Origin: Arthrobacter sp. Edens01 | Lineage (GTDB): Bacteria; Actinomycetota; Actinomycetes; Actinomycetales; Micrococcaceae | Direction: 5' to 3' | DNA: 64,000 bases | Assembly: GCF_001307035.1 (NCBI RefSeq) | Contig: NZ_LKIU01000005.1 | Span: forward strand, 596,571 to 660,570 | Shown here: piece after piece, positions 1 through 64,000 of the stretch | How the letters are laid out: each line of letters begins with the position of its first letter | How positions within the stretch are numbered: position 1 is the first letter of the stretch | The notes under the pieces: model-generated | Databases searched by the model: none | What the model saw: only the letters and a program-made list of their open reading frames with translations | Told to the model about the DNA's origin: nothing | Translations under genes and position numbers: made by a program

Positions 1-1
1 G

Positions 2-604
2 ACCCTTGCGGAACTTCTGGACCTTTTGGCCGGGGCCGGCCGCGAGATTGGGCTGGCAGTGGAGTTCAAGCAGCCCGGTCCCTTCGGGCTTCAGCTGGAG
101 GATGCCGTCCTGGACCTGCTCGCCTCCCGGGGCTGGGATGCGGGCACCTCGCGCCTTGGCAGCATCCAGGTCAGTTTCATGAGCTTCAGCCCCGAGTCCG
201 TCAGGCACCTGGGGCGCACTGTGGGCGCCGAATTTCTCTGCCAGCTGGTGTCCGACGTCGACGCCGCCGCGGTTGCCGAAGCGGAGGCCGTCCTTCCCCC
301 CGAAAGCGACGCGAGGGCACTGCTTGAGGCGGGCCTTGCAGACGCGGAAGGGCTGATCGCCGCGGGGACCGCGGGCATAGCCGGCCCGGGAGTTGAGTAC
401 ATGCATGCCCACCCGGAACGAATCTCGGAGTGGGTCCGTCTTGGGCGCACCGTGCGCGCCTGGACCGTGGATGATCCCCGGGACGCCGAATACGCCTACA
501 GCCTGGGTGTCCGGGAATTCACCACCAATTACCCCGCCGGGATGCGCGGCATCCTTTCGGAAATCACGGCAGCGAAGGAGCCACGGGCCCGGCACCAGTC
601 GTAG
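2..604 (+). CDS. Glycerophosphodiester phosphodiesterase, C-terminal part
   Basis: The reading frame is open from the left edge, so the N-terminus lies outside the window; about 200 residues are visible. The EFKQPG segment corresponds to the family's E-x-K motif on a TIM-barrel strand, and the C-terminal part VRAWTVDDPRDAEYAYSLGV followed by FTTNYP is typical of the GDPD barrel end. The family hydrolyses glycerophosphodiesters to glycerol-3-phosphate and an alcohol. The catalytic histidine region is not visible. The next gene starts 32 bp downstream on the same strand, so they may be cotranscribed, though the products do not suggest a shared pathway. Confidence 0.85.
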   Translation, partial: TLAELLDLLAGAGREIGLAVEFKQPGPFGLQLEDAVLDLLASRGWDAGTSRLGSIQVSFMSFSPESVRHLGRTVGAEFLCQLVSDVDAAAVAEAEAVLPPESDARALLEAGLADAEGLIAAGTAGIAGPGVEYMHAHPERISEWVRLGRTVRAWTVDDPRDAEYAYSLGVREFTTNYPAGMRGILSEITAAKEPRARHQS

Positions 605-636
605 GCGCCTGCAGCGGCTTGTGGTTGAGTGGTGCA

Positions 637-2472
637 ATGGCCACTCCAATCGAGGATTATGCCCTGATTTCGGACCTCCATACCGGTGCGCTGGTTTCCC
701 GAACCGGAAGCATCGACTGGCTGTGCCTTCCCAGGTTCGACTCGCCGTCCGTCTTCGGGGCGCTGCTGGGCACCGAGGGTCACGGCCGGTGGCTGCTGGA
801 ACCGGATCAGCACGGAGCGAGGGTGCTGCGGCGCGAATACCTCGAGTCCACCTTCATCCTGCAGACCCACTGGCACACCGTCAGCGGAGAGGTGCTGGTA
901 ACGGACTTCATGCCGGTCAAGGACCGGCGGGCCTCGGTGGTGCGGCGGGTGAAGGGGCTGTCCGGCACGGTGCGGATGCGCCAGGAACTGCAGTGCCGTT
1001 TCAACTACGGCACCACTGTGCCCTGGATGCGCCGGGAAACCGTGGGCGGCGTCGAACGGCTGCTGGCCATCGCCGGTCCCAGCGCCATGGTGCTGACCGG
1101 CGGAAACATCCCGCACGGCAGCGACCACCGGCACACCGGGGAGTTTCTGGTGGGTGCCGGGGAAACCGTGGACCTCGAGCTGCTCTGGTACCCGTCACAC
1201 CGTGAAACGCCCGGGCAAGCGGACATTGACGCCGCCCTGGCCCGCACCACCAGATACTGGCAGGACTGGGCCGGGCTCTGCATAGACGGGGAACGCTATC
1301 TGCTGCCGGTGCGGCGCTCGCTGCTGGTGCTGCGTGCACTGACGCATGAAGATACCGGCGGGATTGTGGCGGCACCCACCACCTCTTTGCCGGAGGAATT
1401 CGGCGGTTCCCGGAACTGGGACTACCGGTACTGCTGGCTGCGGGACGCGGCGCTGACGCTCGAGGCAATGATGACCCACGGGTACGACGAAGAAGCCGCG
1501 CACTGGCGGAACTGGCTGCTGCGGGCAGTAGCCGGGGACCCGGACGATCTGCAGATCATGTATGCCGTGGACGGCGGACGGGAACTGCCCGAAAAGATCC
1601 TTCCCCAGTTCCCCGGCCATGCCGGCTCGATCCCGGTCCGGCTCGGCAACGGTGCAGTCGAGCAGTACCAGGCGGACGTCGTCGGCACAGTGATGGTGGC
1701 ACTGGCCAGGCTGCGGGACCGCGGAGTCGCTGAAGACAGCTTCTCGTGGCCGCTGCAGCGGGCACTGCTGGGATTCCTGGAACGCCACATTGAAGAACCT
1801 GACCATGGAATCTGGGAAGTGCGGGGAGAGCCGCGGTTCTTCACGCAGTCCCGGGTCATGATGTGGGCGGCGTTCGACCGTGCTGCCCGCGCGGCACGCC
1901 AGGGCGGCATGGAAGGGCCGGTGGAGCTGTGGGAAGCGATCAGGGACGGACTGCGTAGGGAAATCCTGGACCGTGGATTTGATGCCGGACGGAACACGTT
2001 TGTGCAGTCCTACGGCGCTGTCGAGGCGGACGCGTCCCTGCTGCAGCTCACCCACGTCGGATTCGTGGACTATGACGATCCGCGGATGCTGGGGACAGTG
2101 GCTTTCCTGGAGCGGGAGCTCCTCGACAGCCAGGGGCTGCTGCTGAGGTACCGCAGCGGGACGGGAGTTGATGGTCTTGAGCCGGGGGAGAATCCCTTTC
2201 TGGCCTGCAGCTTTTGGCTGGTGGAGCAGTATGCCCATACGGGCCGGCTGGATGATGCCATCCGGCTCATGGACCAGCTGGTGGGCTACGCCAATGAGGT
2301 TGGCCTGCTGAGCGAGGAATATGACACAGTGAACGGGCGCATGGCAGGGAACTACCCCCAGGCGTTCTCCCACCTGGCGCTGGTGCGGGCGGCGGATGCC
2401 ATCCATGCCGTTGAAGCCAGGCAGCGCAGCCGCAGCGCCCAGCCTGCCGAAACCCTGGAAAGCAGCTCATGA
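637..2472 (+). CDS. Glycoside hydrolase family 15 protein (glucoamylase/trehalase-like)
   Basis: 611 residues with the two-part layout of bacterial GH15 proteins: an N-terminal trehalase-like beta domain (ALISDLHTGALVSRTGSIDW, FDSPSVFGALLG) and an alpha/alpha-toroid catalytic domain beginning near NWDYRYCWLRDAALT. The acidic motifs LLSEEYD near the C-terminus, followed by GNYPQAFSH, are where the catalytic base is expected. Actinobacterial members act on trehalose or on alpha-glucans; sequence alone does not decide. No signal peptide is seen, so it is probably cytoplasmic. I chose the ATG at 637 because the conserved ATPIEDYALISD start follows it directly; TTG codons upstream at 619 and 625 are in frame but lack conservation-like sequence. 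It overlaps the next gene by 4 bp (ATGA). Confidence 0.9.
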   Translation: MATPIEDYALISDLHTGALVSRTGSIDWLCLPRFDSPSVFGALLGTEGHGRWLLEPDQHGARVLRREYLESTFILQTHWHTVSGEVLVTDFMPVKDRRASVVRRVKGLSGTVRMRQELQCRFNYGTTVPWMRRETVGGVERLLAIAGPSAMVLTGGNIPHGSDHRHTGEFLVGAGETVDLELLWYPSHRETPGQADIDAALARTTRYWQDWAGLCIDGERYLLPVRRSLLVLRALTHEDTGGIVAAPTTSLPEEFGGSRNWDYRYCWLRDAALTLEAMMTHGYDEEAAHWRNWLLRAVAGDPDDLQIMYAVDGGRELPEKILPQFPGHAGSIPVRLGNGAVEQYQADVVGTVMVALARLRDRGVAEDSFSWPLQRALLGFLERHIEEPDHGIWEVRGEPRFFTQSRVMMWAAFDRAARAARQGGMEGPVELWEAIRDGLRREILDRGFDAGRNTFVQSYGAVEADASLLQLTHVGFVDYDDPRMLGTVAFLERELLDSQGLLLRYRSGTGVDGLEPGENPFLACSFWLVEQYAHTGRLDDAIRLMDQLVGYANEVGLLSEEYDTVNGRMAGNYPQAFSHLALVRAADAIHAVEARQRSRSAQPAETLESSS

Positions 2473-2867
2473 ACAAACAGAACGCCTCTGCCGCCGCGAT
2501 GGCTGCCCTGCTCGCTGCGAGTGCAGTAAACCATTTCCGCAATCCGGGCTTTTACGCCGCCGTCGTTCCCCGCAGCCTCTGCCGGGACAAAGGCGGCCGC
2601 TTAGGCGTGCTGACGCGCAGCCAGTGGATCAGTGCCAGCGGTGTCATTGAGGCTGCCGCTGCCGGGGCGCTTCTGGTGCCGGCTACCCGGCGGGCAGCGG
2701 CAACCGGAACAGCGCTGATGTACGTGGCCTTTATTGCCGGACACCTCAGTGCCCTGGAGCGGGCCTTCGGGGAACGGGGTTCGGAGCGGGACAAGGTGAT
2801 CCACACCCTGCGCCTGCCCCTGCAGCTCCCGCTTATTCGCTGGGCCTGGAGCCTTCGGAGGGCATGA
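2469..2867 (+). CDS. Small membrane protein, DoxX-like
   Basis: 132 residues, start codon overlapping the stop of the GH15 gene by 4 bp, so translation is probably coupled. Hydrophobic stretches alternate with short charged loops (around residues 9-20, 58-78 and 82-96), and the pattern of helix, G-x-x-E-A and GH near the third helix resembles DoxX-like four-helix membrane proteins. The family has no single agreed role. The pairing with a carbohydrate hydrolase is not explained. The call is by hydropathy and general resemblance only; a conserved hypothetical membrane protein is the safe description. Confidence 0.6.
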   Translation: MNKQNASAAAMAALLAASAVNHFRNPGFYAAVVPRSLCRDKGGRLGVLTRSQWISASGVIEAAAAGALLVPATRRAAATGTALMYVAFIAGHLSALERAFGERGSERDKVIHTLRLPLQLPLIRWAWSLRRA

Positions 2868-2911
2868 AACAGCTGTTCCCGCCCGGGCTACCGGGCGGGA
2901 ACAGCTGTTTC
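2866..2911. terminator. Bidirectional intrinsic terminator
   Basis: A perfect 20-bp inverted repeat (arms 2866-2885 and 2892-2911) with a 6-nt loop sits between convergent genes. The left arm begins inside the stop codon of the DoxX-like gene. Runs of A before and T after the GC core allow it to work in both directions. Confidence 0.9.
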
Positions 2912-2918
2912 AGTTACT

Positions 2919-4112
2919 TCAGGATGCCTGGTTCAGGCCCGGCTGGAAGACCACCTTGATGCACCCGTCTTCCTTCTTCTGGAACTTCTCGTACAGCTCG
3001 GGGGCTGCTTCCAGCCCGGCGCGGTGCGTCACCAGATCCATAACGCCCAGCGGATCAGAGGAGTCCTCGACCAGCGGAAGCAGGTCATCGATCCACCGCT
3101 TCACGTTGGCCTGGCCCATGCGGAAGTTCAGCTGCTTGTCGAACATGGTCATCAGCGGCATGGGGCTGGCGGTGCCGCCGTAGACGCCGCTCAGGGAGAC
3201 CGTGCCGCCGCGCCGCACGGCATCAATAGCGCTGTGCAGCACGGACAGCCGGTCCGTTCCGGCGGTCTCCATGGCCTTCTGCGCCAGGGCATCAGGGAGC
3301 AGGCCCACAGCAGCCTGGGCGAAAGACCCCACATGGGAGCCGTGGGCTTCCATGCCTACGGCGTCCACTACGGAGTCCGGACCGCGGCCCTGGGTCATCT
3401 CACGCAGCTCGTCCCCCATGTCCTTGGAGAAGTCCAGCACTTCCGCGCCGTGCCGTGCTGCGAGTTCGCGCCGCTCTGCCTGCGGCTCGATGCCAATCAC
3501 GCGGTAGCCGAGGTGGGTGCCGATCCGCGCAGCGAACTGGCCTACGGGGCCGAGCCCGTAAACGGCGAGGGTCCCGCCGTCGGGCACATTGGCGTACTGC
3601 ACACCCTGCCAGGCGGTGGGGAGAATGTCTGAGAGGAAGAGGTACTTGTCATCCGGGCCTTCGGAGCTGACCTTGATGGGACCATAGTCTGCGTGCGGAA
3701 CGCGCAGGTACTCGGCCTGGCCGCCCGGAACAGAGCCGTAGAGCTCCGAGTAGCCGAACAATGCTGCCCCGGAACCCTTTTCCCTGACCTGGGTGACTTC
3801 ACACTGGGTCTGCAGCCCCTGCCGGCACATAAAGCACTCACCGCAGGCAATCTGGAACGGAATCACCACCCGGTCGCCGCGCTTGAGGTTAGTGACGGCA
3901 CTGCCGACCTCTTCCACGATGCCCATCGGCTCGTGTCCCACGATGTCCCCGGCGTTCATGTACGGGCCCAGGACCTCATAGAGGTGCAGGTCCGAGCCGC
4001 ACAGTGCGGTGGAGGTGATCCGGATGATTGCGTCCGTAGGCTCCTGGATCACCGGATCGGGAACCTCTTCGACGCTGACCTTCCGCTTGCCCTGCCACGT
4101 AACTGCCTTCAT
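2919..4112 (-). CDS. Zinc-dependent alcohol/formaldehyde dehydrogenase (MDR superfamily)
   Basis: 397 residues of the medium-chain dehydrogenase family. Catalytic zinc ligands are Cys38 (in ALCGSD) and His60-Glu61 (GHEP); the structural zinc lobe shows Cys90, Cys93, Cys96 and Cys104 with the usual 2-2-7 spacing. The Rossmann motif GLGPVGQFAARIG follows. Length and the long insert after the cofactor domain (about residues 240-310) resemble glutathione-independent formaldehyde dehydrogenase-like enzymes of Actinobacteria; the true substrate is unknown. An AGGAGGT Shine-Dalgarno lies just upstream of the ATG. It is transcribed alone and ends against the strong terminator shared with the convergent gene. 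Confidence 0.88.
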   Translation of the reverse strand: MKAVTWQGKRKVSVEEVPDPVIQEPTDAIIRITSTALCGSDLHLYEVLGPYMNAGDIVGHEPMGIVEEVGSAVTNLKRGDRVVIPFQIACGECFMCRQGLQTQCEVTQVREKGSGAALFGYSELYGSVPGGQAEYLRVPHADYGPIKVSSEGPDDKYLFLSDILPTAWQGVQYANVPDGGTLAVYGLGPVGQFAARIGTHLGYRVIGIEPQAERRELAARHGAEVLDFSKDMGDELREMTQGRGPDSVVDAVGMEAHGSHVGSFAQAAVGLLPDALAQKAMETAGTDRLSVLHSAIDAVRRGGTVSLSGVYGGTASPMPLMTMFDKQLNFRMGQANVKRWIDDLLPLVEDSSDPLGVMDLVTHRAGLEAAPELYEKFQKKEDGCIKVVFQPGLNQAS

Positions 4113-4332
4113 GCTGCTGACCTCCTGCTTGATAGTGCGGGATAAGTTGCCACCATCCTGCCAAATTTATAAGCCTGCTGACAATTGGGCGGCGTGGCGC
4201 GCTGGATTGCCGCCGCAGGCGCGGCCGCTGCGGGCGTCATCGGGGAGGAGGAGTAAGAGGCCGTTCGGTGCCGGTGTCCGGCGGTGCGGGGCAGCGCCGT
4301 GATTGGGCTGCGCGGGATCCTGGCCGGCGCGG

Positions 4333-4722
4333 TTATCCGGGAAGGCGGAAAACGGCTGGTGTGCGCTGCAGGAACGCCATCTCAAAGGCCTGCTGATTAT
4401 CCAGGGGCGCCTGCGGCCCGGGCGCCGCCGGCGGGCACAGCGGCATCCGGGGCGGCATTTGCACTGAGACCGTCGTGAATCCTTCGGTCATGGGCTGCGG
4501 CGGGATTTCCTCGGCGCGGGCCAGGAGTTCGTCCATGGCCAGGGCGTCCAGGTGGTGGGCCCGGGAGAGGTTCACGACGACGTGTGCGCCGAGCAGGGCG
4601 GTATGCCGAAGGATCCCCACCAGATCCGGGCAGTTCTCCGGAACCAGGCATCCGCGCACTTCTATGCACGCCGAGGACGTTTTTGTATCGATTCTGACCA
4701 GTACCCGCAGGGTGTGCTCCAT
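4333..4722 (-). CDS. Hypothetical protein with STAS-like features
   Basis: 129 residues. The first 85 or so resemble a STAS fold: a beta strand (RVLVRIDTKTSSACIEVRG), the segment CLVPENCPDLVGILR, then HVVVNLSRAHHLDALAMDELL, where a phosphorylatable Ser/Thr would sit in a true anti-sigma-factor antagonist. The C-terminal 40 residues are proline-rich and look disordered. The ATG at 4722 has GGAG five bases upstream; a GTG at 4737 is the alternative. No sigma or anti-sigma gene is adjacent. I call it STAS-like on pattern only. Confidence 0.55.
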   Translation of the reverse strand: MEHTLRVLVRIDTKTSSACIEVRGCLVPENCPDLVGILRHTALLGAHVVVNLSRAHHLDALAMDELLARAEEIPPQPMTEGFTTVSVQMPPRMPLCPPAAPGPQAPLDNQQAFEMAFLQRTPAVFRLPG

Positions 4723-4877
4723 GCCAACTCCACGCACGAGAAAAATCCGCGGCTTCTGCTTAACCTGACCTGCAATATAGCAATGCCCAGCCGGTGCTGT
4801 CGCCCTGGGGCGGGCCGTTGGACATCATTGTTCGGGTACCGGCCAGTAGGGTTGCGGCGCACGTCGAAGCGTGGTTT

Positions 4878-6014
4878 CTACTCCCTGCCTGCGGCCAGGA
4901 TGGTATCCACCGTCGCCTCGGCGATGGCTTCCTCCTCATCGGTGGGAACCACCAGCACCTCGATCGCTGATTCCGGTGAGCTGATCCGGCGAGTCTCCTT
5001 TGAACGCACCGCATTTGCTTCCGGGTCAAGGCGGACATTCAGGGCGCTAAGGTGTCCGGCCACCTGCGCCCGGAAGTCGCTCGCATTCTCGCCAACGCCG
5101 GCTGTGAACACGATGGCCTGCGCGCCCCCTACGGCAACGTGATAGCCCCCGATGTATTTAGCCAGCCGGTAGGCTGCGATTTCGAGTGCCAGCTTCGCCT
5201 CCTCATTGCCGGCCTCTGCTGCTTCCTCCACCTCGCGCATGTCCGCAGCCCCGCCCAGGGCGAGGAGCCCGGACTCCCGGTTCAGCAGGTCGTCCAGTTC
5301 GTCGGGGCCGTAGCCTTCCCGTCCCAGGAACACCAGGATGGAAGGATCGATGTCCCCGGACCGGGTGCCCATGACCAGCCCGGCCAACGGGGTGAAGCCC
5401 ATGGAGGTGTCGATGCTGCGGCCGTTCTTCAATGCCGTAACGGAGGCTCCGTTGCCGAGGTGGGCCACGACGGCGTCGAACTGGTTCGCCGGTACGCCCA
5501 GGAAATCCGCAGCCAGCCCGCTGACGTAGGCGCAGCTGGTGCCGTGGAATCCGTAACGGCGGATGCCGTAGCGGCGGTAAAGGGACTGGGGGATGGCATA
5601 CCGCCAGGCGCGCTGGGGGAGGGACCGGTGGAACGCGGTGTCAAAGACGGCAACCTGCGGGACGTCCGGGTAGAGGTCCGTCACCGCCCGGATTCCCATG
5701 GCGCTGGCCGGGTTGTGCAGCGGAGCCAGCGGACTGAGCCGTTCAATGGCGCGGGTAATTTCGTTATTCACCAGCACCGGCTGGCTGAAGCGCTCGCCGC
5801 CGTGGACTACGCGGTGCCCGACGGCGTCGATCCGCCTGCCGTCCAGGGCCTCGGCGACCTGTTTCCTCAGCAGTACCAGTGCCTCGTGATGGTCCGGAAC
5901 GTCCGGCCCGCCAATCCGGTCGATCAGTCCCTTCGCTACGACCTCACGCGTGTCTGTGTCCCGCACCTGGTACTTCAGCGATGAGGAACCGGAATTAACC
6001 ACTAGAACCAGCAT
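4878..6014 (-). CDS. ackA: Acetate kinase
   Basis: 378 residues covering the full ASKHA-fold enzyme. Signature LVVNSGSSSLKY at the N-terminus, RVVHGGE, VFDTAFHRSLP, RRYGFHGTS and VAHLGNGAS are all present. It interconverts acetyl phosphate plus ADP with acetate plus ATP. Its ATG overlaps the stop codon of pta by one base (TAATG), so the two are translationally coupled and form the Pta-AckA acetate overflow and activation route. A separate acetyl-CoA synthetase at 47.8-49.8 kb provides the high-affinity acetate route in the same window. Confidence 0.97.
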   Translation of the reverse strand: MLVLVVNSGSSSLKYQVRDTDTREVVAKGLIDRIGGPDVPDHHEALVLLRKQVAEALDGRRIDAVGHRVVHGGERFSQPVLVNNEITRAIERLSPLAPLHNPASAMGIRAVTDLYPDVPQVAVFDTAFHRSLPQRAWRYAIPQSLYRRYGIRRYGFHGTSCAYVSGLAADFLGVPANQFDAVVAHLGNGASVTALKNGRSIDTSMGFTPLAGLVMGTRSGDIDPSILVFLGREGYGPDELDDLLNRESGLLALGGAADMREVEEAAEAGNEEAKLALEIAAYRLAKYIGGYHVAVGGAQAIVFTAGVGENASDFRAQVAGHLSALNVRLDPEANAVRSKETRRISSPESAIEVLVVPTDEEEAIAEATVDTILAAGRE

Positions 6015-8086
6015 TAGTCCTCCTGCGCCTGAACGGCGGTGATGGCCACGGTATTGACGATGTCATCCACCGTGCAGCCGCGGGAAAGGTCGTTGACCGG
6101 CTTGCGCAGGCCCTGCAGGATGGGGCCGACAGCCACGGCCCCGGCGGACTGCTGGACGGCTTTGTAAGTGTTGTTGCCGGTGTTGAGGTCCGGGAAGATG
6201 AAGACGGTCGCCTGGCCGGCCACCGAGGACCCGGGCGCCTTGGAGGCAGCCACGGACGCGTCGACCGCGGCGTCGTACTGGATGGGCCCTTCCACCGGGA
6301 GGTCCGGCCGCGCCTTCCGGACCAGCTCAGTGGCCTGGCGGACCTTCTCGACGGCGTCCCCCTTGCCGGACGCGCCGGTCGAATAGGAAAGCATGGCCAC
6401 CCGCGGGGGAATGCCGAACTGCTCGGCGGTGGCCGCGGACGCCAGCGCAATGTCTGCCAGCTGACCGGCATCGGGATCGGGATTCACGGCGCAGTCACCG
6501 TAGACCAGCACCCGGTCCTGGAGCAGCATCAGGAAAACGGACGAGACAATCTGCACCCCGTCCCTGGTGCGGATGAATTCAAGTGCAGGGCGGATGGTGT
6601 TGGCCGTGGTGTGGGCGGCTCCGGACACCATGCCGTCCACGCGGCCCAGCTTCACCATCATGGTGCCGAAATATGCCCCTTGAAGCATACGTTCGCCGGC
6701 TTCCTCCAGCGTCACGCCCTTTTTGGCCCGTAGCTGCTGGTACTCCCGGGCAAAGTCGTCCCGCATTCCGCTGGTGGCCGGGTTGATGACCGTAATGCCG
6801 CTGAGATCAATGCCTTCACTGGCAGCCAGCTCGCGGACCTGGTCGGCTGGCCCCAGGAGGGTCAGGGCACAGACGTCCCGCCGCCGGAGGATCTCCGCTG
6901 CCCGCAGGATCCGCACGTCCAGGCCTTCAGGCAGGACGATATGCCGGCGGTTGGTCCGGGCCCGGACGATTAGTTCGTTCAGGAAACGCAGCGGCGTCGT
7001 CTTTTCCGGACGGGGCAGTTCCAGCCGTTCCAGCAGCTCGTTCTCGTCCACATAACGCGACCAGACGCCGAGTGCCGCCGCCACTTTCCGGCTCTGTCCG
7101 GTGGCGATCTCACCCCTGACGTTGCTGACGTCGCGTGCCGCGGCATAGGTGTCGGAATCCACGGCGAACACCGGGAAGGGGGCCTGGGCGAGCAGTGCAA
7201 GGATCCCTGCTTCCAGGGGCAGGCCTCCGGTCAGGATCATGCCGCTGGGCACGGGGAACTCCGCCGAGAAGGAAGAGGCCAGGGCTGCCACCATAACGTC
7301 GGCCCGGTCCCCGGGCGCGATCACCAGTGACCCGTCTTCCAGCTGGCCGATGAAGTTGCCGACCGTCATGGCCGCAACCTTTACGCCGGTGACATCGCGT
7401 TCAAGCGACCGGCTGCCGGCTATCTGCCGGGCGTCCAGAGCCTTGGCGACTTCGGAGACGGAAGGCTGGGAAATCTCGTTCAGCTCAGGCAGTACGTAAA
7501 CGGGCCGGTGGGAGGCACCTGGGCGGACGTGGGCGCGCAGCTCATCCACTGCTGACTCCTCGGCCCGGTTGACCATCACCGCCAGCAGGTCGCACTTGGC
7601 GGCGGCAAGCTGGCCGCGGGCAACATCAACGGCGTCGGCGGCTTCTTCCACACCCATGTCCCGGGCGTTGACCACCGCCATGACCATGGCGCCCAGGTTG
7701 TTCGCAAGGCGGGCGTTCAGATCGAACTCCAGCGCGACGTCGTGGCCGGAAAGGTCGGTCCCTTCAACAATCACCACGTCGCAGTTCGCGGCAATCTCGC
7801 TGTAGACCGCCAGGCAACGGGCATCGACTTCCCCGCGTTCACCCGCGACCAGCAGTGCCCTCAGTTCCGGCCTGGTGAGTCCGCCCCGGCAGTTGGAAGT
7901 GCTCAGGTCGAAGCGGCGCTGCATCAGCCGGACCATCGGGTCGTTGTCGCGGTCATTGCCCTCGACAATCGGGCGGAAGAACCCAATCCGGTCCGCATGC
8001 CGCTGGAGCATGTCTGCCAGGCCCAGGCTGATCAGGGACTTGCCGGAACCCGGAGTCATGGCACTTACATAGATTCCACGGGCCAT
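6014..8086 (-). CDS. pta: Phosphate acetyltransferase, long three-domain form
   Basis: 690 residues. The N-terminal part (ARGIYVSAMTPGSGKS...) is a BioD/P-loop-like domain with a GSGKS nucleotide loop, the middle is a DRTGG-type regulatory domain, and the C-terminal 320 residues form the PTA catalytic domain (FLNELIVRARTNRRHIVLPEG, SYSTGASGKG). Long Pta proteins of this layout are known in enterobacteria and Actinobacteria; the N-terminal domains are associated with allosteric control. It makes acetyl phosphate from acetyl-CoA and phosphate. It is the first gene of the pta-ackA operon, facing away from the permease at 8240. Confidence 0.96.
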   Translation of the reverse strand: MARGIYVSAMTPGSGKSLISLGLADMLQRHADRIGFFRPIVEGNDRDNDPMVRLMQRRFDLSTSNCRGGLTRPELRALLVAGERGEVDARCLAVYSEIAANCDVVIVEGTDLSGHDVALEFDLNARLANNLGAMVMAVVNARDMGVEEAADAVDVARGQLAAAKCDLLAVMVNRAEESAVDELRAHVRPGASHRPVYVLPELNEISQPSVSEVAKALDARQIAGSRSLERDVTGVKVAAMTVGNFIGQLEDGSLVIAPGDRADVMVAALASSFSAEFPVPSGMILTGGLPLEAGILALLAQAPFPVFAVDSDTYAAARDVSNVRGEIATGQSRKVAAALGVWSRYVDENELLERLELPRPEKTTPLRFLNELIVRARTNRRHIVLPEGLDVRILRAAEILRRRDVCALTLLGPADQVRELAASEGIDLSGITVINPATSGMRDDFAREYQQLRAKKGVTLEEAGERMLQGAYFGTMMVKLGRVDGMVSGAAHTTANTIRPALEFIRTRDGVQIVSSVFLMLLQDRVLVYGDCAVNPDPDAGQLADIALASAATAEQFGIPPRVAMLSYSTGASGKGDAVEKVRQATELVRKARPDLPVEGPIQYDAAVDASVAASKAPGSSVAGQATVFIFPDLNTGNNTYKAVQQSAGAVAVGPILQGLRKPVNDLSRGCTVDDIVNTVAITAVQAQED

Positions 8087-8239
8087 GGCAATGTCCGTTC
8101 TCTAGGAAAGGCGCCCGCTGCACACGGGCCTCTCCCATAGTCGCAAAGGCAACTGCACTTAGCCAGCACGCTGTGCCTACACTTGAATCACGGCCTCTTA
8201 TGACCGTTCCTAGCCGCCCCCACAGCAAGGACCCACGCA

Positions 8240-9784
8240 GTGAGCCTGTTCCGCACCAAACCCATAGAGCAATCACTGGCTGATGCCGACGAGGAAGGGC
8301 GCCGCCTGAAGCGGTCCCTGACAACGTGGGACCTCATGATCATGGGCGTGGCAGTCGCTGTTGGTGCCGGCATCTTCTCCGTGGGCGCCAAAGCTGCCGC
8401 TGAGTTCTCAGGACCTGCGGTCACGCTCTCCTTTATCCTCGCTGCCATCACCTGTGCGCTCGCGATCATGTGCTACGCGGAATTTGCGACAGCGATCCCC
8501 GTGGCCGGCTCCGCCTACGTCTTTACCTACGCCACCATGGGCGAGCTGATCGCCTGGATCATCGGCTGGAACCTCATCCTGGAACTATTTACCGCGGCAG
8601 CTGTGATCGCCAAGTACTGGGGGATCTACCTCAGCGAGGTCTTCGCCCTCATCGGCTGGGACATTCCGGCCACCATCTCCCTTGGCCCGGTGGACATGAC
8701 CTGGGGTCCGTTCTTCATCGTCGCGCTCTTCACCGTGCTGCTGGTCATGGGCACCAAGCTCTCCGCACGCGTTGGCAATGTGTTCACCCTGATCAAGATC
8801 GGTGTTGTGCTGTTCGTGATCGTGGCCGGGTTCTTCTACATCGACTTCGAGAACTACACACCGTTTATCCCGGAGGCAGTTTCCACCGAAGCGACCGGAA
8901 CTGAAGGCGTCATGGCGCAGTCGCTGTTCTCCTTCCTCACCGGTGCGGCACCGGCCCAGTACGGCATGCTGGGCGTCCTCGCCGGTGCGGCAGTGGTGTT
9001 CTTTGCCTTCATCGGGTTCGACGTCGTTGCCACCTCCGCTGAAGAGGTCAAGAACCCCGGACGCACTCTTCCCCGCGGCATCTTCGCCGGCCTGGCCGTG
9101 GTGACCGCCCTGTACATCGGTGTTTCACTGGCCCTAACCGGCATGGTTTCCTACACGGAGCTGGCATCCGTGGAAGCTCCCAACCTGGCCACCGCCTTCA
9201 GCCTGGTAGGCAACACCGGTGCGGCGCAGGTCATCGCCATCGGTTCCCTGATTGGCCTGACCACCGTGATCATGGTGCTGCTGATGGGCCTGGCGCGCGT
9301 GGTGCTGGCAATGTCGCGTGACGGGCTGCTGCCCCGCGCACTGTCCCGCACCAGCTCCAAGCACGCCACCCCGGCCCGCCTGCAGATCCTCTGCGGCGTG
9401 CTGGTTGCCCTGGTGGCAGGCTTCACCCAGGTGGACCTGCTGGAGGAAATGATCAACATCGGCACCCTCTCCGCCTTCGTCGTCGTGAGTGCCGGGGTGC
9501 TGGTGCTGCGCCGCAAGCGCCCGGACCTCAAGCCGGCATTCCGGGTGCCGTTCGGGCCCGTGCTGCCGGTCCTGTCCACCCTGCTGTGCCTGTACCTGAT
9601 GACAAACCTATCCGTGGAAACCTGGATCTATTTCATGTTCTGGCTGGCGCTCGGCTTCGCGCTGTACTTCATGTACGGGCAGCGGAAGTCCCGGCTGAAC
9701 CCAAGGAATGAGGCCACCGCCGGCAATATCGCCGCCGATACCGCAGCTGATTCGGCAGCGCCGGAGGCCACCCCGGGAACCTAG
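8240..9784 (+). CDS. APC-family amino acid permease (cationic amino acid transporter type)
   Basis: 514 residues with about 12 hydrophobic segments. The N-terminal cytoplasmic part (KRSLTTWDLMIMGVAVAVGAGIFSVG) contains the APC helix-1 G-x-G-I-F substrate motif. The overall layout resembles YfnA/CAT-type cationic or branched amino acid transporters. It starts with GTG; AAGGAC lies about 8 bases upstream. The C-terminal tail (ATAGNIAADTAADSAAPEA) is alanine-rich and probably disordered. It is divergent from pta, sharing a 150-bp intergenic region. The substrate cannot be told from sequence. Confidence 0.88.
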   Translation: MSLFRTKPIEQSLADADEEGRRLKRSLTTWDLMIMGVAVAVGAGIFSVGAKAAAEFSGPAVTLSFILAAITCALAIMCYAEFATAIPVAGSAYVFTYATMGELIAWIIGWNLILELFTAAAVIAKYWGIYLSEVFALIGWDIPATISLGPVDMTWGPFFIVALFTVLLVMGTKLSARVGNVFTLIKIGVVLFVIVAGFFYIDFENYTPFIPEAVSTEATGTEGVMAQSLFSFLTGAAPAQYGMLGVLAGAAVVFFAFIGFDVVATSAEEVKNPGRTLPRGIFAGLAVVTALYIGVSLALTGMVSYTELASVEAPNLATAFSLVGNTGAAQVIAIGSLIGLTTVIMVLLMGLARVVLAMSRDGLLPRALSRTSSKHATPARLQILCGVLVALVAGFTQVDLLEEMINIGTLSAFVVVSAGVLVLRRKRPDLKPAFRVPFGPVLPVLSTLLCLYLMTNLSVETWIYFMFWLALGFALYFMYGQRKSRLNPRNEATAGNIAADTAADSAAPEATPGT

Positions 9785-9851
9785 GAGCGGTTGTATTGCG
9801 CTCCGCTACGGAACGGTTCTGGTTTGCCGCCTCCGGTGGCAGACTGGGCGC

Positions 9852-10202
9852 ATGCTTGTAGCCTTCTCAGTTGCCCCGTCCGGCGTGGGTCCGGAAACCG
9901 GCCCCGGCGGTCCGTCCGCTGACGCTTCCGTGCACGACGCCGTGGCCGCCGCCGTCAAGATTGTCCGCCAGTCCGGGCTGCCGAACCGGACTGACGCCAT
10001 GTTCACCACCATTGAAGGTGAATGGGATGAGGTCATGGACGTCATCCGCCGTGCCACCGAAGCAGTTGGGCGGTACGGAAGCCGGGTGTCCCTGGTGCTG
10101 AAGGCGGACATCCGCCCCGGCCACACCGGCGAACTCACCGGCAAGGTTGAGCGACTGGAGGAGATCCTGGCAGCCGAGGACGAATACCGTGGGCACTCCT
10201 AG
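9852..10202 (+). CDS. MTH1187/YqgV-type thiamine-binding family protein
   Basis: 116 residues. The start LVAFSVAPSGVG and the downstream TRTDAMFTTIEGEWDEVM-like region match the small ferredoxin-like-fold family (former DUF77) whose characterised members bind thiamine or hydroxymethyl-pyrimidine. ATG at 9852 is preceded by CAGACT six bases before, a possible -10 box for a leaderless transcript. The next gene probably starts inside this one, so the two are likely coupled. Role in this organism unknown. Confidence 0.8.
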   Translation: MLVAFSVAPSGVGPETGPGGPSADASVHDAVAAAVKIVRQSGLPNRTDAMFTTIEGEWDEVMDVIRRATEAVGRYGSRVSLVLKADIRPGHTGELTGKVERLEEILAAEDEYRGHS

Positions 10203-10920
10203 CCGCGGCACGGCGGAGCAGGGAACGCCGGGGGCACGCCAGCACTCAACCGTCAGCCCCGAATTGGGAACCCAGGGCTGGGCCGACGTCGATTCCTACC
10301 TCACGGCCACAGTGGTCCATCCGGACCCGGCCCTGGAGGCCGCCGTCGAAGACTCGGCAGCAGCCGGCCTGCCGCCAATTGAGGTCAGCCCCGGCCAGGG
10401 CAAGTTCCTGATGCTGCTGGCCCGGATCCACGGTGCACGCCGCATCCTGGAAATCGGAACGCTGGGCGGATACAGCACTATCTGGCTCGCCCGGGGACTG
10501 GCCGACGGCGGGACCTTGGTCACCTGCGAGTACGAACCCCTCCACGCCTCGGTGGCCCGCGAAAACCTTGACCGCGCCGGCGTCGGGCATCAGGTAGAGG
10601 TCCGGGTGGGCCCTGCACTCGAGACCCTTCCCGGGCTTGAAGGGCAGGAACCGTTTGACCTGGTGTTCATCGATGCGGACAAAGTAAACAACCCCGCCTA
10701 CCTGGAGTGGGCGGTGCGGCTGTCCCGGCCGGGGGCCGTCCTGATCCTGGATAACGTGGTGCGCTACGGCGGCGTCCTGGACTCCGGGGGCGACGAGACA
10801 GTACAGGGGACCCGCGCCGCGCTTGAGCTGCTCGGTTCCCATCCGAGGCTGGAGGCCTCCGCCCTGCAGACCGTTGGTGCCAAGGGCTGGGATGGATTCG
10901 CAATCGCCGTCGTGAAGTGA
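10189..10920 (+). CDS. O-methyltransferase, class I SAM-dependent (COMT type)
   Basis: 243 residues. The SAM-binding loop EIGTLGGYSTIWLARGL (motif I), the acidic CEYEPLH and the metal-binding VFIDADK region are characteristic of the bacterial catechol/caffeoyl-CoA O-methyltransferase-like family. The GTG at 10189 lies within the 3' end of the preceding gene (14-bp overlap) with GAGGACG upstream; an in-frame TTG at 10147 is a less likely alternative. The acceptor substrate is unknown. Confidence 0.87.
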   Translation: MGTPSRGTAEQGTPGARQHSTVSPELGTQGWADVDSYLTATVVHPDPALEAAVEDSAAAGLPPIEVSPGQGKFLMLLARIHGARRILEIGTLGGYSTIWLARGLADGGTLVTCEYEPLHASVARENLDRAGVGHQVEVRVGPALETLPGLEGQEPFDLVFIDADKVNNPAYLEWAVRLSRPGAVLILDNVVRYGGVLDSGGDETVQGTRAALELLGSHPRLEASALQTVGAKGWDGFAIAVVK

Positions 10921-10987
10921 AGCCGAGAGCACGAGCCGGTACCCGGAGCGGCACCGGGCGGACGGCTGTGAAGCCTAAGCTGGAAGC

Positions 10988-11035
10988 ATGAGCTTTGTGC
11001 ACGTCCCCGTGTCCGATTTCCCGGCAGAATACTGA
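10988..11035 (+). CDS. Possible 15-residue leader peptide
   Basis: ATG at 10988 opens a 15-codon frame (MSFVHVPVSDFPAEY) whose stop TGA shares its last base with the ATG of the following gene. A TAAGCT box ends six bases before this ATG, which fits a -10 element placing transcription start on the ATG. If so the peptide would be translated from a leaderless message and the following gene reached by reinitiation. It could equally be chance; no similar peptide is known to me. Confidence 0.35.
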   Translation: MSFVHVPVSDFPAEY

Positions 11036-11913
11036 TGGGCAGGAAACGCCCCGGCAAGACCGCCCCTGAAGAGCTGCCAGGCGGTGGCCGCGGACCCGTG
11101 GAGGGCCGCTACGAGATTGATACCGGAACCTGCGAACTGCTTCCGGACCAGTTCTCCCCCACCGGGTGGCTGCTGAAAATCAACGGCGTGCATTCATCGC
11201 ACATCGATTTGGCGAATCCGCGGGAACTGGACTTCGAATACATGCGCTGGATCGCTGCGCTGGTTCAGTCCCGGTTCCCGGAAGACGCCCGTCTCCGCGC
11301 ACTGCACCTGGGCGGCGGCGGCTGCTCCATGGCCCGCTACTTCGCCGACGTTTACCCCGGAGCGCGCCAGGTCGTCGTCGAACTGGATGGAAAGCTTGCC
11401 GAACTGGTGCGGGGCTGGTTCGACCTTCCGCGGGCACCGCTGATGCGGCTGCGGGTAGGCGAAGCGCGCGAGGTGACTGAGTCCCTCAGCGAGGACAGCC
11501 GCGACCTGCTCATCCGCGACGTCTTCGCCGGAGACAAGACCCCGCTGCCGCTCACCTCGGCTGAATTCCTGGTCCATGCCAAGCGTGTGCTGGCAGCGGA
11601 CGGGCTCTACGTGGTCAACTGCGGCGACGCCCCGGACCTGCGGATGGCCCGCCGCGAAGCGGCCACCATCGCCGCTTCCTTCCGGCACACCGCGATTGTG
11701 GCGGACCCGGCCATGCTCAAGGGCCGGCGCTACGGGAACATCATCATTGCGGGCTCCGACGTCCCCTTTGCCGAGGACGCAGCCCTGCCCCGGACGCTGC
11801 TCGGAGGTGCACTGCCGGCCCAGCTCTGGGACGACGCCAAAGTGCGTGCCTTCGGGCGCGGATCCCAGGTGATACACGACGCCGAGGCGGACGGGGAAGC
11901 CCGGCCCGCCTAA
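11035..11913 (+). CDS. Spermidine synthase-like methyltransferase-fold protein
   Basis: 292 residues. After a basic N-terminus the sequence resembles the spermidine synthase superfamily: QVVVELDGKLAELVRGWF is the acidic nucleotide-binding strand, LHLGGGGCSMARYF is the glycine-rich loop, and DLLIRDVFAG occupies the place where spermidine synthases have a catalytic Asp. The N-terminal beta domain of true enzymes is short here, and no speD-like gene is nearby, so polyamine synthesis is doubtful. Proteins like this are widespread in Actinobacteria with no proven role. It ends against a strong terminator shared with the NCS2 permease. Confidence 0.75.
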   Translation: MGRKRPGKTAPEELPGGGRGPVEGRYEIDTGTCELLPDQFSPTGWLLKINGVHSSHIDLANPRELDFEYMRWIAALVQSRFPEDARLRALHLGGGGCSMARYFADVYPGARQVVVELDGKLAELVRGWFDLPRAPLMRLRVGEAREVTESLSEDSRDLLIRDVFAGDKTPLPLTSAEFLVHAKRVLAADGLYVVNCGDAPDLRMARREAATIAASFRHTAIVADPAMLKGRRYGNIIIAGSDVPFAEDAALPRTLLGGALPAQLWDDAKVRAFGRGSQVIHDAEADGEARPA

Positions 11914-11920
11914 AGCCCTA

Positions 11921-11962
11921 AAAGGAAAGTGCCCCCGCCGGACGGCGGGGGCACTTTCCTTT
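11921..11962. terminator. Bidirectional intrinsic terminator
   Basis: A 19-bp perfect stem (11921-11939 with 11944-11962) and 4-nt loop, with A-rich and T-rich ends, lies between the convergent spermidine synthase-like gene and the NCS2 permease. Confidence 0.9.
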
Positions 11963-11995
11963 GCGGCCTGCGGCTGCACTTACTGCCGTGCGCGG

Positions 11996-13426
11996 TTACA
12001 CACCCAGTGCAGCCTCGATCGGGCCGACGCAGAAGAAGACGGCGAACGCCGTGGCAACAATCCACATCACCGGGTGGACTTCCCGGGCCCGTCCCTGCAC
12101 CGTGCGGATCAGCACGTAGGAGACGAAACCGGCACCCAGGCCGTTGGCGATCGAGTAGGTGAAGGGCATCAGCACAATGGTCAGGAAGGACGGCAGGGCC
12201 AGCCCGATGTCCGACCAATCGATCTTCGCCACCTGGGTGACCATCAGGTAACCCACGACGACGAGAGCAGGCGCCACTGCTTCGAACGGCACCAGGTAGA
12301 TCAGCGGTGTCAGGAACATGGCTGCGATGAAGAGCAGGCCTGTGACGATGGACGCCAGGCCGGTACGGGCACCTTCGCCGATGCCGGCACCGGATTCAAC
12401 GAACAGCTGGTTGGAGGAGACGCTGGCTCCGCCGCCGGCGATCGCGCCGGCTGCGTCAACGAGCAGCACACGGTCAACGTTGGGGATGTTGCCGTTCTTG
12501 TCGATGCTTCCGGCCCCGGTGGCAAGCCCAACCATGGTTCCCATGGCGTCAAAGAAGATGCTCAGGAGGATTACGAAAGCCAGGAGCGAGGCACCGATGA
12601 TGCCCAGCTTCTCAAAGGAACCGAAGAGGTTGAAGCTGCCGATCAGTGACAGGTCCGGGGCGCCCCACTGCGGCATGCTCGGTGTGACCAGGGACCAGCC
12701 TGTTGGCACGCCCGCGCCCTGGCTGCCCGGCGAGGCAACGTTCTCGACAACCACTGCCAGGACGGTCGAGGACAGGATGCCGATCAGGATGGCGCCGCGA
12801 ACCTTGCGGGCCATCAGCACGATGGTGAGGATCAGCCCGAAGACGAACACGAGCGTGGGCCAGCCGAGCAGGTCTCCGCCGGACCCCAGTTCGACCGGAA
12901 CCGTGGTGCCGGCGGCGTCGGGGACGCGGCGGACAAACCCGGCGTTTACGAAGCCCAGCAGGGCAATGAACAGGCCGATGCCAACCACGATTGCGGTTTT
13001 CAGGCTTGCGGGGACGGCCCTGAATACTGCTGTCCGGAAACCGGTGAGGACGAGGATGAACATGGTGATGCCGGCCAGAACCACCAGGCCCATGACATCG
13101 GGCCAGGTGAGGTCGTCAGTAGTGGCAACCGTGACTGCCACGAAGGCGTTGACGCCAAGGCCCGTGGCCATTGCGAAGGGGTGCTTGGCCCACGCGCCCA
13201 TGATGATGGTTAGCACGCCGGCAACCAATGCTGTGGCTGCCGCGATCGCGGGACCGCCCAGAACGTTGCCGGCACCGTCTGCTCCGCCGAGAATCAGGGG
13301 ATTCAGGACCACTATGTAGCTCATGGCGAAGAACGTCGCCAGGCCTCCGCGGACTTCCGTTCCAACCGTGGAGCCCCGTTTGGAAATTTCGAAATAGCGG
13401 TCCAGTTTTGAACCTTGCTTGAGCAT
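11996..13426 (-). CDS. NCS2-family purine permease (AzgA/PbuG type)
   Basis: 476 residues with about 12-14 membrane segments. The N-terminus (FEISKRGSTVGTEVRGGLATFFAMSYI) and ATGLGVNAFVAVTVA are hallmarks of the AzgA-like branch that imports adenine, guanine or hypoxanthine by proton symport. FFDAMGTMVGLATGAGSID is the conserved segment containing acidic and glycine residues of the substrate site. It is a single gene, divergent from the universal stress protein gene with about 190 bp between; I see no purine riboswitch there. Confidence 0.9.
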   Translation of the reverse strand: MLKQGSKLDRYFEISKRGSTVGTEVRGGLATFFAMSYIVVLNPLILGGADGAGNVLGGPAIAAATALVAGVLTIIMGAWAKHPFAMATGLGVNAFVAVTVATTDDLTWPDVMGLVVLAGITMFILVLTGFRTAVFRAVPASLKTAIVVGIGLFIALLGFVNAGFVRRVPDAAGTTVPVELGSGGDLLGWPTLVFVFGLILTIVLMARKVRGAILIGILSSTVLAVVVENVASPGSQGAGVPTGWSLVTPSMPQWGAPDLSLIGSFNLFGSFEKLGIIGASLLAFVILLSIFFDAMGTMVGLATGAGSIDKNGNIPNVDRVLLVDAAGAIAGGGASVSSNQLFVESGAGIGEGARTGLASIVTGLLFIAAMFLTPLIYLVPFEAVAPALVVVGYLMVTQVAKIDWSDIGLALPSFLTIVLMPFTYSIANGLGAGFVSYVLIRTVQGRAREVHPVMWIVATAFAVFFCVGPIEAALGV

Positions 13427-13620
13427 GACGGTTTCCCTCTGAGTGAGTGTTGTGGTCCGGGCCAGACGAATGCCCCATTCGATATTAGTCCTGACGTGCC
13501 CGGGGGCTTTAACTCAGGTCGGCTTGCGTGACATCCGCCTCCTTATAGGGAAGCGGACGGGTAGGCTGGCACCAGGAGCGCAGCCGACGGGGGCTGCGTG
13601 CACCCCGAAGGGAGCCGGTT

Positions 13621-14616
13621 TTGTTCGATTCTGAGTTTGAGGCGGGGCAAGTCCGTTCCGGGATCGTGGTCGGTGTGGACGGATCGGACCAGAGCATCTG
13701 CGCGCTCACCTGGGCCGCCAGGGAAGCCCGCCGGCGCGGGGTCCCGCTTCACGTCGTGACTGCCTACACCGTTCCCATATTCGCGGCGTCGTCGATGGAC
13801 GCCGGCTACACCGCTGTTGATGACGCGGTTATCCGAGACGGCGCCCGCTCCGTGCAGGAAAAAGCGCTCGCCCGTGTTTCCCACGACGGTCTGGAAGTCG
13901 TTGCCCGGGTTGAGAGCGGGGACGCCTCCGCCGTCCTGCTTGAACTTTCCGAGGACGCGGACCTCATGGTGGTCGGTTCCCGCGGGCGGGGCGGGTTCGT
14001 TGGGCGGCTGCTCGGTTCTGTTTCAAGTGCCCTCCCGGCCCATGCCAAGTGCCCCACCGTCATTGTTCCGCTGCGGACTGCCGGACGGCTGCCCGAATCC
14101 GGTGTTTCCGCCCCGTCAGGATCTCCGGTGCCTGAGGATGTCCATCAGGCGGTCGTCGTGGGCGTCGACGGCTCCGAGCAGGGCCGCGCCGCTTCGCTCG
14201 TGGCGGCCGAGCAGGCGCGAAGCACCGGCCTGCCGCTGCGCATTGTGTGCGCCCTGCCGCCGTTCAGCGGCTCCCTGGCCTGGGTGCCTGCTCCGCTGGA
14301 CATCGACGCGCTGCACGCGGAGTTGATGGAACAGCTCAGTGCCGGACGCAACTGGCTGCAGAGCCACTTCCCGGACGTTGAAATGTCCGTGGAGCTGGTT
14401 GACGGCCCGCCCGCGGAAATCATGGTGGGACGCACTGCCAATGTTGAGCTGGTGGTGCTGGGAACCCGCGGACGCGGCGGCTTCGCCGGCATGCTGCTGG
14501 GCTCCACCAGCCAGAGCGTGCTGCACCATGCCAAGGGGCCGGTCATGGTGGTTCCGGACTATGACGATCCCCGGCTCGAAGACCGGGCCAAGTTTGGCCC
14601 CATGGCCGAAGAGTAG
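13621..14616 (+). CDS. Universal stress protein with two UspA domains
   Basis: 331 residues made of two tandem Usp domains. Each ends with the ATP-binding pattern G-x2-G-x9-G-S: GSRGRGGFVGRLLGSVSS in the first and GTRGRGGFAGMLLGSTSQS in the second. Each begins with a VGVDGS strand. Tandem Usp proteins of Actinobacteria bind ATP and respond to hypoxia or stationary phase in characterised cases. The start is a TTG with AAGGGAG about 6 bases upstream; no better start is in frame nearby. Confidence 0.92.
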   Translation: MFDSEFEAGQVRSGIVVGVDGSDQSICALTWAAREARRRGVPLHVVTAYTVPIFAASSMDAGYTAVDDAVIRDGARSVQEKALARVSHDGLEVVARVESGDASAVLLELSEDADLMVVGSRGRGGFVGRLLGSVSSALPAHAKCPTVIVPLRTAGRLPESGVSAPSGSPVPEDVHQAVVVGVDGSEQGRAASLVAAEQARSTGLPLRIVCALPPFSGSLAWVPAPLDIDALHAELMEQLSAGRNWLQSHFPDVEMSVELVDGPPAEIMVGRTANVELVVLGTRGRGGFAGMLLGSTSQSVLHHAKGPVMVVPDYDDPRLEDRAKFGPMAEE

Positions 14617-14625
14617 GCGCAGGGC

Positions 14626-15555
14626 CTAGGCGTGCCGTTCGCCTTCGTGGACGGCATGCCGCTCGGGCTCCAGCTGGAAGGTGCAGTGCTCGGTGTCGAA
14701 GTGGCTGGACAGGCAGCCTGAGAGCCGGTCCAGGATGGTGTCCATGCCCTGCGGCGTCAGGTATTCCTCATCAACCACCACATGGGCCGAGAAAACCGGC
14801 ACTCCCGAAGTGATGGTCCAGATGTGGATGTCGTGGGCATCCTGCACTCCCTCAACCCGGCCGATGTGTTCGCGGATCATTTCCACATCCACACCCTGCG
14901 GCGTCGCTTCGAGAAGTACGTCGATCACTTCCCGCAGCAGCGACCAGGCACGCGGCAGGATCATGGCAGCGATCAGGAACGACGCCCAGACGTCCGCCTG
15001 CTGGTAGCCGGTCAGGATAATTACGACGGCGGAAATCACCACGGCGGCTGAGCCCAGCAGGTCCCCAAGGACTTCCAGGTAGGCTCCGCGCACGTTCAGG
15101 CTTTCCTTGCGCCCGGAACGCAGGATGAGCAGGGAAACCAGGTTCGCCAGGCCGCCGAGGATGGCGGCGAAGAGCATAATCCCCGTCTGCACCTCGGGGG
15201 CGTCCCCGATTCGGCGGACAGCTTCCGTAAAGATGACGACGGCGATCACGATCAGCAGCACCGCGTTGGCCAGGGCAGCGAGGACTTCTGCGCGCTGGTA
15301 GCCGTAGGTCCGCTTGGACGTCGCGGGCCGCCCGGCAATCCATGCGGCGAGCAGTGCGATGGAAACACCCGCGGCGTCGGAAAGCATGTGTCCGGAGTCG
15401 GCGAGAAGCGCCAGGGAGCCGGAGAGCAGCGCTCCGATTGCCTGTATAACAACCACCGAGATGGTGATGAGGAAGACCGCCAGCAGTTTGCGGCGGTGCC
15501 TTCCGGTGGCTGTGCCTGACGGCAGCCCGTGGCTGTGGCCGGAATGATCGCCCAT
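14626..15555 (-). CDS. Cation diffusion facilitator (CzcD/ZitB type)
   Basis: 309 residues with six membrane segments and a C-terminal cytoplasmic ferredoxin-like domain. A histidine-rich N-terminus (GDHSGHSHG) and LADSGHMLSDAAG in helix 2, which carries the H-x3-D metal site, point to Zn2+/Cd2+/Co2+ efflux by proton antiport. DAHDIHIWTITSGVPVFSAH is the conserved C-terminal domain segment. It starts 3 bp after the stop of the metallopeptidase gene, so the two form an operon. Confidence 0.92.
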   Translation of the reverse strand: MGDHSGHSHGLPSGTATGRHRRKLLAVFLITISVVVIQAIGALLSGSLALLADSGHMLSDAAGVSIALLAAWIAGRPATSKRTYGYQRAEVLAALANAVLLIVIAVVIFTEAVRRIGDAPEVQTGIMLFAAILGGLANLVSLLILRSGRKESLNVRGAYLEVLGDLLGSAAVVISAVVIILTGYQQADVWASFLIAAMILPRAWSLLREVIDVLLEATPQGVDVEMIREHIGRVEGVQDAHDIHIWTITSGVPVFSAHVVVDEEYLTPQGMDTILDRLSGCLSSHFDTEHCTFQLEPERHAVHEGERHA

Positions 15556-15558
15556 GAG

Positions 15559-15930
15559 TCAGCCCCAACCCAGTTCGTGCAGCCGGGCATCATCGATTCC
15601 GAAGTGGTGGGCTACCTCGTGGATGACGGTGATCCGGATTTCGTCGACGAGTTCGTCGCGGGAGTCGCACATCCGGGTTAGCGGTCCGCTGAAAACCACG
15701 ATCCTGTCAGGCAGGGAACCGGCACCCCACCAGGAATCCCGTTCGGTGAGAGGCGTGCCGTCATACAGGCCCAGCAGTTCTGTTTCCGGGTCCTCATGCG
15801 GGGCAGGGATGTATTCGTCCTCGATGAAGACAGCCACGTTGTTCATCGCCTTGGCCAGGTCCTCCGGGATGGAGTTCAGGGCGTCGTCGACGGCGGCTTC
15901 GAAGTCATCGGGGCTCATCTCGATTGGCAC
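15559..15930 (-). CDS. Zincin-like metallopeptidase family protein
   Basis: 123 residues with the zinc-peptidase signature VIHEVAHHFGID (H-E-x-x-H) near the C-terminus; the N-terminus is an acidic helix region. Small proteins of this type are very common in Actinobacteria and annotated as metallopeptidase family; no substrate is known. It is the first gene of a two-gene operon with the cation efflux gene. Confidence 0.85.
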   Translation of the reverse strand: MPIEMSPDDFEAAVDDALNSIPEDLAKAMNNVAVFIEDEYIPAPHEDPETELLGLYDGTPLTERDSWWGAGSLPDRIVVFSGPLTRMCDSRDELVDEIRITVIHEVAHHFGIDDARLHELGWG

Positions 15931-15966
15931 ATTTCTACTCTAGCCGTGGGTGCCCGGAACCCGATT

Positions 15967-15995
15967 TTGAAGATCGCGCGAATAGGCCCTATAGT
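15967..15995 (+). promoter_or_regulatory. Promoter of the tRNA cluster
   Basis: TTGAAG at 15967-15972 and TATAGT at 15990-15995 are separated by 17 bp, close to the vegetative consensus and the best promoter in the window. The predicted start is near 16002, about 70 nt before tRNA-Glu. Confidence 0.75.
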
Positions 15996-16074
15996 TTTAT
16001 AAGTCCGCAGCCGGGAAACACGACTGGAACCGAGTAACCTCGGAGTCAGCCAAGTTCAACGCTGCGTGTCTTAA

Positions 16075-16147
16075 GCCCCCATCGTCTAGCGGCCTAGGAC
16101 ACCGCCCTTTCACGGCGGCGGCACGGGTTCGAATCCCGTTGGGGGTA
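16075..16147 (+). tRNA. tRNA-Glu (TTC)
   Basis: Cloverleaf with acceptor arms 16075-16081 and 16140-16146, anticodon TTC at 16109-16111 inside a CCGCC/GGCGG stem, and T arm with TTCGAAT. The first acceptor pair is G-U, as in other actinobacterial tRNA-Glu genes. CCA is not encoded. Confidence 0.97.
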
Positions 16148-16208
16148 CTCACGAGAGTGGTAATTACACCGCTGAAAAGCTGGTAGAGTTTACACTCGTG
16201 AAAAGCAA

Positions 16209-16282
16209 GGCCCTGTAGCGCAGTTGGTTAGCGCGCCGCCCTGTCACGGCGGAGGTCGCGGGTTCAAGTCCCGTCAGGGTCG
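16209..16282 (+). tRNA. tRNA-Asp (GTC)
   Basis: Acceptor 16209-16215 pairs with 16275-16281; anticodon GTC sits in the same CCGCC/GGCGG stem as in tRNA-Glu; T loop TTCAAGT. CCA is not encoded. It lies 61 bp after tRNA-Glu. Confidence 0.97.
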
Positions 16283-16339
16283 CTCAGATTTTCTGAAGCG
16301 TTTTGGAAGATCTCGGTGATCATCTTTTCGATGATGCCC

Positions 16340-16415
16340 GGCTCTGTAGCTCAGTTGGTAGAGCGTTCGACTGAAAATCGAAAGGTCACCGGATCGACGC
16401 CGGTCGGAGCCACCA
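16340..16415 (+). tRNA. tRNA-Phe (GAA)
   Basis: Acceptor 16340-16346 pairs with 16405-16411; anticodon GAA in loop CTGAAAA. Unlike the two tRNAs before it, the 3' CCA is encoded (16413-16415). A strong terminator follows at once. Confidence 0.97.
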
Positions 16416-16420
16416 GCTAG

Positions 16421-16455
16421 AACCCCGCACTCAGTGAGTGCGGGGTTTCTTTTTG
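16421..16455 (+). terminator. Intrinsic terminator of the tRNA cluster
   Basis: A 12-bp GC-rich stem (16421-16432 with 16436-16447) and 3-nt loop, followed by a run of T with one C. It ends the three-tRNA transcript. Confidence 0.92.
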
Positions 16456-16558
16456 TCCGGACCCGATTTGGCCGTGTCTGCCCGGCTCAGCCGCGGCAGG
16501 CCTTTTCTTCCTCAGGTCCGCCCGGTTCACTGGGAGCTTCGAACCTTGGAGGTCAAAG

Positions 16559-17002
16559 ATGATTCCGAACAGTGAAGCGTTCCAATGGGACTCAGTCAGC
16601 CCGCATGCGAATGAGGAGCTGAGCGAAGCCCAGTGCTGGTCCCTGCTGGGCGGCCAGGAAACCGGCAGGATTGCGTTCCTGCAGGACGGACGGCTGCTGG
16701 TCTTTCCCGTGAACTACCTGGTGCACGACAAATCCGTGTATTTCCGGACCAGTGAAGACAGTGGACTGGCGCTCCTGCCGGGGGATCTGAACACTTCATT
16801 CCAGGTGGACGCGCACGACGGCGAGGCAATGGCCGGCTGGTCCGTCCTGGTCAGCGGCCGTGCCAACTCCGTGAAGGACGAGTCGCTGCTGACAACACTG
16901 TGGGGGATGCGTACCGCTGCACCCTATGGCGGCGGGCAGCGGAACCTGTTCGTGGGCATCGATCCCACCCAGGTGACCGGCCGGCGCGTACGAATGGGCT
17001 GA
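16559..17002 (+). CDS. Pyridoxamine 5'-phosphate oxidase family protein
   Basis: 147 residues. LSEAQCWSLLGGQETGRIAF followed by FPVNYLVHDKSVYFRT is the split-barrel flavin-binding pattern of the PPOX/nitroimidazole-resistance-like group that is numerous in Actinobacteria; some members bind F420 or FMN, others haem. GGAGGT precedes the ATG by 6 bases. Its function is unknown. It precedes the Asp23 operon but ends 46 bp before it, with a separate promoter-like TAGGCT between. Confidence 0.82.
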   Translation: MIPNSEAFQWDSVSPHANEELSEAQCWSLLGGQETGRIAFLQDGRLLVFPVNYLVHDKSVYFRTSEDSGLALLPGDLNTSFQVDAHDGEAMAGWSVLVSGRANSVKDESLLTTLWGMRTAAPYGGGQRNLFVGIDPTQVTGRRVRMG

Positions 17003-17048
17003 CCCTTCCCTGCCCAACGGAGCAGGTGAGGGGCTAGGCTTGGCTCTT

Positions 17049-17678
17049 ATGGAAGATGCCCAGATCACGCCGGGAAACGGTCCTGCCGCTCCCGCCGCAC
17101 AGCCAGTGAATCCGACGCCGGCTCAGCCCGGTCCAGGCGCAGTCTCTCAGCCGCCGCCCGGTCCCGGACCAAAGCCCGCCGGGGCCGCCCATCAGGCCAG
17201 CCCGGGTATCCCGGGCCCGGCCGCCGCAGGAGCTCCGGTTCCCCCGCCGTCTGCACCCGGACCGGACGGGGAACCCGGCGGCCGCACCTCCATTGCCGAA
17301 CAGGCCGTGGCGAAGGTAGCCGCCATTGCCGCGCGGGCCGTCCCTGGTGTCTTCACCCTTGGCACGGGCGCCGGCCGGACCCTGGGAGCGGTGCGCGACG
17401 CCGTCGCCGGTTCGGACAGCAGCGCCACAGCCGGCGTGAACGTTGAAGTCGGGGAGACCGAAGCTGCCGTGGACATCACGCTCGTGGCGGACTACGGAGT
17501 TCCGCTGACGGGCATCGCAGACGCAGTGCGGGCCGCCGTATACACCGCCGTCGAAGACCTTGTGGGGCTGAACGTGGTGGAGGTCAACGTTTCAATTGCG
17601 GACGTCCACGTTCCGGACGCACTGGACACCCGGGCAGTTAAACGCCAGCCCGGCACGGGCCAGGACCAGCATGCGTAG
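17049..17678 (+). CDS. Asp23/Gls24 family envelope stress protein with Pro-rich N-terminus
   Basis: 209 residues. The first 75 are rich in proline, alanine and glycine and look disordered; from about residue 78 (GRTSIAEQAVAKVAAIAARAVPGV) to the end lies a full Asp23 domain (YGVPLTGIADAVRAAVYTAVEDLVGLNVVEVNV). In Firmicutes Asp23 is a membrane-anchored alkaline shock protein; in Actinobacteria the domain usually comes with AmaP-like partners, as here. TAGGCT at 17035-17040 lies 8 bases before the ATG, consistent with a leaderless or nearly leaderless transcript. First gene of a five-gene operon. Confidence 0.88.
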   Translation: MEDAQITPGNGPAAPAAQPVNPTPAQPGPGAVSQPPPGPGPKPAGAAHQASPGIPGPAAAGAPVPPPSAPGPDGEPGGRTSIAEQAVAKVAAIAARAVPGVFTLGTGAGRTLGAVRDAVAGSDSSATAGVNVEVGETEAAVDITLVADYGVPLTGIADAVRAAVYTAVEDLVGLNVVEVNVSIADVHVPDALDTRAVKRQPGTGQDQHA

Positions 17679-17748
17679 CCGTCCGGGCATCGAAGGATCA
17701 TCCAATGCGTATCCGGTCCTGCAGGGGACCGAAAGTAAGGCAGGAACA

Positions 17749-17940
17749 ATGAAACCGACAGTGGTGGGCATGGCAGTGGGTGCCGTGCTGGCATTCACGG
17801 CACTTCTTTTTGATTTCTGGGGTTTCCTGCTGATGGCACTGTTCATCGCAGTAGGAGCTTTCCTGGGCCGGGCCGCGGAAGGCAAGGTGGACTTCCGCAG
17901 CGTGCGGGACGCACTCACCGGGCGCCGTTCCTCCTCATGA
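17749..17940 (+). CDS. Small membrane protein, DUF2273-like
   Basis: 63 residues. Two hydrophobic helices (about residues 5-20 and 24-41) are followed by a short basic tail with GRAAEGKVDFRSVRDALTGRR. DUF2273 proteins accompany Asp23 genes in Gram-positive bacteria and are thought to help anchor them. AAGGCAGGA precedes the ATG. It overlaps the next gene by 4 bp. Confidence 0.8.
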   Translation: MKPTVVGMAVGAVLAFTALLFDFWGFLLMALFIAVGAFLGRAAEGKVDFRSVRDALTGRRSSS

Positions 17941-18326
17941 GCACTGCCGTCGTACCTGCACAGCCCCGCACCGGAACATCACTGGCGGGGCACAACCGGA
18001 TCAGCACCCAGGCCCTGACCAGCACGGCGCAGGCTGTGTCCGCTGAACACTTTGGGATTCCAGCCTCTGCCGTGCGCGTGACGTGGAGCGACGACCAGGG
18101 ACTGCTGGCACTGTCCCTTGCACTGCCGGTCACCATGCCGCCGCTGAGCGCCGTCGTCAAAGACCCCGGACTGGTTGAACGCACCGGCGGGTCAGTCTGG
18201 GACCGGGTCCACGCCTCCAAACCTGCACTGCTGGAGCGCATCACCTACCTGACCGGCTCCATCCTTTCCCTGGTGGACATCCGCGTGACCGGCATCCGCG
18301 TGCAGGAAGGGGCCCGGGTCAAATGA
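17937..18326 (+). CDS. Asp23/Gls24-related short protein
   Basis: 129 residues, ATGA overlap with the gene before and the gene after. No signal peptide or membrane helix. The pattern of beta strands (VRVTWSDDQGLLALSLALPV) and the ending ITYLTGSILSLVDIRVTGI resembles a diverged Asp23 domain, where the last strand carries V-x-V-x-I. Assignment rests mainly on its place in the operon. Confidence 0.6.
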   Translation: MSTAVVPAQPRTGTSLAGHNRISTQALTSTAQAVSAEHFGIPASAVRVTWSDDQGLLALSLALPVTMPPLSAVVKDPGLVERTGGSVWDRVHASKPALLERITYLTGSILSLVDIRVTGIRVQEGARVK

Positions 18327-18925
18327 GCGAGACCACGGCTGCCCCGCCCACCGAGTCGGCCACCGGCAGGATCGTGCGGCGGGAGACCCACGCCGCGCGA
18401 ACCGTCCCGGCGGTCATAGCCGCCGTACTCGGCATTCTCCTTTGCCTGTACGTTCTTCTGGAGTCCGTGCTGCAGTCACTGGGCCAGGAGGAGTGGCTGA
18501 TTGATCCGCCCACCTTTGCGCACTGGCTGGCCGGCCTGCCCCGCGACGCTGACCCCCTGTTCCTGGGCCTGGCCGGAGCCCTGATCTTCCTGGCCGGTCT
18601 CTGGTTCTTCCTGATGGCGGTCCTGCCGGGCCGCCGCGCACGCTATGCCATACCCAACCCGCGCGCCGCCGTCGTAGTGGATGCCGAAGTTCTGGCCTCT
18701 TCCCTGGCCCGCCGCGCCCGCCTCACCGCCGGCGTCACGTCCAGCCAGGTCCTGGTGACCGTAGGCCGGAGCCGCGTTGAAGTCAGGATCCGTCCCACCT
18801 CCGGCATCCCTGTTGACTCGGACGCCGTCCGGGCCGGTGTGGAGGACGAGCTGGCGTTGACCGGCCTGCAGCCGCAGCCCGAAGTCACCGTGCTGGTCTC
18901 TACCGTGGGGGCGATCGGCCAGTGA
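18323..18925 (+). CDS. Membrane protein, DUF6286-like
   Basis: 200 residues: a basic N-terminus, one hydrophobic helix at about 30-50, a second at about 84-103 (LGLAGALIFLAGLWFFLMAVL), then a soluble C-terminal domain with alternating strands. This layout matches proteins of Actinobacteria named DUF6286, which resemble the AmaP anchor (two helices, then a cytoplasmic domain). It overlaps both neighbours by 4 bp. Confidence 0.72.
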   Translation: MSETTAAPPTESATGRIVRRETHAARTVPAVIAAVLGILLCLYVLLESVLQSLGQEEWLIDPPTFAHWLAGLPRDADPLFLGLAGALIFLAGLWFFLMAVLPGRRARYAIPNPRAAVVVDAEVLASSLARRARLTAGVTSSQVLVTVGRSRVEVRIRPTSGIPVDSDAVRAGVEDELALTGLQPQPEVTVLVSTVGAIGQ

Positions 18926-19533
18926 ACCGCACCCCTCGATCCCTGAACCGTGTGCTCCTCGGACTCGCCGGGCTGCTGCTCCTGGCACTGGGTGCCGGTC
19001 TGGTCCTGCTCAGCGTTGATCCCGCTGCTGCCAGCTGGTGGCAGGAGACCGGCCCGGCCGTCATGGCCGAAGGCGGCCGAATCCTGGGCAGCACCGCCAT
19101 TCCCGGCCAGACCCAAAGCTGGCTCTGGCCCGCCCTGGCCCTGGCGATGATTGTCATCGCGGTGCTGCTGGTTCTCTGGATCGCCGCGCAGGGCCGCGGC
19201 CGGGTGGACACGCTGATAGCGGAGTACGACGACGAGGGCGCCTCGGGCCGCATCGCCATCAGCGGCGCTGTGCCGGAGCAGGCGCTGCGGGAAGCACTGC
19301 TGAAAGACCCGGACGTGACCTCTGTTGGAGTCAGCACCTGGGCGCTCCGGAACGGCAACGGGCTGCGGGTGCGGATCGTGCCGCGCCAGGGTGCCGCGCC
19401 GCATCTGGTTGCTGCGGATGCCACCAACCTGGTTGACGCCCTGGACGCTGCGCTGGGACGCAGTTCAACCGTGCTGATCAGCCTGGAAGCAGGCAGGCGC
19501 TACCGGATCGGCCGGGAGGAACGGGTCCGCTAG
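18922..19533 (+). CDS. AmaP-like alkaline shock membrane anchor
   Basis: 203 residues, GTG start overlapping the upstream stop by 4 bp. Two hydrophobic helices (about residues 9-31 and 68-89) are followed by a cytoplasmic domain ending in GRRYRIGREERVR. It has the same topology as the preceding protein and the AmaP proteins that hold Asp23 at the membrane in Firmicutes. The two are probably ancient duplicates. It is the last gene of the operon; no clear terminator hairpin follows. Confidence 0.7.
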   Translation: MNRTPRSLNRVLLGLAGLLLLALGAGLVLLSVDPAAASWWQETGPAVMAEGGRILGSTAIPGQTQSWLWPALALAMIVIAVLLVLWIAAQGRGRVDTLIAEYDDEGASGRIAISGAVPEQALREALLKDPDVTSVGVSTWALRNGNGLRVRIVPRQGAAPHLVAADATNLVDALDAALGRSSTVLISLEAGRRYRIGREERVR

Positions 19534-19671
19534 GGCTGTCGCCGGGCGCCAAGCGGGCTCTCACCTTCCCGGACCTGGACCCGGGGACCCGTTCGGCTGG
19601 CGGCTTTGGCTAGTGGCCGGACTCGGCCAGTGCCTGGTCCGCCGGGCACAGGGTGCAGTCTGCTTCGCCCT

Positions 19672-20526
19672 CTAGGAGGCGCGGGCCAGCTGGCGGATGG
19701 GAATCCACCGTCCCGCAAGCCGCCGGTACGCTGCAGCGGCGCCGGTCATGTCGCCGTCGGCCAGCGATTCGATGCCCAGCCGCACGTCGGAAGGGGAATC
19801 GTCCGGATAGACCAGGTCTGCGACCAGTCCGTAGTCCAGTTCCAGCACCGCGGCGGGGGAGAAGACTTCCATCCACGCCACCAGGTCCGTCAGCTCGTCC
19901 AGCAGGTCCAGGTCCGGGGCGGCCAGAGCCAGAGCGGCAGCGGCGTGCCGGGCACGTTCAATGCACTGCAGAATTGGTGCCGAGAGCCGGACGGTCAGGA
20001 CGCGGCCGTCTTCCTCGACCACCTCGGTCTGGTCGTCCTCATGCATCAGGACAAACCAGCCGAACGGCACACCCCAGGTTGCCGAGCGGGTGTGCAGCTT
20101 CGCGAGGGAATCGGCGAATGAATCAGGGTCGATCCGTGCGGCATGGGCCTCCCGAGCCACCTCCGGCAGCAGCACATCCACCAGCGGTCCGTGCACGGTT
20201 TCGCCGAGGGATTCCGCGGCGAGGGAAGTCCGCACGGCCAGCTGGTTCGGGCAGTACAAACGTGTGGTCGTGCCGTCCGGGCCCGGATGGTGCAGCACCC
20301 GGACAAGGTCCGTTGAATTGTGCGGGAACGGATCGGAAACGGCGCGCACCAGCCGCCGAACGGCGTCGCTGCGTTCCAGCACTTCCGTTTCGTGGCGGGC
20401 ACGGGAGCGCTGGTCCAGGATGCGCAGCTGCTGGTCGTCGTCGAACGCATCCAGCGGCTCGTAGGCGCGGAGGTAGGACACGTAGGGGAAAGTCCGCCAC
20501 ACGGTAGCCTCCGGTGTCCCGGCCAT
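19672..20526 (-). CDS. Conserved hypothetical protein
   Basis: 284 residues; I do not recognise a domain. The sequence begins AGTPEATVWRTFPYVSYLRAY, is acidic throughout, and has no signal peptide or membrane helix. Segments such as VPFGWFVLMHEDDQTE and YGLVADLVYPDDSPSDVRLG look well structured. It starts two bases after the xthA stop codon, so it is the second gene of that operon. A link with DNA repair is a guess from position only. Confidence 0.75.
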   Translation of the reverse strand: MAGTPEATVWRTFPYVSYLRAYEPLDAFDDDQQLRILDQRSRARHETEVLERSDAVRRLVRAVSDPFPHNSTDLVRVLHHPGPDGTTTRLYCPNQLAVRTSLAAESLGETVHGPLVDVLLPEVAREAHAARIDPDSFADSLAKLHTRSATWGVPFGWFVLMHEDDQTEVVEEDGRVLTVRLSAPILQCIERARHAAAALALAAPDLDLLDELTDLVAWMEVFSPAAVLELDYGLVADLVYPDDSPSDVRLGIESLADGDMTGAAAAYRRLAGRWIPIRQLARAS

Positions 20527-20528
20527 GC

Positions 20529-21332
20529 TCAGTCCAGTTCCACGATCACGGGTGCGTGGTCCGAGGCACCCTTGCCCTTGCGTTCCTCCCGGTCGATGCT
20601 GGCGCCGGTGACACGTGCGGCCAGCGCAGGGGAGCCCAGCGCGAAGTCGATGCGCATGCCCTGCTTCTTCGGGAAACGCAGCTGCGTGTAGTCCCAGTAC
20701 GTGTAGACGCCCGGGCCTTCGGTGTACGGACGGGCCAGATCCTGGAAACCGGCGTCGAGGAAGGCCTGGAAAGCTGCCCGCTCGGGTTCGGTGATGTGTG
20801 TGGCGTTCTGGGCGCGGAACCAGTCGATGTCCCAGACGTCTTCGTCGCGCGGGGCAATGTTCCAGTCGCCCATCAGTGCCAGGTTCAGGTTCGGATCGGC
20901 TTCGACCCACGACGCAGCCTGGTCCTTCAGGACCTTCAGCCACTCAAGCTTGTACGGCATGTGGGGATCGTCCACGGCACGGCCGTTGGGAACGTAGAGG
21001 CTCCAGATCCGCACGCCGTTGCAGGTTGCACCAATCGCCCGGGCCTCGGCGGCAGTAGTTTCCGCCGTCTTGCCGAAGTGCGGCTGGTCCGGGAAGGTGC
21101 GCTCGACGTCGTCGAGCCCTACCCTGGACGCAATGGCGACGCCGTTCCACTGGCTGAGGCCAAAGTGCGCCACTTCGTAGCCGTTGAATTCGAACATCTC
21201 CCAGGGGAAGTTGTCATCCTTGGCCTTGGTTTCCTGGATGGCCAGGACATCGACGTCGGAGCGCTGCAGCCACGCTTCAACGCGGTCGGCGCGGGCACGG
21301 ATGGAGTTCACGTTCCAGGTAGCAATCTTCAC
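20529..21332 (-). CDS. xthA: Exodeoxyribonuclease III
   Basis: 267 residues, the usual size. VKIATWNVNSIRARADRV is the N-terminal strand with the catalytic Asn, IQETK holds the metal-binding Glu, MGDWNIAPRDEDVWD the Asp/Asn pair, and GASDHAPV the catalytic His. The enzyme cleaves abasic sites and trims 3' ends in base excision repair. GTG at 21332 begins the conserved strand; a TAACGT box seven bases upstream suggests a leaderless transcript. In-frame sequence upstream of it lies in the repeat-rich region and is not conserved-looking. Confidence 0.95.
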   Translation of the reverse strand: MKIATWNVNSIRARADRVEAWLQRSDVDVLAIQETKAKDDNFPWEMFEFNGYEVAHFGLSQWNGVAIASRVGLDDVERTFPDQPHFGKTAETTAAEARAIGATCNGVRIWSLYVPNGRAVDDPHMPYKLEWLKVLKDQAASWVEADPNLNLALMGDWNIAPRDEDVWDIDWFRAQNATHITEPERAAFQAFLDAGFQDLARPYTEGPGVYTYWDYTQLRFPKKQGMRIDFALGSPALAARVTGASIDREERKGKGASDHAPVIVELD

Positions 21333-21483
21333 CCTTGCTACGTTACCCAATCCGCGCAAGAGGGGCCTACGTTCCTGGACGCGCCGTTTCCGGCGGCTTA
21401 GGCGGGGCCCGCCGGGTGGTCCCGCCTGGGCGTCCGCCTGCCGGTCCTGCCTGCCGGGCCCGCCGGGCGCTGGGAGGACGGTC

Positions 21484-21550
21484 CGGAACGGCGGCAACGA
21501 AACTTCCGTGCTCGCAGGGCTCGCAGGAAGTATTAAAGCCGCCTAACCCG
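21484..21550 (+). repeat. Left copy of 67-bp inverted repeat
   Basis: These 67 bp match the reverse complement of 22422-22488 at 58 of 67 positions without gaps. The first 20 bases and the last 15 are identical in both; differences cluster in the middle. Confidence 0.9.
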
Positions 21551-21824
21551 GACCGTCCTCCGGGCTCGTTAAGTGTCTGTACTGCCCCGGACCGTCTGTT
21601 GGTCCTTGGCTGTCCGCCTGACCTCGGCCCGGCACGTTTTCCAAGCTCGTTGGCCGTCCGCCTAATCCGGACCGCTCTCCAGGCTCGTTGATTGTTCGCC
21701 CGATCCTTGGCCGTCCGCCCGGCCGTTCGGTTGAACCTGGGCTGTCTGCCTGCGCACGGTTCGCTTCTGTGCGGGCTGTGCCACTTGGGACATTTCAGCC
21801 GAAATGGGACATCCCTTCCGTGGC

Positions 21825-21861
21825 GGGACAATCCTGCCGTGGCGCCGCGCAGGGAAGTCCC
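21825..21861 (+). repeat. REP-like hairpin, copy A
   Basis: 37-nt imperfect palindrome starting GGGACAATCCTGC and ending GCAGGGAAGTCCC. It matches 42167-42203 at 32 of 37 positions. Here two adjacent stem pairs are broken, so this copy looks decayed. Confidence 0.75.
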
Positions 21862-21884
21862 GAAGGGGCAGGGTTGTCCCGGAG

Positions 21885-21980
21885 TGGCAGGGAAACCGAC
21901 CCGTTGGCGGTCCCTAACTGGAGGAATGTCCCGGAATGGCAGGGAAACTGACCCGATGGCGGCCCAAATTGGAGGGTTTA
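21885..21980 (+). repeat. 52-bp tandem pair
   Basis: TGGCAGGGAAACCGACCCG at 21885 is repeated with two changes at 21937 (period 52), followed in both by GGCGG and AACTGGAGG/AATTGGAGG. The second copy fades after 45 bp. Confidence 0.75.
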
Positions 21981-22230
21981 CCAGTCAGGAGGGACTCAAT
22001 CCGTTGTCACCGCCTCATCCGCCCGCCGTTCCCACGTTCTGTTGCAGATGGTGACTCCCGGGGTCACACCGGTAACAGGAGCACCTGAACGTGGGAAGGG
22101 TGGTCCGCCACGGTCCGGCCCCGCGTATTGGCACCCTGAACGAGGGAAATCCGAAAGACCGACTCCCACGCCCCCTCAACCACTGGCGGGCAGGGGCCAG
22201 CTTGGGCAGCTCCACGCCCAGCTCACCCCT

Positions 22231-22430
22231 CACAGACGGGCCGGGTTAGCCGACGCTCCAAACCAACCGCCGACGGGGGAGGGAACACAGTCACGGGACG
22301 GGCCGGTTAGCCGCCGCTCCAAACCAACCGCCGACGGGGGAGGGAACACGCTCACGGACGGGCCGGGTTAGCCGCCACAAACCAACCGCCGACGGGGGAG
22401 GGAACACGCTCACGGACGGGCCGGGTTAGG
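22231..22430 (+). repeat. Tandem repeat of about 60 bp, three copies plus a partial
   Basis: Units at 22231-22291, 22292-22352 and 22353-22410 (61, 61 and 58 bp) share CAAACCAACCGCCGACGGGG and the boundary ACGGGCCGGGTTAG; a fourth partial unit at 22411 runs directly into the right inverted repeat. Copies 2 and 3 are the most alike. Confidence 0.9.
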
Positions 22431-22488
22431 CGGCTTCAATACTCCAAGCGAGCTCTGCGAGCGAAGGAGTTTCGTTGCCGCCGTTCCG
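22422..22488 (-). repeat. Right copy of 67-bp inverted repeat
   Basis: Reverse-complement partner of 21484-21550. Its outer edge (CGGGTTAGGCGGC) overlaps the last partial unit of the 60-bp tandem repeat, so the tandem array and the inverted repeat share sequence. Confidence 0.9.
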
Positions 22489-22532
22489 GCCCGCCCGGGA
22501 GGCCTGCCTGGGCCCAACTCAACCGAAAGAAC

Positions 22533-23354
22533 CTATTTCCACCAGGAATCAAGAATCGACACCGGCGTCGTCCGCTTGTGCCGGGTCATCAGGAACCGCT
22601 TCTCGATCTTCTCGGCTGCCTCTTCCGAAACCTCGCGGCCTTCAAGGTAGTCATCGATCTCGTCGTACGTGATGCCGAGTTCGGTCTCGTCGGTCTGGCC
22701 GGGCACGCCGTCGAGCAGGTCCGCGGTCGGGGCCTTGCCCACGAGCTTCTCGGGTGCACCGAGGGCAGTAAGCAGGGACCGGACCTGGCGCTTGTTGAGG
22801 CCGAACAGGGGCAGGATGTCCGCGCCGCCGTCGCCGTATTTCGTGAAGAACCCGGTCACGGATTCCGCGCCGTGGTCCGTGCCGATGACCAGCAGGTTGT
22901 GTTCGCCGCCGACTGCGTAGTGGGCGGTCATCCGGACCCGGGCCTTGATGTTGCCCTTGTTGAAGTCGCTGAGCGGTCCGGCGTCCATGGCCGCGTACGC
23001 CTTTTCGAAACCGTCCACGGCGTCGCCAATGTTGTAGGTCCAGCAGGTCTTGGGCTGGATGAAGGACAGCGCCGCCTGGGCGTCGTCTTCGTCGTGCTGG
23101 ACGCGGTAGGGCAGGCGAAGGGCCACGAAGTTGGCGTCCGTGCCCTCGGCGTTCAGCTCTTCGACGGCAAGCTGCGCCAGGCGGCCTGCCAGCGTGGAGT
23201 CCACGCCGCCGCTGATGCCCAGCACAAACCCCTTGGTGTGGGATGCGTGCAGGTAGTCCTTGAGGAAGTCCACCCGGCGCCGGATCTCCGCTTCCGGATC
23301 AATGGCGGGGTGCACACCCATTTCGGCAATGATTTCGGCTTGAAGTTCGCGCAT
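22533..23354 (-). CDS. nadE: NH3-dependent NAD+ synthetase
   Basis: 273 residues, the size of the ammonia-dependent form (no glutaminase domain). [19 protein letters not shown] is the ATP pyrophosphatase P-loop; [20 protein letters not shown] and [10 protein letters not shown] are further signatures. It amidates deamido-NAD to NAD. The ATG at 23354 gives the usual MRELQAEI start; TAGGCT lies seven bases upstream on the minus strand, which suggests leaderless transcription. It is divergent from pyrE, about 110 bp away. Confidence 0.96.
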
Positions 23355-23467
23355 GGCGTTCAGCCTATACAACGCGCTGTTGCGGAGGGCAGGTGCCGCG
23401 CGTTCTGTGACGCAGTTCAGCCGGCCGGAACAGGGGCCGGATGCGGTGCTCGGATAGGATTGAGGTC

Positions 23468-24037
23468 ATGACTTCCCCGCAGATCACCGCGTCCCGTGCC
23501 CGTCTCCTGGAACTGATCAAGGAGCTTGCCGTGGTCCGCGGAAAGGTCACTCTTTCCTCCGGCAAGGAAGCCGATTACTACATTGACCTGCGCCGCATCA
23601 CGCTGCACCACGAGGCGTCACAGCTGGTGGGCGAAGTCATGCTGGACATGATCGATTCCGCGGGCATCCAGTTCGCAAGCGCGGGCGGGCTGACCATGGG
23701 TGCGGATCCCGTAGCGACCGCAGTCATGAACGCCTCGGCCCGCAGCGGGGGAACCGTTGATGCGTTCGTGGTCCGCAAAGCGCAGAAGTCCTACGGCATG
23801 GGACGCCAGGTGGAAGGCCCCGACGTCGCCGGCCGCGACGTCGTAGTCCTGGAGGACACCTCCACCACCGGAGGTTCGGCACTCACTGCCGTCGAGGGTG
23901 TGCGCAACGCCGGGGGCAACGTCGTCGCCGTCGCCGTGATCGTTGACCGTGACACCGGCGCGAAGGAGCGCATCGAAGCCGAGGCGGGCGTCCCGTACCT
24001 GTTCGCTTTTGGCAAGGATGAGCTCGGGCTCGACTAA
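23468..24037 (+). CDS. pyrE: Orotate phosphoribosyltransferase
   Basis: 189 residues of the type I PRTase fold. VVVLEDTSTTGGSALTAVE is the PRPP-binding loop; KVTLSSGKEADYYIDLR is the OPRT signature near the N-terminus. It makes orotidine 5'-phosphate in pyrimidine synthesis. TAGGAT at 23455-23460 lies seven bases before the ATG, again leaderless-like. Other pyr genes are not in the window. The following gene begins 26 bp downstream. Confidence 0.96.
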   Translation: MTSPQITASRARLLELIKELAVVRGKVTLSSGKEADYYIDLRRITLHHEASQLVGEVMLDMIDSAGIQFASAGGLTMGADPVATAVMNASARSGGTVDAFVVRKAQKSYGMGRQVEGPDVAGRDVVVLEDTSTTGGSALTAVEGVRNAGGNVVAVAVIVDRDTGAKERIEAEAGVPYLFAFGKDELGLD

Positions 24038-24063
24038 AGCCCCTCACCGGTTGCACCGAGCCC

Positions 24064-25071
24064 ATGAGCGATGACCCAGCAAAGGTCCTCCGCTATGCGG
24101 AGAGCCTGGGCCGCTTTTCCCGGCGACGGTTCCTCGTGGGAGCCGCCGCCGGACTGACGCTGGCTGCTGACCTCTTTGTCACCCGCCTGATCCAGGAGCA
24201 GCGCGAACAGCTGGAAATCCTCCCGGTGCGGGACGACGCCGCCGCCTCGCGCTTCCCGCGGGCCATGTGGTTCCTGTTCCCCGGCTACAAGACCAGCTGG
24301 GAAGAAGCCGTCTGGATCGTCAATTCCCTGCGTCCTGCGCTGGCAAGCCGGGGACAGATGGCAGCCGTCGGCTATTCAAACAAGGGCCTGGACATAGACA
24401 CCATCGAGGCCGAGGTGTTCAGGTACATCCGTACCCGTCGGATCAACCGTGTGTACTTTTACGGACACAGCTTCGGCGGCATGGTGGCCGTGGAACTGGC
24501 GGCACGGCTGCTGGCCCGCGGAGTGCAGGTTGAGCTGATCATTCTGGACTCCAGCCCGGCGGGCCGGTTCAACGTCCTGGACCAGAACATGATCCGCGGC
24601 GTGGTGCTGCTTTACGAGGCCGGTTACCGGATTCCCAGTGCGCTGCGCGGCGGCTACGAACTGGGGGAGCGGATCCTGCACAAGGACGAACGCAGCTGGA
24701 GCACGGTGGTGGACCAGACGCTGGAGCAGCTCTCCCCGCTGGCGCCGTCGAGCACCCTGATCCAGTCGGAGTCCTCCTACATCTACCATTACGACGCCGC
24801 TGCCTACGCCGGTGCCATCGGTGACGCCGAGCTGGCGTTCATTGGCAACCCCGACGACGAGACCGTGAACTACTACACCGCCCGCTCCCGCTGGACCGAG
24901 GTGTTCCCGGACAACATGGTCTCCAACTCCCTCATCACCGAGGGCGCCCGGCCGGCCCATGCGAGCCCGCAGTGGAACCCGGTGATCTACCAGCGGGTGG
25001 TGGAGCAGGTGCTGGACACCTATGCACCGCTGCCGGCTGTTGGCGGCGGTGGCAGAAAGATCCCGTTCTAG
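24064..25071 (+). CDS. Alpha/beta hydrolase with Tat-like N-terminus
   Basis: 335 residues. An N-terminal SRRRFLVGAAAGLTLAADLF segment combines twin arginines with a hydrophobic stretch, so the protein may be Tat-exported or held by one membrane segment. The nucleophile elbow GHSFGGM gives Ser136; further motifs fit a lipase/thioesterase-like fold. Substrate unknown. It starts 26 bp after pyrE and may share its transcript. Confidence 0.75.
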   Translation: MSDDPAKVLRYAESLGRFSRRRFLVGAAAGLTLAADLFVTRLIQEQREQLEILPVRDDAAASRFPRAMWFLFPGYKTSWEEAVWIVNSLRPALASRGQMAAVGYSNKGLDIDTIEAEVFRYIRTRRINRVYFYGHSFGGMVAVELAARLLARGVQVELIILDSSPAGRFNVLDQNMIRGVVLLYEAGYRIPSALRGGYELGERILHKDERSWSTVVDQTLEQLSPLAPSSTLIQSESSYIYHYDAAAYAGAIGDAELAFIGNPDDETVNYYTARSRWTEVFPDNMVSNSLITEGARPAHASPQWNPVIYQRVVEQVLDTYAPLPAVGGGGRKIPF

Positions 25072-25085
25072 TCCCGGATAACCGG

Positions 25086-25877
25086 CTAGATAGTTCCGAT
25101 CAGGTCTGCAACGGAGCCGATCACCTGGGTGGGCCGGAAGGAGTACCTGGCAATATCTTCGCGCTGGGTAATGCCGGTCAGCACCAGGACGGTGGTCAGG
25201 CCCGCCTCAATGCCGGCAATGATGTCCGTGTCCATCCGGTCCCCGATCATGCCGGTGGTCTCCGAATGCGCATCGATCTTGTTCATGGCTGAGCGGAACA
25301 TCATGGGATTCGGCTTGCCCACAATGTACGGTTCCCGGTCCGTGGCTGCCGTGATCAGTGCGGCGATGGCGCCGGTGGCCGGAATGGGGCCCTCCGCCGA
25401 CGGGCCCGTCACGTCCGGGTTCGTGGCGATGAAACGGGCGCCGTCCAGGATCAGCCGGATCGCTTTGGTGATGGTGCCGAATGAATAGGTGCGGGTTTCA
25501 CCCAGGACCACATAGTCGGGGTTCGTGTCCGTGAGGATCAGCCCAGCCTCATGCAGCGCCGTCGTCAGCCCTGCTTCGCCGATCACGAAAGCACGCCCCG
25601 GGGAGGGGGAACCCTTGAGCTGGTCCTTCAGGAATTCGGCTGTGGCCAGCGCGGAAGTCCAGAGGTTCTCTTCCGGGACGTCCAGCCCGGAGGCATGCAG
25701 CCGGGCAGCGAGGTCCCGCGGCGTGTAGATCGAGTTGTTCGTGAGCACCAGAAAACGCTTGGAGGTATCTACCCAGCGGTTGATCAGTTCGGCGGCTCCC
25801 GGGATCGCCTGGTTTTCATGGACCAGCACACCGTCCATGTCTGTCAGCCAGCACTCGATGTTCTCGTTTTCGCCCAC
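25086..25877 (-). CDS. HAD-IIA family phosphatase (NagD-like)
   Basis: 263 residues or so. DMDGVLVHE is HAD motif I (DxDG), VLTNNS motif II, GKPNPMMF motif III, and GDRMDTDI motif IV. The C2 cap of the IIA type lies in the middle. Relatives dephosphorylate nucleotides or sugar phosphates. I chose the GTG at 25877, with GAGAGGG about five bases upstream; another GTG at 25892 is in frame. It is convergent with the hydrolase gene, 14 bp apart. Confidence 0.9.
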   Translation of the reverse strand: MGENENIECWLTDMDGVLVHENQAIPGAAELINRWVDTSKRFLVLTNNSIYTPRDLAARLHASGLDVPEENLWTSALATAEFLKDQLKGSPSPGRAFVIGEAGLTTALHEAGLILTDTNPDYVVLGETRTYSFGTITKAIRLILDGARFIATNPDVTGPSAEGPIPATGAIAALITAATDREPYIVGKPNPMMFRSAMNKIDAHSETTGMIGDRMDTDIIAGIEAGLTTVLVLTGITQREDIARYSFRPTQVIGSVADLIGTI

Positions 25878-25989
25878 GGTTTCCCTCTCCACGGCAACGG
25901 GTCCGAAACCGCCCCGGGGAAGCTGGCACAGGCCAGCGGCTCCCGGTGCGGATGCGGGATGGTTCAGTCTTTCACCTTACGCTGGAAGG

Positions 25990-26649
25990 GTGATAGAGAG
26001 CCCTGAAACAAATCCCGCTGCCGAGCCGTCTGCGGTCCCCGAGGTCGGCGTCGGACCCTGGGAAGGGCCCTGGCCCGAGGGCGAGCAGTGGGACCCCGAA
26101 CTCCTGGCCGCCGGCGACCGGCGCAATGTGGTGGATGAATACCGCTACTGGAAGCACGAAGCGATTGTTGCGGACCTGGATTCCAAGCGGCACGAATTCC
26201 ATGTCGCTATCGAAAACTGGCAGCACGACCTCAACATCGGCTCCGTGGTGCGCACCGCCAATGCGTTCCTCGCCAAGGAAGTGCACATCATCGGGCGACG
26301 CCGCTGGAACCGCCGCGGTGCCATGGTCACCGACCGCTACCAGCACGTCCGCCACCACCCCACGGTGGAAGAATTCACCGCCTGGGCAAGGTCGGAAGGC
26401 CTGGTCATCATCGGAATCGACAACTTCCCGGACTCGGTTCCGCTTGAAACCTACGACCTTCCGCGCAACTGCGTGCTGGTCTTCGGACAGGAAGGCCCGG
26501 GCCTCACCCCGGAAGTCCACCAAGCTGCCGAAGCGACCCTGTCGATCGCGCAGTTTGGTTCCACCCGTTCAATGAACGCCTCGGCCGCTGCCGCGATCGC
26601 CATGCACGGCTGGGTCCGCCGGCACGTGTTCGGACAGAAGGTGAGCTGA
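25990..26649 (+). CDS. TrmH/SpoU family RNA 2'-O-methyltransferase
   Basis: 219 residues. The SPOUT knot motifs are clear: NIGSVVRTANAFLAKEVHI, VFGQEGPGLTPEV and GSTRSMNASAAAAIAM. It methylates a ribose in tRNA or rRNA; which one is not clear. The N-terminal 45 residues are acidic and probably flexible. The GTG at 25990 is preceded by TACGCT six bases upstream, leaderless-like; upstream in-frame sequence has no conserved look. Confidence 0.9.
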   Translation: MIESPETNPAAEPSAVPEVGVGPWEGPWPEGEQWDPELLAAGDRRNVVDEYRYWKHEAIVADLDSKRHEFHVAIENWQHDLNIGSVVRTANAFLAKEVHIIGRRRWNRRGAMVTDRYQHVRHHPTVEEFTAWARSEGLVIIGIDNFPDSVPLETYDLPRNCVLVFGQEGPGLTPEVHQAAEATLSIAQFGSTRSMNASAAAAIAMHGWVRRHVFGQKVS

Positions 26650-26679
26650 GACGAAGCCGCTGGTCCCGGCTGGAGCAGC

Positions 26680-27657
26680 ATGAACTGGCTCTGGTATCTC
26701 CTGGCACTGGCCCCTTTGGCTGGTTTCCTGCCGCTGCGGCACTCAAGCCTGCCTCGGGTGGCCCGGGCGTGGCTTGCCGGACTGATCCTGGCCGCCTCCG
26801 CAGTGGTGCTCGCAATCGGGCGGTTCGTGGATTCCCCGCTGACGGTTGAAGGGCTCCTGGTCGCCCTTCTGGCAGGAATGCTCGCTGTCCTGCTCCTGGT
26901 GCTGCGGCGCTGGGCGTCGGACCGGGCGGAGGCCCACCGGCTGCGCGGAATCGCGCAGCGAAATGCGGACCAGATCTCCGTGGTGAGCCATGAAATCCGG
27001 ACTCCGCTGTCCCTGATGAAAGGCGCCGCGGACCTGCTCGCCGAAGGCTCGCCCGGGCCGCTGACTGACAGCCAGACCCGGTTCGTGCAGACCATCAGCT
27101 CCAACTGCCACAGTGTCATCACTCTTTCCGAAGACCTGCTGACGCAGGCCAGGATCGACGCCGGCATGTTTGAGCTGCACCCGCAGCGGGTCAACCTGAG
27201 GGCACTGACCATGTCCGTCATCTCTGAACTGCGGCACCTGCACCCCCTGCCGATCGCCCTGGACTGCCCCGGGGCGCCGCCGCGGCTGTGGGCGGATCCG
27301 ATGCTGATGCGGCAGGCCCTGACGAACCTGATCAACAATGCAGTGGCCCATGCCCGGAACGCGGAACTGATCACCGTGCGGGTGGTCAACGCCGACGCCC
27401 AGATCCTGGTGTCTGTTTCCGATGACGGCGAGGGGATCCGGGACGACGAGCGCCGCCGGCTCTTCGAGCGCTTCCAGAGCGGCAAGCCGCTCCGCGACGG
27501 CACAGGCCTGGGGCTGGTCATCACGCGGGCCATCATTCAGATGCACGGCGGCGACGTGTTCGTAGACAGCACTCCCAACAGAGGAACAACCATGCTCTTC
27601 ACCCTTCCCAAAGACAGCTCACACAGCGTCGAAGCCGAACAGGGACTGCTCCGATGA
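26680..27657 (+). CDS. Sensor histidine kinase
   Basis: 325 residues. Three N-terminal hydrophobic segments (about 2-18, 30-47 and 57-76) with very short connecting loops leave no sizeable extracellular sensor domain. The H-box SVVSHEIRTPLSLMK gives the phospho-accepting His104; the N-box, DDGEGI and GTGLGLVIT (ATP lid) follow. Such intramembrane-sensing kinases often sense via a partner transporter. The next gene starts within its stop codon (ATGA, 4-bp overlap), so they are a matched pair. Confidence 0.93.
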   Translation: MNWLWYLLALAPLAGFLPLRHSSLPRVARAWLAGLILAASAVVLAIGRFVDSPLTVEGLLVALLAGMLAVLLLVLRRWASDRAEAHRLRGIAQRNADQISVVSHEIRTPLSLMKGAADLLAEGSPGPLTDSQTRFVQTISSNCHSVITLSEDLLTQARIDAGMFELHPQRVNLRALTMSVISELRHLHPLPIALDCPGAPPRLWADPMLMRQALTNLINNAVAHARNAELITVRVVNADAQILVSVSDDGEGIRDDERRRLFERFQSGKPLRDGTGLGLVITRAIIQMHGGDVFVDSTPNRGTTMLFTLPKDSSHSVEAEQGLLR

Positions 27658-28337
27658 GCACCAAGCCGCTGGCCCTGGTAGTCGATGATGAACCGCAGAT
27701 GATCGACATCGTCAGCTTCGCCCTGGAAACCCAGGGCTTCACCACACTCTCTGCCCGGGACGCAGAGAAGGCCTGGCAGATCTTTAAATCAAGGGAGCTG
27801 GACCTGCTGGTGCTGGACGTAATGCTGCCGCAGTCCTCCGGCCTGAGCCTGTGCCGCAGGATCCGGCAGACCAGCACGGTCCCCATCCTGCTGCTCACCG
27901 CTCGCGGCGAAGCCAAGGACCGCGTCGCCGGTCTGGAAGCCGGTGCAGATGACTACGTGACGAAGCCGTTCCACCCCCGCGAGCTGGCGCTGCGTGCCGA
28001 AGCGATCGTGCGGCGGACCAGGGGCGCCGCCGGCCTCCGGGCCGAAGTGGTGTGCGGGCCGCTGAAGATTGCGGAAGGATCCGCCGTCCTCGCCGGGCAC
28101 ATCCTGACGCTGACCCCCACGGAGCTGCGGCTGCTGACTCGGCTGGCGGCGGAAGAAGGCAAACCGGTGAGTTTCCGGGACCTGCTGCTCGCCGGATGGC
28201 AGGTGGATGAAGGCCCGGGCGGCCGGCAGATGCTCAAGACGGCCCTGTACCGGCTGCGCAGGCAGCTCTCCGAACACGGCTACCCCCACGCCGTCGAGGC
28301 CGTCCGGGGGACCGGATACCGGCTGGGCATCAAATGA
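27654..28337 (+). CDS. OmpR/PhoB-type response regulator
   Basis: 227 residues. The receiver domain has the acidic pair DDE near residues 11-13, the phosphorylated Asp55 (VLDVMLP) and the conserved Lys in VTKPFHPREL. The C-terminal domain (about 130-227) is a winged helix: LTPTELRLLTRLAAEEG and VRGTGYRLGIK. It is translationally coupled to the kinase. A direct repeat in the next intergenic region is a good candidate for its target. Confidence 0.94.
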   Translation: MSTKPLALVVDDEPQMIDIVSFALETQGFTTLSARDAEKAWQIFKSRELDLLVLDVMLPQSSGLSLCRRIRQTSTVPILLLTARGEAKDRVAGLEAGADDYVTKPFHPRELALRAEAIVRRTRGAAGLRAEVVCGPLKIAEGSAVLAGHILTLTPTELRLLTRLAAEEGKPVSFRDLLLAGWQVDEGPGGRQMLKTALYRLRRQLSEHGYPHAVEAVRGTGYRLGIK

Positions 28338-28355
28338 GGAAACAGCGGCCGCAAC

Positions 28356-28383
28356 GGTCACAGGACTGTGACCATCTGTGACC
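28356..28383 (+). promoter_or_regulatory. Direct and inverted repeat, likely response-regulator operator
   Basis: GGTCACAG at 28356, CTGTGACC at 28366 and again CTGTGACC at 28376. The last two form a direct repeat with a 10-bp period (one helix turn), the first two an inverted repeat. TAGATT at 28416-28421 is a possible -10, which puts the repeats about 45-70 bp upstream of transcription start, suitable for activation by an OmpR/PhoB-type regulator. Confidence 0.65.
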
Positions 28384-28496
28384 GCAAACGCCGCAGCGGC
28401 ATGGTTCCCCCTCCCTAGATTTGAATGGGCCGGTTCGAGGACGACACCGGATACATGGCAAGGGGCAGTGTGGCCCCTTCAACGAAAGGGACGCTG

Positions 28497-29552
28497 ATGA
28501 AGCGCAAAGCCGCGCTCGCATTCGCCATTGGAGCCACAGCAATGCTGGGCCTGAGTGGTTGTGTGGTGGACGATTCGACCGCCGCCCAGGACGGTGAACT
28601 TGGCGGAAGCCTCACCGTAGCCTGCGGTGCCATGGAGGACTGGTGCCAGGCCATGACCTCTGCGTTCCAGGAAAAGACCGGCGTACAGACGAGCTTCGTC
28701 CGGCTCTCCTCGGGTGAAACAGTCGCCCGCCTCGAATCCGCCAAGGAATCCCCTGAATTCGATGTCTGGCACGGCGGCCCGGCCGACGGCTACGGCACGG
28801 CCAGCGCAGCCGGTCTCCTGGAGTCCTACTCCTCCCCCAACGCAGCGGACATCCCGGACAAGTACAAGGACGCAGACGGATACTGGACCGGCGTCTACGT
28901 CGGCACCCTGGGCTTCTGCTCCAACCAGGCCGTGCTGGACAAGCTCGGCGTCGACGTCCCCGAGTCCTGGGAAGACCTGCTGGATCCGAAGCTCAAGGGC
29001 CAGGTCTCCGCAGCGCACCCCTCCACTTCCGGTACCGCCTTCACCACGCTCTGGACCCAGGTTGTCCTAAACGACGGAGACCAGGACGCCGCACTGGGCT
29101 ACGCGCGCAGCCTGCACAACAACATCCTGCAGTACTCCAAGAGCGGCACTGCTCCGGGCCAGACCGCAGGACGCGGCGAAGTCGCCGTCGGCCTCGTGTT
29201 CTCGCACGACTGCGTGAAGTACAAGGAAGCCGGCATGGATGACCTTGTGGTCTCCTTCCCCAAGGAGGGAACCGGCTACGAAATCGGCGGCGTAGGCGCC
29301 GTCAAGGGCACCAGGAACCTCACTGCAGCCCAGGCCTACATCGACTTTGCACTCACCGCGGAGGCGCAGGAACTGGGCGCCGGTGTCGGTTCCTACCAGG
29401 TGCCCACCAACCCGGAAGCCGCCATCGACGAGCGCATGGTCAAGCTGGACGACGTCCAGCTGGTCGACTACGACTTCAGCGAAGCAGCCAGCGCGAAGAA
29501 GGGCCTGACCCAGCGTTTCGACGCTGAAATCGCCGCCCAGCCGCGCGAGTAG
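28497..29552 (+). CDS. ABC transporter solute-binding lipoprotein (Fe3+ / AfuA-FbpA type)
   Basis: 351 residues. A signal peptide with lipobox LSGC gives lipidated Cys22. The body (LTVACGAMEDWCQAMTSAF, PEFDVWHGG, YVGTLGFCSNQAVLDKLG) resembles family 1 binding proteins that bind Fe3+, thiamine, phosphonates or sugar phosphates; extra cysteines in the N-lobe are unusual. AAAGGGA lies 8 bases before the ATG. With the permease and ATPase downstream it forms one importer. It follows a two-component system by 160 bp, which probably controls it. The substrate is undecided; iron is the default family annotation. Confidence 0.85.
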   Translation: MKRKAALAFAIGATAMLGLSGCVVDDSTAAQDGELGGSLTVACGAMEDWCQAMTSAFQEKTGVQTSFVRLSSGETVARLESAKESPEFDVWHGGPADGYGTASAAGLLESYSSPNAADIPDKYKDADGYWTGVYVGTLGFCSNQAVLDKLGVDVPESWEDLLDPKLKGQVSAAHPSTSGTAFTTLWTQVVLNDGDQDAALGYARSLHNNILQYSKSGTAPGQTAGRGEVAVGLVFSHDCVKYKEAGMDDLVVSFPKEGTGYEIGGVGAVKGTRNLTAAQAYIDFALTAEAQELGAGVGSYQVPTNPEAAIDERMVKLDDVQLVDYDFSEAASAKKGLTQRFDAEIAAQPRE

Positions 29553-29579
29553 CGTCCCTTCTCCACCATCCAGTACTAC

Positions 29580-29609
29580 GTGCACGGCCCGCTGCGGCGG
29601 GCCGTGCAC
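29580..29609 (+). promoter_or_regulatory. Intercistronic hairpin in the importer operon
   Basis: A perfect 13-bp GC-rich stem (29580-29592 with 29597-29609), 4-nt loop, without a following T run. It lies between the binding protein and permease genes, a place where such hairpins protect the upstream message and lower downstream expression. Confidence 0.7.
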
Positions 29610-29623
29610 ACCAGGAGCCTTTG

Positions 29624-31366
29624 TTGAGCCTCGAAACCCTGCAGCCGGTAGCGGCCCCCGCGCCGCCGCCCGCGAAGAAGACCGGGAAGAAGGCGGCCGG
29701 TCGCCGCCTGGACCCGCTGACCAAGATCGTCATTGGGATTGTCATGGCAATCCTGGTGCTTCTGATCGCCTACCCGCTGGTCCGGATCCTCACGCAGTCC
29801 TTCAGCGAGAGCGGCCGGGAAACCCTGGCTGAAATGTTCACCTCGTCCACCAACCGCACCATCATCACGAACACCGTGGTGCTGGGCCTGCTGGTTGGTG
29901 CGTTTGGAACACTGATTGGCTTCGCCTTCGCCTACGCGCAGGCACGGCTGGAGTTCAAGGGCAAGAAGCTGCTGCACCTGATTGCGCTGCTGCCCATTGT
30001 CTCGCCGCCCTTCGCAGTGGCCACGGCAGTCATCACGCTCTTCGGCCGCGGCGGGCTCATCACCAACAAGCTCCTGGGCCTGGAATACAACATCTACGGG
30101 CTGACGGGCCTCACTCTCGTGCTGTCCCTTTCCTTCTTCCCGGTCGCCTACATGAACCTGCTGGGCATGCTGCGCAGCCTGGACCCGGCCATGGACGAAG
30201 CCGCTTCCATCCTGGGCGCAAACAAGTGGAAGATCTTCCGCAGCGTCACCCTGCCCATGCTGATCCCGGGCTTCGCCAGCTGCTTCCTGCTCCTCTTTGT
30301 TGAAGCAATCGCCGACCTCGCCAACCCGCTGGTGATCGGCGGCGACTTCACGGTGCTTTCCTCCCGGGCCTACATCGCCATTACCGGCGAGTACGACGTC
30401 GCGGCCGGCGCCGCCTACTCCCTGGTGCTGCTGCTTCCGGGCCTGCTCGTCTTCCTGGTGCAGCGCTACTGGGCCGAGCGCCGCAGCGTCGTCTCGGTCT
30501 CCGGCAAGCCCGCCGGCAGCGTACGCCTGATTCGCTCCGCCGCAGGCCGCATCCCGCTGCTGACGGTCGTCGGACTGATCGCCGCGCTGATCGTGACCAT
30601 CTACGCGACGGTAATCATCGGTGCCTTCACCAAGATCCTCGGCGTGAACAACACCTTCACGCTGGCGAACTACCGCTACGTCCTGTCCGGCATCGGATCC
30701 GACGCCATGTTCACCACCACCATCCTGGCGCTTATTGCAACGCCGATCGCCGGCGTCCTGGGCATGATCATGGCCTGGCTGATCGTCCGGAAGGTCCGGC
30801 GCGGCCGAGGGCTCCTGGACTTCTTCGGCATGCTTGGCCTTGCCGTTCCCGGCACCGTGCTGGGCATCGGCTACGCCGTCGCCTTCAACAAGCCGTTCAT
30901 CATCGGCAACATCCAGCTGCTTCCGGCCCTCGCCGGCGGCGCCGGCATCTTTGGCGGAGCCCTGGCGATCGTGATGGTCTACGTGATCCGCTCCATGCCG
31001 TCGGGCCAGCGTTCCGGCGTTGCGGCACTGCAGCAGATCGATCCGGCGATCGACGAGGCCTCCACCTCCCTGGGCGCCTCCTCGCTGACAACGTTCCGGA
31101 CCATCACCCTTCCGCTGATCCGGCCCGCGCTGCTCTCCGGGCTTACCTACGCGTTCGCCCGGGCCATGACAACGCTTTCGCCGATCATCTTCATCACCAC
31201 GCCGAAGACCAAGATCATGACCTCGCAGATCCTCTCCGAAGTGGACGCCGGACGGTTCGGCAATGCGTTTGCCTACTGCACCATCCTGATCGTGATTGTG
31301 CTGGCGGTCATCGGCCTGATGAACCTCCTGATCCGCGACCCCAAGGTCAAGACCCGCTCGCGCTAG
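29624..31366 (+). CDS. ABC transporter permease, fused two-domain (FbpB type)
   Basis: About 580 residues with two homologous halves, each with about six membrane segments. Each half has an EAA loop: MDEAASILGANKWKIFRSV in the first and IDEASTSLGASSLTTFRTI in the second, which touch the ATPase. The fused permease is typical of Fe3+-type importers. Start is TTG: AGGAG is 6 bases before the TTG at 29624 and only 3 before the TTG at 29621, so I prefer 29624. The N-terminal tail is rich in Pro, Ala and Lys. Confidence 0.92.
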   Translation: MSLETLQPVAAPAPPPAKKTGKKAAGRRLDPLTKIVIGIVMAILVLLIAYPLVRILTQSFSESGRETLAEMFTSSTNRTIITNTVVLGLLVGAFGTLIGFAFAYAQARLEFKGKKLLHLIALLPIVSPPFAVATAVITLFGRGGLITNKLLGLEYNIYGLTGLTLVLSLSFFPVAYMNLLGMLRSLDPAMDEAASILGANKWKIFRSVTLPMLIPGFASCFLLLFVEAIADLANPLVIGGDFTVLSSRAYIAITGEYDVAAGAAYSLVLLLPGLLVFLVQRYWAERRSVVSVSGKPAGSVRLIRSAAGRIPLLTVVGLIAALIVTIYATVIIGAFTKILGVNNTFTLANYRYVLSGIGSDAMFTTTILALIATPIAGVLGMIMAWLIVRKVRRGRGLLDFFGMLGLAVPGTVLGIGYAVAFNKPFIIGNIQLLPALAGGAGIFGGALAIVMVYVIRSMPSGQRSGVAALQQIDPAIDEASTSLGASSLTTFRTITLPLIRPALLSGLTYAFARAMTTLSPIIFITTPKTKIMTSQILSEVDAGRFGNAFAYCTILIVIVLAVIGLMNLLIRDPKVKTRSR

Positions 31367-31417
31367 CCGCACCGGCCTGACCCCATCAACTTTCTGACTT
31401 ACCACCAAGAGGAAACC

Positions 31418-32575
<1,158 letters not shown>

Positions 32576-32742
32576 CCCCGGCCTTCGCCCAGGCCCGGCG
32601 CAGCACCGCTGTGCCGGGCCTGAGCCCTTTTGGCCGCGTAATGCCGTGTGCGCCTGATGATCACAGGGCACTTGTGGCTAGGATGGGGGGAGCCAAAGAG
32701 GGCCCGGCCCTGCCGCATTTTTAACGTCGCTAAGGAGTCAGC

Positions 32743-33761
<1,019 letters not shown>

Positions 33762-33762
<1 letters not shown>

Positions 33763-34181
33763 TGTCAGACGAATTCCGCAAGAACCTGCTCGGCCCCGAG
33801 CCCACGTACCTGCCCGAGGAGACCGACGTCGTCGCGCGCCTCGCCGCAGGTGACGAGGCAGTGGACCTGGCAGCCAAGTTCCCCACCTCCTCGCAGGTCT
33901 GGGCCATCCTCGCCGACGAGGCGTTCAACGACGGCCGCCCGGTGGAGTCCTACGCCTACGCCCGGGTGGGTTACCACCGCGGCCTGGACGCGCTGCGGCG
34001 GGCCGGCTGGCGCGGCACCGGCCCCATCCCGTGGGAGCACGAACCCAACCGCGGCTTCCTCCGTGCGCTGTACGCCCTGGGTCGTGCCGCAGCGGCGATC
34101 GGCGAGAGTGAGGAAGTGGACCGGATCGAGAAGTTCCTGGACGCTTCCGACCCGTCGGCCAAGGCTGCCATCGAGGGCTAG
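33762..34181 (+). CDS. DUF3151 domain protein
   Basis: 139 residues, all-helical in appearance, starting SDEFRKNLLGPEPTYLPE and containing YAYARVGYHRGLDALRRAGWRG. This matches DUF3151, a conserved actinobacterial family of unknown function found next to fba in many genomes; the one-base overlap with fba here shows the same coupling. Some members are related to TPR-like proteins. Confidence 0.88.
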
Positions 34182-34196
34182 TACCACCCAAGCCTG

Positions 34197-34232
34197 AGCA
34201 AGGGCGCCTCCCGTGCGGGAGGCGCCCTTGCT
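34197..34232 (+). terminator. Intrinsic terminator after fba operon
   Basis: 16-bp perfect stem (34197-34212 with 34217-34232) with loop GTGC. No clear T run after it, but its A/T ends and place between convergent genes suggest it works in both directions. Confidence 0.8.
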
Positions 34233-34249
34233 GTGCCCGGGCTCCGGCC

Positions 34250-34735
34250 TTACCAGCCCCAGGTGCCCGGCGCGCCTTTAAAAGGGCCGGTTACCCGGCT
34301 GGTGATCCAGCCGCCGTAGAAGTCCCCTTCCTGCGGCTGCACTTCTTCGCCGTCCACCAGCACCGTGTCCATCAGCCCCGGATACAGGGCAGCCGTGTGG
34401 ACGAGTTCCTCGTAGCCGGGAAACGGATGCGGATAGGTCCATGCCGCGCGGGCCGCGCGCTGCGGCCCGGACACGACGTCGAAATAGGCGGCAGCGCCCT
34501 TGAATTCGCAGTGCGTGGTTCCGGGAACAGGCTGCAGGACTCCGGGGGCGAAGACATCCAAGGGCAGGTAGTAGACGGGCGGATGGCTCGTTTCCAGGAC
34601 ACGCAGTGCGTGGATTGTGTCCGCGATCAGCGTTCCGGCGAGCCAGACCTGGACATGTTCCCCGCTTGGCTCGACGCGGGGCGGGCGGGGGTAAGACCAG
34701 ACGGACTCGGCATGCGGGTGAAAGCGGTTTTCCAT
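34250..34735 (-). CDS. DUF427 domain protein
   Basis: 161 residues. YPRPPRVEP, VWLAGTLIADT and CEFKGAAAYFDV are clear DUF427 motifs; the family folds as a small beta barrel and has no proven role. AAGGAA lies 8 bases before the ATG. Its first 109 bases overlap the end of the upstream gene in another frame, which is unusually long (see findings). Confidence 0.9.
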   Translation of the reverse strand: MENRFHPHAESVWSYPRPPRVEPSGEHVQVWLAGTLIADTIHALRVLETSHPPVYYLPLDVFAPGVLQPVPGTTHCEFKGAAAYFDVVSGPQRAARAAWTYPHPFPGYEELVHTAALYPGLMDTVLVDGEEVQPQEGDFYGGWITSRVTGPFKGAPGTWGW

Positions 34736-35349
34736 GAGCGGATTCCTTCTCCCTGGACCCGGGCGGTGATTGTGGTGGTGACAGCCAGAATCTGGGGGCG
34801 GGCCGGGACGGATGAAAAACCGAAGCGGACCGGCGGACTTACCGGAGCCAGGGGGCCAAGATCCTCGCCGCGCCATGAGCACTGTGCTGACACCAGCCGG
34901 CGGATGGAGCGTACTCCGTAGAACTCCAGCCGGTCCCCGGTGGTTCCTGCCGTACGGACACCGCGGACAATCAGGCGGGCCAGCGGATTGACCGCCTGCA
35001 GCCACAGCGGGTGGACGGCCAGCGGTGCCGGCACGGATTCCAGCAGCCTGCCCAGCAGGGTCACCTGGCCCAGCCTGGCGCTTAGCCGCAGCGCACCGCC
35101 GTCGACCGTCAGCCTGTCCCCGGACAGGAAAGCGCTGACGGGAACCACGTCGATTGCGTCGAATGTATACGTGGAGGAGACATAGCGGGCTACGGCCTCA
35201 CTCGGGGCCAGCAGCAGCCGGGCACCAAACCGGTTTTCAACCATTACATCGGTGAAAGGACCGAACGGTGAGTCCGGCCAGTGCCCTACAACCAGGCGGG
35301 TTCCCGAGGCAGTGCCCAGCCCGGCAATATAGCCGCGGAAGCGCTCCAT
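34627..35349 (-). CDS. Conserved hypothetical protein upstream of DUF427 gene
   Basis: 240 residues. The conserved-looking part is the first 180 or so (GYIAGLGTASGTRLVVGHWPDSPFGPFTDVMVE, then VARYVSSTYTFDAIDVVPV); I know similar proteins in Actinobacteria only as hypothetical. The last 40 residues, which overlap the DUF427 gene, are of lower complexity and could result from a lost stop codon or a frameshift. ATG at 35349 has TACGGT six bases upstream, so it may be leaderless. Confidence 0.72.
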   Translation of the reverse strand: MERFRGYIAGLGTASGTRLVVGHWPDSPFGPFTDVMVENRFGARLLLAPSEAVARYVSSTYTFDAIDVVPVSAFLSGDRLTVDGGALRLSARLGQVTLLGRLLESVPAPLAVHPLWLQAVNPLARLIVRGVRTAGTTGDRLEFYGVRSIRRLVSAQCSWRGEDLGPLAPVSPPVRFGFSSVPARPQILAVTTTITARVQGEGIRSWKTAFTRMPSPSGLTPARPASSQAGNMSRSGSPER

Positions 35350-35545
35350 GCCTAAACCGTACGCCTCCCGCCTGTGCATCCAAACGGGTCAGGCCGCGGA
35401 TCGGCTAAACTTGACAGGTAAGAGCCCCGCAGCCCTGAGCCTGTACACCTGTGTCCTGTGTCTCACGGTGCAGGGGCGTTCTCATGCACGGTAGCGGTTC
35501 AGCGCCTGGCGCGGCTCCCTAACGTAACTAATGGGGGAGGATCCC

Positions 35546-36835
35546 ATGCCCGCAATTGTCATCGTCGGCGCCCAGTGGGGCGACGAAGGTAAAGGTAAGG
35601 CCACCGACCTGCTTGGCGGCCGCGTCGACTACGTCGTCAAGCCCAACGGGGGAAACAACGCAGGCCACACCGTCGTCGTCGGCGGTGAAAAGTACGAACT
35701 GAAGCTGCTCCCCGCCGGCATCCTGAGCCCCAACGCCATCCCGGTGATCGGCAACGGCTGCGTGGTGAACCTCGAGGCCCTCTTCACCGAAATCGACGGG
35801 CTGGAAGCGCGCGGCGCGGACACCTCCAAGCTGCGGATCTCCGCCAATGCGCACCTTGTTGCCCCGTTCCACCAGGTGATGGACAAAGTCACCGAACGTT
35901 TCCTGGGCAAGCGTGCCATCGGCACCACCGGCCGCGGAATCGGCCCGGCCTACATGGACAAGGTGGCGCGGCTCGGCATCCGCGTGCAGGACATCTTCGA
36001 CGAGTCGATCCTGCGCCAGAAGGTTGAGGGTTCGCTGCGGCAGAAGAACCAGCTGCTGCTGAAGGTCTACAACCGCCGCGACGTGGACACCGAAGAGATG
36101 GTGGAGTACTTCCTCTCCTACGCCGACCGCCTGCGCCCGATGGTCATCGATTCCACCTTCGAGCTCAACCGTGCACTGGACGAGGGCAAGGTGATCCTGA
36201 TGGAAGGCGGCCAGGCTACGTTCCTGGACGTGGACCACGGCACCTACCCGTTTGTGACCTCCTCCAACCCGACGGCCGGCGGCGCTTCGGTGGGCTCAGG
36301 CATTGGCCCCACCCGCATCAACCGCGCCGTGGGCATCATCAAGGCCTACACCACCCGCGTTGGTGCCGGACCGTTCCCCACCGAACTCTTCGATGACATG
36401 GGCCTGTACCTGCAGAAGACCGGCGGCGAGTTCGGCGTAAACACCGGCCGCCCGCGCCGCTGCGGCTGGTACGACGCCGTGCTGGCGCGCCACGCTTCCC
36501 GCGTCAACGGTTTCACGGACTACTTCGTCACCAAGCTGGATGTGCTGACCGGCATCGAGAAGATCCCGGTGTGCGTGGCCTACGACGTCGACGGCGTGCG
36601 TTTCGATGAAATGCCCATGACGCAGACCGACTTCCACCACGCCAAGCCGATCTTCGAGTACTTTGACGGCTGGACCGAGGACATCACCGGCGCCAAGACC
36701 CTCGAGGACCTGCCGGAGAACGCCCGGAACTACGTGCTGGCGCTGGAGAAGATGTCCGGCACCCGGTTCTCCGCGATCGGCGTCGGCCCGGACCGCGACC
36801 AGACGATCGTGATCCGCGACCTGATCAGCGAATAA
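35546..36835 (+). CDS. purA: Adenylosuccinate synthetase
   Basis: 429 residues, full length. [15 protein letters not shown] is the GTP P-loop and [11 protein letters not shown] the second signature; RRCGWYDAV and [14 protein letters not shown] lie near the C-terminus. It joins IMP and aspartate with GTP. The ATG at 35546 follows GGGGGAGG; the in-frame ATG at 35531 is too close to the ribosome site to be preferred. The leader is about 130 nt if TAAACT at 35405 is the -10. Confidence 0.97.
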
Positions 36836-36846
36836 TCCGCCTATAC

Positions 36847-36882
36847 ATAAGCCCCGCAGCCGTTTTTGGCTGCGGGGCTTAT
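36847..36882. terminator. Bidirectional intrinsic terminator
   Basis: 15-bp perfect stem (36847-36861 with 36868-36882), loop GTTTTT, between convergent purA and the VOC gene. Confidence 0.9.
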
Positions 36883-36896
36883 TGCTGTGTGCTCTG

Positions 36897-37259
36897 CTAA
36901 TCCCGTGCGGACAGGACGCAGAACTCGTTGCCTTCGGGATCGGCCAGCACAACCCAGGAGACATCCGGGCCCTGCCCGACATCGGCCCGGACAGCGCCGA
37001 GGGCAAGCAGCCGGTCCACTTCCTCCTGCTGGGTGCATCCGTCGGGAACCAGGTCGATGTGCAGCCGGAGCTTCGCAGTCTTGGCATCCGGGACGGGGAT
37101 GATGTCGATCGGAGGTCCAGCCACGCCCTCGGCCGGAGCCAGGGAGATGCCGCCGTCGAACAGTTCGGCCACCCGGTAACCCAGTGCTTCGGTCCAGAAG
37201 TTGGCCTGGCTTTCCGCATTGACGGCATCCAGGGCAAGGGAGGCAAACCTGTTGGCCAC
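36897..37259 (-). CDS. VOC/glyoxalase-like domain protein
   Basis: 120 residues of the vicinal oxygen chelate fold: FWTEALGYRVAELF in the first beta-alpha-beta-beta-beta module and LADPEGNEFCVLSA in the second, where a metal-binding Glu usually lies. Substrate unknown; such small proteins often bind lactoylglutathione-like compounds or antibiotics. GTG start, with AAGGAG about 7 bases upstream. Confidence 0.85.
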   Translation of the reverse strand: MANRFASLALDAVNAESQANFWTEALGYRVAELFDGGISLAPAEGVAGPPIDIIPVPDAKTAKLRLHIDLVPDGCTQQEEVDRLLALGAVRADVGQGPDVSWVVLADPEGNEFCVLSARD

Positions 37260-37325
37260 TTGGGGCTCCTTCGGGTCGGGGCTAGTGGCTCCGAACCTAG
37301 CAGCGTGCTCAGTGTTGGAAAACCC

Positions 37326-37532
37326 CTAGCGGGGACCGGATTGGTAGCGGCGCCGGATGAAGAGCGACGCCGCTATGCAGGCGACCGAAAGGACGGAGAG
37401 CGCGACGTAGAGGAAAGCAACCCCGGGCGGTGGCTGCAAGGACGGTGTCCCGGCCCAAAACACGAAGCACAATCCGCACCCGATCAATCCGGCGAACATC
37501 AGTAAAATCCCCAGGAAGGCCACTGGCTTCAT
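37326..37532 (-). CDS. Small membrane protein, two helices
   Basis: 68 residues. Two hydrophobic helices (about 4-27 and 39-58) with a short proline-rich loop between, ending in RRRYQSGPR; the basic end is probably cytoplasmic. The short reading frame has actinobacterial codon use. No family recognised. Confidence 0.65.
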   Translation of the reverse strand: MKPVAFLGILLMFAGLIGCGLCFVFWAGTPSLQPPPGVAFLYVALSVLSVACIAASLFIRRRYQSGPR

Positions 37533-37699
37533 GGTTCCAGTGTGCGCTCCGGGATGCCGTGTCGGGGGCTTGGGTTGCACAGTTTCACACTCGTCGTTAC
37601 TGATGGGACTGGTGAGGTCCCGTTGGTTCACATCTGTCACGATGAGTGGGAATCTGCGCCGCGGACAGCAAGCCAACGCCGGGGGCAGCCAAACCCCAA

Positions 37700-38692
37700 C
37701 TACCAGCGGTTCCGGGCTTCTTCGATCCAGCCGTGCACGCCTTCCAGATCGTAGCGCGTACCGTCCGGAGCCGCGGCCCAGCCGGACCACGCACCAAAAG
37801 CCTGCCAGGTCTTCGATGCGACGAGGACGGCGTTGGTGGCAGCCAGCCGCCGGTGGAAGGGGGTGAGGGTCGCCTCGAGCCAGTCCCCGCGGACATGCCA
37901 GGGCGCCTGCGGGTCCGTAAGGTCGTAGCTGAACTCGAGCTCGCCGTCGTAATGGTGGAGTACCCCGTCCACGATCAGCGCGTTCTCCGTTGCCGGTGTT
38001 CCGGCCGTCCACATGCCGCCAAGCTGCAGTCCAAGCCGGGTACCTTCAGTTGTCCCGTAGCCGGCCGCCCAGTTCCAGCGCCGGGAATAGGGCCAGCGTC
38101 CGCGTCCGCGGTCCAGGACGGCAAACGCGCCATCCCCCACGGGATACTCCCGCCCGTCGACCGTGATGGTGCCGCTGACCCGCCGCGCGACGTCCTTGAG
38201 GGTGTACTGGTAACGGGCATCCGACCACGGAACCACGACGCCGAGGACGTCGCCTTCTGCTGGTGCATAAAGCTCGACGCCGACACGCGGCGACTCAGCG
38301 CGCAGGTGCGTTCCGCCGTCGTCGTCATGGAAACGAAGATGCAGCCCGCCGGTGGTGCCGACGGCGGTGAGCGGCGGGAGCGTGTCCGGAAGGACGGCAC
38401 TGGAGCCGGGCGGGAGGGCCAGCGGCGCCAGGCTGATTACCTTGCCGGTTGTGCGTTCGTACACGTACAGCTGCAGGGTGGCGGCATAGTCCAGGTGGGC
38501 AATGGTCATGCCAAGCACCAGGTCCGGGGTCAGTACGCCCCAGTATTCCCACCGTTTGGTCCGCCAGCCATGCCGAAGCCCCTGGAGAAGATCCGCGAAT
38601 GCGTGCAGCGGGGCGCGGGAAAAGCCCGCCGCAGCCGGGTTCAGCTTCCCGTCTCCCAGGGCCAGCTGGACGGGTTCCTTGATTTCTTCCAT
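37700..38692 (-). CDS. DUF2804 domain protein
   Basis: 330 residues. RWEYWGVLTPDLVLG, FAVLDRGRGRWPYSRRWNWAAG and LGLQLGGMWT are diagnostic of DUF2804, a lipocalin-like beta-rich family with no settled function; relatives resemble enzymes that act on lipids. No signal peptide. It shares an operon with the membrane protein encoded just upstream (11 bp gap) on the minus strand. Confidence 0.88.
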   Translation of the reverse strand: MEEIKEPVQLALGDGKLNPAAAGFSRAPLHAFADLLQGLRHGWRTKRWEYWGVLTPDLVLGMTIAHLDYAATLQLYVYERTTGKVISLAPLALPPGSSAVLPDTLPPLTAVGTTGGLHLRFHDDDGGTHLRAESPRVGVELYAPAEGDVLGVVVPWSDARYQYTLKDVARRVSGTITVDGREYPVGDGAFAVLDRGRGRWPYSRRWNWAAGYGTTEGTRLGLQLGGMWTAGTPATENALIVDGVLHHYDGELEFSYDLTDPQAPWHVRGDWLEATLTPFHRRLAATNAVLVASKTWQAFGAWSGWAAAPDGTRYDLEGVHGWIEEARNRW

Positions 38693-38703
38693 GGCGCCTC
38701 AGT

Positions 38704-39312
38704 CTAGGCGGCGGGGGCGAAATCATCCTGCACCGGCGGTGCCGGCGGATTTGTGCCGCGGCGGCGGGCGGCAGACTTGCAGACGGCGTTCTTGCGGATA
38801 GGAGATTTGCCGGAACGCGGGACGGTCCGCACCGCGCTGCCCGTTGTGGGCCTGGCCGGCAGGACGCTGCTGGGTGCACCCTCAGCGGCGGCTCGGGAGG
38901 AGGCGAGGGCGCGCCGGACCTCGGGTGTTCCGGTGGCGCCCTCGGGGAAAACGGCTGCACGGAACTCGGCCTGGGCGGCAGCGGTTGCAGCCAGGAAATC
39001 ACGGGCTGCGGATGCGCCGGGTTCCGCGGCAAGACGGCGGGCGGCGCGCACGCGCAGGCCGCGCCAGGTCAGCCAGCCCAGTACCGACAGGGCGGCGCCG
39101 GTGCCGTAGAGCAGCACGAGCGCCAGCACCAGGGAAGTTGTTCCTCCGGAGAAAATGCCGACGCCCAGCACGGCGGCGACTACCCACAGTCCGCTGATCC
39201 AGGCGGCCGCATCGAGTATGGGGGAGGGCGCCGAGCCGGACATCCGGCTGGGAAGCGTGAAGAGTTTCTCAACGCGTTCGGCGCGGTGGGCTGTTCCAGG
39301 GTGTTGGGACAC
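38704..39312 (-). CDS. Hypothetical membrane protein
   Basis: 202 residues. Two hydrophobic segments at about 36-53 and 60-82, then a long, basic, low-complexity C-terminal part ending in RRRGTNPPAPPVQDDFAPAA. GTG start with GGGAG five bases upstream. No family recognised. Its 5' flank is shared with the heat-shock operators of the Hsp20 gene, so HrcA or HspR could also affect it. Confidence 0.65.
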   Translation of the reverse strand: MSQHPGTAHRAERVEKLFTLPSRMSGSAPSPILDAAAWISGLWVVAAVLGVGIFSGGTTSLVLALVLLYGTGAALSVLGWLTWRGLRVRAARRLAAEPGASAARDFLAATAAAQAEFRAAVFPEGATGTPEVRRALASSRAAAEGAPSSVLPARPTTGSAVRTVPRSGKSPIRKNAVCKSAARRRGTNPPAPPVQDDFAPAA

Positions 39313-39381
39313 TGCTCCCTACCTTCCAGACATGGTTCGAATGAAAGATGGCGGTGCGGAAATCTCCGCTGCAACCTCGGG

Positions 39382-39408
39382 TTAGCACTCTCGGGTTGCA
39401 AGTGCTAA
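39382..39408 (+). promoter_or_regulatory. CIRCE operator (HrcA binding site)
   Basis: TTAGCACTC at 39382-39390, nine bases, then AAGTGCTAA at 39400-39408. This is the CIRCE consensus TTAGCACTC-N9-GAGTGCTAA with one change. Confidence 0.9.
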
Positions 39409-39421
39409 TCTACTGCCCAAA

Positions 39422-39442
39422 GTTGAGCGATACCAACTCAAC
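39422..39442 (+). promoter_or_regulatory. HAIR-like operator (HspR binding site)
   Basis: GTTGAGC, seven bases, ACTCAAC. The known HAIR consensus is CTTGAGT-N7-ACTCAAG; spacing is exact and four or more bases of each half agree. The palindrome extends outwards as AAAGTTGAG/CTCAACTTT (39419-39445). Confidence 0.7.
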
Positions 39443-39498
39443 TTTGATTCAAATGGCAGATCAGCCCGCTGCTTGCAGCGGAGTGAAGGAGTTGATTT

Positions 39499-39951
39499 GT
39501 GATCGCAACACGCTTTGATCCGTTCCGCGAACTCGACCGTTTTGCCCAGGCAGTCCGCAGCGAGTCCCTGCGCGGCATGCCCATGGACCTGTACCGGCAG
39601 GATGACCGGTATGTCCTGAGCGTTGACCTTCCCGGCATTGACCCGGGGTCCGTGGACATCGACGTCGACGGCCAGCTGCTGACCATCCGCGCCGAGCGAA
39701 CGCTGCGGGGCACGGACGGCGTTCAGTGGCTCACCCGTGAACGCGAAGGCGGGTCCTTCCTGCGCCAGCTCAGCCTGGGCCAGGGCATCGATACCGACGG
39801 CATCACCGCACACTATGAAAACGGCGTGCTGAACGTGATTATCCCGGTCAGCGAGAAGGCCCGGCCGCGCCGCATCGAGGTGCAGTCCGGTTCCAGCGCT
39901 TCGCTTGGTGCCGCAGAAGACCACCAGGAAACTGAGGCAGTCAGCGCATAA
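39499..39951 (+). CDS. Hsp20 family small heat shock protein
   Basis: 150 residues with a full alpha-crystallin domain: YVLSVDLPGIDPGSVDIDVDG, LLTIRAERT, and the C-terminal YENGVLNVIIPVSEKARPRRIEV containing a GVL motif. It forms ATP-independent chaperone oligomers that hold unfolded proteins. GTG start with AAGGAG 7 bases upstream. Two different heat-shock operators lie in front, within 120 bp. Confidence 0.94.
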   Translation: MIATRFDPFRELDRFAQAVRSESLRGMPMDLYRQDDRYVLSVDLPGIDPGSVDIDVDGQLLTIRAERTLRGTDGVQWLTREREGGSFLRQLSLGQGIDTDGITAHYENGVLNVIIPVSEKARPRRIEVQSGSSASLGAAEDHQETEAVSA

Positions 39952-40053
39952 GGGCACTATTGCTGAGGGGGCGGCCGGCGGAGTTTCCGCCTGCCGCCCC
40001 GATCCGCGTCCGGACCCTGACGCGCGGGCGCCCATCCGCGTAGCGTGGGCGCT

Positions 40054-41172
40054 ATGACTACCCAGGCGCGCGCCGCGATCCTGCGCGGCATCAATGAACC
40101 TTTCGAAATCACCGACGTGGTCCTGGACGACCCCCGTCCGGACGAGGTCCTGGTCCGGGTGCAGGCCGCCGGTGTCTGCGGCACGGACCTGGGCGTCCAG
40201 GCCGGCCACATCCCCTTCCCGCTGCCCGGAGTCCTGGGACACGAGGGCGCCGGTGTGGTGGAAGAAGTGGGTTCCGCTGTGACCTCAGTGGTTCCGGGTG
40301 ACCATGTACTGCTCAGCTTCACCAGCTGCGGAGTGTGCCGGAACTGCCGCAGCGGCCACCCTGCCTACTGCACGTACTTCCTGGAACTGAACCTGGTGGG
40401 CGGGCAGCGGATGGACGGCAGCGCCACCATCAGCAAGGACGGGAAGGGTGTCCATGGGCACTTCTTCGCGCAGTCCTCCTTCTCCGACCTGGTGCTGGCG
40501 GATGAGCGCGGCGTCACCAAGGTGGATCCCGACGCCGATCTTTCGCTCCTCGCCCCGCTTGGCTGCGGCATCCAGACCGGCGCCGGCGCGGTCATGAACG
40601 TTCTCCGGCCCGAACCGGGCTCCATTCTCGCCGTGTTCGGGGCAGGTCCTGTCGGGCTTTCCGCGGTCATGGCGGCGGCGCTAAGCGGATCCACCCGCAT
40701 TGTGGTCATGGACCTGGTGGATTCGAGACTGGAGCTGGCCCGTGAACTGGGAGCCACCGACGTCGTCAATTCCGGCAGTACCGATGCTCTGCAGGCCCTG
40801 TTTGAAATGACGGACGGCGCCGGCGTGACCCATGCCCTGGAAACCACCGGCAGCACCCGGGTTGCCGCAACCGCGGCGGACGCATTGGCGCCGCTGGGCA
40901 AACTGGGGCTCATCGGTGCCCCCGCCCCCGGCTCCACCGTGGAACTGGACGTGAACTTCATGCTGAACGGCCGCCAGGTCATCGGTATTACCGAAGGTGA
41001 CTCCACCCCGCAGCTGTTCCTGCCCGCACTGGTGGAACTGGTGCAGCAGGGCCGGTTCCCGCTGGAGAAGCTCATTACCCGCTACGGTTTCCAGAACATC
41101 AATGACGCGGCCGCCGCCGCGAAATCAGGAGCGGTCCTGAAACCCGTGCTGCACTTTGGGGACCTGCACTAG
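40054..41172 (+). CDS. Zinc-dependent alcohol dehydrogenase, aryl-alcohol/class III type
   Basis: 372 residues. Catalytic ligand Cys in GVCGTDLG and His-Glu in LGHEGAG; structural zinc cysteines in SCGVCRNCRSGHPAYC; Rossmann motif FGAGPVGLSAVMAA. The length and order match NAD-dependent aryl- or benzyl-alcohol dehydrogenases. TAGCGT at 40041-40046 lies seven bases before the ATG, so the transcript may be leaderless. Distinct from the enzyme at 2919-4112. The substrate is unknown. Confidence 0.9.
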   Translation: MTTQARAAILRGINEPFEITDVVLDDPRPDEVLVRVQAAGVCGTDLGVQAGHIPFPLPGVLGHEGAGVVEEVGSAVTSVVPGDHVLLSFTSCGVCRNCRSGHPAYCTYFLELNLVGGQRMDGSATISKDGKGVHGHFFAQSSFSDLVLADERGVTKVDPDADLSLLAPLGCGIQTGAGAVMNVLRPEPGSILAVFGAGPVGLSAVMAAALSGSTRIVVMDLVDSRLELARELGATDVVNSGSTDALQALFEMTDGAGVTHALETTGSTRVAATAADALAPLGKLGLIGAPAPGSTVELDVNFMLNGRQVIGITEGDSTPQLFLPALVELVQQGRFPLEKLITRYGFQNINDAAAAAKSGAVLKPVLHFGDLH

Positions 41173-41214
41173 GCTGGGAACAATCCTGGTCCCGAAGGCA
41201 AGGCGGTTCCCCAA

Positions 41215-42021
41215 ATGTTGGTCAGCGTAGGTCAGTTCAGCCCCAGCGGCGACGTCGAAGCGAACCTTGCAGTGATGCGCTCGCTGGCGGAAAAGGCCAG
41301 GGCCGAGGGATCGGAACTGATTGTCTTCCCGGAAGAGTCGATGTTCAGCATCGGCAAGGTCGAAGGCCCGCTGACCGCAGCGGTCGATGCCGGCTGGAGC
41401 ACCTTTGTGCAGCGGCTGTCCCTGACCGCCGCGGAGCTGGGCATCGCCGTCGTTGCCGGCGGGTACGAATCCTCGGGGGAGGAACGGCCCTACAACACAC
41501 TCGTGGCGATCGAAGCCGGCGGGCGGATCGCAGCGACTTACCGGAAGCTGCACCTTTACGACGCCTTCAGCTACTCCGAATCCACCCGGATCAAGGCAGG
41601 GGACCGCGGAATCCAGGTCGTGGAGCTCGGCGGCCTGCGGGTGGGCCTCATGACCTGCTACGACCTGCGGTTCCCCGAACTCGCCCGTGCCCTGGCTGTG
41701 CAGGAAGCGGATCTGCTTGCGGTTCCCGCCGCTTGGTTCAAGGGCGAGCACAAGATCGACCACTGGGAGACCCTGCTCAAGGCCCGCGCCATCGAAAACA
41801 CCGTCTGGGTGGCAGCCGCGGGAACTTCGAGCGGCCACACGATCGGCCACTCCGCCATCCTGGATCCGATGGGTGTTCCGCAGGTCTTCCTTGGTGATGA
41901 CCCGGAAGCGGTTGCCACTGCGGACGTGAACAGGAACCGGATCGAAGAGGTCCGGGAGTATCTTCCGGTGCTGGCCAACCGGCGCTTTGCGCCCGGCGAG
42001 GTCGTCGTCGAGACCAGCTAG
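41215..42021 (+). CDS. Carbon-nitrogen hydrolase (nitrilase superfamily amidase)
   Basis: 268 residues. The catalytic triad is visible: Glu40 in FPEES, Lys111 in YRKLHLYD and Cys148 in MTCYDLRFPE. The family hydrolyses amides, carbamoyl compounds or deaminated glutathione; the omega-amidase/Nit type fits best by length. GCAAGGCGG precedes the ATG. It ends where the repeat-rich intergenic stretch starts. Confidence 0.9.
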   Translation: MLVSVGQFSPSGDVEANLAVMRSLAEKARAEGSELIVFPEESMFSIGKVEGPLTAAVDAGWSTFVQRLSLTAAELGIAVVAGGYESSGEERPYNTLVAIEAGGRIAATYRKLHLYDAFSYSESTRIKAGDRGIQVVELGGLRVGLMTCYDLRFPELARALAVQEADLLAVPAAWFKGEHKIDHWETLLKARAIENTVWVAAAGTSSGHTIGHSAILDPMGVPQVFLGDDPEAVATADVNRNRIEEVREYLPVLANRRFAPGEVVVETS

Positions 42022-42379
42022 TTTCGGGATGCGGCCGGAGCCTTACCCGCAGACTGGGACGGCTGGCCGCAGGCGCCCGCCGGGGCCGCTAAGCAGCCGG
42101 GCGCGGGAGCCTGTTCAGGGTCGCCCCCGGCCGTTTCGCTCCGTTTTGGGACAAACCGTACGCCTTGGGACTTTCCTGCCGCGGAGCCGCGCAGGAAAGT
42201 CCCCAACTGGCAGGGATGTCTCAAACCGCAGGGAAAACACTCCGCAGCCTGTCCCATTGCGGCAGGGATGTCTCAAAACGGAGGAAAACCGGGTTGGGCG
42301 GAATGCATCGATCCGGAACGCAGCTAGGTTTGCGCCACGAGGCCAGGCTCCGGCAGCTCGATCGGCTCCCGCCCCGGTG
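42022..42379. other. Repeat-bearing intergenic stretch
   Basis: About 360 bp between two convergent genes, without a supported gene. It contains a perfect hairpin at 42167-42203 like the one at 21.8 kb, several TGGCAGGGATGTCTC-like motifs, and a 24-bp duplicate of the end of the permease gene (42344-42367). Confidence 0.75.
42167..42203 (+). repeat. REP-like hairpin, copy B
   Basis: 37 nt: GGGACTTTCCTGC and GCAGGAAAGTCCC as a perfect 13-bp inverted repeat around an 11-nt centre that can pair further. It is 32/37 identical to 21825-21861. It may serve as terminator between the convergent genes. Confidence 0.8.
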
Positions 42380-43786
42380 TCAGGCTTCGCGCGCAGGCTC
42401 CGGCAGCTCGATCGGCTTCCGGCCCTCGTCCTTGACCAGGAACTGGTAGGCCGCAAGCATCAGCAGCAGCCAGACCGCTCCCACAGCCAACGCCGTGCGT
42501 CCGGGACCGGTAAACGCCAGGATGACGGTGACCAGCGCCATGAAACCCAGCGTGATGTAGTTCAGTACCGGCCAGCCCGGGAAGGCAAAACCGGCCGACG
42601 GCGTAGCCTCCCGCCGCATCTGCAGCCGCATCCGGTGGTGGCTGAGCAGGATCGACGACCAGGTGAAGAGGGTCGCGAAGGTGGCGATGGAGGCGACAAC
42701 CAGGAACAGCTGCTCAGGAATCCACAGGAACAGACCCAGGCCCGCGATGAGGCAGGCCATGATGATTGCCACCGGCCACACCGGGATCCCAAAACGCGAG
42801 ACCCAGGTGAATGCCTGCGGCGCATGTCCCTGTTCGGCCAGCCCGTACATGGTCCGTGAGGCCGCGTAGAAGATCGAGTTCATGGCGGAGAGTGCCGCCG
42901 TGAGCACCACGGCGTTAATCAGGTGCTCAGCGAACGGAATGCCCAGTCCTGCGAAAACCTGAACAAACGGGCTGCCCTCGGAACCTATCCGGTCCCACGG
43001 CAGAAGGCAGAGCATGACGCCCAGTGAGAGAACGTAGAAAAGCAGGATCCTGACCGGAACAGTGTTCACGGCCTTGGGGATTGCGCGCTGCGGGTCGCCT
43101 GCTTCTCCTGCAGTTACACCCAGCGTTTCAACGCCGCCGAAGGAAAAGACGACGATGCCGAGGCTCATCACAATGCCCCAGACACCGAAGGGCGCGAAGC
43201 CGCCGTGGTCCACCAGGTTGTTGACCCCCGGCTGGTATCCGCCGGTGCTGACGCCGAAGACGATCAGGTAGAGACCGCCGGCAATCATCGCCACAATGGT
43301 GGATACCTTAATGAGGGTGAACCAGAACTCCAGTTCGCCGAAGACGCCCACGCGCAGAAGATTGAGACCCCCGATCAGCAGCATTGCCGCGATCATCCAG
43401 ATCCACCCGGGTGTGTCCGGAAACCACAGCCCCATGTACATGCTGACCGCTGTCATGTCCGCAATGGCAACGATGATCATCTCGAAGGCGAAGGTCCAGC
43501 CGGTGAGGAACCCCATCCGCGGTCCCAGGTAACGTCCGGCGTACTGGGCAAAAGAGCCTGCAACCGGGTGCCGGACGGCCATTTCGCCCAAGGCCCGCAT
43601 GACCAGGAACACGGCGCACCCGGCAATAATGTAGGCGATCAGCACTGCAGGTCCGGCAGCCTGGATGGTTTCCGAGGAGCCGTAGAACAGTCCGGTTCCA
43701 ATGGCGGAACCCAGTGCGATGAACCGGATGTGCCGCAGGGTGAGGCCGCGCTTCAAATCAGTGTGGTGGGGTGTAGTGCTCGGCAT
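42380..43786 (-). CDS. APC superfamily amino acid permease (AAT type, GabP/ProY-like)
   Basis: 468 residues, 12 membrane segments. LKRGLTLRHIRFIALGSAIGTGLFYGS is the AAT signature; EMAVRHPVAGSFAQYAGRYLGPRMGFLTGW follows. This branch takes up GABA, proline, aromatic or other amino acids with protons. ATG at 43786; AGGAAG lies four bases upstream. Its last codons (KPIELPEPA) are copied 50 bp beyond the stop. Differs in family from the permease at 8240. Confidence 0.9.
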   Translation of the reverse strand: MPSTTPHHTDLKRGLTLRHIRFIALGSAIGTGLFYGSSETIQAAGPAVLIAYIIAGCAVFLVMRALGEMAVRHPVAGSFAQYAGRYLGPRMGFLTGWTFAFEMIIVAIADMTAVSMYMGLWFPDTPGWIWMIAAMLLIGGLNLLRVGVFGELEFWFTLIKVSTIVAMIAGGLYLIVFGVSTGGYQPGVNNLVDHGGFAPFGVWGIVMSLGIVVFSFGGVETLGVTAGEAGDPQRAIPKAVNTVPVRILLFYVLSLGVMLCLLPWDRIGSEGSPFVQVFAGLGIPFAEHLINAVVLTAALSAMNSIFYAASRTMYGLAEQGHAPQAFTWVSRFGIPVWPVAIIMACLIAGLGLFLWIPEQLFLVVASIATFATLFTWSSILLSHHRMRLQMRREATPSAGFAFPGWPVLNYITLGFMALVTVILAFTGPGRTALAVGAVWLLLMLAAYQFLVKDEGRKPIELPEPAREA

Positions 43787-44158
43787 TGTCTTCCTGGACC
43801 GGGCCGGATGGCCGCGGTGTTGCTGGTTCGGTACGGGCTGGCAGGAGTATTCGCCTCGGGCCGTCCGCGCTGTGCCCGCCGCTTGAAGGACGGACCCAAT
43901 CAAGTCTTCCACATCAGGCGCCGTGCTCCTGCTGCCGCCGCTGCGTGATGGGCGGAGGATGCGTTCACCGCGGGGGGCGCTGCGGAAAAAACTTTGGCAG
44001 GTGCGTAACCTTTTGCGTACCCGGCACGATTACCACTTTGAATGGCCGCGTCGGTGCTCATCCCCCCAACGAGTACCGGCGCGGCCATCTCCTGCAGGAT
44101 CAGCTTGGGCGGGGTACGATTTGGTTCGCCCCAACGACCCAGACCGAAGGACCCCGCC
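43787..44158. promoter_or_regulatory. Divergent intergenic region before sigma factor gene
   Basis: About 370 bp between the divergent permease and sigma genes. TACGAT at 44115-44120 is a candidate -10 for the sigma gene, followed by a leader of about 30 nt. GCGTAACC at 44004 is ECF -35-like but not convincingly paired with a -10. No gene is supported here. Confidence 0.4.
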
Positions 44159-44734
44159 TTGGCTGATCCGCTTACAGAGACAATCGTCTCTGAAGCGCGT
44201 GCCAACACCCCCGCGGCATTGCGGGCTGTCTACGAGTCTCTGGCCCCCTCAGTTCTTGGCTACCTGAAGTCCAAGGGTTGTGAAGACCCCGAGGCTCTGA
44301 CACAGGATGTATTTCTGGCGGTTTTCTCCAGGATTTCCACGGTCTCCGGCGGTCCCGCAGGTCTGCGTACCTTCGTTTTTTCCGTGGCGCACGCGCGGAT
44401 GGTGGACGACTACCGCCGCCGTGAGCGCCAGCCGGCAACTGCCCCGTACGATCCGCAGCTGGATCAGCGGACCACGGAATCTGCAGAGGACGCTGTTGTG
44501 CACTCTCCGCTGGCGGCGGCAGAACTGCTGGACGGGCTCAGTGAGCCCCAGCGCGAAGTCCTGCTGCTGCGGGTAGTTGCCGACCTCTCGCTCGAAGAGA
44601 CCGCAGCAACCATGGGGAAGACGGTCAACTCCGTCAAACAGCTTCAAAGGCGGGCGCTCCTGGCGCTCAAGGAACGGATGGCAGGGACGGAGGCAGCGGA
44701 TAAACATGAACAGCACGTCCAGCAACCCCAGTGA
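44159..44734 (+). CDS. RNA polymerase sigma factor, ECF type
   Basis: 191 residues. Region 2 (VYESLAPSVLGYLKSKGCEDPEALTQDVFLAVF) and region 4 (SEPQREVLLLRVVADLSLEETAATMGKTVNSVKQLQRRAL) are clear, joined by an acidic linker. No C-terminal SnoaL extension. TTG at 44159 is 9 bases after GAAGGA; upstream in-frame codons lack a ribosome site. The next gene starts inside it (28-bp overlap), a usual sigma/anti-sigma arrangement. Confidence 0.9.
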   Translation: MADPLTETIVSEARANTPAALRAVYESLAPSVLGYLKSKGCEDPEALTQDVFLAVFSRISTVSGGPAGLRTFVFSVAHARMVDDYRRRERQPATAPYDPQLDQRTTESAEDAVVHSPLAAAELLDGLSEPQREVLLLRVVADLSLEETAATMGKTVNSVKQLQRRALLALKERMAGTEAADKHEQHVQQPQ

Positions 44735-45515
44735 CCGGGAAGCGGTCCGGCGCCTCTTGGCGGAGTCAGGTGTCCCTGAGACTCCGGAGCTCGGTGAAGC
44801 CCTTATGGGCCTCCGCGCGGAAGGACACACAGCTGTTCCGGCCGCCAGCCCGCAGCTCGAGGCCTTCTTTACTGCAGGCGTGACGCCGCTGCGCAGGCCG
44901 TCCCGCCGCCGCGGATACCTGCTTGGCGGAGCCATCATCGCTGCCATGGCAGCCGGCACAACCGGCGTTGCGGCCACCAGCGGCGGCCTGTGGGTCACGG
45001 CCGAAGATTCACCCGAGGTCCCCGCGCCGTTCGACTATGAGCAGGTCCCCGCGCCGTCGCCAAGTCCCGAGGCTCAGAATCCAGCTGCACCGGACCCGGC
45101 CGCTGTGCCGTCCGCCGTCCCGGTCGAACCGGATGCGCCACCGGCTGATGAAACGCCGGACCCGGCAGGAGACCAGCCTGTCCAGGGGGAGATGCAGACC
45201 GGCCTGGAGCAGGATCCCGATACTCCCGGGAAATGGCAGCACCAGGGGCCAGGCCAGAGTGGGAACCCAGGCCAGAGCTGGAACAACGGCCGGGATTCGG
45301 ATAACAATCCGGGCCGGAAAGACGACCAGCACAGCGAGAAGACTTACGGGTGGCAGAAAACCCAGGACTGGCCGGGCCAGGCTGCCGAAAACAAGGACCG
45401 TGGCCAAGGCGGAAACCGGGACCGCAAGGACGACCGTGGCGGGCAGGATGCCGGCAAGGACGGCAACCGCGGCGGTTCGGGGCAGCCTGGCGGCCGCGGC
45501 CACGGCTCTGACTAA
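44706..45515 (+). CDS. Single-pass membrane protein, possible anti-sigma partner
   Basis: 269 residues. The N-terminal 75 are cytoplasmic and helical (REAVRRLLAESGVPETPELGEALMGLR), a membrane helix runs from about 82 to 98 (LGGAIIAAMAAGTTGVAA), and the outer part is extremely rich in Pro, Gly, Asn, Asp, Lys and Gln with repeated GQ, RK/RD and DDRGG motifs. No zinc-binding HxxxCxxC motif of classical anti-sigma factors is seen. Overlap with the sigma gene implies coupled expression; an anti-sigma role is inferred from that. Confidence 0.7.
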   Translation: MNSTSSNPSDREAVRRLLAESGVPETPELGEALMGLRAEGHTAVPAASPQLEAFFTAGVTPLRRPSRRRGYLLGGAIIAAMAAGTTGVAATSGGLWVTAEDSPEVPAPFDYEQVPAPSPSPEAQNPAAPDPAAVPSAVPVEPDAPPADETPDPAGDQPVQGEMQTGLEQDPDTPGKWQHQGPGQSGNPGQSWNNGRDSDNNPGRKDDQHSEKTYGWQKTQDWPGQAAENKDRGQGGNRDRKDDRGGQDAGKDGNRGGSGQPGGRGHGSD

Positions 45516-45542
45516 CCCGTTCCAGTACACCCCCAGACACAA

Positions 45543-45592
45543 CGAGAGGCCAGTTCCTGCTGGAGCGTGAATCAGCAGGAACTGGCCTCTCG
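45543..45592. terminator. Bidirectional intrinsic terminator
   Basis: Perfect 20-bp stem (45543-45562 with 45573-45592) and 10-nt loop between convergent genes. The T run is missing, so strength comes from the stem. Confidence 0.85.
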
Positions 45593-45606
45593 GCGGGAGG
45601 TGCGGG

Positions 45607-46098
45607 CTAAGCGGTGAGCTGCCGCTTGGAGGAAATCACTCCGGTGTTGAACCCTGCCAGGTTCAGTCCGCCGTGGAACCGGGCGTGCTCAATCTTGACG
45701 CAGCGGTCCATCACCACGTTCATGCCGGCCGCCTCAGCGTCACGGGCCACGTCCTCATGCCAGGAGCCCAGCTGCAGCCAGAGCGTCTTGGCGCCCACGG
45801 CCTTCGCTTCCTCCAGAACAGTCGGCAGGTCATCGTGCCGCCGGAACACGTCCACGATGTCCGGGGTTTCCGGCAGGTCCGCCAGCGAGGCGTACACCGG
45901 CTGGCCCAGGATCTCCTTCGCCACAGGGTTCACGAAGTACACCTTGTACGGCGAGGAGGAGAGCAGGTAGGTCGCCACGAAGTAGGAGGCCCGCGAAGGC
46001 TTGTCCGAGGCACCCACAATCGCGATCGATTTTGCCGACCGCAGCAGGGCCAGCCGTTCGGGGGCGCTGGGCCCCGCCCAGGTGCGGTTCTCAGACAT
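45607..46098 (-). CDS. CoA-binding domain protein
   Basis: 163 residues with a succinyl-CoA-ligase-like Rossmann domain: IAIVGASDKPSRASYFVATYL, then VYFVNPVAKEILGQPVYASLADLP and AKTLWLQLGSWHEDVARDAEAAGMNVVMDRC. Such stand-alone CoA_binding_2 proteins are of unknown role. It overlaps the O-acetylhomoserine sulfhydrylase gene by 8 bp, so it is coupled to methionine synthesis. A paralogue lies at 57027. Confidence 0.88.
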   Translation of the reverse strand: MSENRTWAGPSAPERLALLRSAKSIAIVGASDKPSRASYFVATYLLSSSPYKVYFVNPVAKEILGQPVYASLADLPETPDIVDVFRRHDDLPTVLEEAKAVGAKTLWLQLGSWHEDVARDAEAAGMNVVMDRCVKIEHARFHGGLNLAGFNTGVISSKRQLTA

Positions 46099-47452
46099 TG
46101 GCTGACTCCTCGGTTTCAAGCGGAATGCTGCAGGCCGCAGCGGGTTCGGCGGCGGCGGGTGCCGCACCTGCTGCAGCAGCGGTCAGTGCCTGATCCAGGT
46201 CCCAGAGAATATCCTCCAGGTCCTCCAGGCCCACGGAAATACGGACCAGGTCCTCCGGCACGCCGCCGGCAGCCAGCTGTTCGGGGGAGAGCTGCTGGTG
46301 GGTGGTCGACGCCGGGTGGATCACCAGGGTGCGGGAGTCGCCCACGTTGGCCAGATGTGAGGCAAGCTGCAGCGATTCGATGAATGTCTGTCCGGCAGAA
46401 CGGCCGCCCTTGACGCCGAAGCTGAAGACGGAACCCGGGCCCTTGGGCAGGTACTTTTTGGCTCGTTCGTGGTGGGGGTGGGACTCGAGGCCGGCGTAGG
46501 ACACCCAGGCCACGCGCTCATCCGCTTCCAGCCATTCGGCCACGGCCTGGGCATTGCGCAGGTGCTCGTCCACCCGCTGGGCGAGGGTTTCAACACCCTG
46601 CAGCAGCTGGAACGCGGACTGGGCAGAGAGTGTGGGCCCAATGTCGCGCAGCTGCTCGGAGCGCAGCTTGGTCAGGAAACCGTACTCGCCGAAGTTCCCC
46701 CACCAGGAGATGTTCCCGTAGGAGGGCACCGGTTCGGTCATGGCCGGGAATTTGCCGTTGCCCCAGTTGAACGTGCCGGATTCAACGACGACGCCGCCCA
46801 GCGTGGTGCCGTGCCCGCCGATGAACTTGGTGGCGGAGTGGATCACAATATCCGCGCCGTGCTTGAACGGCTGCACCAGGTAAGGCGTGCTCAGGGTGGC
46901 GTCGAGAATCAGCGGCACACCGGCGTCGTGCGCTACCTTCGCCAGGCCCTCGATGTCCGTGACTTCACCGCTCGGGTTCGCTACGACCTCCGCGTAAACG
47001 GCCTTGGTGTTTTCCTGGATTGCGGCGGCGTAGTCCGCCGGATCCGTGCCCGGCACAAAAGTGGTCTCGATGCCGAAGCGGCGCAGCGTGACATCCAGCT
47101 GCGTGACCGTCCCGCCGTAGAGCTGGGAAGCGGCCACAATGTGGTCCCCGGCTGAGCAGATTGCCGCGAAGGTGACGAACTCCGCGGACATGCCCGACGC
47201 CGTCGCTACCGCACCGATGCCGCCCTCCAGTGAGGCGATGCGCTCCTCGAACGCGGCGACTGTGGGGTTGCCGATCCGGGAGTAGATGTTGCCGTACTTC
47301 TGCAGCGAAAACAGGTTCGCGGCGTCGGCGGTGTCCTTGAAAACGAACGACGTCGACTGGTAGATGGGAACGGCACGGGCACCGTGGATGGCGTCGGGCG
47401 TTCCGCCGGCGTGCAGGGCGCGGGTACGGAATCCGAACTGGCGGTCACTCAT
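46091..47452 (-). CDS. metY: O-acetylhomoserine sulfhydrylase
   Basis: 453 residues of the Cys/Met PLP family. IVIHSATKFIGGHGTTLGG contains the PLP lysine; the N-terminal FGFRTRALHAGG and the C-terminal SVGLEDLEDILWDLDQAL are typical. It makes homocysteine from O-acetylhomoserine and sulfide. It precedes the CoA-binding gene on the minus strand. A SAM-riboswitch core is not seen in the 120 bp upstream. Together with the sulfur genes downstream it links assimilated sulfur to methionine. Confidence 0.93.
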   Translation of the reverse strand: MSDRQFGFRTRALHAGGTPDAIHGARAVPIYQSTSFVFKDTADAANLFSLQKYGNIYSRIGNPTVAAFEERIASLEGGIGAVATASGMSAEFVTFAAICSAGDHIVAASQLYGGTVTQLDVTLRRFGIETTFVPGTDPADYAAAIQENTKAVYAEVVANPSGEVTDIEGLAKVAHDAGVPLILDATLSTPYLVQPFKHGADIVIHSATKFIGGHGTTLGGVVVESGTFNWGNGKFPAMTEPVPSYGNISWWGNFGEYGFLTKLRSEQLRDIGPTLSAQSAFQLLQGVETLAQRVDEHLRNAQAVAEWLEADERVAWVSYAGLESHPHHERAKKYLPKGPGSVFSFGVKGGRSAGQTFIESLQLASHLANVGDSRTLVIHPASTTHQQLSPEQLAAGGVPEDLVRISVGLEDLEDILWDLDQALTAAAAGAAPAAAEPAAACSIPLETEESANV

Positions 47453-47573
47453 GGACTGAGTGCTCCTTCCTTGGGGGAACCGCGGGTAAGCGGTTCGCCA
47501 ATGGTTGCTTTATTGGGTGCTGGATACCAACAATGTTGAGGACAGTTGCGCAGAGGCAATCCTGGGAGCGGGC

Positions 47574-47834
47574 ATGGACGAGTACGTGATCGTGGTTGAA
47601 ACCGGGTACAAACTTGCGTCCGCGAACCACAAGATCACCCCCACCGAACCGATGACCCGCCTTGCCGCGGAGCGGATGTTCACCGAAATGATGGACGGCG
47701 GGCATCCCGAACTGCTCCCGGAGAAGAATGACACCTCGTTCCTTGAGGTCTCGCCCGTGGAGTTCCTGCGCCTGCACCGCGCCATGGGCGGAGCGGTGGA
47801 GCTGGATCGGGTGACGCTGGCCAGGGTTCATTAG
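47574..47834 (+). CDS. Small hypothetical protein
   Basis: 86 residues, mixed alpha/beta, beginning DEYVIVVETGYKLASANHKI. I recognise no domain. The ATG at 47574 is 3 bases after GGGAGCGG. It ends 4 bp into the end of acsA, which runs the opposite way. An upstream in-frame TTG/ATG would lengthen it to 109 residues but that part looks non-conserved. Confidence 0.6.
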   Translation: MDEYVIVVETGYKLASANHKITPTEPMTRLAAERMFTEMMDGGHPELLPEKNDTSFLEVSPVEFLRLHRAMGGAVELDRVTLARVH

Positions 47835-49810
47835 GCCGCGCTCCGCGCACGCCGCGCCCGGCAGGCGGCATCGATCGCCGGAATGCAGGGTTCATTCTGC
47901 AGGCTGGTGGTATCCCCGAGCGTGGTGCCTTCGAAGAGCTGGGTCAGCAGCCGGCGCATGATCTTCCCCGAGCGGGTCTTGGGAACATCCGGAACCACGA
48001 CGACGGCGGCGGGCTTGGCGATCGGCCCGATTTCCTTTGCCACGTGGGCGCGCAGTTCTACCGTGACCGTCTCCGCGTCCTTCGACGCAGCGTCGGTCAG
48101 GACCACAAACGCGGCGATGGCGTGGCCGGTCTTTGGGTCGGCCACCGGGCAAACCCCGGCTTCAACCACCCAGGGGTGGGAGACCAGGGCAGATTCGATC
48201 TCGATGGTGGAGAGCCGGTGGCCGGAAACGTTCAGCACATCGTCCACTCGTCCCAGGATCCAGGTGTCTCCGTCGTCGTCATACCGGGCGCCGTCGCCGG
48301 CCAGGAACCAGCCCTGCTGCGCGTACTGCCGCCAGTAGGAGGAGAGGTAGCGCTGCGGGTCGCCCCAGCAGGTGCGCGCCATGGACGGGCCGATCCGGTC
48401 CACCACAATGAAACCCTGCACGTTCGGCGGGACGTTGGCGCCGTGTTCGTCGACGATCCGGGTGGAGACGCCCGGCAGTGCGCGGGAAGCGCAGCCGGGC
48501 TTGAACGCTGTGTCGGTCTGGCGCGGGGAAAGGATGGTGGCGCCGGTTTCGGACTGCCACCAGGTGTCGATCACGGGAACCTCACCGCGGCCGATGTTCT
48601 CCCGCATCCAGCGCCAAGCCTCAGGATTCACGGCTTCGCCGACGGTCCCGAGCAGCCGGATGGAGGAGAGATCCCAGGTGTCCGGGACGCCGTCCGGGAA
48701 CCAGCCCATGAGGGACCGGACCAGGGTGGGGGCGGTGTAGTAGCTGGTGACCTTGTACCGCTCGATGATCTCGAAGTGCCGGCCGGGGTGCGGGGTGTTC
48801 GGGGTGCCCTCGAAGATCACCTGGGTGACGCCGTTGGAGAGCGGGCCGTAGATCTCATAGGTGTGCGCGGTGACCCAGGCCAGGTCCGCGGTGCACCAGT
48901 GCACGTCTGCCTCGCGGGCGGCTTCGTCCGGGTTGGCGAAGAGATACTCGTAGCTCCAGGACGCCTGGGTGAGGTAGCCGCCCATGGTGTGCACCAGGCC
49001 CTTGGGCTTTCCCGTGGTGCCGGAGGTGTACATGATGAACAGCGGCGTCTCGGCGTCGAACGCCTCGGCTTCGTGAACGTCGGAAGCGGCGTCCACGGTC
49101 TCGTGCCACCAAAGGTCACGGCCCTCGGTCCAGGCAAGGTCGCAGCCGGTGCGCTGAATAACAAGCACGTGCTCGATCGCGTTGTCGCCGGACACTGCCT
49201 CGTCCGCATTTTCCTTCACTGGTACAGCTGCCCCGCGGCGGAACTGGCCGTCGGTGGTGACCAGAAGCTTCGCTCGGGTGTCTTCCACCCGGAACTTCAG
49301 GGCCTCAGCCGAGAAGCCGCCAAACACCAGGGAATGGATGGCCCCGATGCGGGCGCAGGCCAGGGTGATGATGATCGTTTCGGCGATGACGGGCAGGTAG
49401 ATGACCACCCGGTCGCCTTTTTCGATGCCCAGGGCCAGCAGTGCGTTGGCTGCCTTGGAGACTTCCTTCTGCAGGCCGGCGTACGTGTAGGTTCGGCGGT
49501 CGCCGGGCTCGCCTTCGGCGTGCAGCGCCACCTTGTCCCCGCGGCCGGCCGCCACATGGCGGTCCACGCAGTTCACGGCGACGTTGAGCTTTCCGCCGGC
49601 GAACCACTCGATCTCCGGGACCGAGTACTCGGCGTCGGCCTCCGGGACGTCCGGGCCGCTGACCCGCTGCGGCGGACGGAAGGTGTGCGCGGTGTGCCAC
49701 GGCTGATCCCACTGCAGGCGGCGGGCAGCGTCCTCCCAGAACGCGATCCGCTCCGCCTCGGTGGCGAACTCCGGTTCGGCTGCGGTTTCCGTTGCTGTGC
49801 CTACGCCCAT
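47831..49810 (-). CDS. acsA: Acetyl-CoA synthetase
   Basis: 659 residues. Adenylate-forming motifs: YTSGTTGKPKG (P-loop), WWQSETGA and GDGARYDDDGDTWILGRVDD; the C-terminal SGKIMRR lysine is the one acetylated in other species. It activates acetate through acetyl-AMP. It begins 10 bp inside the end of the ssuC-like permease gene, so it belongs to the sulfonate operon, which is unexpected. Taurine or sulfoacetate breakdown may yield acetate, but this is a guess. Confidence 0.94.
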   Translation of the reverse strand: MGVGTATETAAEPEFATEAERIAFWEDAARRLQWDQPWHTAHTFRPPQRVSGPDVPEADAEYSVPEIEWFAGGKLNVAVNCVDRHVAAGRGDKVALHAEGEPGDRRTYTYAGLQKEVSKAANALLALGIEKGDRVVIYLPVIAETIIITLACARIGAIHSLVFGGFSAEALKFRVEDTRAKLLVTTDGQFRRGAAVPVKENADEAVSGDNAIEHVLVIQRTGCDLAWTEGRDLWWHETVDAASDVHEAEAFDAETPLFIMYTSGTTGKPKGLVHTMGGYLTQASWSYEYLFANPDEAAREADVHWCTADLAWVTAHTYEIYGPLSNGVTQVIFEGTPNTPHPGRHFEIIERYKVTSYYTAPTLVRSLMGWFPDGVPDTWDLSSIRLLGTVGEAVNPEAWRWMRENIGRGEVPVIDTWWQSETGATILSPRQTDTAFKPGCASRALPGVSTRIVDEHGANVPPNVQGFIVVDRIGPSMARTCWGDPQRYLSSYWRQYAQQGWFLAGDGARYDDDGDTWILGRVDDVLNVSGHRLSTIEIESALVSHPWVVEAGVCPVADPKTGHAIAAFVVLTDAASKDAETVTVELRAHVAKEIGPIAKPAAVVVVPDVPKTRSGKIMRRLLTQLFEGTTLGDTTSLQNEPCIPAIDAACRARRARSAA

Positions 49811-50652
49811 TTCTTCACTGCCCACTTTTCAGCGACGCCCAGTAGGGCATCCGTCGTCTTGCCAATAACTGCCAGCAGCACGATCGCCAGGAACATCCGG
49901 TCAGTGCGGCCGTTGTTCTGCGAATCCGTGAGCAGGAAGCCCAGTCCCATGGAGGATGCGATCAGTTCTGCAGCCACCAGGAACAGCCAGGACTGTGCCA
50001 GTGCCAGCCGCAGGCCGGAGAAAACAGCCGGGACGACGGCGGGCAGCTGCACCGTGGTGAGCAGCTTGATGCCGTTCAGGCCGAAGGCCCGGGCTGCTTC
50101 AACGAGGTTCTTGTCGACGTGCCTCAAGGCCAGGGACACGGTGGTGAAGACCGGGAAGAAAGCGCCGATGGTGATCAGGGTGACCTTGGAGTCCTCGCCG
50201 ATGCCCATCCACAGGATCAGCAGCGGCACCAGGGCCAGGGACGGTACTGCGCGGACGGCTCCGAACAGCGGACCCAGCAGGACGTCCGCCAGCCGGGACA
50301 GCCCCAGCAGGGCACCGAGAACCAGTCCCAGCGCAGCGCCTAGCGCAAAACCTGTCAGCACGCGCTGCGTGGAGATGGCAATGTGCGTGCCGAGTTCGCC
50401 GCGTTCAATCAGGTCCGCAGCCGAGGTCAGCACGGCGCCGGGGGACGGAAGCTGCACCGCGCTGAAGACCCCGAGGACGGAGACGAGCTGCCACAGTCCC
50501 AGCAGCAGGAAAGGTACCACCAGGCCCAGCGCCACGCGGGCCCAGCTCTTGGAGAGCAGTCCGGCAGCTGCGGTATTCCGGGACGGCGCGGCGGGGGGAC
50601 CCTGGATGCCGCCGGGAACCGCCGAGCTGCCGGTCAGGTACGAATTGCTCAT
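49801..50652 (-). CDS. ssuC: Sulfonate-type ABC transporter permease
   Basis: 283 residues, about six membrane segments, with the EAA loop VEAARAFGLNGIKLLTTVQLP. This matches the SsuC/TauC branch of the nitrate/sulfonate/taurine importers. Its ATG overlaps the stop of the binding protein gene by one base (TAATG). The short N-terminal tail is rich in Pro, Ala and Gly. Confidence 0.9.
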   Translation of the reverse strand: MSNSYLTGSSAVPGGIQGPPAAPSRNTAAAGLLSKSWARVALGLVVPFLLLGLWQLVSVLGVFSAVQLPSPGAVLTSAADLIERGELGTHIAISTQRVLTGFALGAALGLVLGALLGLSRLADVLLGPLFGAVRAVPSLALVPLLILWMGIGEDSKVTLITIGAFFPVFTTVSLALRHVDKNLVEAARAFGLNGIKLLTTVQLPAVVPAVFSGLRLALAQSWLFLVAAELIASSMGLGFLLTDSQNNGRTDRMFLAIVLLAVIGKTTDALLGVAEKWAVKKWA

Positions 50653-51698
50653 TAGGATTCCTTCACGGCTTCCGGATCGGCCTTCTGTACGAAGGAATCA
50701 TCTAGGAGGGAGGCAACGGCGTCGTCGATGGCCTTCTGGTTGGCGACGTCGCCGGTTTCGACGAATACGGGCCCCACCTTTTCCAGGACCTTTCGCTGCG
50801 CATCGCCCGGGGCGGCGTCGACGTCGAGGTTGCTGCGTTCCAGAATGACGGTGCGGGCCACCTCCAGGTCCAGACCGGCGACGTCGGCGAGGATCTGCGC
50901 GGTCTCCTCGGGGTTCTCGGCAGCCCAGGCACGGGCCTTTTCATAGACGTTCACCACGGTCTGGGCCAGTTCCGGCTTCTCCTCAAGGAAGGACTCCGTG
51001 GCGTTCAGGAAGCCGTAGGTGTTGAAGTCCAGGTTGCGGTAGAGGAACTCTGCACCGGCGTGCTCTGCGCCTGCCATGATCGGGTCCAGGCCGGACCAGG
51101 CGTCCACCGCACCGTTTTCAAGGGCGGTGCGGCCGTCGGCGTGCTGCAGGTTTTCAACCGTGACATCTGAGGTGCTCAGCCCGGCCTCTTCGAGAGCCTG
51201 GACCAGGAAGAAGTACGGATCCGTGCCCTTGGTGGCGGCGACTGACTTGCCGGCCAGGTCCTCTACGGAGGTGATGTCCGAGCCGGGGGAAACCAGGAGT
51301 CCGGCCCATTCCGGCTGGGAGTAGATGCTGATGGTCTTGATCGGCGAACCGTTGGAGCGGGCCAGGAGCGCGGCCGAACCGGCGGTGGAGCCGACGTCGA
51401 TCGCTCCGGCCCGCAGCGCCTCGTTGGCCTTGTTCGACCCGGCGGACTGCACCCAGTTGACCTCCACACCCTGATCTTCGAGGGTCGCTTCGAGCCAGCC
51501 CTGGTCCTTGATGACCAGGCTGAGCGGGTTGTACGTGGCGAAGTCGATGTTCAATGTGCCGCCGTCCGCGGCGTCGTTGGCGGCTGCGCCGGTGGAATCT
51601 TCACCCGCAACGCAGCCGGTCAGGGCCAGCGTGAGGGCGGCGGCTGCCCCGGCAAGGGCGGCGAAGGGACGGCGGGAGAAACGGGAACGGCTGTTCAT
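50652..51698 (-). CDS. ssuA: Sulfonate-type ABC transporter binding lipoprotein
   Basis: 348 residues. Signal peptide with lipobox LTGC, lipidated Cys29. The NMT1/SsuA-like body has NIDFATYNPLSLVIKDQGWLE and RAGAIDVGSTAGSAALLARSNG. AAAGGAA precedes the ATG. It binds aliphatic sulfonates, taurine or related anions in this family. 98 bp separate it from the ATPase gene upstream. Confidence 0.9.
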   Translation of the reverse strand: MNSRSRFSRRPFAALAGAAAALTLALTGCVAGEDSTGAAANDAADGGTLNIDFATYNPLSLVIKDQGWLEATLEDQGVEVNWVQSAGSNKANEALRAGAIDVGSTAGSAALLARSNGSPIKTISIYSQPEWAGLLVSPGSDITSVEDLAGKSVAATKGTDPYFFLVQALEEAGLSTSDVTVENLQHADGRTALENGAVDAWSGLDPIMAGAEHAGAEFLYRNLDFNTYGFLNATESFLEEKPELAQTVVNVYEKARAWAAENPEETAQILADVAGLDLEVARTVILERSNLDVDAAPGDAQRKVLEKVGPVFVETGDVANQKAIDDAVASLLDDSFVQKADPEAVKES

Positions 51699-51796
51699 GG
51701 GGATTCCTTTGAAATGGGTGACGCAGGGAAGAAGAAGGGGGCTGCGGGCACAGAGCGTCCGCGGATCCGGCCCGGTGTTGCCTGGGTTGGGGAGGA

Positions 51797-52624
51797 CTAG
51801 TGGCGGTCGACGCCGAGGCTCGCCAGTAGCTCGCCGCGCATTCGGGCCAGCTCGGCCGAGGCACGGTCCCGCGGACGGGCACCGGGGACGGTGATGGTCT
51901 GTGTGATGGTGGCGCCGGGCTTGCCGGGTTCACGGCCCAGCACAATGATCCGGTCCGCGAGCTGGAGCGCCTCGTCGACGTCGTGGGTGACGAGCAGGAC
52001 GGTGGCCGGGGCTGCGCGGTGCACGTCCAGCAGCAGGTCCTGCATCTTCAAGCGGGTCAGGGCATCGAGGGCGCCGAACGGCTCATCCAGCAGCAGGACG
52101 CCGGGCTTGCGGGCCAGAGCGCGGGCCAGCGAAGCGCGCTGGGCCATACCGCCGGAAACGGCGCGGGGCTGGTGCTTGGCGAAGCGGTCCAGTTCCACGA
52201 GTTTGAGCAGCTCCGAGACCTTGGCCTTGCCGTCGCTGGCACTCGTGCCCTTCGGCAGGCCGATCGCGACATTGGCCTGCAGGGTCTGCCAGGGCAGCAG
52301 CCGGGGTTCCTGGAAGGCGACGGCGCAGCGGTCGTCGATGCCGCGCACGGCGGTTCCGTCGATCAGCACCTGGCCGGTGGAAGCGGCGTCGAGCCCTGCG
52401 GTGGCGCGCAGCAGCGTGGACTTGCCGCACCCGCTGGACCCGAGGATCGCCAGGACTTCCCCCGGGCGGACTTCAAAGTTGATGTCGCGGAGCACCACGT
52501 GGGCGTCTGCGCCGGAACCGAAGCTGCGGCCAACGCCGTCGAACGTCACGGACAGGGCAGTATCGGGTGCAGTCCGCGCAGCAGCGGACACGGCATGGGA
52601 GCCAGAGGAAAGTACAGCAGTCAT
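51797..52624 (-). CDS. ssuB: Sulfonate-type ABC transporter ATPase
   Basis: 275 residues. Walker A GSSGCGKST, Q-loop FQEPRLLPW, signature SGGMAQRASLARALA, Walker B LLLDEPFGALD and H-loop VTHD are intact. It heads the ssuB-ssuA-ssuC-acsA operon. The ATG at 52624 is just 8 nt after the SAM-I-like leader; the GGAG that would serve as ribosome site is part of the closing helix of that leader. Confidence 0.93.
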   Translation of the reverse strand: MTAVLSSGSHAVSAAARTAPDTALSVTFDGVGRSFGSGADAHVVLRDINFEVRPGEVLAILGSSGCGKSTLLRATAGLDAASTGQVLIDGTAVRGIDDRCAVAFQEPRLLPWQTLQANVAIGLPKGTSASDGKAKVSELLKLVELDRFAKHQPRAVSGGMAQRASLARALARKPGVLLLDEPFGALDALTRLKMQDLLLDVHRAAPATVLLVTHDVDEALQLADRIIVLGREPGKPGATITQTITVPGARPRDRASAELARMRGELLASLGVDRH

Positions 52625-52632
52625 GTGAACAC

Positions 52633-52793
52633 TCCATCGGTCCTGGCAGTAGCACCCTACGGAAAACGTCCTGGGCCGGGTTAGCGGCCTCCTGCGACGT
52701 CCACCTCGCTATCGCAGTGCCTCAAGGAGGAAGCACTCCGACCAGGGTTGCTGCGGCTTCACTGATCCAGGTCTCTCAGCCGCTCGGGATGGT
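52633..52793 (-). ncRNA. SAM-I-like riboswitch before ssuB
   Basis: On the minus strand: CCATCC, then GAGCGGCTGAGAGACCTGG, GTGAAGCCGCAGCAACCC, GGTGCTACTGCCAGGACC and GATGGA. These follow the S-box order: P1, k-turn in P2, GCAACC, GGTGC, P1' closing. P1 is CCATC/GATGG. The P3 arm is longer than in the copy at 58.2 kb. GGAG of P1' lies 7 nt before the ssuB start. TTTAGT at 52803-52808 (minus) is a likely -10. Confidence 0.85.
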
Positions 52794-52930
52794 CAAGGCT
52801 CAACTAAACGCCCAAGAGTCCGTGTCCGGCAAGTCCCGGCGTAACATTTCGGTTCGGGCCCCGGCCGTTACGCCGCGTGACAGATGGGGGTTGCGGGCAC
52901 CCCGGTGCTCCGGCGCATACTGGACCCGCA

Positions 52931-53020
52931 GGATCATGAGTCCCAACGCGAAGCTCTGGCTGGTTGGGCGGCAACCCTCTCCCGTAGCGGGGTGCCCCAG
53001 ATGACGATCCGGTCGACCGG
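52931..53020 (+). ncRNA. SAM-IV-like riboswitch before the monooxygenase gene
   Basis: GGATCATGAGTCCCAACGCG, GGCGGCAACCC, GGGGTGCCCC and ATGACGATCC follow the SAM-IV order (TCATGAGT, GGCAACCC, GGTGCCCC, GATGA). P1 can pair as GGATC/GATCC. The k-turn of SAM-I is absent. CCGGTCGACCGG right after P1 (53009-53020) may be the extra 3' hairpin of SAM-IV. CATACT at 52916-52921 is a possible -10. A hairpin at 53062-53080 can cover the AAGGG ribosome site. Confidence 0.75.
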
Positions 53021-53084
53021 CAAGACCGCCGGCGGCAAGTACGGCGCTCCCTTCAGCGGTGCGTCCTTTGCGTAAGGGACCCTC

Positions 53085-54479
53085 ATGGACACCACGCCCG
53101 CCCGCCACATTCGCTTCAACGCCTTCGACATGAACTGCGTGGGCCACCAGTCGCCCGGACTGTGGCGCCACCCGGAAGACCGCTCCGCCGACTACACCAA
53201 GCTCAGTTACTGGACCCATCTTGCCCAGACCTGCGAACGCGGACTGTTCGACGGCATCTTCATTGCCGACGTGCTGGGCACCTACGACGTCTACGGTTCC
53301 TCCAATGAGGCAACCCTGCGGCAGGGCACCCAGGTTCCGGTCAACGATCCGCTGCTGCTGGTCTCCGCCATGGCGCTGGTCACCAAGAACCTCGGCTTCG
53401 GTGTCACCGCGGGCACTGCCTACGAGCACCCGTACCCGTTCGCCCGCCGGCTTTCCACGCTGGACCACCTCACCGAGGGCCGGGTCGGCTGGAACGTGGT
53501 GACCGGCTACCTGCCTTCCGCCGCACGCAATATGGGCCAGGAAGACCAGCTGGAACATGACGAGCGCTACAACCACGCAGATGAGTACCTCGAAGTGGTC
53601 TACAAGCTGCTCGAAGGCTCGTGGGAAGACGATGCCGTTGTCCGCGACAAGGAAACCGGCGTGTTCACCGACCCGGCCAAGGTCCACGACATCAACCATG
53701 AAGGCAAGTACTTCAAGGTCCCCGGCATCCACATCTCTGAGCCCTCCCCGCAGCGCACGCCGGTGATCTACCAGGCCGGCGCGTCGCCCCGGGGCATCGC
53801 CTTCGCCGCGGAAAACGCCGAAGCAGTGTTCGTGGGCGCCCCCACTGCGGAAAAGCTGAAGGCGACCGTCACGAAGATCCGCGACGCCGCTGAGGCCGCA
53901 GGACGCGACCGGCACTCCATTAGGATCTACACCCTGCTCACCATCATCACGGCGGAAACCTCCGAGGAAGCCGAGGCCAAGCACCAGGACTACCAGCGCT
54001 ACGCCAGCCACGAAGGTTCGCTGGCGCTGCTCTCCGGCTGGATGGGCGTTGACCTCTCCACCTACAACCTGGACGAACCGCTGGGCGCCGTGAAGTCCAA
54101 CGCCATCCAGTCCGCTGCGGCGAATTTCCAGAAGGTGAAGGACGACGGCGAGCCCTGGACGGTGCGCGACATAGCCGAGTCCGCCGGAATCGGCGGTCTG
54201 GGACCGCGGCTTGTAGGCTCCGGCGCGGAGGTCGCCGAGGAACTGATCCGCTGGGTGGAGGAGACCGACGTCGACGGATTCAACCTTGCCTACGCCGTCA
54301 CTCCCGGGACGTTCGAGGACGTCGTCGAGTTCGTGGTGCCGGAGCTGCAGAAGCGCGGCGCGTACCCCACTGAATATGCGCCGGGAACCCTGCGGCAGAA
54401 GCTCTTCGGAGCGGGGGATAAGCTGCCCGAAGACCATCGCGGGGCGAAGTTCCGCCTGGCTCCTGCCGTCGCCGGCTAG
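53085..54479 (+). CDS. LLM-class flavin-dependent monooxygenase (NtaA/SnaA/DszA family)
   Basis: 464 residues. IRFNAFDMNCVGHQSPGLWRHPEDRS, RRLSTLDHLTEGRVGWNVVTGYL and YQAGASPRGIAFAAENAEAVF fit this branch of the bacterial luciferase-like fold. Family members use FMNH2 to oxidise C-N or C-S compounds, such as dibenzothiophene sulfone or nitrilotriacetate. Divergent from ssuB and with its own riboswitch; a role in C-S bond cleavage is strongly suggested. AAGGGA lies five bases before the ATG. Confidence 0.92.
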   Translation: MDTTPARHIRFNAFDMNCVGHQSPGLWRHPEDRSADYTKLSYWTHLAQTCERGLFDGIFIADVLGTYDVYGSSNEATLRQGTQVPVNDPLLLVSAMALVTKNLGFGVTAGTAYEHPYPFARRLSTLDHLTEGRVGWNVVTGYLPSAARNMGQEDQLEHDERYNHADEYLEVVYKLLEGSWEDDAVVRDKETGVFTDPAKVHDINHEGKYFKVPGIHISEPSPQRTPVIYQAGASPRGIAFAAENAEAVFVGAPTAEKLKATVTKIRDAAEAAGRDRHSIRIYTLLTIITAETSEEAEAKHQDYQRYASHEGSLALLSGWMGVDLSTYNLDEPLGAVKSNAIQSAAANFQKVKDDGEPWTVRDIAESAGIGGLGPRLVGSGAEVAEELIRWVEETDVDGFNLAYAVTPGTFEDVVEFVVPELQKRGAYPTEYAPGTLRQKLFGAGDKLPEDHRGAKFRLAPAVAG

Positions 54480-54520
54480 GACTGGGCTTCCCCGGAGGGT
54501 GCCTCCAGGAAAGGTGTTTG

Positions 54521-54550
54521 TTAGTATCTGCGTATGCACGCAGATACTAA
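54521..54550 (+). promoter_or_regulatory. Operator overlapping the start codon of the ArsR gene
   Basis: TTAGTATCTGCGT, four bases (the ATGC of the start), ACGCAGATACTAA: a perfect 13-bp inverted repeat from 54521 to 54550. TAGTAT inside it, six bases before ATG, can be the -10 of a leaderless transcript. ArsR-type repressors bind such 12-2-12 like palindromes. Confidence 0.85.
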
Positions 54551-54878
54551 TGCTGATGACCTCACTCCCGCGAACGCCTACATTGACGTGGCCGTTGAGG
54601 TCTTCCGCCTGCTCGCGGACGCGACACGCATTCGGATTGTGCTGGCCCTGCGTGAAGGCGAACTCTCGGTGAACAACCTGGCCGAAATCGTGGAGCGCAG
54701 CCCGGCCGCTGTCTCCCAGCACCTGGCGAAGCTTAGGTGGGGCAAGCTGGTCCGTGTCCGGCAGGACGGGAACCGGGCGTTCTACCGCCTCACGGACGAG
54801 CATGCGATGCGGCTGGTTGTCGAAGCCATCCGGCAGGCCGAGCATGCCGTGGAAGAGAAACCCGGGCACCACTCATGA
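54534..54878 (+). CDS. ArsR/SmtB family transcriptional regulator
   Basis: 114 residues. Winged helix with NNLAEIVERSPAAVSQHLAKLR. The C-terminal helix carries Asp88, His90 and His104 spaced like the alpha-5 metal site of CzrA/SmtB, where the fourth ligand position (101) is Gln; two further His close the protein. It may sense Zn, Co or Ni, perhaps weakly. No Cys-based arsenic site. The start lies in its own operator. It overlaps the MFS gene by 4 bp. Confidence 0.92.
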   Translation: MHADTNADDLTPANAYIDVAVEVFRLLADATRIRIVLALREGELSVNNLAEIVERSPAAVSQHLAKLRWGKLVRVRQDGNRAFYRLTDEHAMRLVVEAIRQAEHAVEEKPGHHS

Positions 54879-56149
54879 TCCGCGTTCTGCGCAATCCCAC
54901 CTACCGGGCACTGTTCTTAGCCCAGGTGTTGGCCCTGCTCGGAACGGGCTTGCTGACCGTTGCCCTGGGCCTTCTTGCCTTCGACCTGGCGGGCGACTCA
55001 GCCGGAGCAGTGCTCGGCACCGCTCTTACGATCAAGATGCTGGCGTACGTGGGTGTGGCTCCGGTGATCGCTGCCCTGGTGGACCGCTTGCCGAAAAAGG
55101 CCGTGTTGGTTGGTGCCGATGCGGTGAGGTTCGCGGTGGCACTGGGTCTTCCGTGGGTGACCGAGATATGGCAGATCTACGGCCTGGTGTTCATACTGCA
55201 GTCAGCATCGGCAACCTTCACGCCTGCTTTCCAGTCACTGATTCCGGGCGTGCTGCCGGATTCGCGGGACTACACCCGCGCACTGTCACTGTCCCGGCTT
55301 GCCTATGACCTGGAATCGCTGCTGAGCCCGGCGCTTGCCGCAGTCTTTCTGACGGTGCTTGCGTACAACAACCTTTTCCTCGGAACCGCGTTCGGGTTCC
55401 TCTGTTCCGCGGTGCTCGTCCTGGCGTGCAGGCTGCCCGCCGCTAAGGCCTCAGGGGACGGCTTCTGGACCCGGCTTCCGACTGGAATAAGGGTCTTCGC
55501 CCGCACGCCGGCGCTGCGGTTCCTGATGCTGGCCAACATGGTCGTGGCAGCCGGAACGGCGATCGTCCTGGTGAATTCCGTCGTCTATGCGCGCGCAGTG
55601 TTCAGGCTGGATGACGCCGCGCTCGCGCTGGCCCTCGGCTGTTACGGCGTCGGCTCGCTGGCTGCGGCCCTCAGCGTTCCGTGGCTGGTGGACCGTTTCG
55701 GCGTCATCCGGACGATGCTTGCGGGCTCGGCGGTGATTGTGGCGGGACTTGCAGCAGCCGTCTTCGTGACCGGAATGCTCGCGGCGGGTCCCGCGGGGTG
55801 GCCGGCGCTGCTGGCCGCCTGGGCCGTGCTGGGTATGGGAACCTCGCTTGTCAACACGCCCTCATCCCGGCTGCTGGCAGAATCCTCGACGCCGGCCAAC
55901 CGAAACCTGGTCTACACGGCGCAGTTTGCACTGTCGCACGCCTGCTTCCTCATCACCTACCCCATAGCCGGTTGGCTCGGTGAGGGCAGCCTGCTGGGTG
56001 CGGCAGGCGTCCTGACGCTCGTGGCCGCTGCCGGACTGGCCGCGGCGTTGGCGCAGACAAGGAAGAACCATGGCTTCACCGGGCCGCAGCCGGAGCGGCT
56101 CGAGCGACCGCGGGGCATTGACCGGGTAGGAGCGCGCTCCTACCGTTGA
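54875..56149 (+). CDS. MFS transporter
   Basis: 424 residues, about 12 membrane segments, starting IRVLRNPTYRALFLAQVLALLGTGLL. The loop LVDRLPKKAVLVGADAVRF between helices 2 and 3 is the MFS motif A. Similar proteins beside ArsR genes are annotated as metal or drug exporters. ATGA overlap with arsR means it is under the same operator. Confidence 0.9.
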   Translation: MIRVLRNPTYRALFLAQVLALLGTGLLTVALGLLAFDLAGDSAGAVLGTALTIKMLAYVGVAPVIAALVDRLPKKAVLVGADAVRFAVALGLPWVTEIWQIYGLVFILQSASATFTPAFQSLIPGVLPDSRDYTRALSLSRLAYDLESLLSPALAAVFLTVLAYNNLFLGTAFGFLCSAVLVLACRLPAAKASGDGFWTRLPTGIRVFARTPALRFLMLANMVVAAGTAIVLVNSVVYARAVFRLDDAALALALGCYGVGSLAAALSVPWLVDRFGVIRTMLAGSAVIVAGLAAAVFVTGMLAAGPAGWPALLAAWAVLGMGTSLVNTPSSRLLAESSTPANRNLVYTAQFALSHACFLITYPIAGWLGEGSLLGAAGVLTLVAAAGLAAALAQTRKNHGFTGPQPERLERPRGIDRVGARSYR

Positions 56150-56181
56150 GGGACCCCCAGCCTCCAGGTAAGGAGAACCCC

Positions 56182-56955
56182 ATGGATCCATCAGCCGAAG
56201 CTTCAGGACGTGTGCTTTCCGCCGACGGAACGCCCATTGCGTGGCAGCGCCGGGGGGAAGGGCCTCCGCTGGTGGTGGTGGATCCCGTCATGATGGACCG
56301 GACCACCTCGGGGATGGCAGGTGTTGCCGAACTGCTGGCCGCAGGCCACACCGTCTACACGTATGACCGCCGAGGCAAGGGCGAGAGCGGGGACGGGGAG
56401 GAGTACACCCCGGAATCCGAGGTGGACGACCTGCTGGCCGTGGTGGAAACCGCCGGCGGCACGGCCGATCTGCTGGGAACCTCCTCCGGCGCCGTCCTCG
56501 CGCTCCGGGCTGCCTCGGAGTCCGCGGTCATCTCCAGCGTCATCGCCGTGGAACCTCCGCTCACCGGGGACACTGACGAAGATCCGGACATCCGCCCTGA
56601 GCTGGATGAGCTGGTTGCGGCAGGTGACCGGGCAGGAGCCGTTCGGCTGTTCCAGGAGTCCATCGGAGTGCCGGCGGAGATCATCGAGGCCTCGGACCCG
56701 GCTCCGTTTGAGCCGGCGGCTCACACCATCTCCTATGACCTGACCCTGCTGCTGGAAACCGACGTGCGGTCCCTGACCGGAATCCGCGTGCCGGTGCTGG
56801 TGCTGGCGAGTTCCGGAAGTGATGACCGGCTGCGCGAATGGGCGCGTGAGACTGCCGAGCTGCTGCCCGACGGGTCATTCCAGCTGCTGGAGGGCAGCTG
56901 GCACGGGCTGGATGACCAGACCCTGGCCGCCGCCGTCGACGCTTTCCTGGAATAG
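56182..56955 (+). CDS. Alpha/beta hydrolase
   Basis: 257 residues. Nucleophile elbow GTSSG gives Ser101; the oxyanion strand is LVVVDPVMMDR; the catalytic His is probably in GSWHGLDDQ near the C-terminus. Resembles small esterase-like proteins of Actinobacteria. TAAGGAG lies about 7 bases before the ATG. It follows the MFS gene by 32 bp and may share its mRNA. Confidence 0.85.
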   Translation: MDPSAEASGRVLSADGTPIAWQRRGEGPPLVVVDPVMMDRTTSGMAGVAELLAAGHTVYTYDRRGKGESGDGEEYTPESEVDDLLAVVETAGGTADLLGTSSGAVLALRAASESAVISSVIAVEPPLTGDTDEDPDIRPELDELVAAGDRAGAVRLFQESIGVPAEIIEASDPAPFEPAAHTISYDLTLLLETDVRSLTGIRVPVLVLASSGSDDRLREWARETAELLPDGSFQLLEGSWHGLDDQTLAAAVDAFLE

Positions 56956-57026
56956 GTCCGCAGTCTGCCGCGTTTGTACCCTGAGCGTAGGGTGGGAGCC
57001 CTGCAGAGACTCAAAGGAGAGACCGC

Positions 57027-57443
57027 ATGGTGCACCTCAACGATCCCGAGGTCATTACCCGGCTGCTCACGGCCAAGGGCCGCTGGGCGGTAGTGGGCCT
57101 TTCGAACAATCCGGCCCGTCCCGCCGTCGGTGTTTCACGGTTTGTCCGGGATTCCCTGGGCATGGAGATCATCCCCGTGAACCTTTCCGGGCAGGCCGTC
57201 CACGGCCAGCAGGGCTACAGCAAGCTGGCGGACATCCCCGGCCAGGTGGACGTTGTGGATTGCTTCGTGAATTCGGCCAAGGTGGGAAACATCGTGGACC
57301 AGGCCATTGCAATCGGCGCCAAGGCCGTGTGGCTGCAGCTGGGCGTGGTCGATGAAGACGCCGTGAAGCGCGCCGCAAACGCAGGGCTCGACGTCGTCAT
57401 GAACACCTGCCCGGTCATCGAGGCCGGAAGGTTTGGACTCTAG
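57027..57443 (+). CDS. CoA-binding domain protein, second copy
   Basis: 138 residues: WAVVGLSNNPARPAVGVSRF, IIPVNLSGQAVHGQQGYSKLADIP and AKAVWLQLGVVDEDAVKRAANAGLDVVMNTCP. Same domain and layout as the protein at 45607-46098, with much lower identity. AAAGGAGAG precedes the ATG. It is convergent with the SAP/DUF6434 gene. Confidence 0.88.
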   Translation: MVHLNDPEVITRLLTAKGRWAVVGLSNNPARPAVGVSRFVRDSLGMEIIPVNLSGQAVHGQQGYSKLADIPGQVDVVDCFVNSAKVGNIVDQAIAIGAKAVWLQLGVVDEDAVKRAANAGLDVVMNTCPVIEAGRFGL

Positions 57444-57453
57444 CGACGGAACA

Positions 57454-58017
57454 TCAGACGCTGTCCTGGATCCGCTGGTCCACGGGCAGCGCCCGGTACG
57501 CTTTCCAGGCCTGAATCATCTGATCGCGGCTGCCGCCGGGATGTGCTGCATGCCAGTCCCTGGAGAAGCGGTTGAGTTCGAACTGCGGGCTGATCGGCCG
57601 CGGGGCGGCATCCCGGGTGGCGTGCCAGTGGTCCAAGGCGGCCGCCAGCGTTGCGGTGCCGTCATTGGCGGCGAAGAACTCCCGCATCGGCGCATCGAAG
57701 CGGAATCCGGGACCCAGGGCGTTGACGAAGAACTCCCGCAGCACCTGGCTGCACGGATGTCCCGCCGGAATCACGGTGTGGATGGTCAGCGGCGGTACGA
57801 GCCGCTGCCGGGAGCTGCGGGCTGGAGCTACCGGCGCGGGAAGCGGTGTGCCCGCCAGGAATGCGGCGATGCGTTCGGCCAGCTGCTCCTTTGAACCGGC
57901 AGCGGATATTTCCTGCGTGCGCGCGAACGCCTGCAGCTCTTCCTTCAGCCAGTACCAGCGGCGGAATTCGGCCGCCCCGAGCGAAGAAGAAAGGGCGGGG
58001 CGTTCCGTAGATCTCAC
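57454..58017 (-). CDS. SAP-domain / DUF6434 protein
   Basis: 187 residues. The N-terminal 70 contain a SAP-like helix-extended loop-helix (WYWLKEELQAFARTQEISAAG-like, then KEQLAERIAAFL), often DNA-binding; the rest (TIHTVIPAGHPCSQVLREFF, LNRFSRDWHAAHPG) is DUF6434. GTG start at 58017, after GAGGATGGGAAC. Function unknown. Confidence 0.8.
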   Translation of the reverse strand: MRSTERPALSSSLGAAEFRRWYWLKEELQAFARTQEISAAGSKEQLAERIAAFLAGTPLPAPVAPARSSRQRLVPPLTIHTVIPAGHPCSQVLREFFVNALGPGFRFDAPMREFFAANDGTATLAAALDHWHATRDAAPRPISPQFELNRFSRDWHAAHPGGSRDQMIQAWKAYRALPVDQRIQDSV

Positions 58018-58232
58018 GTTCCCATCCTCGCGGATCGGCGGGAGAATCGGTGCTCCCGCGCCGCAGCACGCCCATACGTCTGCACGGGTGCCGCGTGAGA
58101 TGGAAGACGGCGCCCCGGCGGACGTAACAAAACGGAGTGTGACGCCGGTCGGAGTCACGTACCGACGCATTCGGCCGCACGGGGAAATCTTCTGGCCCCG
58201 CCGGTGCCTGGGCGGTTTAGATAGTCCCGTAA

Positions 58233-58333
58233 CCATCCAGAGCGGCTGAGAGACCTGGCTCCGTGACGCCGCAGCAACCCTTCTTCCGCGGGCATACCCG
58301 CCGAAGAAGGGTGCTACCGCCAGGACCGATGGA
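58233..58333 (+). ncRNA. SAM-I-like riboswitch before metN
   Basis: CCATCC, GAGCGGCTGAGAGACCTGG, CCGTGACGCCGCAGCAACCC, GGGTGCTACCGCCAGGACC and GATGG in S-box order. The first 19-nt core block is identical to the leader at 52.7 kb. P3 is a hairpin CCCTTCTT/AAGAAGGG. The start codon of metN is 105 nt further on, so the expression platform differs: TGCGGTC (58349) can pair with GACCGCA (58421) next to the AGGAGG ribosome site. Confidence 0.88.
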
Positions 58334-58437
58334 GAAGCACCTGCTCTTTGCGGTCCGCTGCCCCGTGCCTTCCGCACGGCTGCGTGAGCCTGCGGAGGCG
58401 TGCACCTCTTCCCGGGCTCAGACCGCAGGAGGACAGC

Positions 58438-59229
58438 ATGATCCGGATCGAAAACGTCTCAACCGTCTTTGGGGGCGGTGAATCGGCCTTCACGGCAGTG
58501 GACAACGTCACCCTGTCGATCCCCAAGGGAAGCATCCAGGGCATTATCGGGTTCTCCGGTGCCGGTAAATCCACCCTGCTGCGCAACATCAACCTGCTGG
58601 AACGCCCAACGTCCGGCCGCGTGCTCGTGGATGGAACGGACCTCACCAGTCTGGGTGATGCCGAGCTTCGGGCAGCCCGGCATGAGATCGGCATGATCTT
58701 CCAGCACTTCAACCTGCTGAACAACCGGACCGCGGCGCAGAACGTGGAGCTCTCGCTCAAGTTCGCCGGAGTGAAGAACGCCGCCGAACGCCGCGCCCGC
58801 GCACTGGAGGCGCTCGCCGTCGTCGACCTCTCGGAGAAGGCGGGGACCTATCCGGCCAAGCTCTCCGGCGGACAGAAGCAGCGAGTTGCAATCGCCCGTG
58901 CCCTGGCCACGCGGCCCAAGGTGCTGCTCTGCGACGAACCGACCTCCGCCGTCGACCCGCGGACCACCGCCTCCGTGCTGCAGTACCTCAGCGACGTCAA
59001 CGCACGGTTCGGCATCACGATCGTGGTGGTGACCCATGAAATGAACGTCATCAAGGCGATTGCGGACAACGTGGCCGTGATGGAGGAAGGCCGGGTGGTG
59101 GAACAGTTCGCGCTCGCGGAGCTGGCCCGGCCCGGGTTCACGCCGGCCACCGCAATCGGCCGGTACCTGATCTCCGACGAAATCACCCTGGACCGGGCTG
59201 CCGGCCGGGAAGGAGCCCGCGTTGCTTGA
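58438..59229 (+). CDS. metN: Methionine-type ABC transporter ATPase, short form
   Basis: 263 residues. Walker A GFSGAGKST (39-47), LSGGQKQRVAIARALA signature, LLCDEPTSAVDPRT Walker B, VTHEMNVIK. MetN proteins usually have about 340 residues with a C-terminal NIL/ACT domain that binds methionine and inhibits transport; here the protein stops soon after the nucleotide-binding domain, so that feedback is missing. AGGAGG precedes the ATG. Overlaps metI by 8 bp. Confidence 0.92.
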   Translation: MIRIENVSTVFGGGESAFTAVDNVTLSIPKGSIQGIIGFSGAGKSTLLRNINLLERPTSGRVLVDGTDLTSLGDAELRAARHEIGMIFQHFNLLNNRTAAQNVELSLKFAGVKNAAERRARALEALAVVDLSEKAGTYPAKLSGGQKQRVAIARALATRPKVLLCDEPTSAVDPRTTASVLQYLSDVNARFGITIVVVTHEMNVIKAIADNVAVMEEGRVVEQFALAELARPGFTPATAIGRYLISDEITLDRAAGREGARVA

Positions 59230-59887
59230 GCGAATTGCCGAAGTCTGGCCGGAACTGCTCGCCGCACTGGGCCAGACCGGCACCATGCTGCTGGTCGCGA
59301 TCCCGCTGGCGGTGCTGATCGGCACCCCGCTGGGTGTGCTGCTCTACTCCCTTGGGCCGGACGGGCTGGGGCACAAACCGCGGCTGCACCGGGTCCTGGA
59401 CTCACTGGTGAATCTGGTGCGTTCCTTTCCGTTCCTGATCCTGCTGATCGCGATCATCCCGTTCACCCGCTTCGTGGTGGGAACAACCATCGGCACCGCA
59501 GCCGTGATCGTGCCGCTGACCATCAACGCCATCCCGTACTTTGCCCGGTTCGTGGAGCAGAACATCACCGCGCTCGGCGGCGGGGTAGTGGAAGCGGCCC
59601 GCTCCATGGGCGCCACCCGCGGGCAGATTGTGCGGGACGTGCTGCTGGTTGAAGCCCGTCCGGCCCTGATCAGCTCGGTGACCATCATGACGGTCAGCTT
59701 CATCTCCTACTCCGCCATGGCCGGCCTGGTGGGCGGCGGGGGAATCGGCGACTTTGCCATCCGCTACGGCTACTACCGCTACGAGACCGGGCTGATGCTC
59801 ACTGCCATTGTGCTGATGGTCCTGCTGGTCCAGGCCGTGCAGCTGGGCGGCTCCTGGCTCTCCCGCCGCGCCGACAAGCGCCTCTAG
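59222..59887 (+). CDS. metI: Methionine-type ABC transporter permease
   Basis: 221 residues, five or six membrane segments; the EAA loop is VEAARSMGATRGQIVRDVLLVEARPAL, and SYSAMAGLVGGGGIGDFAIRYGYYRYE is the MetI signature. TTG start with GGAAGGAGC in front, overlapping the end of metN. Confidence 0.94.
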   Translation: MLERIAEVWPELLAALGQTGTMLLVAIPLAVLIGTPLGVLLYSLGPDGLGHKPRLHRVLDSLVNLVRSFPFLILLIAIIPFTRFVVGTTIGTAAVIVPLTINAIPYFARFVEQNITALGGGVVEAARSMGATRGQIVRDVLLVEARPALISSVTIMTVSFISYSAMAGLVGGGGIGDFAIRYGYYRYETGLMLTAIVLMVLLVQAVQLGGSWLSRRADKRL

Positions 59888-59916
59888 CCTTCCCGCTCCT
59901 ACCGAAAGTTACTTCC

Positions 59917-61341
59917 ATGAGCATTCCCAGTACCCGTTTTCCCGGCGGGCGTCCGCGCCTTCTGCTGAACGCCTTCCTGATGAACACCACCAGCCACATC
60001 CGCGGCGGCCAGTGGCGCCACCCCGATGCCGAGCAGCACCGCTTCAACGAACTGTCCTTCTGGACAGACCTTGCCCGGCAGCTCGAAGCGGCGAAGTTCG
60101 ACGCCCTGTTCTTTGCCGACGTCGTGGGCCTGTACGGGGACCACGACGGCGGCTGGTCATCCCACGTGCGCCGCGGCCTGCAGGTGCCGGCCAACGATCC
60201 GCTGCTGCTGCTCGCCGCACTCTCAGGTGCCACCAGGGATATCGGCCTGGCCGCGACGTCGTCCGTGGTGCAGAGCCATCCGTTCCAGTTCGCGCGGCAG
60301 CTCTCCACCCTTGACCATCTCTCCGGTGGCCGGGCTGGCTGGAACATCGTCACCTCCGTGCTGGAGAACGCGCACCGCAATTTCGGCGGCGACGGGCTGA
60401 CGGAACACGACCGCCGCTACGACTGGGCGGACGAATACACCGACGCCGTGTACAAGCTCTGGGAAGGGTCCTGGGATGACGGCGCCCTGGTCCAGGACAA
60501 GGCCAGCGGCGTCCACGCCGATCCGGACAAAGTCCACAAGATCCACCACCGCGGCGAACGGTACTCGATCGACGGACCGCACCTGAGCTCACCCTCCCCG
60601 CAGCGCACGCCCGTGCTCTTCCAGGCCGGAAGTTCCGGGCGGGGGCAGCAGTTCGCTGCAGCCAACGCCGAGGCGACGTTCATCTTCGCCCCCAACCACG
60701 CCCACGCGGCCAAGGTCTCCGCGGGAGTCCGGGCACGCGCCGCAGAAGCCGGGCGGCGGCCCGACGACATCAAGGTCTTCACCGGCCTGTCCTTCGTGGT
60801 GGGCGGCACCGAAGCCGAAGCACAGCGGAAAAAGGCCGAGCAGGACGAATTCCTGGACCTGGATGCCGTGATCGCGCACATCGGCGGCGGCCTGGGCATC
60901 GACCTCGGCGGCCTGGACCTGGACACCCCGCTGGGGGACGTACAGACCGAAGGGGGCCGGGGAGTACTGCAGGCGATCATCGACTCCACTCCGGGCGGCA
61001 ATCCCACCCTGGCCGACGTTGCCCGCTACCGCACCGAGGCCCAGCAGGTCACCGGCACCCCGGAACAGATCGCCGATGAACTTGAACGCTGGCAGGACGC
61101 AGGGGTGGACGGCATCAACATCATCAACGCCATCCTGCCCGGCTCCTACACCGACTTCATCGACGGTGTGCTGCCTGAGCTGCGCCGCCGCGGCCTGGCA
61201 CAGAGCGAATACGCCCCCGGGACACTGCGCGAGAAACTCTTTGGCGCAGGTCCGCTGCTGAACGAACGGCACCGGGCTTCGCAGTTCCGCGGCGCCTTCA
61301 CCCCCGAAAACACCCTTGCAACCCCAGGAGTTACCCGATGA
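59917..61341 (+). CDS. LLM-class flavin-dependent monooxygenase (NtaA/SnaA/DszA family), second copy
   Basis: 474 residues: LLLNAFLMNTTSHIRGGQWRHPDAEQ, RQLSTLDHLSGGRAGWNIVTS, FQAGSSGRGQQFAAANAEATF. Clear homologue of the protein at 53085-54479 with the same motifs. In metNIQ context it probably cleaves a sulfur-containing ligand. 29 bp after metI; overlaps the next gene by 4 bp (ATGA). Confidence 0.93.
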   Translation: MSIPSTRFPGGRPRLLLNAFLMNTTSHIRGGQWRHPDAEQHRFNELSFWTDLARQLEAAKFDALFFADVVGLYGDHDGGWSSHVRRGLQVPANDPLLLLAALSGATRDIGLAATSSVVQSHPFQFARQLSTLDHLSGGRAGWNIVTSVLENAHRNFGGDGLTEHDRRYDWADEYTDAVYKLWEGSWDDGALVQDKASGVHADPDKVHKIHHRGERYSIDGPHLSSPSPQRTPVLFQAGSSGRGQQFAAANAEATFIFAPNHAHAAKVSAGVRARAAEAGRRPDDIKVFTGLSFVVGGTEAEAQRKKAEQDEFLDLDAVIAHIGGGLGIDLGGLDLDTPLGDVQTEGGRGVLQAIIDSTPGGNPTLADVARYRTEAQQVTGTPEQIADELERWQDAGVDGINIINAILPGSYTDFIDGVLPELRRRGLAQSEYAPGTLREKLFGAGPLLNERHRASQFRGAFTPENTLATPGVTR

Positions 61342-62552
61342 CTGCCAGCCTGCTCACCCGCTACGGACACACGGTGCCAGCAGAGGCGCAGCGCTGGTTC
61401 GACGTCGCAGACGAGGTCGCGGCCATCCTCGGCGCGGATGCCCTCGAGCGCGACGCCGCCAACAAGCCGCCGTTCACGGAACTGGAGATCCTGCGCCGGT
61501 CCGGACTGCTGCCGCTCACCATTCCCGCCCGCTTCGGCGGTGCCGGAATCAACTGGAGCACCGCCTTCGAAATTGTGCAGCGGGTGGCCCGGGCGGACAA
61601 CTCGATCGGACAGCTGCTGGGCTACCACTACATTTTCCAGGCCTTCCCCTACATTGACCTCGATCCGGAACGCGGGCAGGAACTGGCGGAGCAGTGCCTG
61701 GTCCACCAGTGGCTCTGGTCCTCCACCGGCACACCCCAGGGACCCCAGGCCACCGCCGTCCGCACCGAGGGCGGCTACCTGGTCACCGGCAGGAAACCGT
61801 TCGCCACCGGCAGCCGGGTCGCAGAGAAGATCTACGCCCGGGCAGTGCTCGACGGCGGTGACCGGCTGGCGCTGATCATCGACACCGCCTCCGACGGCGT
61901 GGTGCGCCACGATGACTGGGACGTCCTGGGCTCCCGCCTCACCGCCACCAACACCATCGAGTTCCGGAACGTGTTTGTGCCCGATGCCGAGGTGATCACC
62001 AACCTGGGAACCCACGACGGCGAACGCCGCCCGCACCAGGTGCTCACCACCCCCGCCTTCCAGCTGCTCTTCGCCCACGTGTACCTCGCCGCCGCGGAAG
62101 GCGCCGTGCTCGCGGCCCGGGACTACACGCTCTCCAGCGCAAGGCCGTGGTTCCACGCCGAGGTGGAATCGGCGTCGGACGATCCGTTTATCCAGAACCA
62201 CTACGGTTCCTTCGCGGCCCGGCTCCAGGCGCTGGCCGCCGTCGTCGACCAGGCCACCACCGCACTGCAGTGGGCCTTCGACGCCGGGGACGCACTGACT
62301 GCCGCTGACCGCGCCGGCGTGGCCGAACAGATCGCCGCTGCGAAGGTCACCGCCCACGAGGTGTCGCTTGACGTCACGGCGCGGATCTACGACGTCACCG
62401 GTGCGCGGGCTGCGGGCAGCAAATACGGGTTCGACCGCTACTGGCGGGACGTCCGCACCCACACCCTGCACGACCCCGTTGCCTGGAAATACAACGAACT
62501 CGGCCGGTACTTCCTCAACGGAACCGAACCGGTTCCCTCCGCCTACCGCTAA
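61338..62552 (+). CDS. Acyl-CoA dehydrogenase-fold monooxygenase (DszC/SfnB-like)
   Basis: 404 residues. The acyl-CoA dehydrogenase fold: N-terminal helices, beta domain with VTGRKPFATGS and WDVLGSRLTATNTIEF, then a four-helix C-terminal bundle. The catalytic Glu of true dehydrogenases is not seen in the usual place; the layout matches flavin monooxygenases such as DszC or SfnB, which oxidise sulfur. Probably acts in series with the LLM protein. Confidence 0.88.
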   Translation: MTASLLTRYGHTVPAEAQRWFDVADEVAAILGADALERDAANKPPFTELEILRRSGLLPLTIPARFGGAGINWSTAFEIVQRVARADNSIGQLLGYHYIFQAFPYIDLDPERGQELAEQCLVHQWLWSSTGTPQGPQATAVRTEGGYLVTGRKPFATGSRVAEKIYARAVLDGGDRLALIIDTASDGVVRHDDWDVLGSRLTATNTIEFRNVFVPDAEVITNLGTHDGERRPHQVLTTPAFQLLFAHVYLAAAEGAVLAARDYTLSSARPWFHAEVESASDDPFIQNHYGSFAARLQALAAVVDQATTALQWAFDAGDALTAADRAGVAEQIAAAKVTAHEVSLDVTARIYDVTGARAAGSKYGFDRYWRDVRTHTLHDPVAWKYNELGRYFLNGTEPVPSAYR

Positions 62553-62581
62553 ACCACTCGCACTCTTTCAAAGGAAACACC

Positions 62582-63457
62582 ATGGAACGCAGGAACTTCC
62601 TCAAACTCGCACTCGCCGGCGCAGGTGCTGCCTCCCTCACCGCCGCTACCGGCTGCGGCCTGACCGGGGGCGCGGCTGCCAGCGGGGACAAGACCATCAA
62701 GATCATCGCCACCGAATCCGCTCCCTACCAGGAGCCCACCAAGATTGCGGCCGAGCTGCTCAAGGCCAAGGGGTGGACGCTGGAGGCCACCTACGTCACG
62801 GACATCATCCAGCCCAACCTCGCCGTCTCCAACGGCGAGTTCGATGCCAACTACTTCCAGCACGGGGCCTACCTGCAGCAGTTCAACGTGGACCAGAAAC
62901 TTGAGGTGCAGCCGCTGTTCTACGTTTACGGTTCGCCGGCGGGCATCTGGTCAGAGCGGTACTCCAGCCTGCAGGAACTTCCCGACGGCGCACGGATCGC
63001 CCTGCCGGTGGACCCCGCCAACAACGGCCGCGGGCTGGTGCTGCTGCGCGATGCGGGCCTGCTGGAACTCAAGGACGGGGTAGGCGTCATCCACACCTCG
63101 CAGGAGAGCATCACCGCCAACCCGAAGAACTTCGAATTCGTGGAAGTGGACCAGCAGTCCCTCTCCAAGACCCTGCCGGATGTGGATGCCGGGGTGCTGT
63201 TCGTGCGGCTGGCCGCTGAAATTGGACTGTCCCCGGCCGACGCCCTGGCGTTCGAGGCGGAAGCAGACCAGGTTCCGTTCCGCTGCGTCGTGGCCGGCAC
63301 CGCGGAGTTCGCCGACACTGAGAAGGCGAAGGTCCTGCAGGAGGCCTACCAGTCACCGGAGGTCCGGGAATGGTTCGCCGGCTACATGGGCGGTGTGCTG
63401 CCCACCCCCTGGGATGCGGATCCGCTGGAGGAACTCGACTCCTGGTGGCAGGCCTAG
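62582..63457 (+). CDS. metQ: MetQ/NlpA family binding lipoprotein
   Basis: 291 residues. The N-terminus ERRNFLKLALAGAG has a Tat-type twin-arginine motif and a lipobox with Cys25 (ATGCG). TVKIIATESAPYQE-like start, EFDANYFQHGAYLQQFN, and GVIHTSQESITANPKNF are NlpA/MetQ patterns. It is the substrate receptor of the importer, placed last in the operon. Ends with a 4-bp overlap of the convergent gene. Confidence 0.92.
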   Translation: MERRNFLKLALAGAGAASLTAATGCGLTGGAAASGDKTIKIIATESAPYQEPTKIAAELLKAKGWTLEATYVTDIIQPNLAVSNGEFDANYFQHGAYLQQFNVDQKLEVQPLFYVYGSPAGIWSERYSSLQELPDGARIALPVDPANNGRGLVLLRDAGLLELKDGVGVIHTSQESITANPKNFEFVEVDQQSLSKTLPDVDAGVLFVRLAAEIGLSPADALAFEAEADQVPFRCVVAGTAEFADTEKAKVLQEAYQSPEVREWFAGYMGGVLPTPWDADPLEELDSWWQA

Positions 63458-64000
63458 AGCTTGCCGAACCGGGCCCGGATCAGGGCCATATAGAGCCCGT
63501 AAAGAACCAGTCCCACCCCGACGGCGCCCAGCGCCAGCCAGCCCAGCGGTGCCTCATGCAGGGTGTGCAGGGCGCCGTCGAGTCCGGTGGACTTCTCGGG
63601 GTCAGCCGTCACGGCTGCGGCTACTACCAGTCCGCCAAGGATCAGCAGTGAGACGCCCTTGGCTACGAATCCGGCGATTCCGGTGGCTGTAGCCGTACGC
63701 TGCCAGGTCCGTTCGGGAATGGGGCCAAGGTCCTTCCGGAACTTGCGGGTGGCGCCCTTGTAGATGAAATAGACACCGATCCCGGCGATTACCGCTCCGG
63801 CCAGGCCAACCACTACCTGTCCGGCGGGCTGGCTGAGGATGCGTGCCGTCCAGGTGACCTGGCTCTGTTCGCTGTCGCTGGAACCGCCGAGTGCAAAAAC
63901 CCCGAAGCTGACGCCGATCGCGCCGTAGACAACCGCCGACCCGGCGTCGGTTGCCCGCTTCTTCCAGATTTCCTTGCGGTCTTGGCCCGAATCCAGGAAC
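63454..64000 (-). CDS. DUF1206 membrane protein, partial
   Basis: The frame is open to the right edge; about 180 C-terminal residues are visible. Pairs of hydrophobic helices separated by basic loops (RKEIWKKRATDAGSAVVYG, then GAVIAGIGVYFIYKGATRKF and GLVLYGLYMALIRARFGKL) repeat about every 90 residues, the pattern of the DUF1206 repeat. Function unknown. It is convergent with metQ and shares its last bases. Confidence 0.82.
   Translation of the reverse strand, partial: FLDSGQDRKEIWKKRATDAGSAVVYGAIGVSFGVFALGGSSDSEQSQVTWTARILSQPAGQVVVGLAGAVIAGIGVYFIYKGATRKFRKDLGPIPERTWQRTATATGIAGFVAKGVSLLILGGLVVAAAVTADPEKSTGLDGALHTLHEAPLGWLALGAVGVGLVLYGLYMALIRARFGKL

Follow-up and report, generated by a model that had tools for sequence, protein, structure and literature searches.

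A probable P4-less, P3-extended SAM-I variant back to back with a SAM-IV leader at an Arthrobacter sulfonate-uptake locus

Introduction

Riboswitches of the SAM clan are told apart by a small number of structural elements. The P4 hairpin is a named feature of SAM-I (PMC7270179), and SAM-IV carries a second pseudoknot, PK-2, in which the P3 loop pairs with the 3′ end (PMC6890682). SAM-I variants with another ligand, spermidine, have been published as well (PMC10853860). Here we describe a locus of Arthrobacter sp. Edens01, within an analysed stretch of 64,000 nucleotides (the window), at which leaders of two of these classes face away from each other. They lie in the gap between ssuB (start at 52624, minus strand) and the monooxygenase gene LLM1 (start at 53085, plus strand), a distance of 460 bp. 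We consider it very probable that the SAM riboswitch clan is represented here by two divergent leaders, a standard SAM-IV before LLM1 and a P4-less, P3-extended Micrococcaceae variant of SAM-I before ssuBAC, most likely both OFF switches. What is new appears to be the P3-extended, P4-less SAM-I variant and not the pairing of classes.

Results

Two classes of SAM leader in one gap

The minus-strand operon begins with ssuB (51797–52624), encoding a sulfonate-type ABC transporter ATPase whose best NCBIfam match, PRK11247, lies below its cut-off (200.9 versus 395 bits). It continues with ssuA (50652–51698, minus strand), whose product, a sulfonate substrate-binding protein, passes the cut-off of TIGR01728 (221.8 bits, cut-off 163.5), and with the permease gene ssuC (49801–50652, minus strand), for which the best NCBIfam match, SsuC, is again below cut-off (180.3 versus 347 bits). 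Directly behind ssuC is an acetate--CoA ligase gene (window 47831–49825, minus strand), a relative of which also stands behind ssuC in 11 ssu loci examined from two other genera. On the plus strand, LLM1 (53085–54479) encodes a luciferase-like, NtaA/DmoA-family FMN-dependent monooxygenase (TIGR03860, 570.2 bits, cut-off 279.7).

The leader of LLM1 is a SAM-IV aptamer (52932–53047, plus strand) that scores 92.2 bits against RF00634, far above the cut-off of 38 (E = 2.3e-15, whole window). Its PK-2 strands, CCGUA and UACGG, were recognised by eye in a comparison of seven paralogs, among which L003 pairs CCGCG with CGCGG and L007 has one mismatch. The leader of ssuB is a SAM-I-type aptamer (52631–52795, minus strand) that scores 39.0 bits against RF00162, with E-values of 2.5e-7 in a 601-base search and 3.6e-7 in a whole-genome search. 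This is below the RF00162 gathering cut-off of 44.4, which is why the leader is missing from a default Rfam scan of the window; the low score seems to arise mainly because an additional domain replaces the tip of P3 and brings this arm to about 100 nt. We regard the leader as real despite its score because its relatives adjoin ssuB in 28 of 29 genomes of the genus.

The SAM-I/IV class is ruled out for either leader, as RF01725 has no match anywhere in the genome at E ≤ 1, and no other Rfam family convincingly matches the stretch of the minus leader. The initial annotation had proposed two structural classes of SAM riboswitch back to back, quoting motifs of SAM-I type on the minus strand and of SAM-IV type on the plus strand. 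These motifs are present in the sequence, and the comparison it suggested, with RF00162, RF00634 and RF01725, bears the proposal out: the two leaders match different models, the plus leader above its cut-off and the minus leader below. The domain in P3, the lack of P4 and a third SAM element, at 58230–58335, are additions to that annotation.

The whole genome has two SAM-I matches, both inside the window, and seven SAM-IV matches. The second SAM-I (58230–58335, plus strand; RF00162, 57.0 bits) also lacks P4, has a plain hairpin as its P3 and precedes a metN-like ABC gene, downstream of which are LLM2 and then an SfnB/DszC-like gene. Its P2 closely resembles that of the ssuB leader. A further SAM-IV lies about 2.2 kb past the end of the window (G000:C5:662726-662838 (+)), so that, counting it, two SAM-I and two SAM-IV fall within about 14 kb.

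A SAM-I core lacking P4 before ssuB

The minus leader has the core of SAM-I. The kink-turn block GGCTGAGAGA of P2 and the P2 loop CCTGG that follows it (52767–52781, minus strand) are invariant in all 28 aligned leaders of the genus, as are P1 and the core segments GCAACC and GGUGC. The P2 loop provides one strand of PK-1; this strand (CCUGG) and its partner in J3/4 (CCAGG) are each invariant in 28/28, their complementarity being judged by eye and their invariance leaving no covariation. At the other end, the 3′ strand of P1 (GATGG; 52632–52638, minus strand) overlaps the Shine–Dalgarno sequence GGAG, which stands 7 nt ahead of the start codon (ATG) of ssuB, and the combined GATGGAG is likewise invariant (28/28). 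P3, with its inserted three-way-junction domain, occupies 52651–52752 (minus strand) on the evidence of our domain model (model R1) and of covariation.

The P4 hairpin of SAM-I is absent: the interval between GGUGC and the P1 strand, GAUGG, is 13 nt. The same spacing was found in 19 of 20 ordinary SAM-I loci tried from the genus, the 20th being unparsed. Among 20 loci fetched from other genera of the family, chosen among the best-scoring, a script shows 13–14 nt in 14; when the remaining six (two of them unparsed) were read by eye, five also lacked P4 and one, L205, had a hairpin there. P4 is mostly missing from the SAM-I of the family (L196–L215; in the genus L001, L010–L025, L037 and L038), with L205 (G185) as an exception. 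Folded alone, the entire minus leader is no more stable than shuffled sequences (z = −0.05) and is predicted to take up a fold other than that of the aptamer.

Across the genus, a SAM-I of 161–166 nt and 38.9–43.8 bits, always below the cut-off, is present in 28 of 29 genomes. In all 28 loci ssuB follows directly, and in 27 its start, extrapolated from protein alignments, lies 2–17 nt past the aptamer; in the 28th, G025, the alignment is partial. In the 29th genome, G017, a match was found neither to SAM-I nor, at E ≤ 1e-40, to SsuA. G025 keeps ssuB and has no SsuA match at the same threshold; its leader (L035) diverges more than any other ssuB leader in the genus, has broken P3 pairs and is possibly in decay.

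A conserved three-way junction at the tip of P3

The domain consists of hairpin A (52712–52741, minus strand), a conserved junction, here TAGCGAGG (52704–52711, minus strand), and stem C enclosing hairpin B (52663–52703, minus strand). Mapped on an SsuB protein tree of 46 leaves, hairpin A has 16 compensatory changes versus 0–4 in slid controls and stem C 12 versus 1–5, together with 30 changes to or from the unpaired state. Hairpin B is paired in 97.9% of cells, with changes on both sides in one of its four pairs. Over 28 sequences (24 distinct), 97.1% of the cells of the whole domain structure are paired versus 35–55% in slid controls. Changes on both sides occur in 11 of its pairs versus 1–4 in the controls, a number that shuffles reach once in 500; one of five covariation measures, that of further pair types, did not exceed shuffles. 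The structure so tested was drawn from the same sequences and includes a doubtful pseudoknot of loop A; it supersedes the partly different P3 that RNAalifold gave on a first alignment. Folded alone, the domain takes up the same three-way junction as its minimum-energy fold in the genus and, with small differences, in three others (z = −2.93, −4.46, −2.26 and −1.39 across the four genera).

Both the junction and the size of hairpin A are constant: the pattern T[AG]NC[AG]AGG fits all 53 domain copies found with model R1, and hairpin A measures 28–31 nt in all 50 distinct copies. Part of this constancy is a selection effect, as the copies were found with the domain model itself. Loop A is complementary to the strand before hairpin B above permutations overall (0/5000 as high), and outside the genus the complementarity is not above permutations (1707/5000 as high); for this reason we treat a pseudoknot between the two as a possibility only. 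A role of loop A (UCCUCC) as an anti-Shine–Dalgarno element was set aside, as C-runs or GCC stand at this position in other genera.

The domain is an optional module of ssu leaders

Of 295 Micrococcaceae genomes searched with model R1, 52 contain the domain (23 of the genus and 29 outside it); they belong to 5 of 32 genera. An order-wide search gave a match in 10 of 396 genomes, nine of them within the family; in the tenth match, L195 (27.4 bits), no SAM core could be recognised by eye, and it was taken as chance. Weak cases may be lost from these counts, because the family searches for the domain, SAM-I and SAM-IV and the order-wide search used stricter filters. Outside the genus, 29 of 34 domain copies precede ssuB. 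The other five are second P3-extended SAM-I copies in genus g8 that stand elsewhere than before ssuB. Three of them, on the minus strand (L186, L187 and L188), precede a gene for a family-5 solute-binding protein (assigned with Pfam for L187 and by likeness for L186 and L188); L178, on the plus strand, precedes an ORF that by eye resembles an MFS transporter, followed by an LLM gene; and L179 (plus strand) is the fifth.

In some sister ssu operons an ordinary SAM-I occupies the same place. Genus g23 has SsuA in 5 of 11 genomes, and all five ssu operons carry an ordinary SAM-I of 89–91 nt. In genus g10, SsuA is present in 6 of 21 genomes; five ssu operons have the domain and one (L226) an ordinary SAM-I, and an alignment of L225 with L226 shows that P1, P2 and the end formed by P1 and the Shine–Dalgarno sequence are common to both and that the tip of P3 differs. 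The domain is therefore an optional module, and the two states offer a clean natural comparison: a single operon that, within one genus, either has or lacks a conserved additional RNA domain in the P3 arm of its aptamer. Among the papers listed by searches of the open-licence PMC literature, none was recognised as describing the domain.

SAM-I and SAM-IV before LLM1

Both classes are common in the family: SAM-IV was found in 61/61 sampled genomes and SAM-I in 247 of 295. Within the genus, 9 of 29 genomes have them on opposite strands with fewer than 300 nt in between, and in six more the distance is about 1 kb. LLM1 diverges from ssuB in 16 of 28 genus loci; for the other 12 it is outside the fetched stretch, which was short in most. 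In one of the 16, genus member G014, with the same divergent arrangement, the leader of LLM1 is an ordinary SAM-I of 93 nt.

Among 80 named LLM1 loci, the best 80 of 579 relatives, SAM-IV lies directly upstream in nine according to a SAM-IV model (model R3), a SAM-I motif is upstream in seven according to a regular expression, and neither was found by these means in 64. A regular expression for SAM-IV recovered only two of seven known cases, and its negatives were therefore dropped in favour of model R3; the one for SAM-I recovered 30 of 31 known cases, and the SAM-I negatives are those of the expression. Taken together, both classes are resident in the family and interchange before LLM1, so that SAM-I and SAM-IV stand in for each other before orthologous genes.

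Discussion

A model for control by SAM

We propose that SAM likely turns off translation at both ssuB and LLM1, a model read from the arrangement of sequence elements. Because the Shine–Dalgarno sequence of ssuB shares bases with the P1 strand GAUGG, a SAM-stabilised P1 should block translation: binding of SAM would stabilise P1, which would take up the GG of GGAG and stop translation of ssuB. The SAM-IV aptamer would hide the ribosome site of LLM1 by means of a downstream hairpin. The candidate expression platform, GUCCUUU-GCGU-AAGGGAC (53063–53080, plus strand), is part of the minimum-energy fold and would cover the LLM1 Shine–Dalgarno sequence; the stretch does not exceed shuffled sequences in stability (z = −0.17), and by eye only a short UCC/GGA core recurs in relatives, and not in all. 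Low SAM, as a sign of sulfur want, would then switch on organosulfur uptake and desulfurisation. Binding of SAM by the ssuB aptamer is not guaranteed, given its score below the Rfam cut-off, its missing P4 and the spermidine variants of SAM-I (PMC10853860).

The part played by the P3 domain and by the two classes

In the reading that we find most likely, the P3 domain, as an optional module, would tune the folding of P3 and hence SAM affinity or kinetics. In SAM-I, P3 and P1 flank SAM, which gives a domain folded at the end of P3 a favourable position for influencing binding. Tuning is the simplest account of the domain; the boldest is a second sensor, whether a small-molecule aptamer or a protein site, nested in SAM-I, such that ssu translation would answer to SAM and to another signal, for example another sulfur compound. 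We judge this unlikely, and the same holds for the reading that the domain is an independent sensor through which one RNA joins SAM with a second sulfur signal ahead of ssuBAC translation. If true, one aptamer would be nested inside another, where other arrangements place two in tandem. The idea draws on junction bases that are kept while helix bases vary (one pattern in 53/53 copies, with hairpin A at 28–31 nt) and on the attachment of most copies to one operon (29/34 outside the genus before ssuB), and a SAM-I with a second input, tRNA, has been published in Xanthomonas (PMC7270179). Yet some sister ssu operons do without the domain, no other Rfam family convincingly matches the stretch, and the conserved junction bases may serve tertiary structure alone. 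The same sister operons could speak for a tolerated variable insertion, a stable structure that has no function, but this is quite improbable: insertions of that sort have been described in the literature as nonconserved, whereas this one has its size, junction letters and pairing kept over five genera and is present in 28/28 ssu leaders of the genus.

For the coexistence of two classes, the initial annotation had offered independent acquisition or a deliberate difference in SAM threshold. As a recent event, acquisition is not supported: SAM-IV is in 61/61 and SAM-I in 247/295 family genomes and the ssuB leader is beside ssuB in 28/29, and on this genus- and family-wide presence we reject a recent horizontal gain of SAM-I in the Edens01 genome. 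That the classes are kept for different thresholds at ssuB and LLM1 seems very doubtful to us. In 15 of 29 genus genomes the two do sit no more than 1.2 kb apart on opposite strands, but the leader of LLM1 is an ordinary SAM-I in G014 and, judged by motif, in 7 of the 80 named loci, and such exchange of classes at a single gene speaks against any fixed requirement for a threshold difference; moreover, some other genes in genus g8 have P3-extended SAM-I copies. With both classes ordinary in the family and LLM1 found with either, recent acquisition and a fixed threshold design are both disfavoured, and the best fit is that resident leaders were exchanged or duplicated locally.

Comparison with known systems

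Within the SAM clan, the SAM-I/IV class (RF01725) is the one to which the genome offers no match at E ≤ 1. SAM-IV (RF00634) is matched fully by the plus leader at 92.2 bits and resembles the minus leader in lacking P4; the minus leader differs from it in its SAM-I kink-turn block, and PK-2 and P5 were not recognised there by eye. With SAM-I (S-box, RF00162), the minus leader shares the conserved core, the P2 kink-turn, PK-1 (CCUGG/CCAGG) and P1 (GAUGG), and it departs from that class in lacking P4, in the three-way-junction domain that forms the tip of its roughly 100-nt P3 and in a score below the Rfam cut-off. Because this aptamer goes unlisted in a default Rfam scan, existing annotation may understate how widely SAM controls sulfonate uptake in Micrococcaceae. 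The SAM-I of the Xanthomonas met system, as described in PMC7270179, has its P4 and takes its second input, tRNA, in the expression platform instead of P3; like the ssuB leader in our model, it is a SAM-I that acts mainly on translation.
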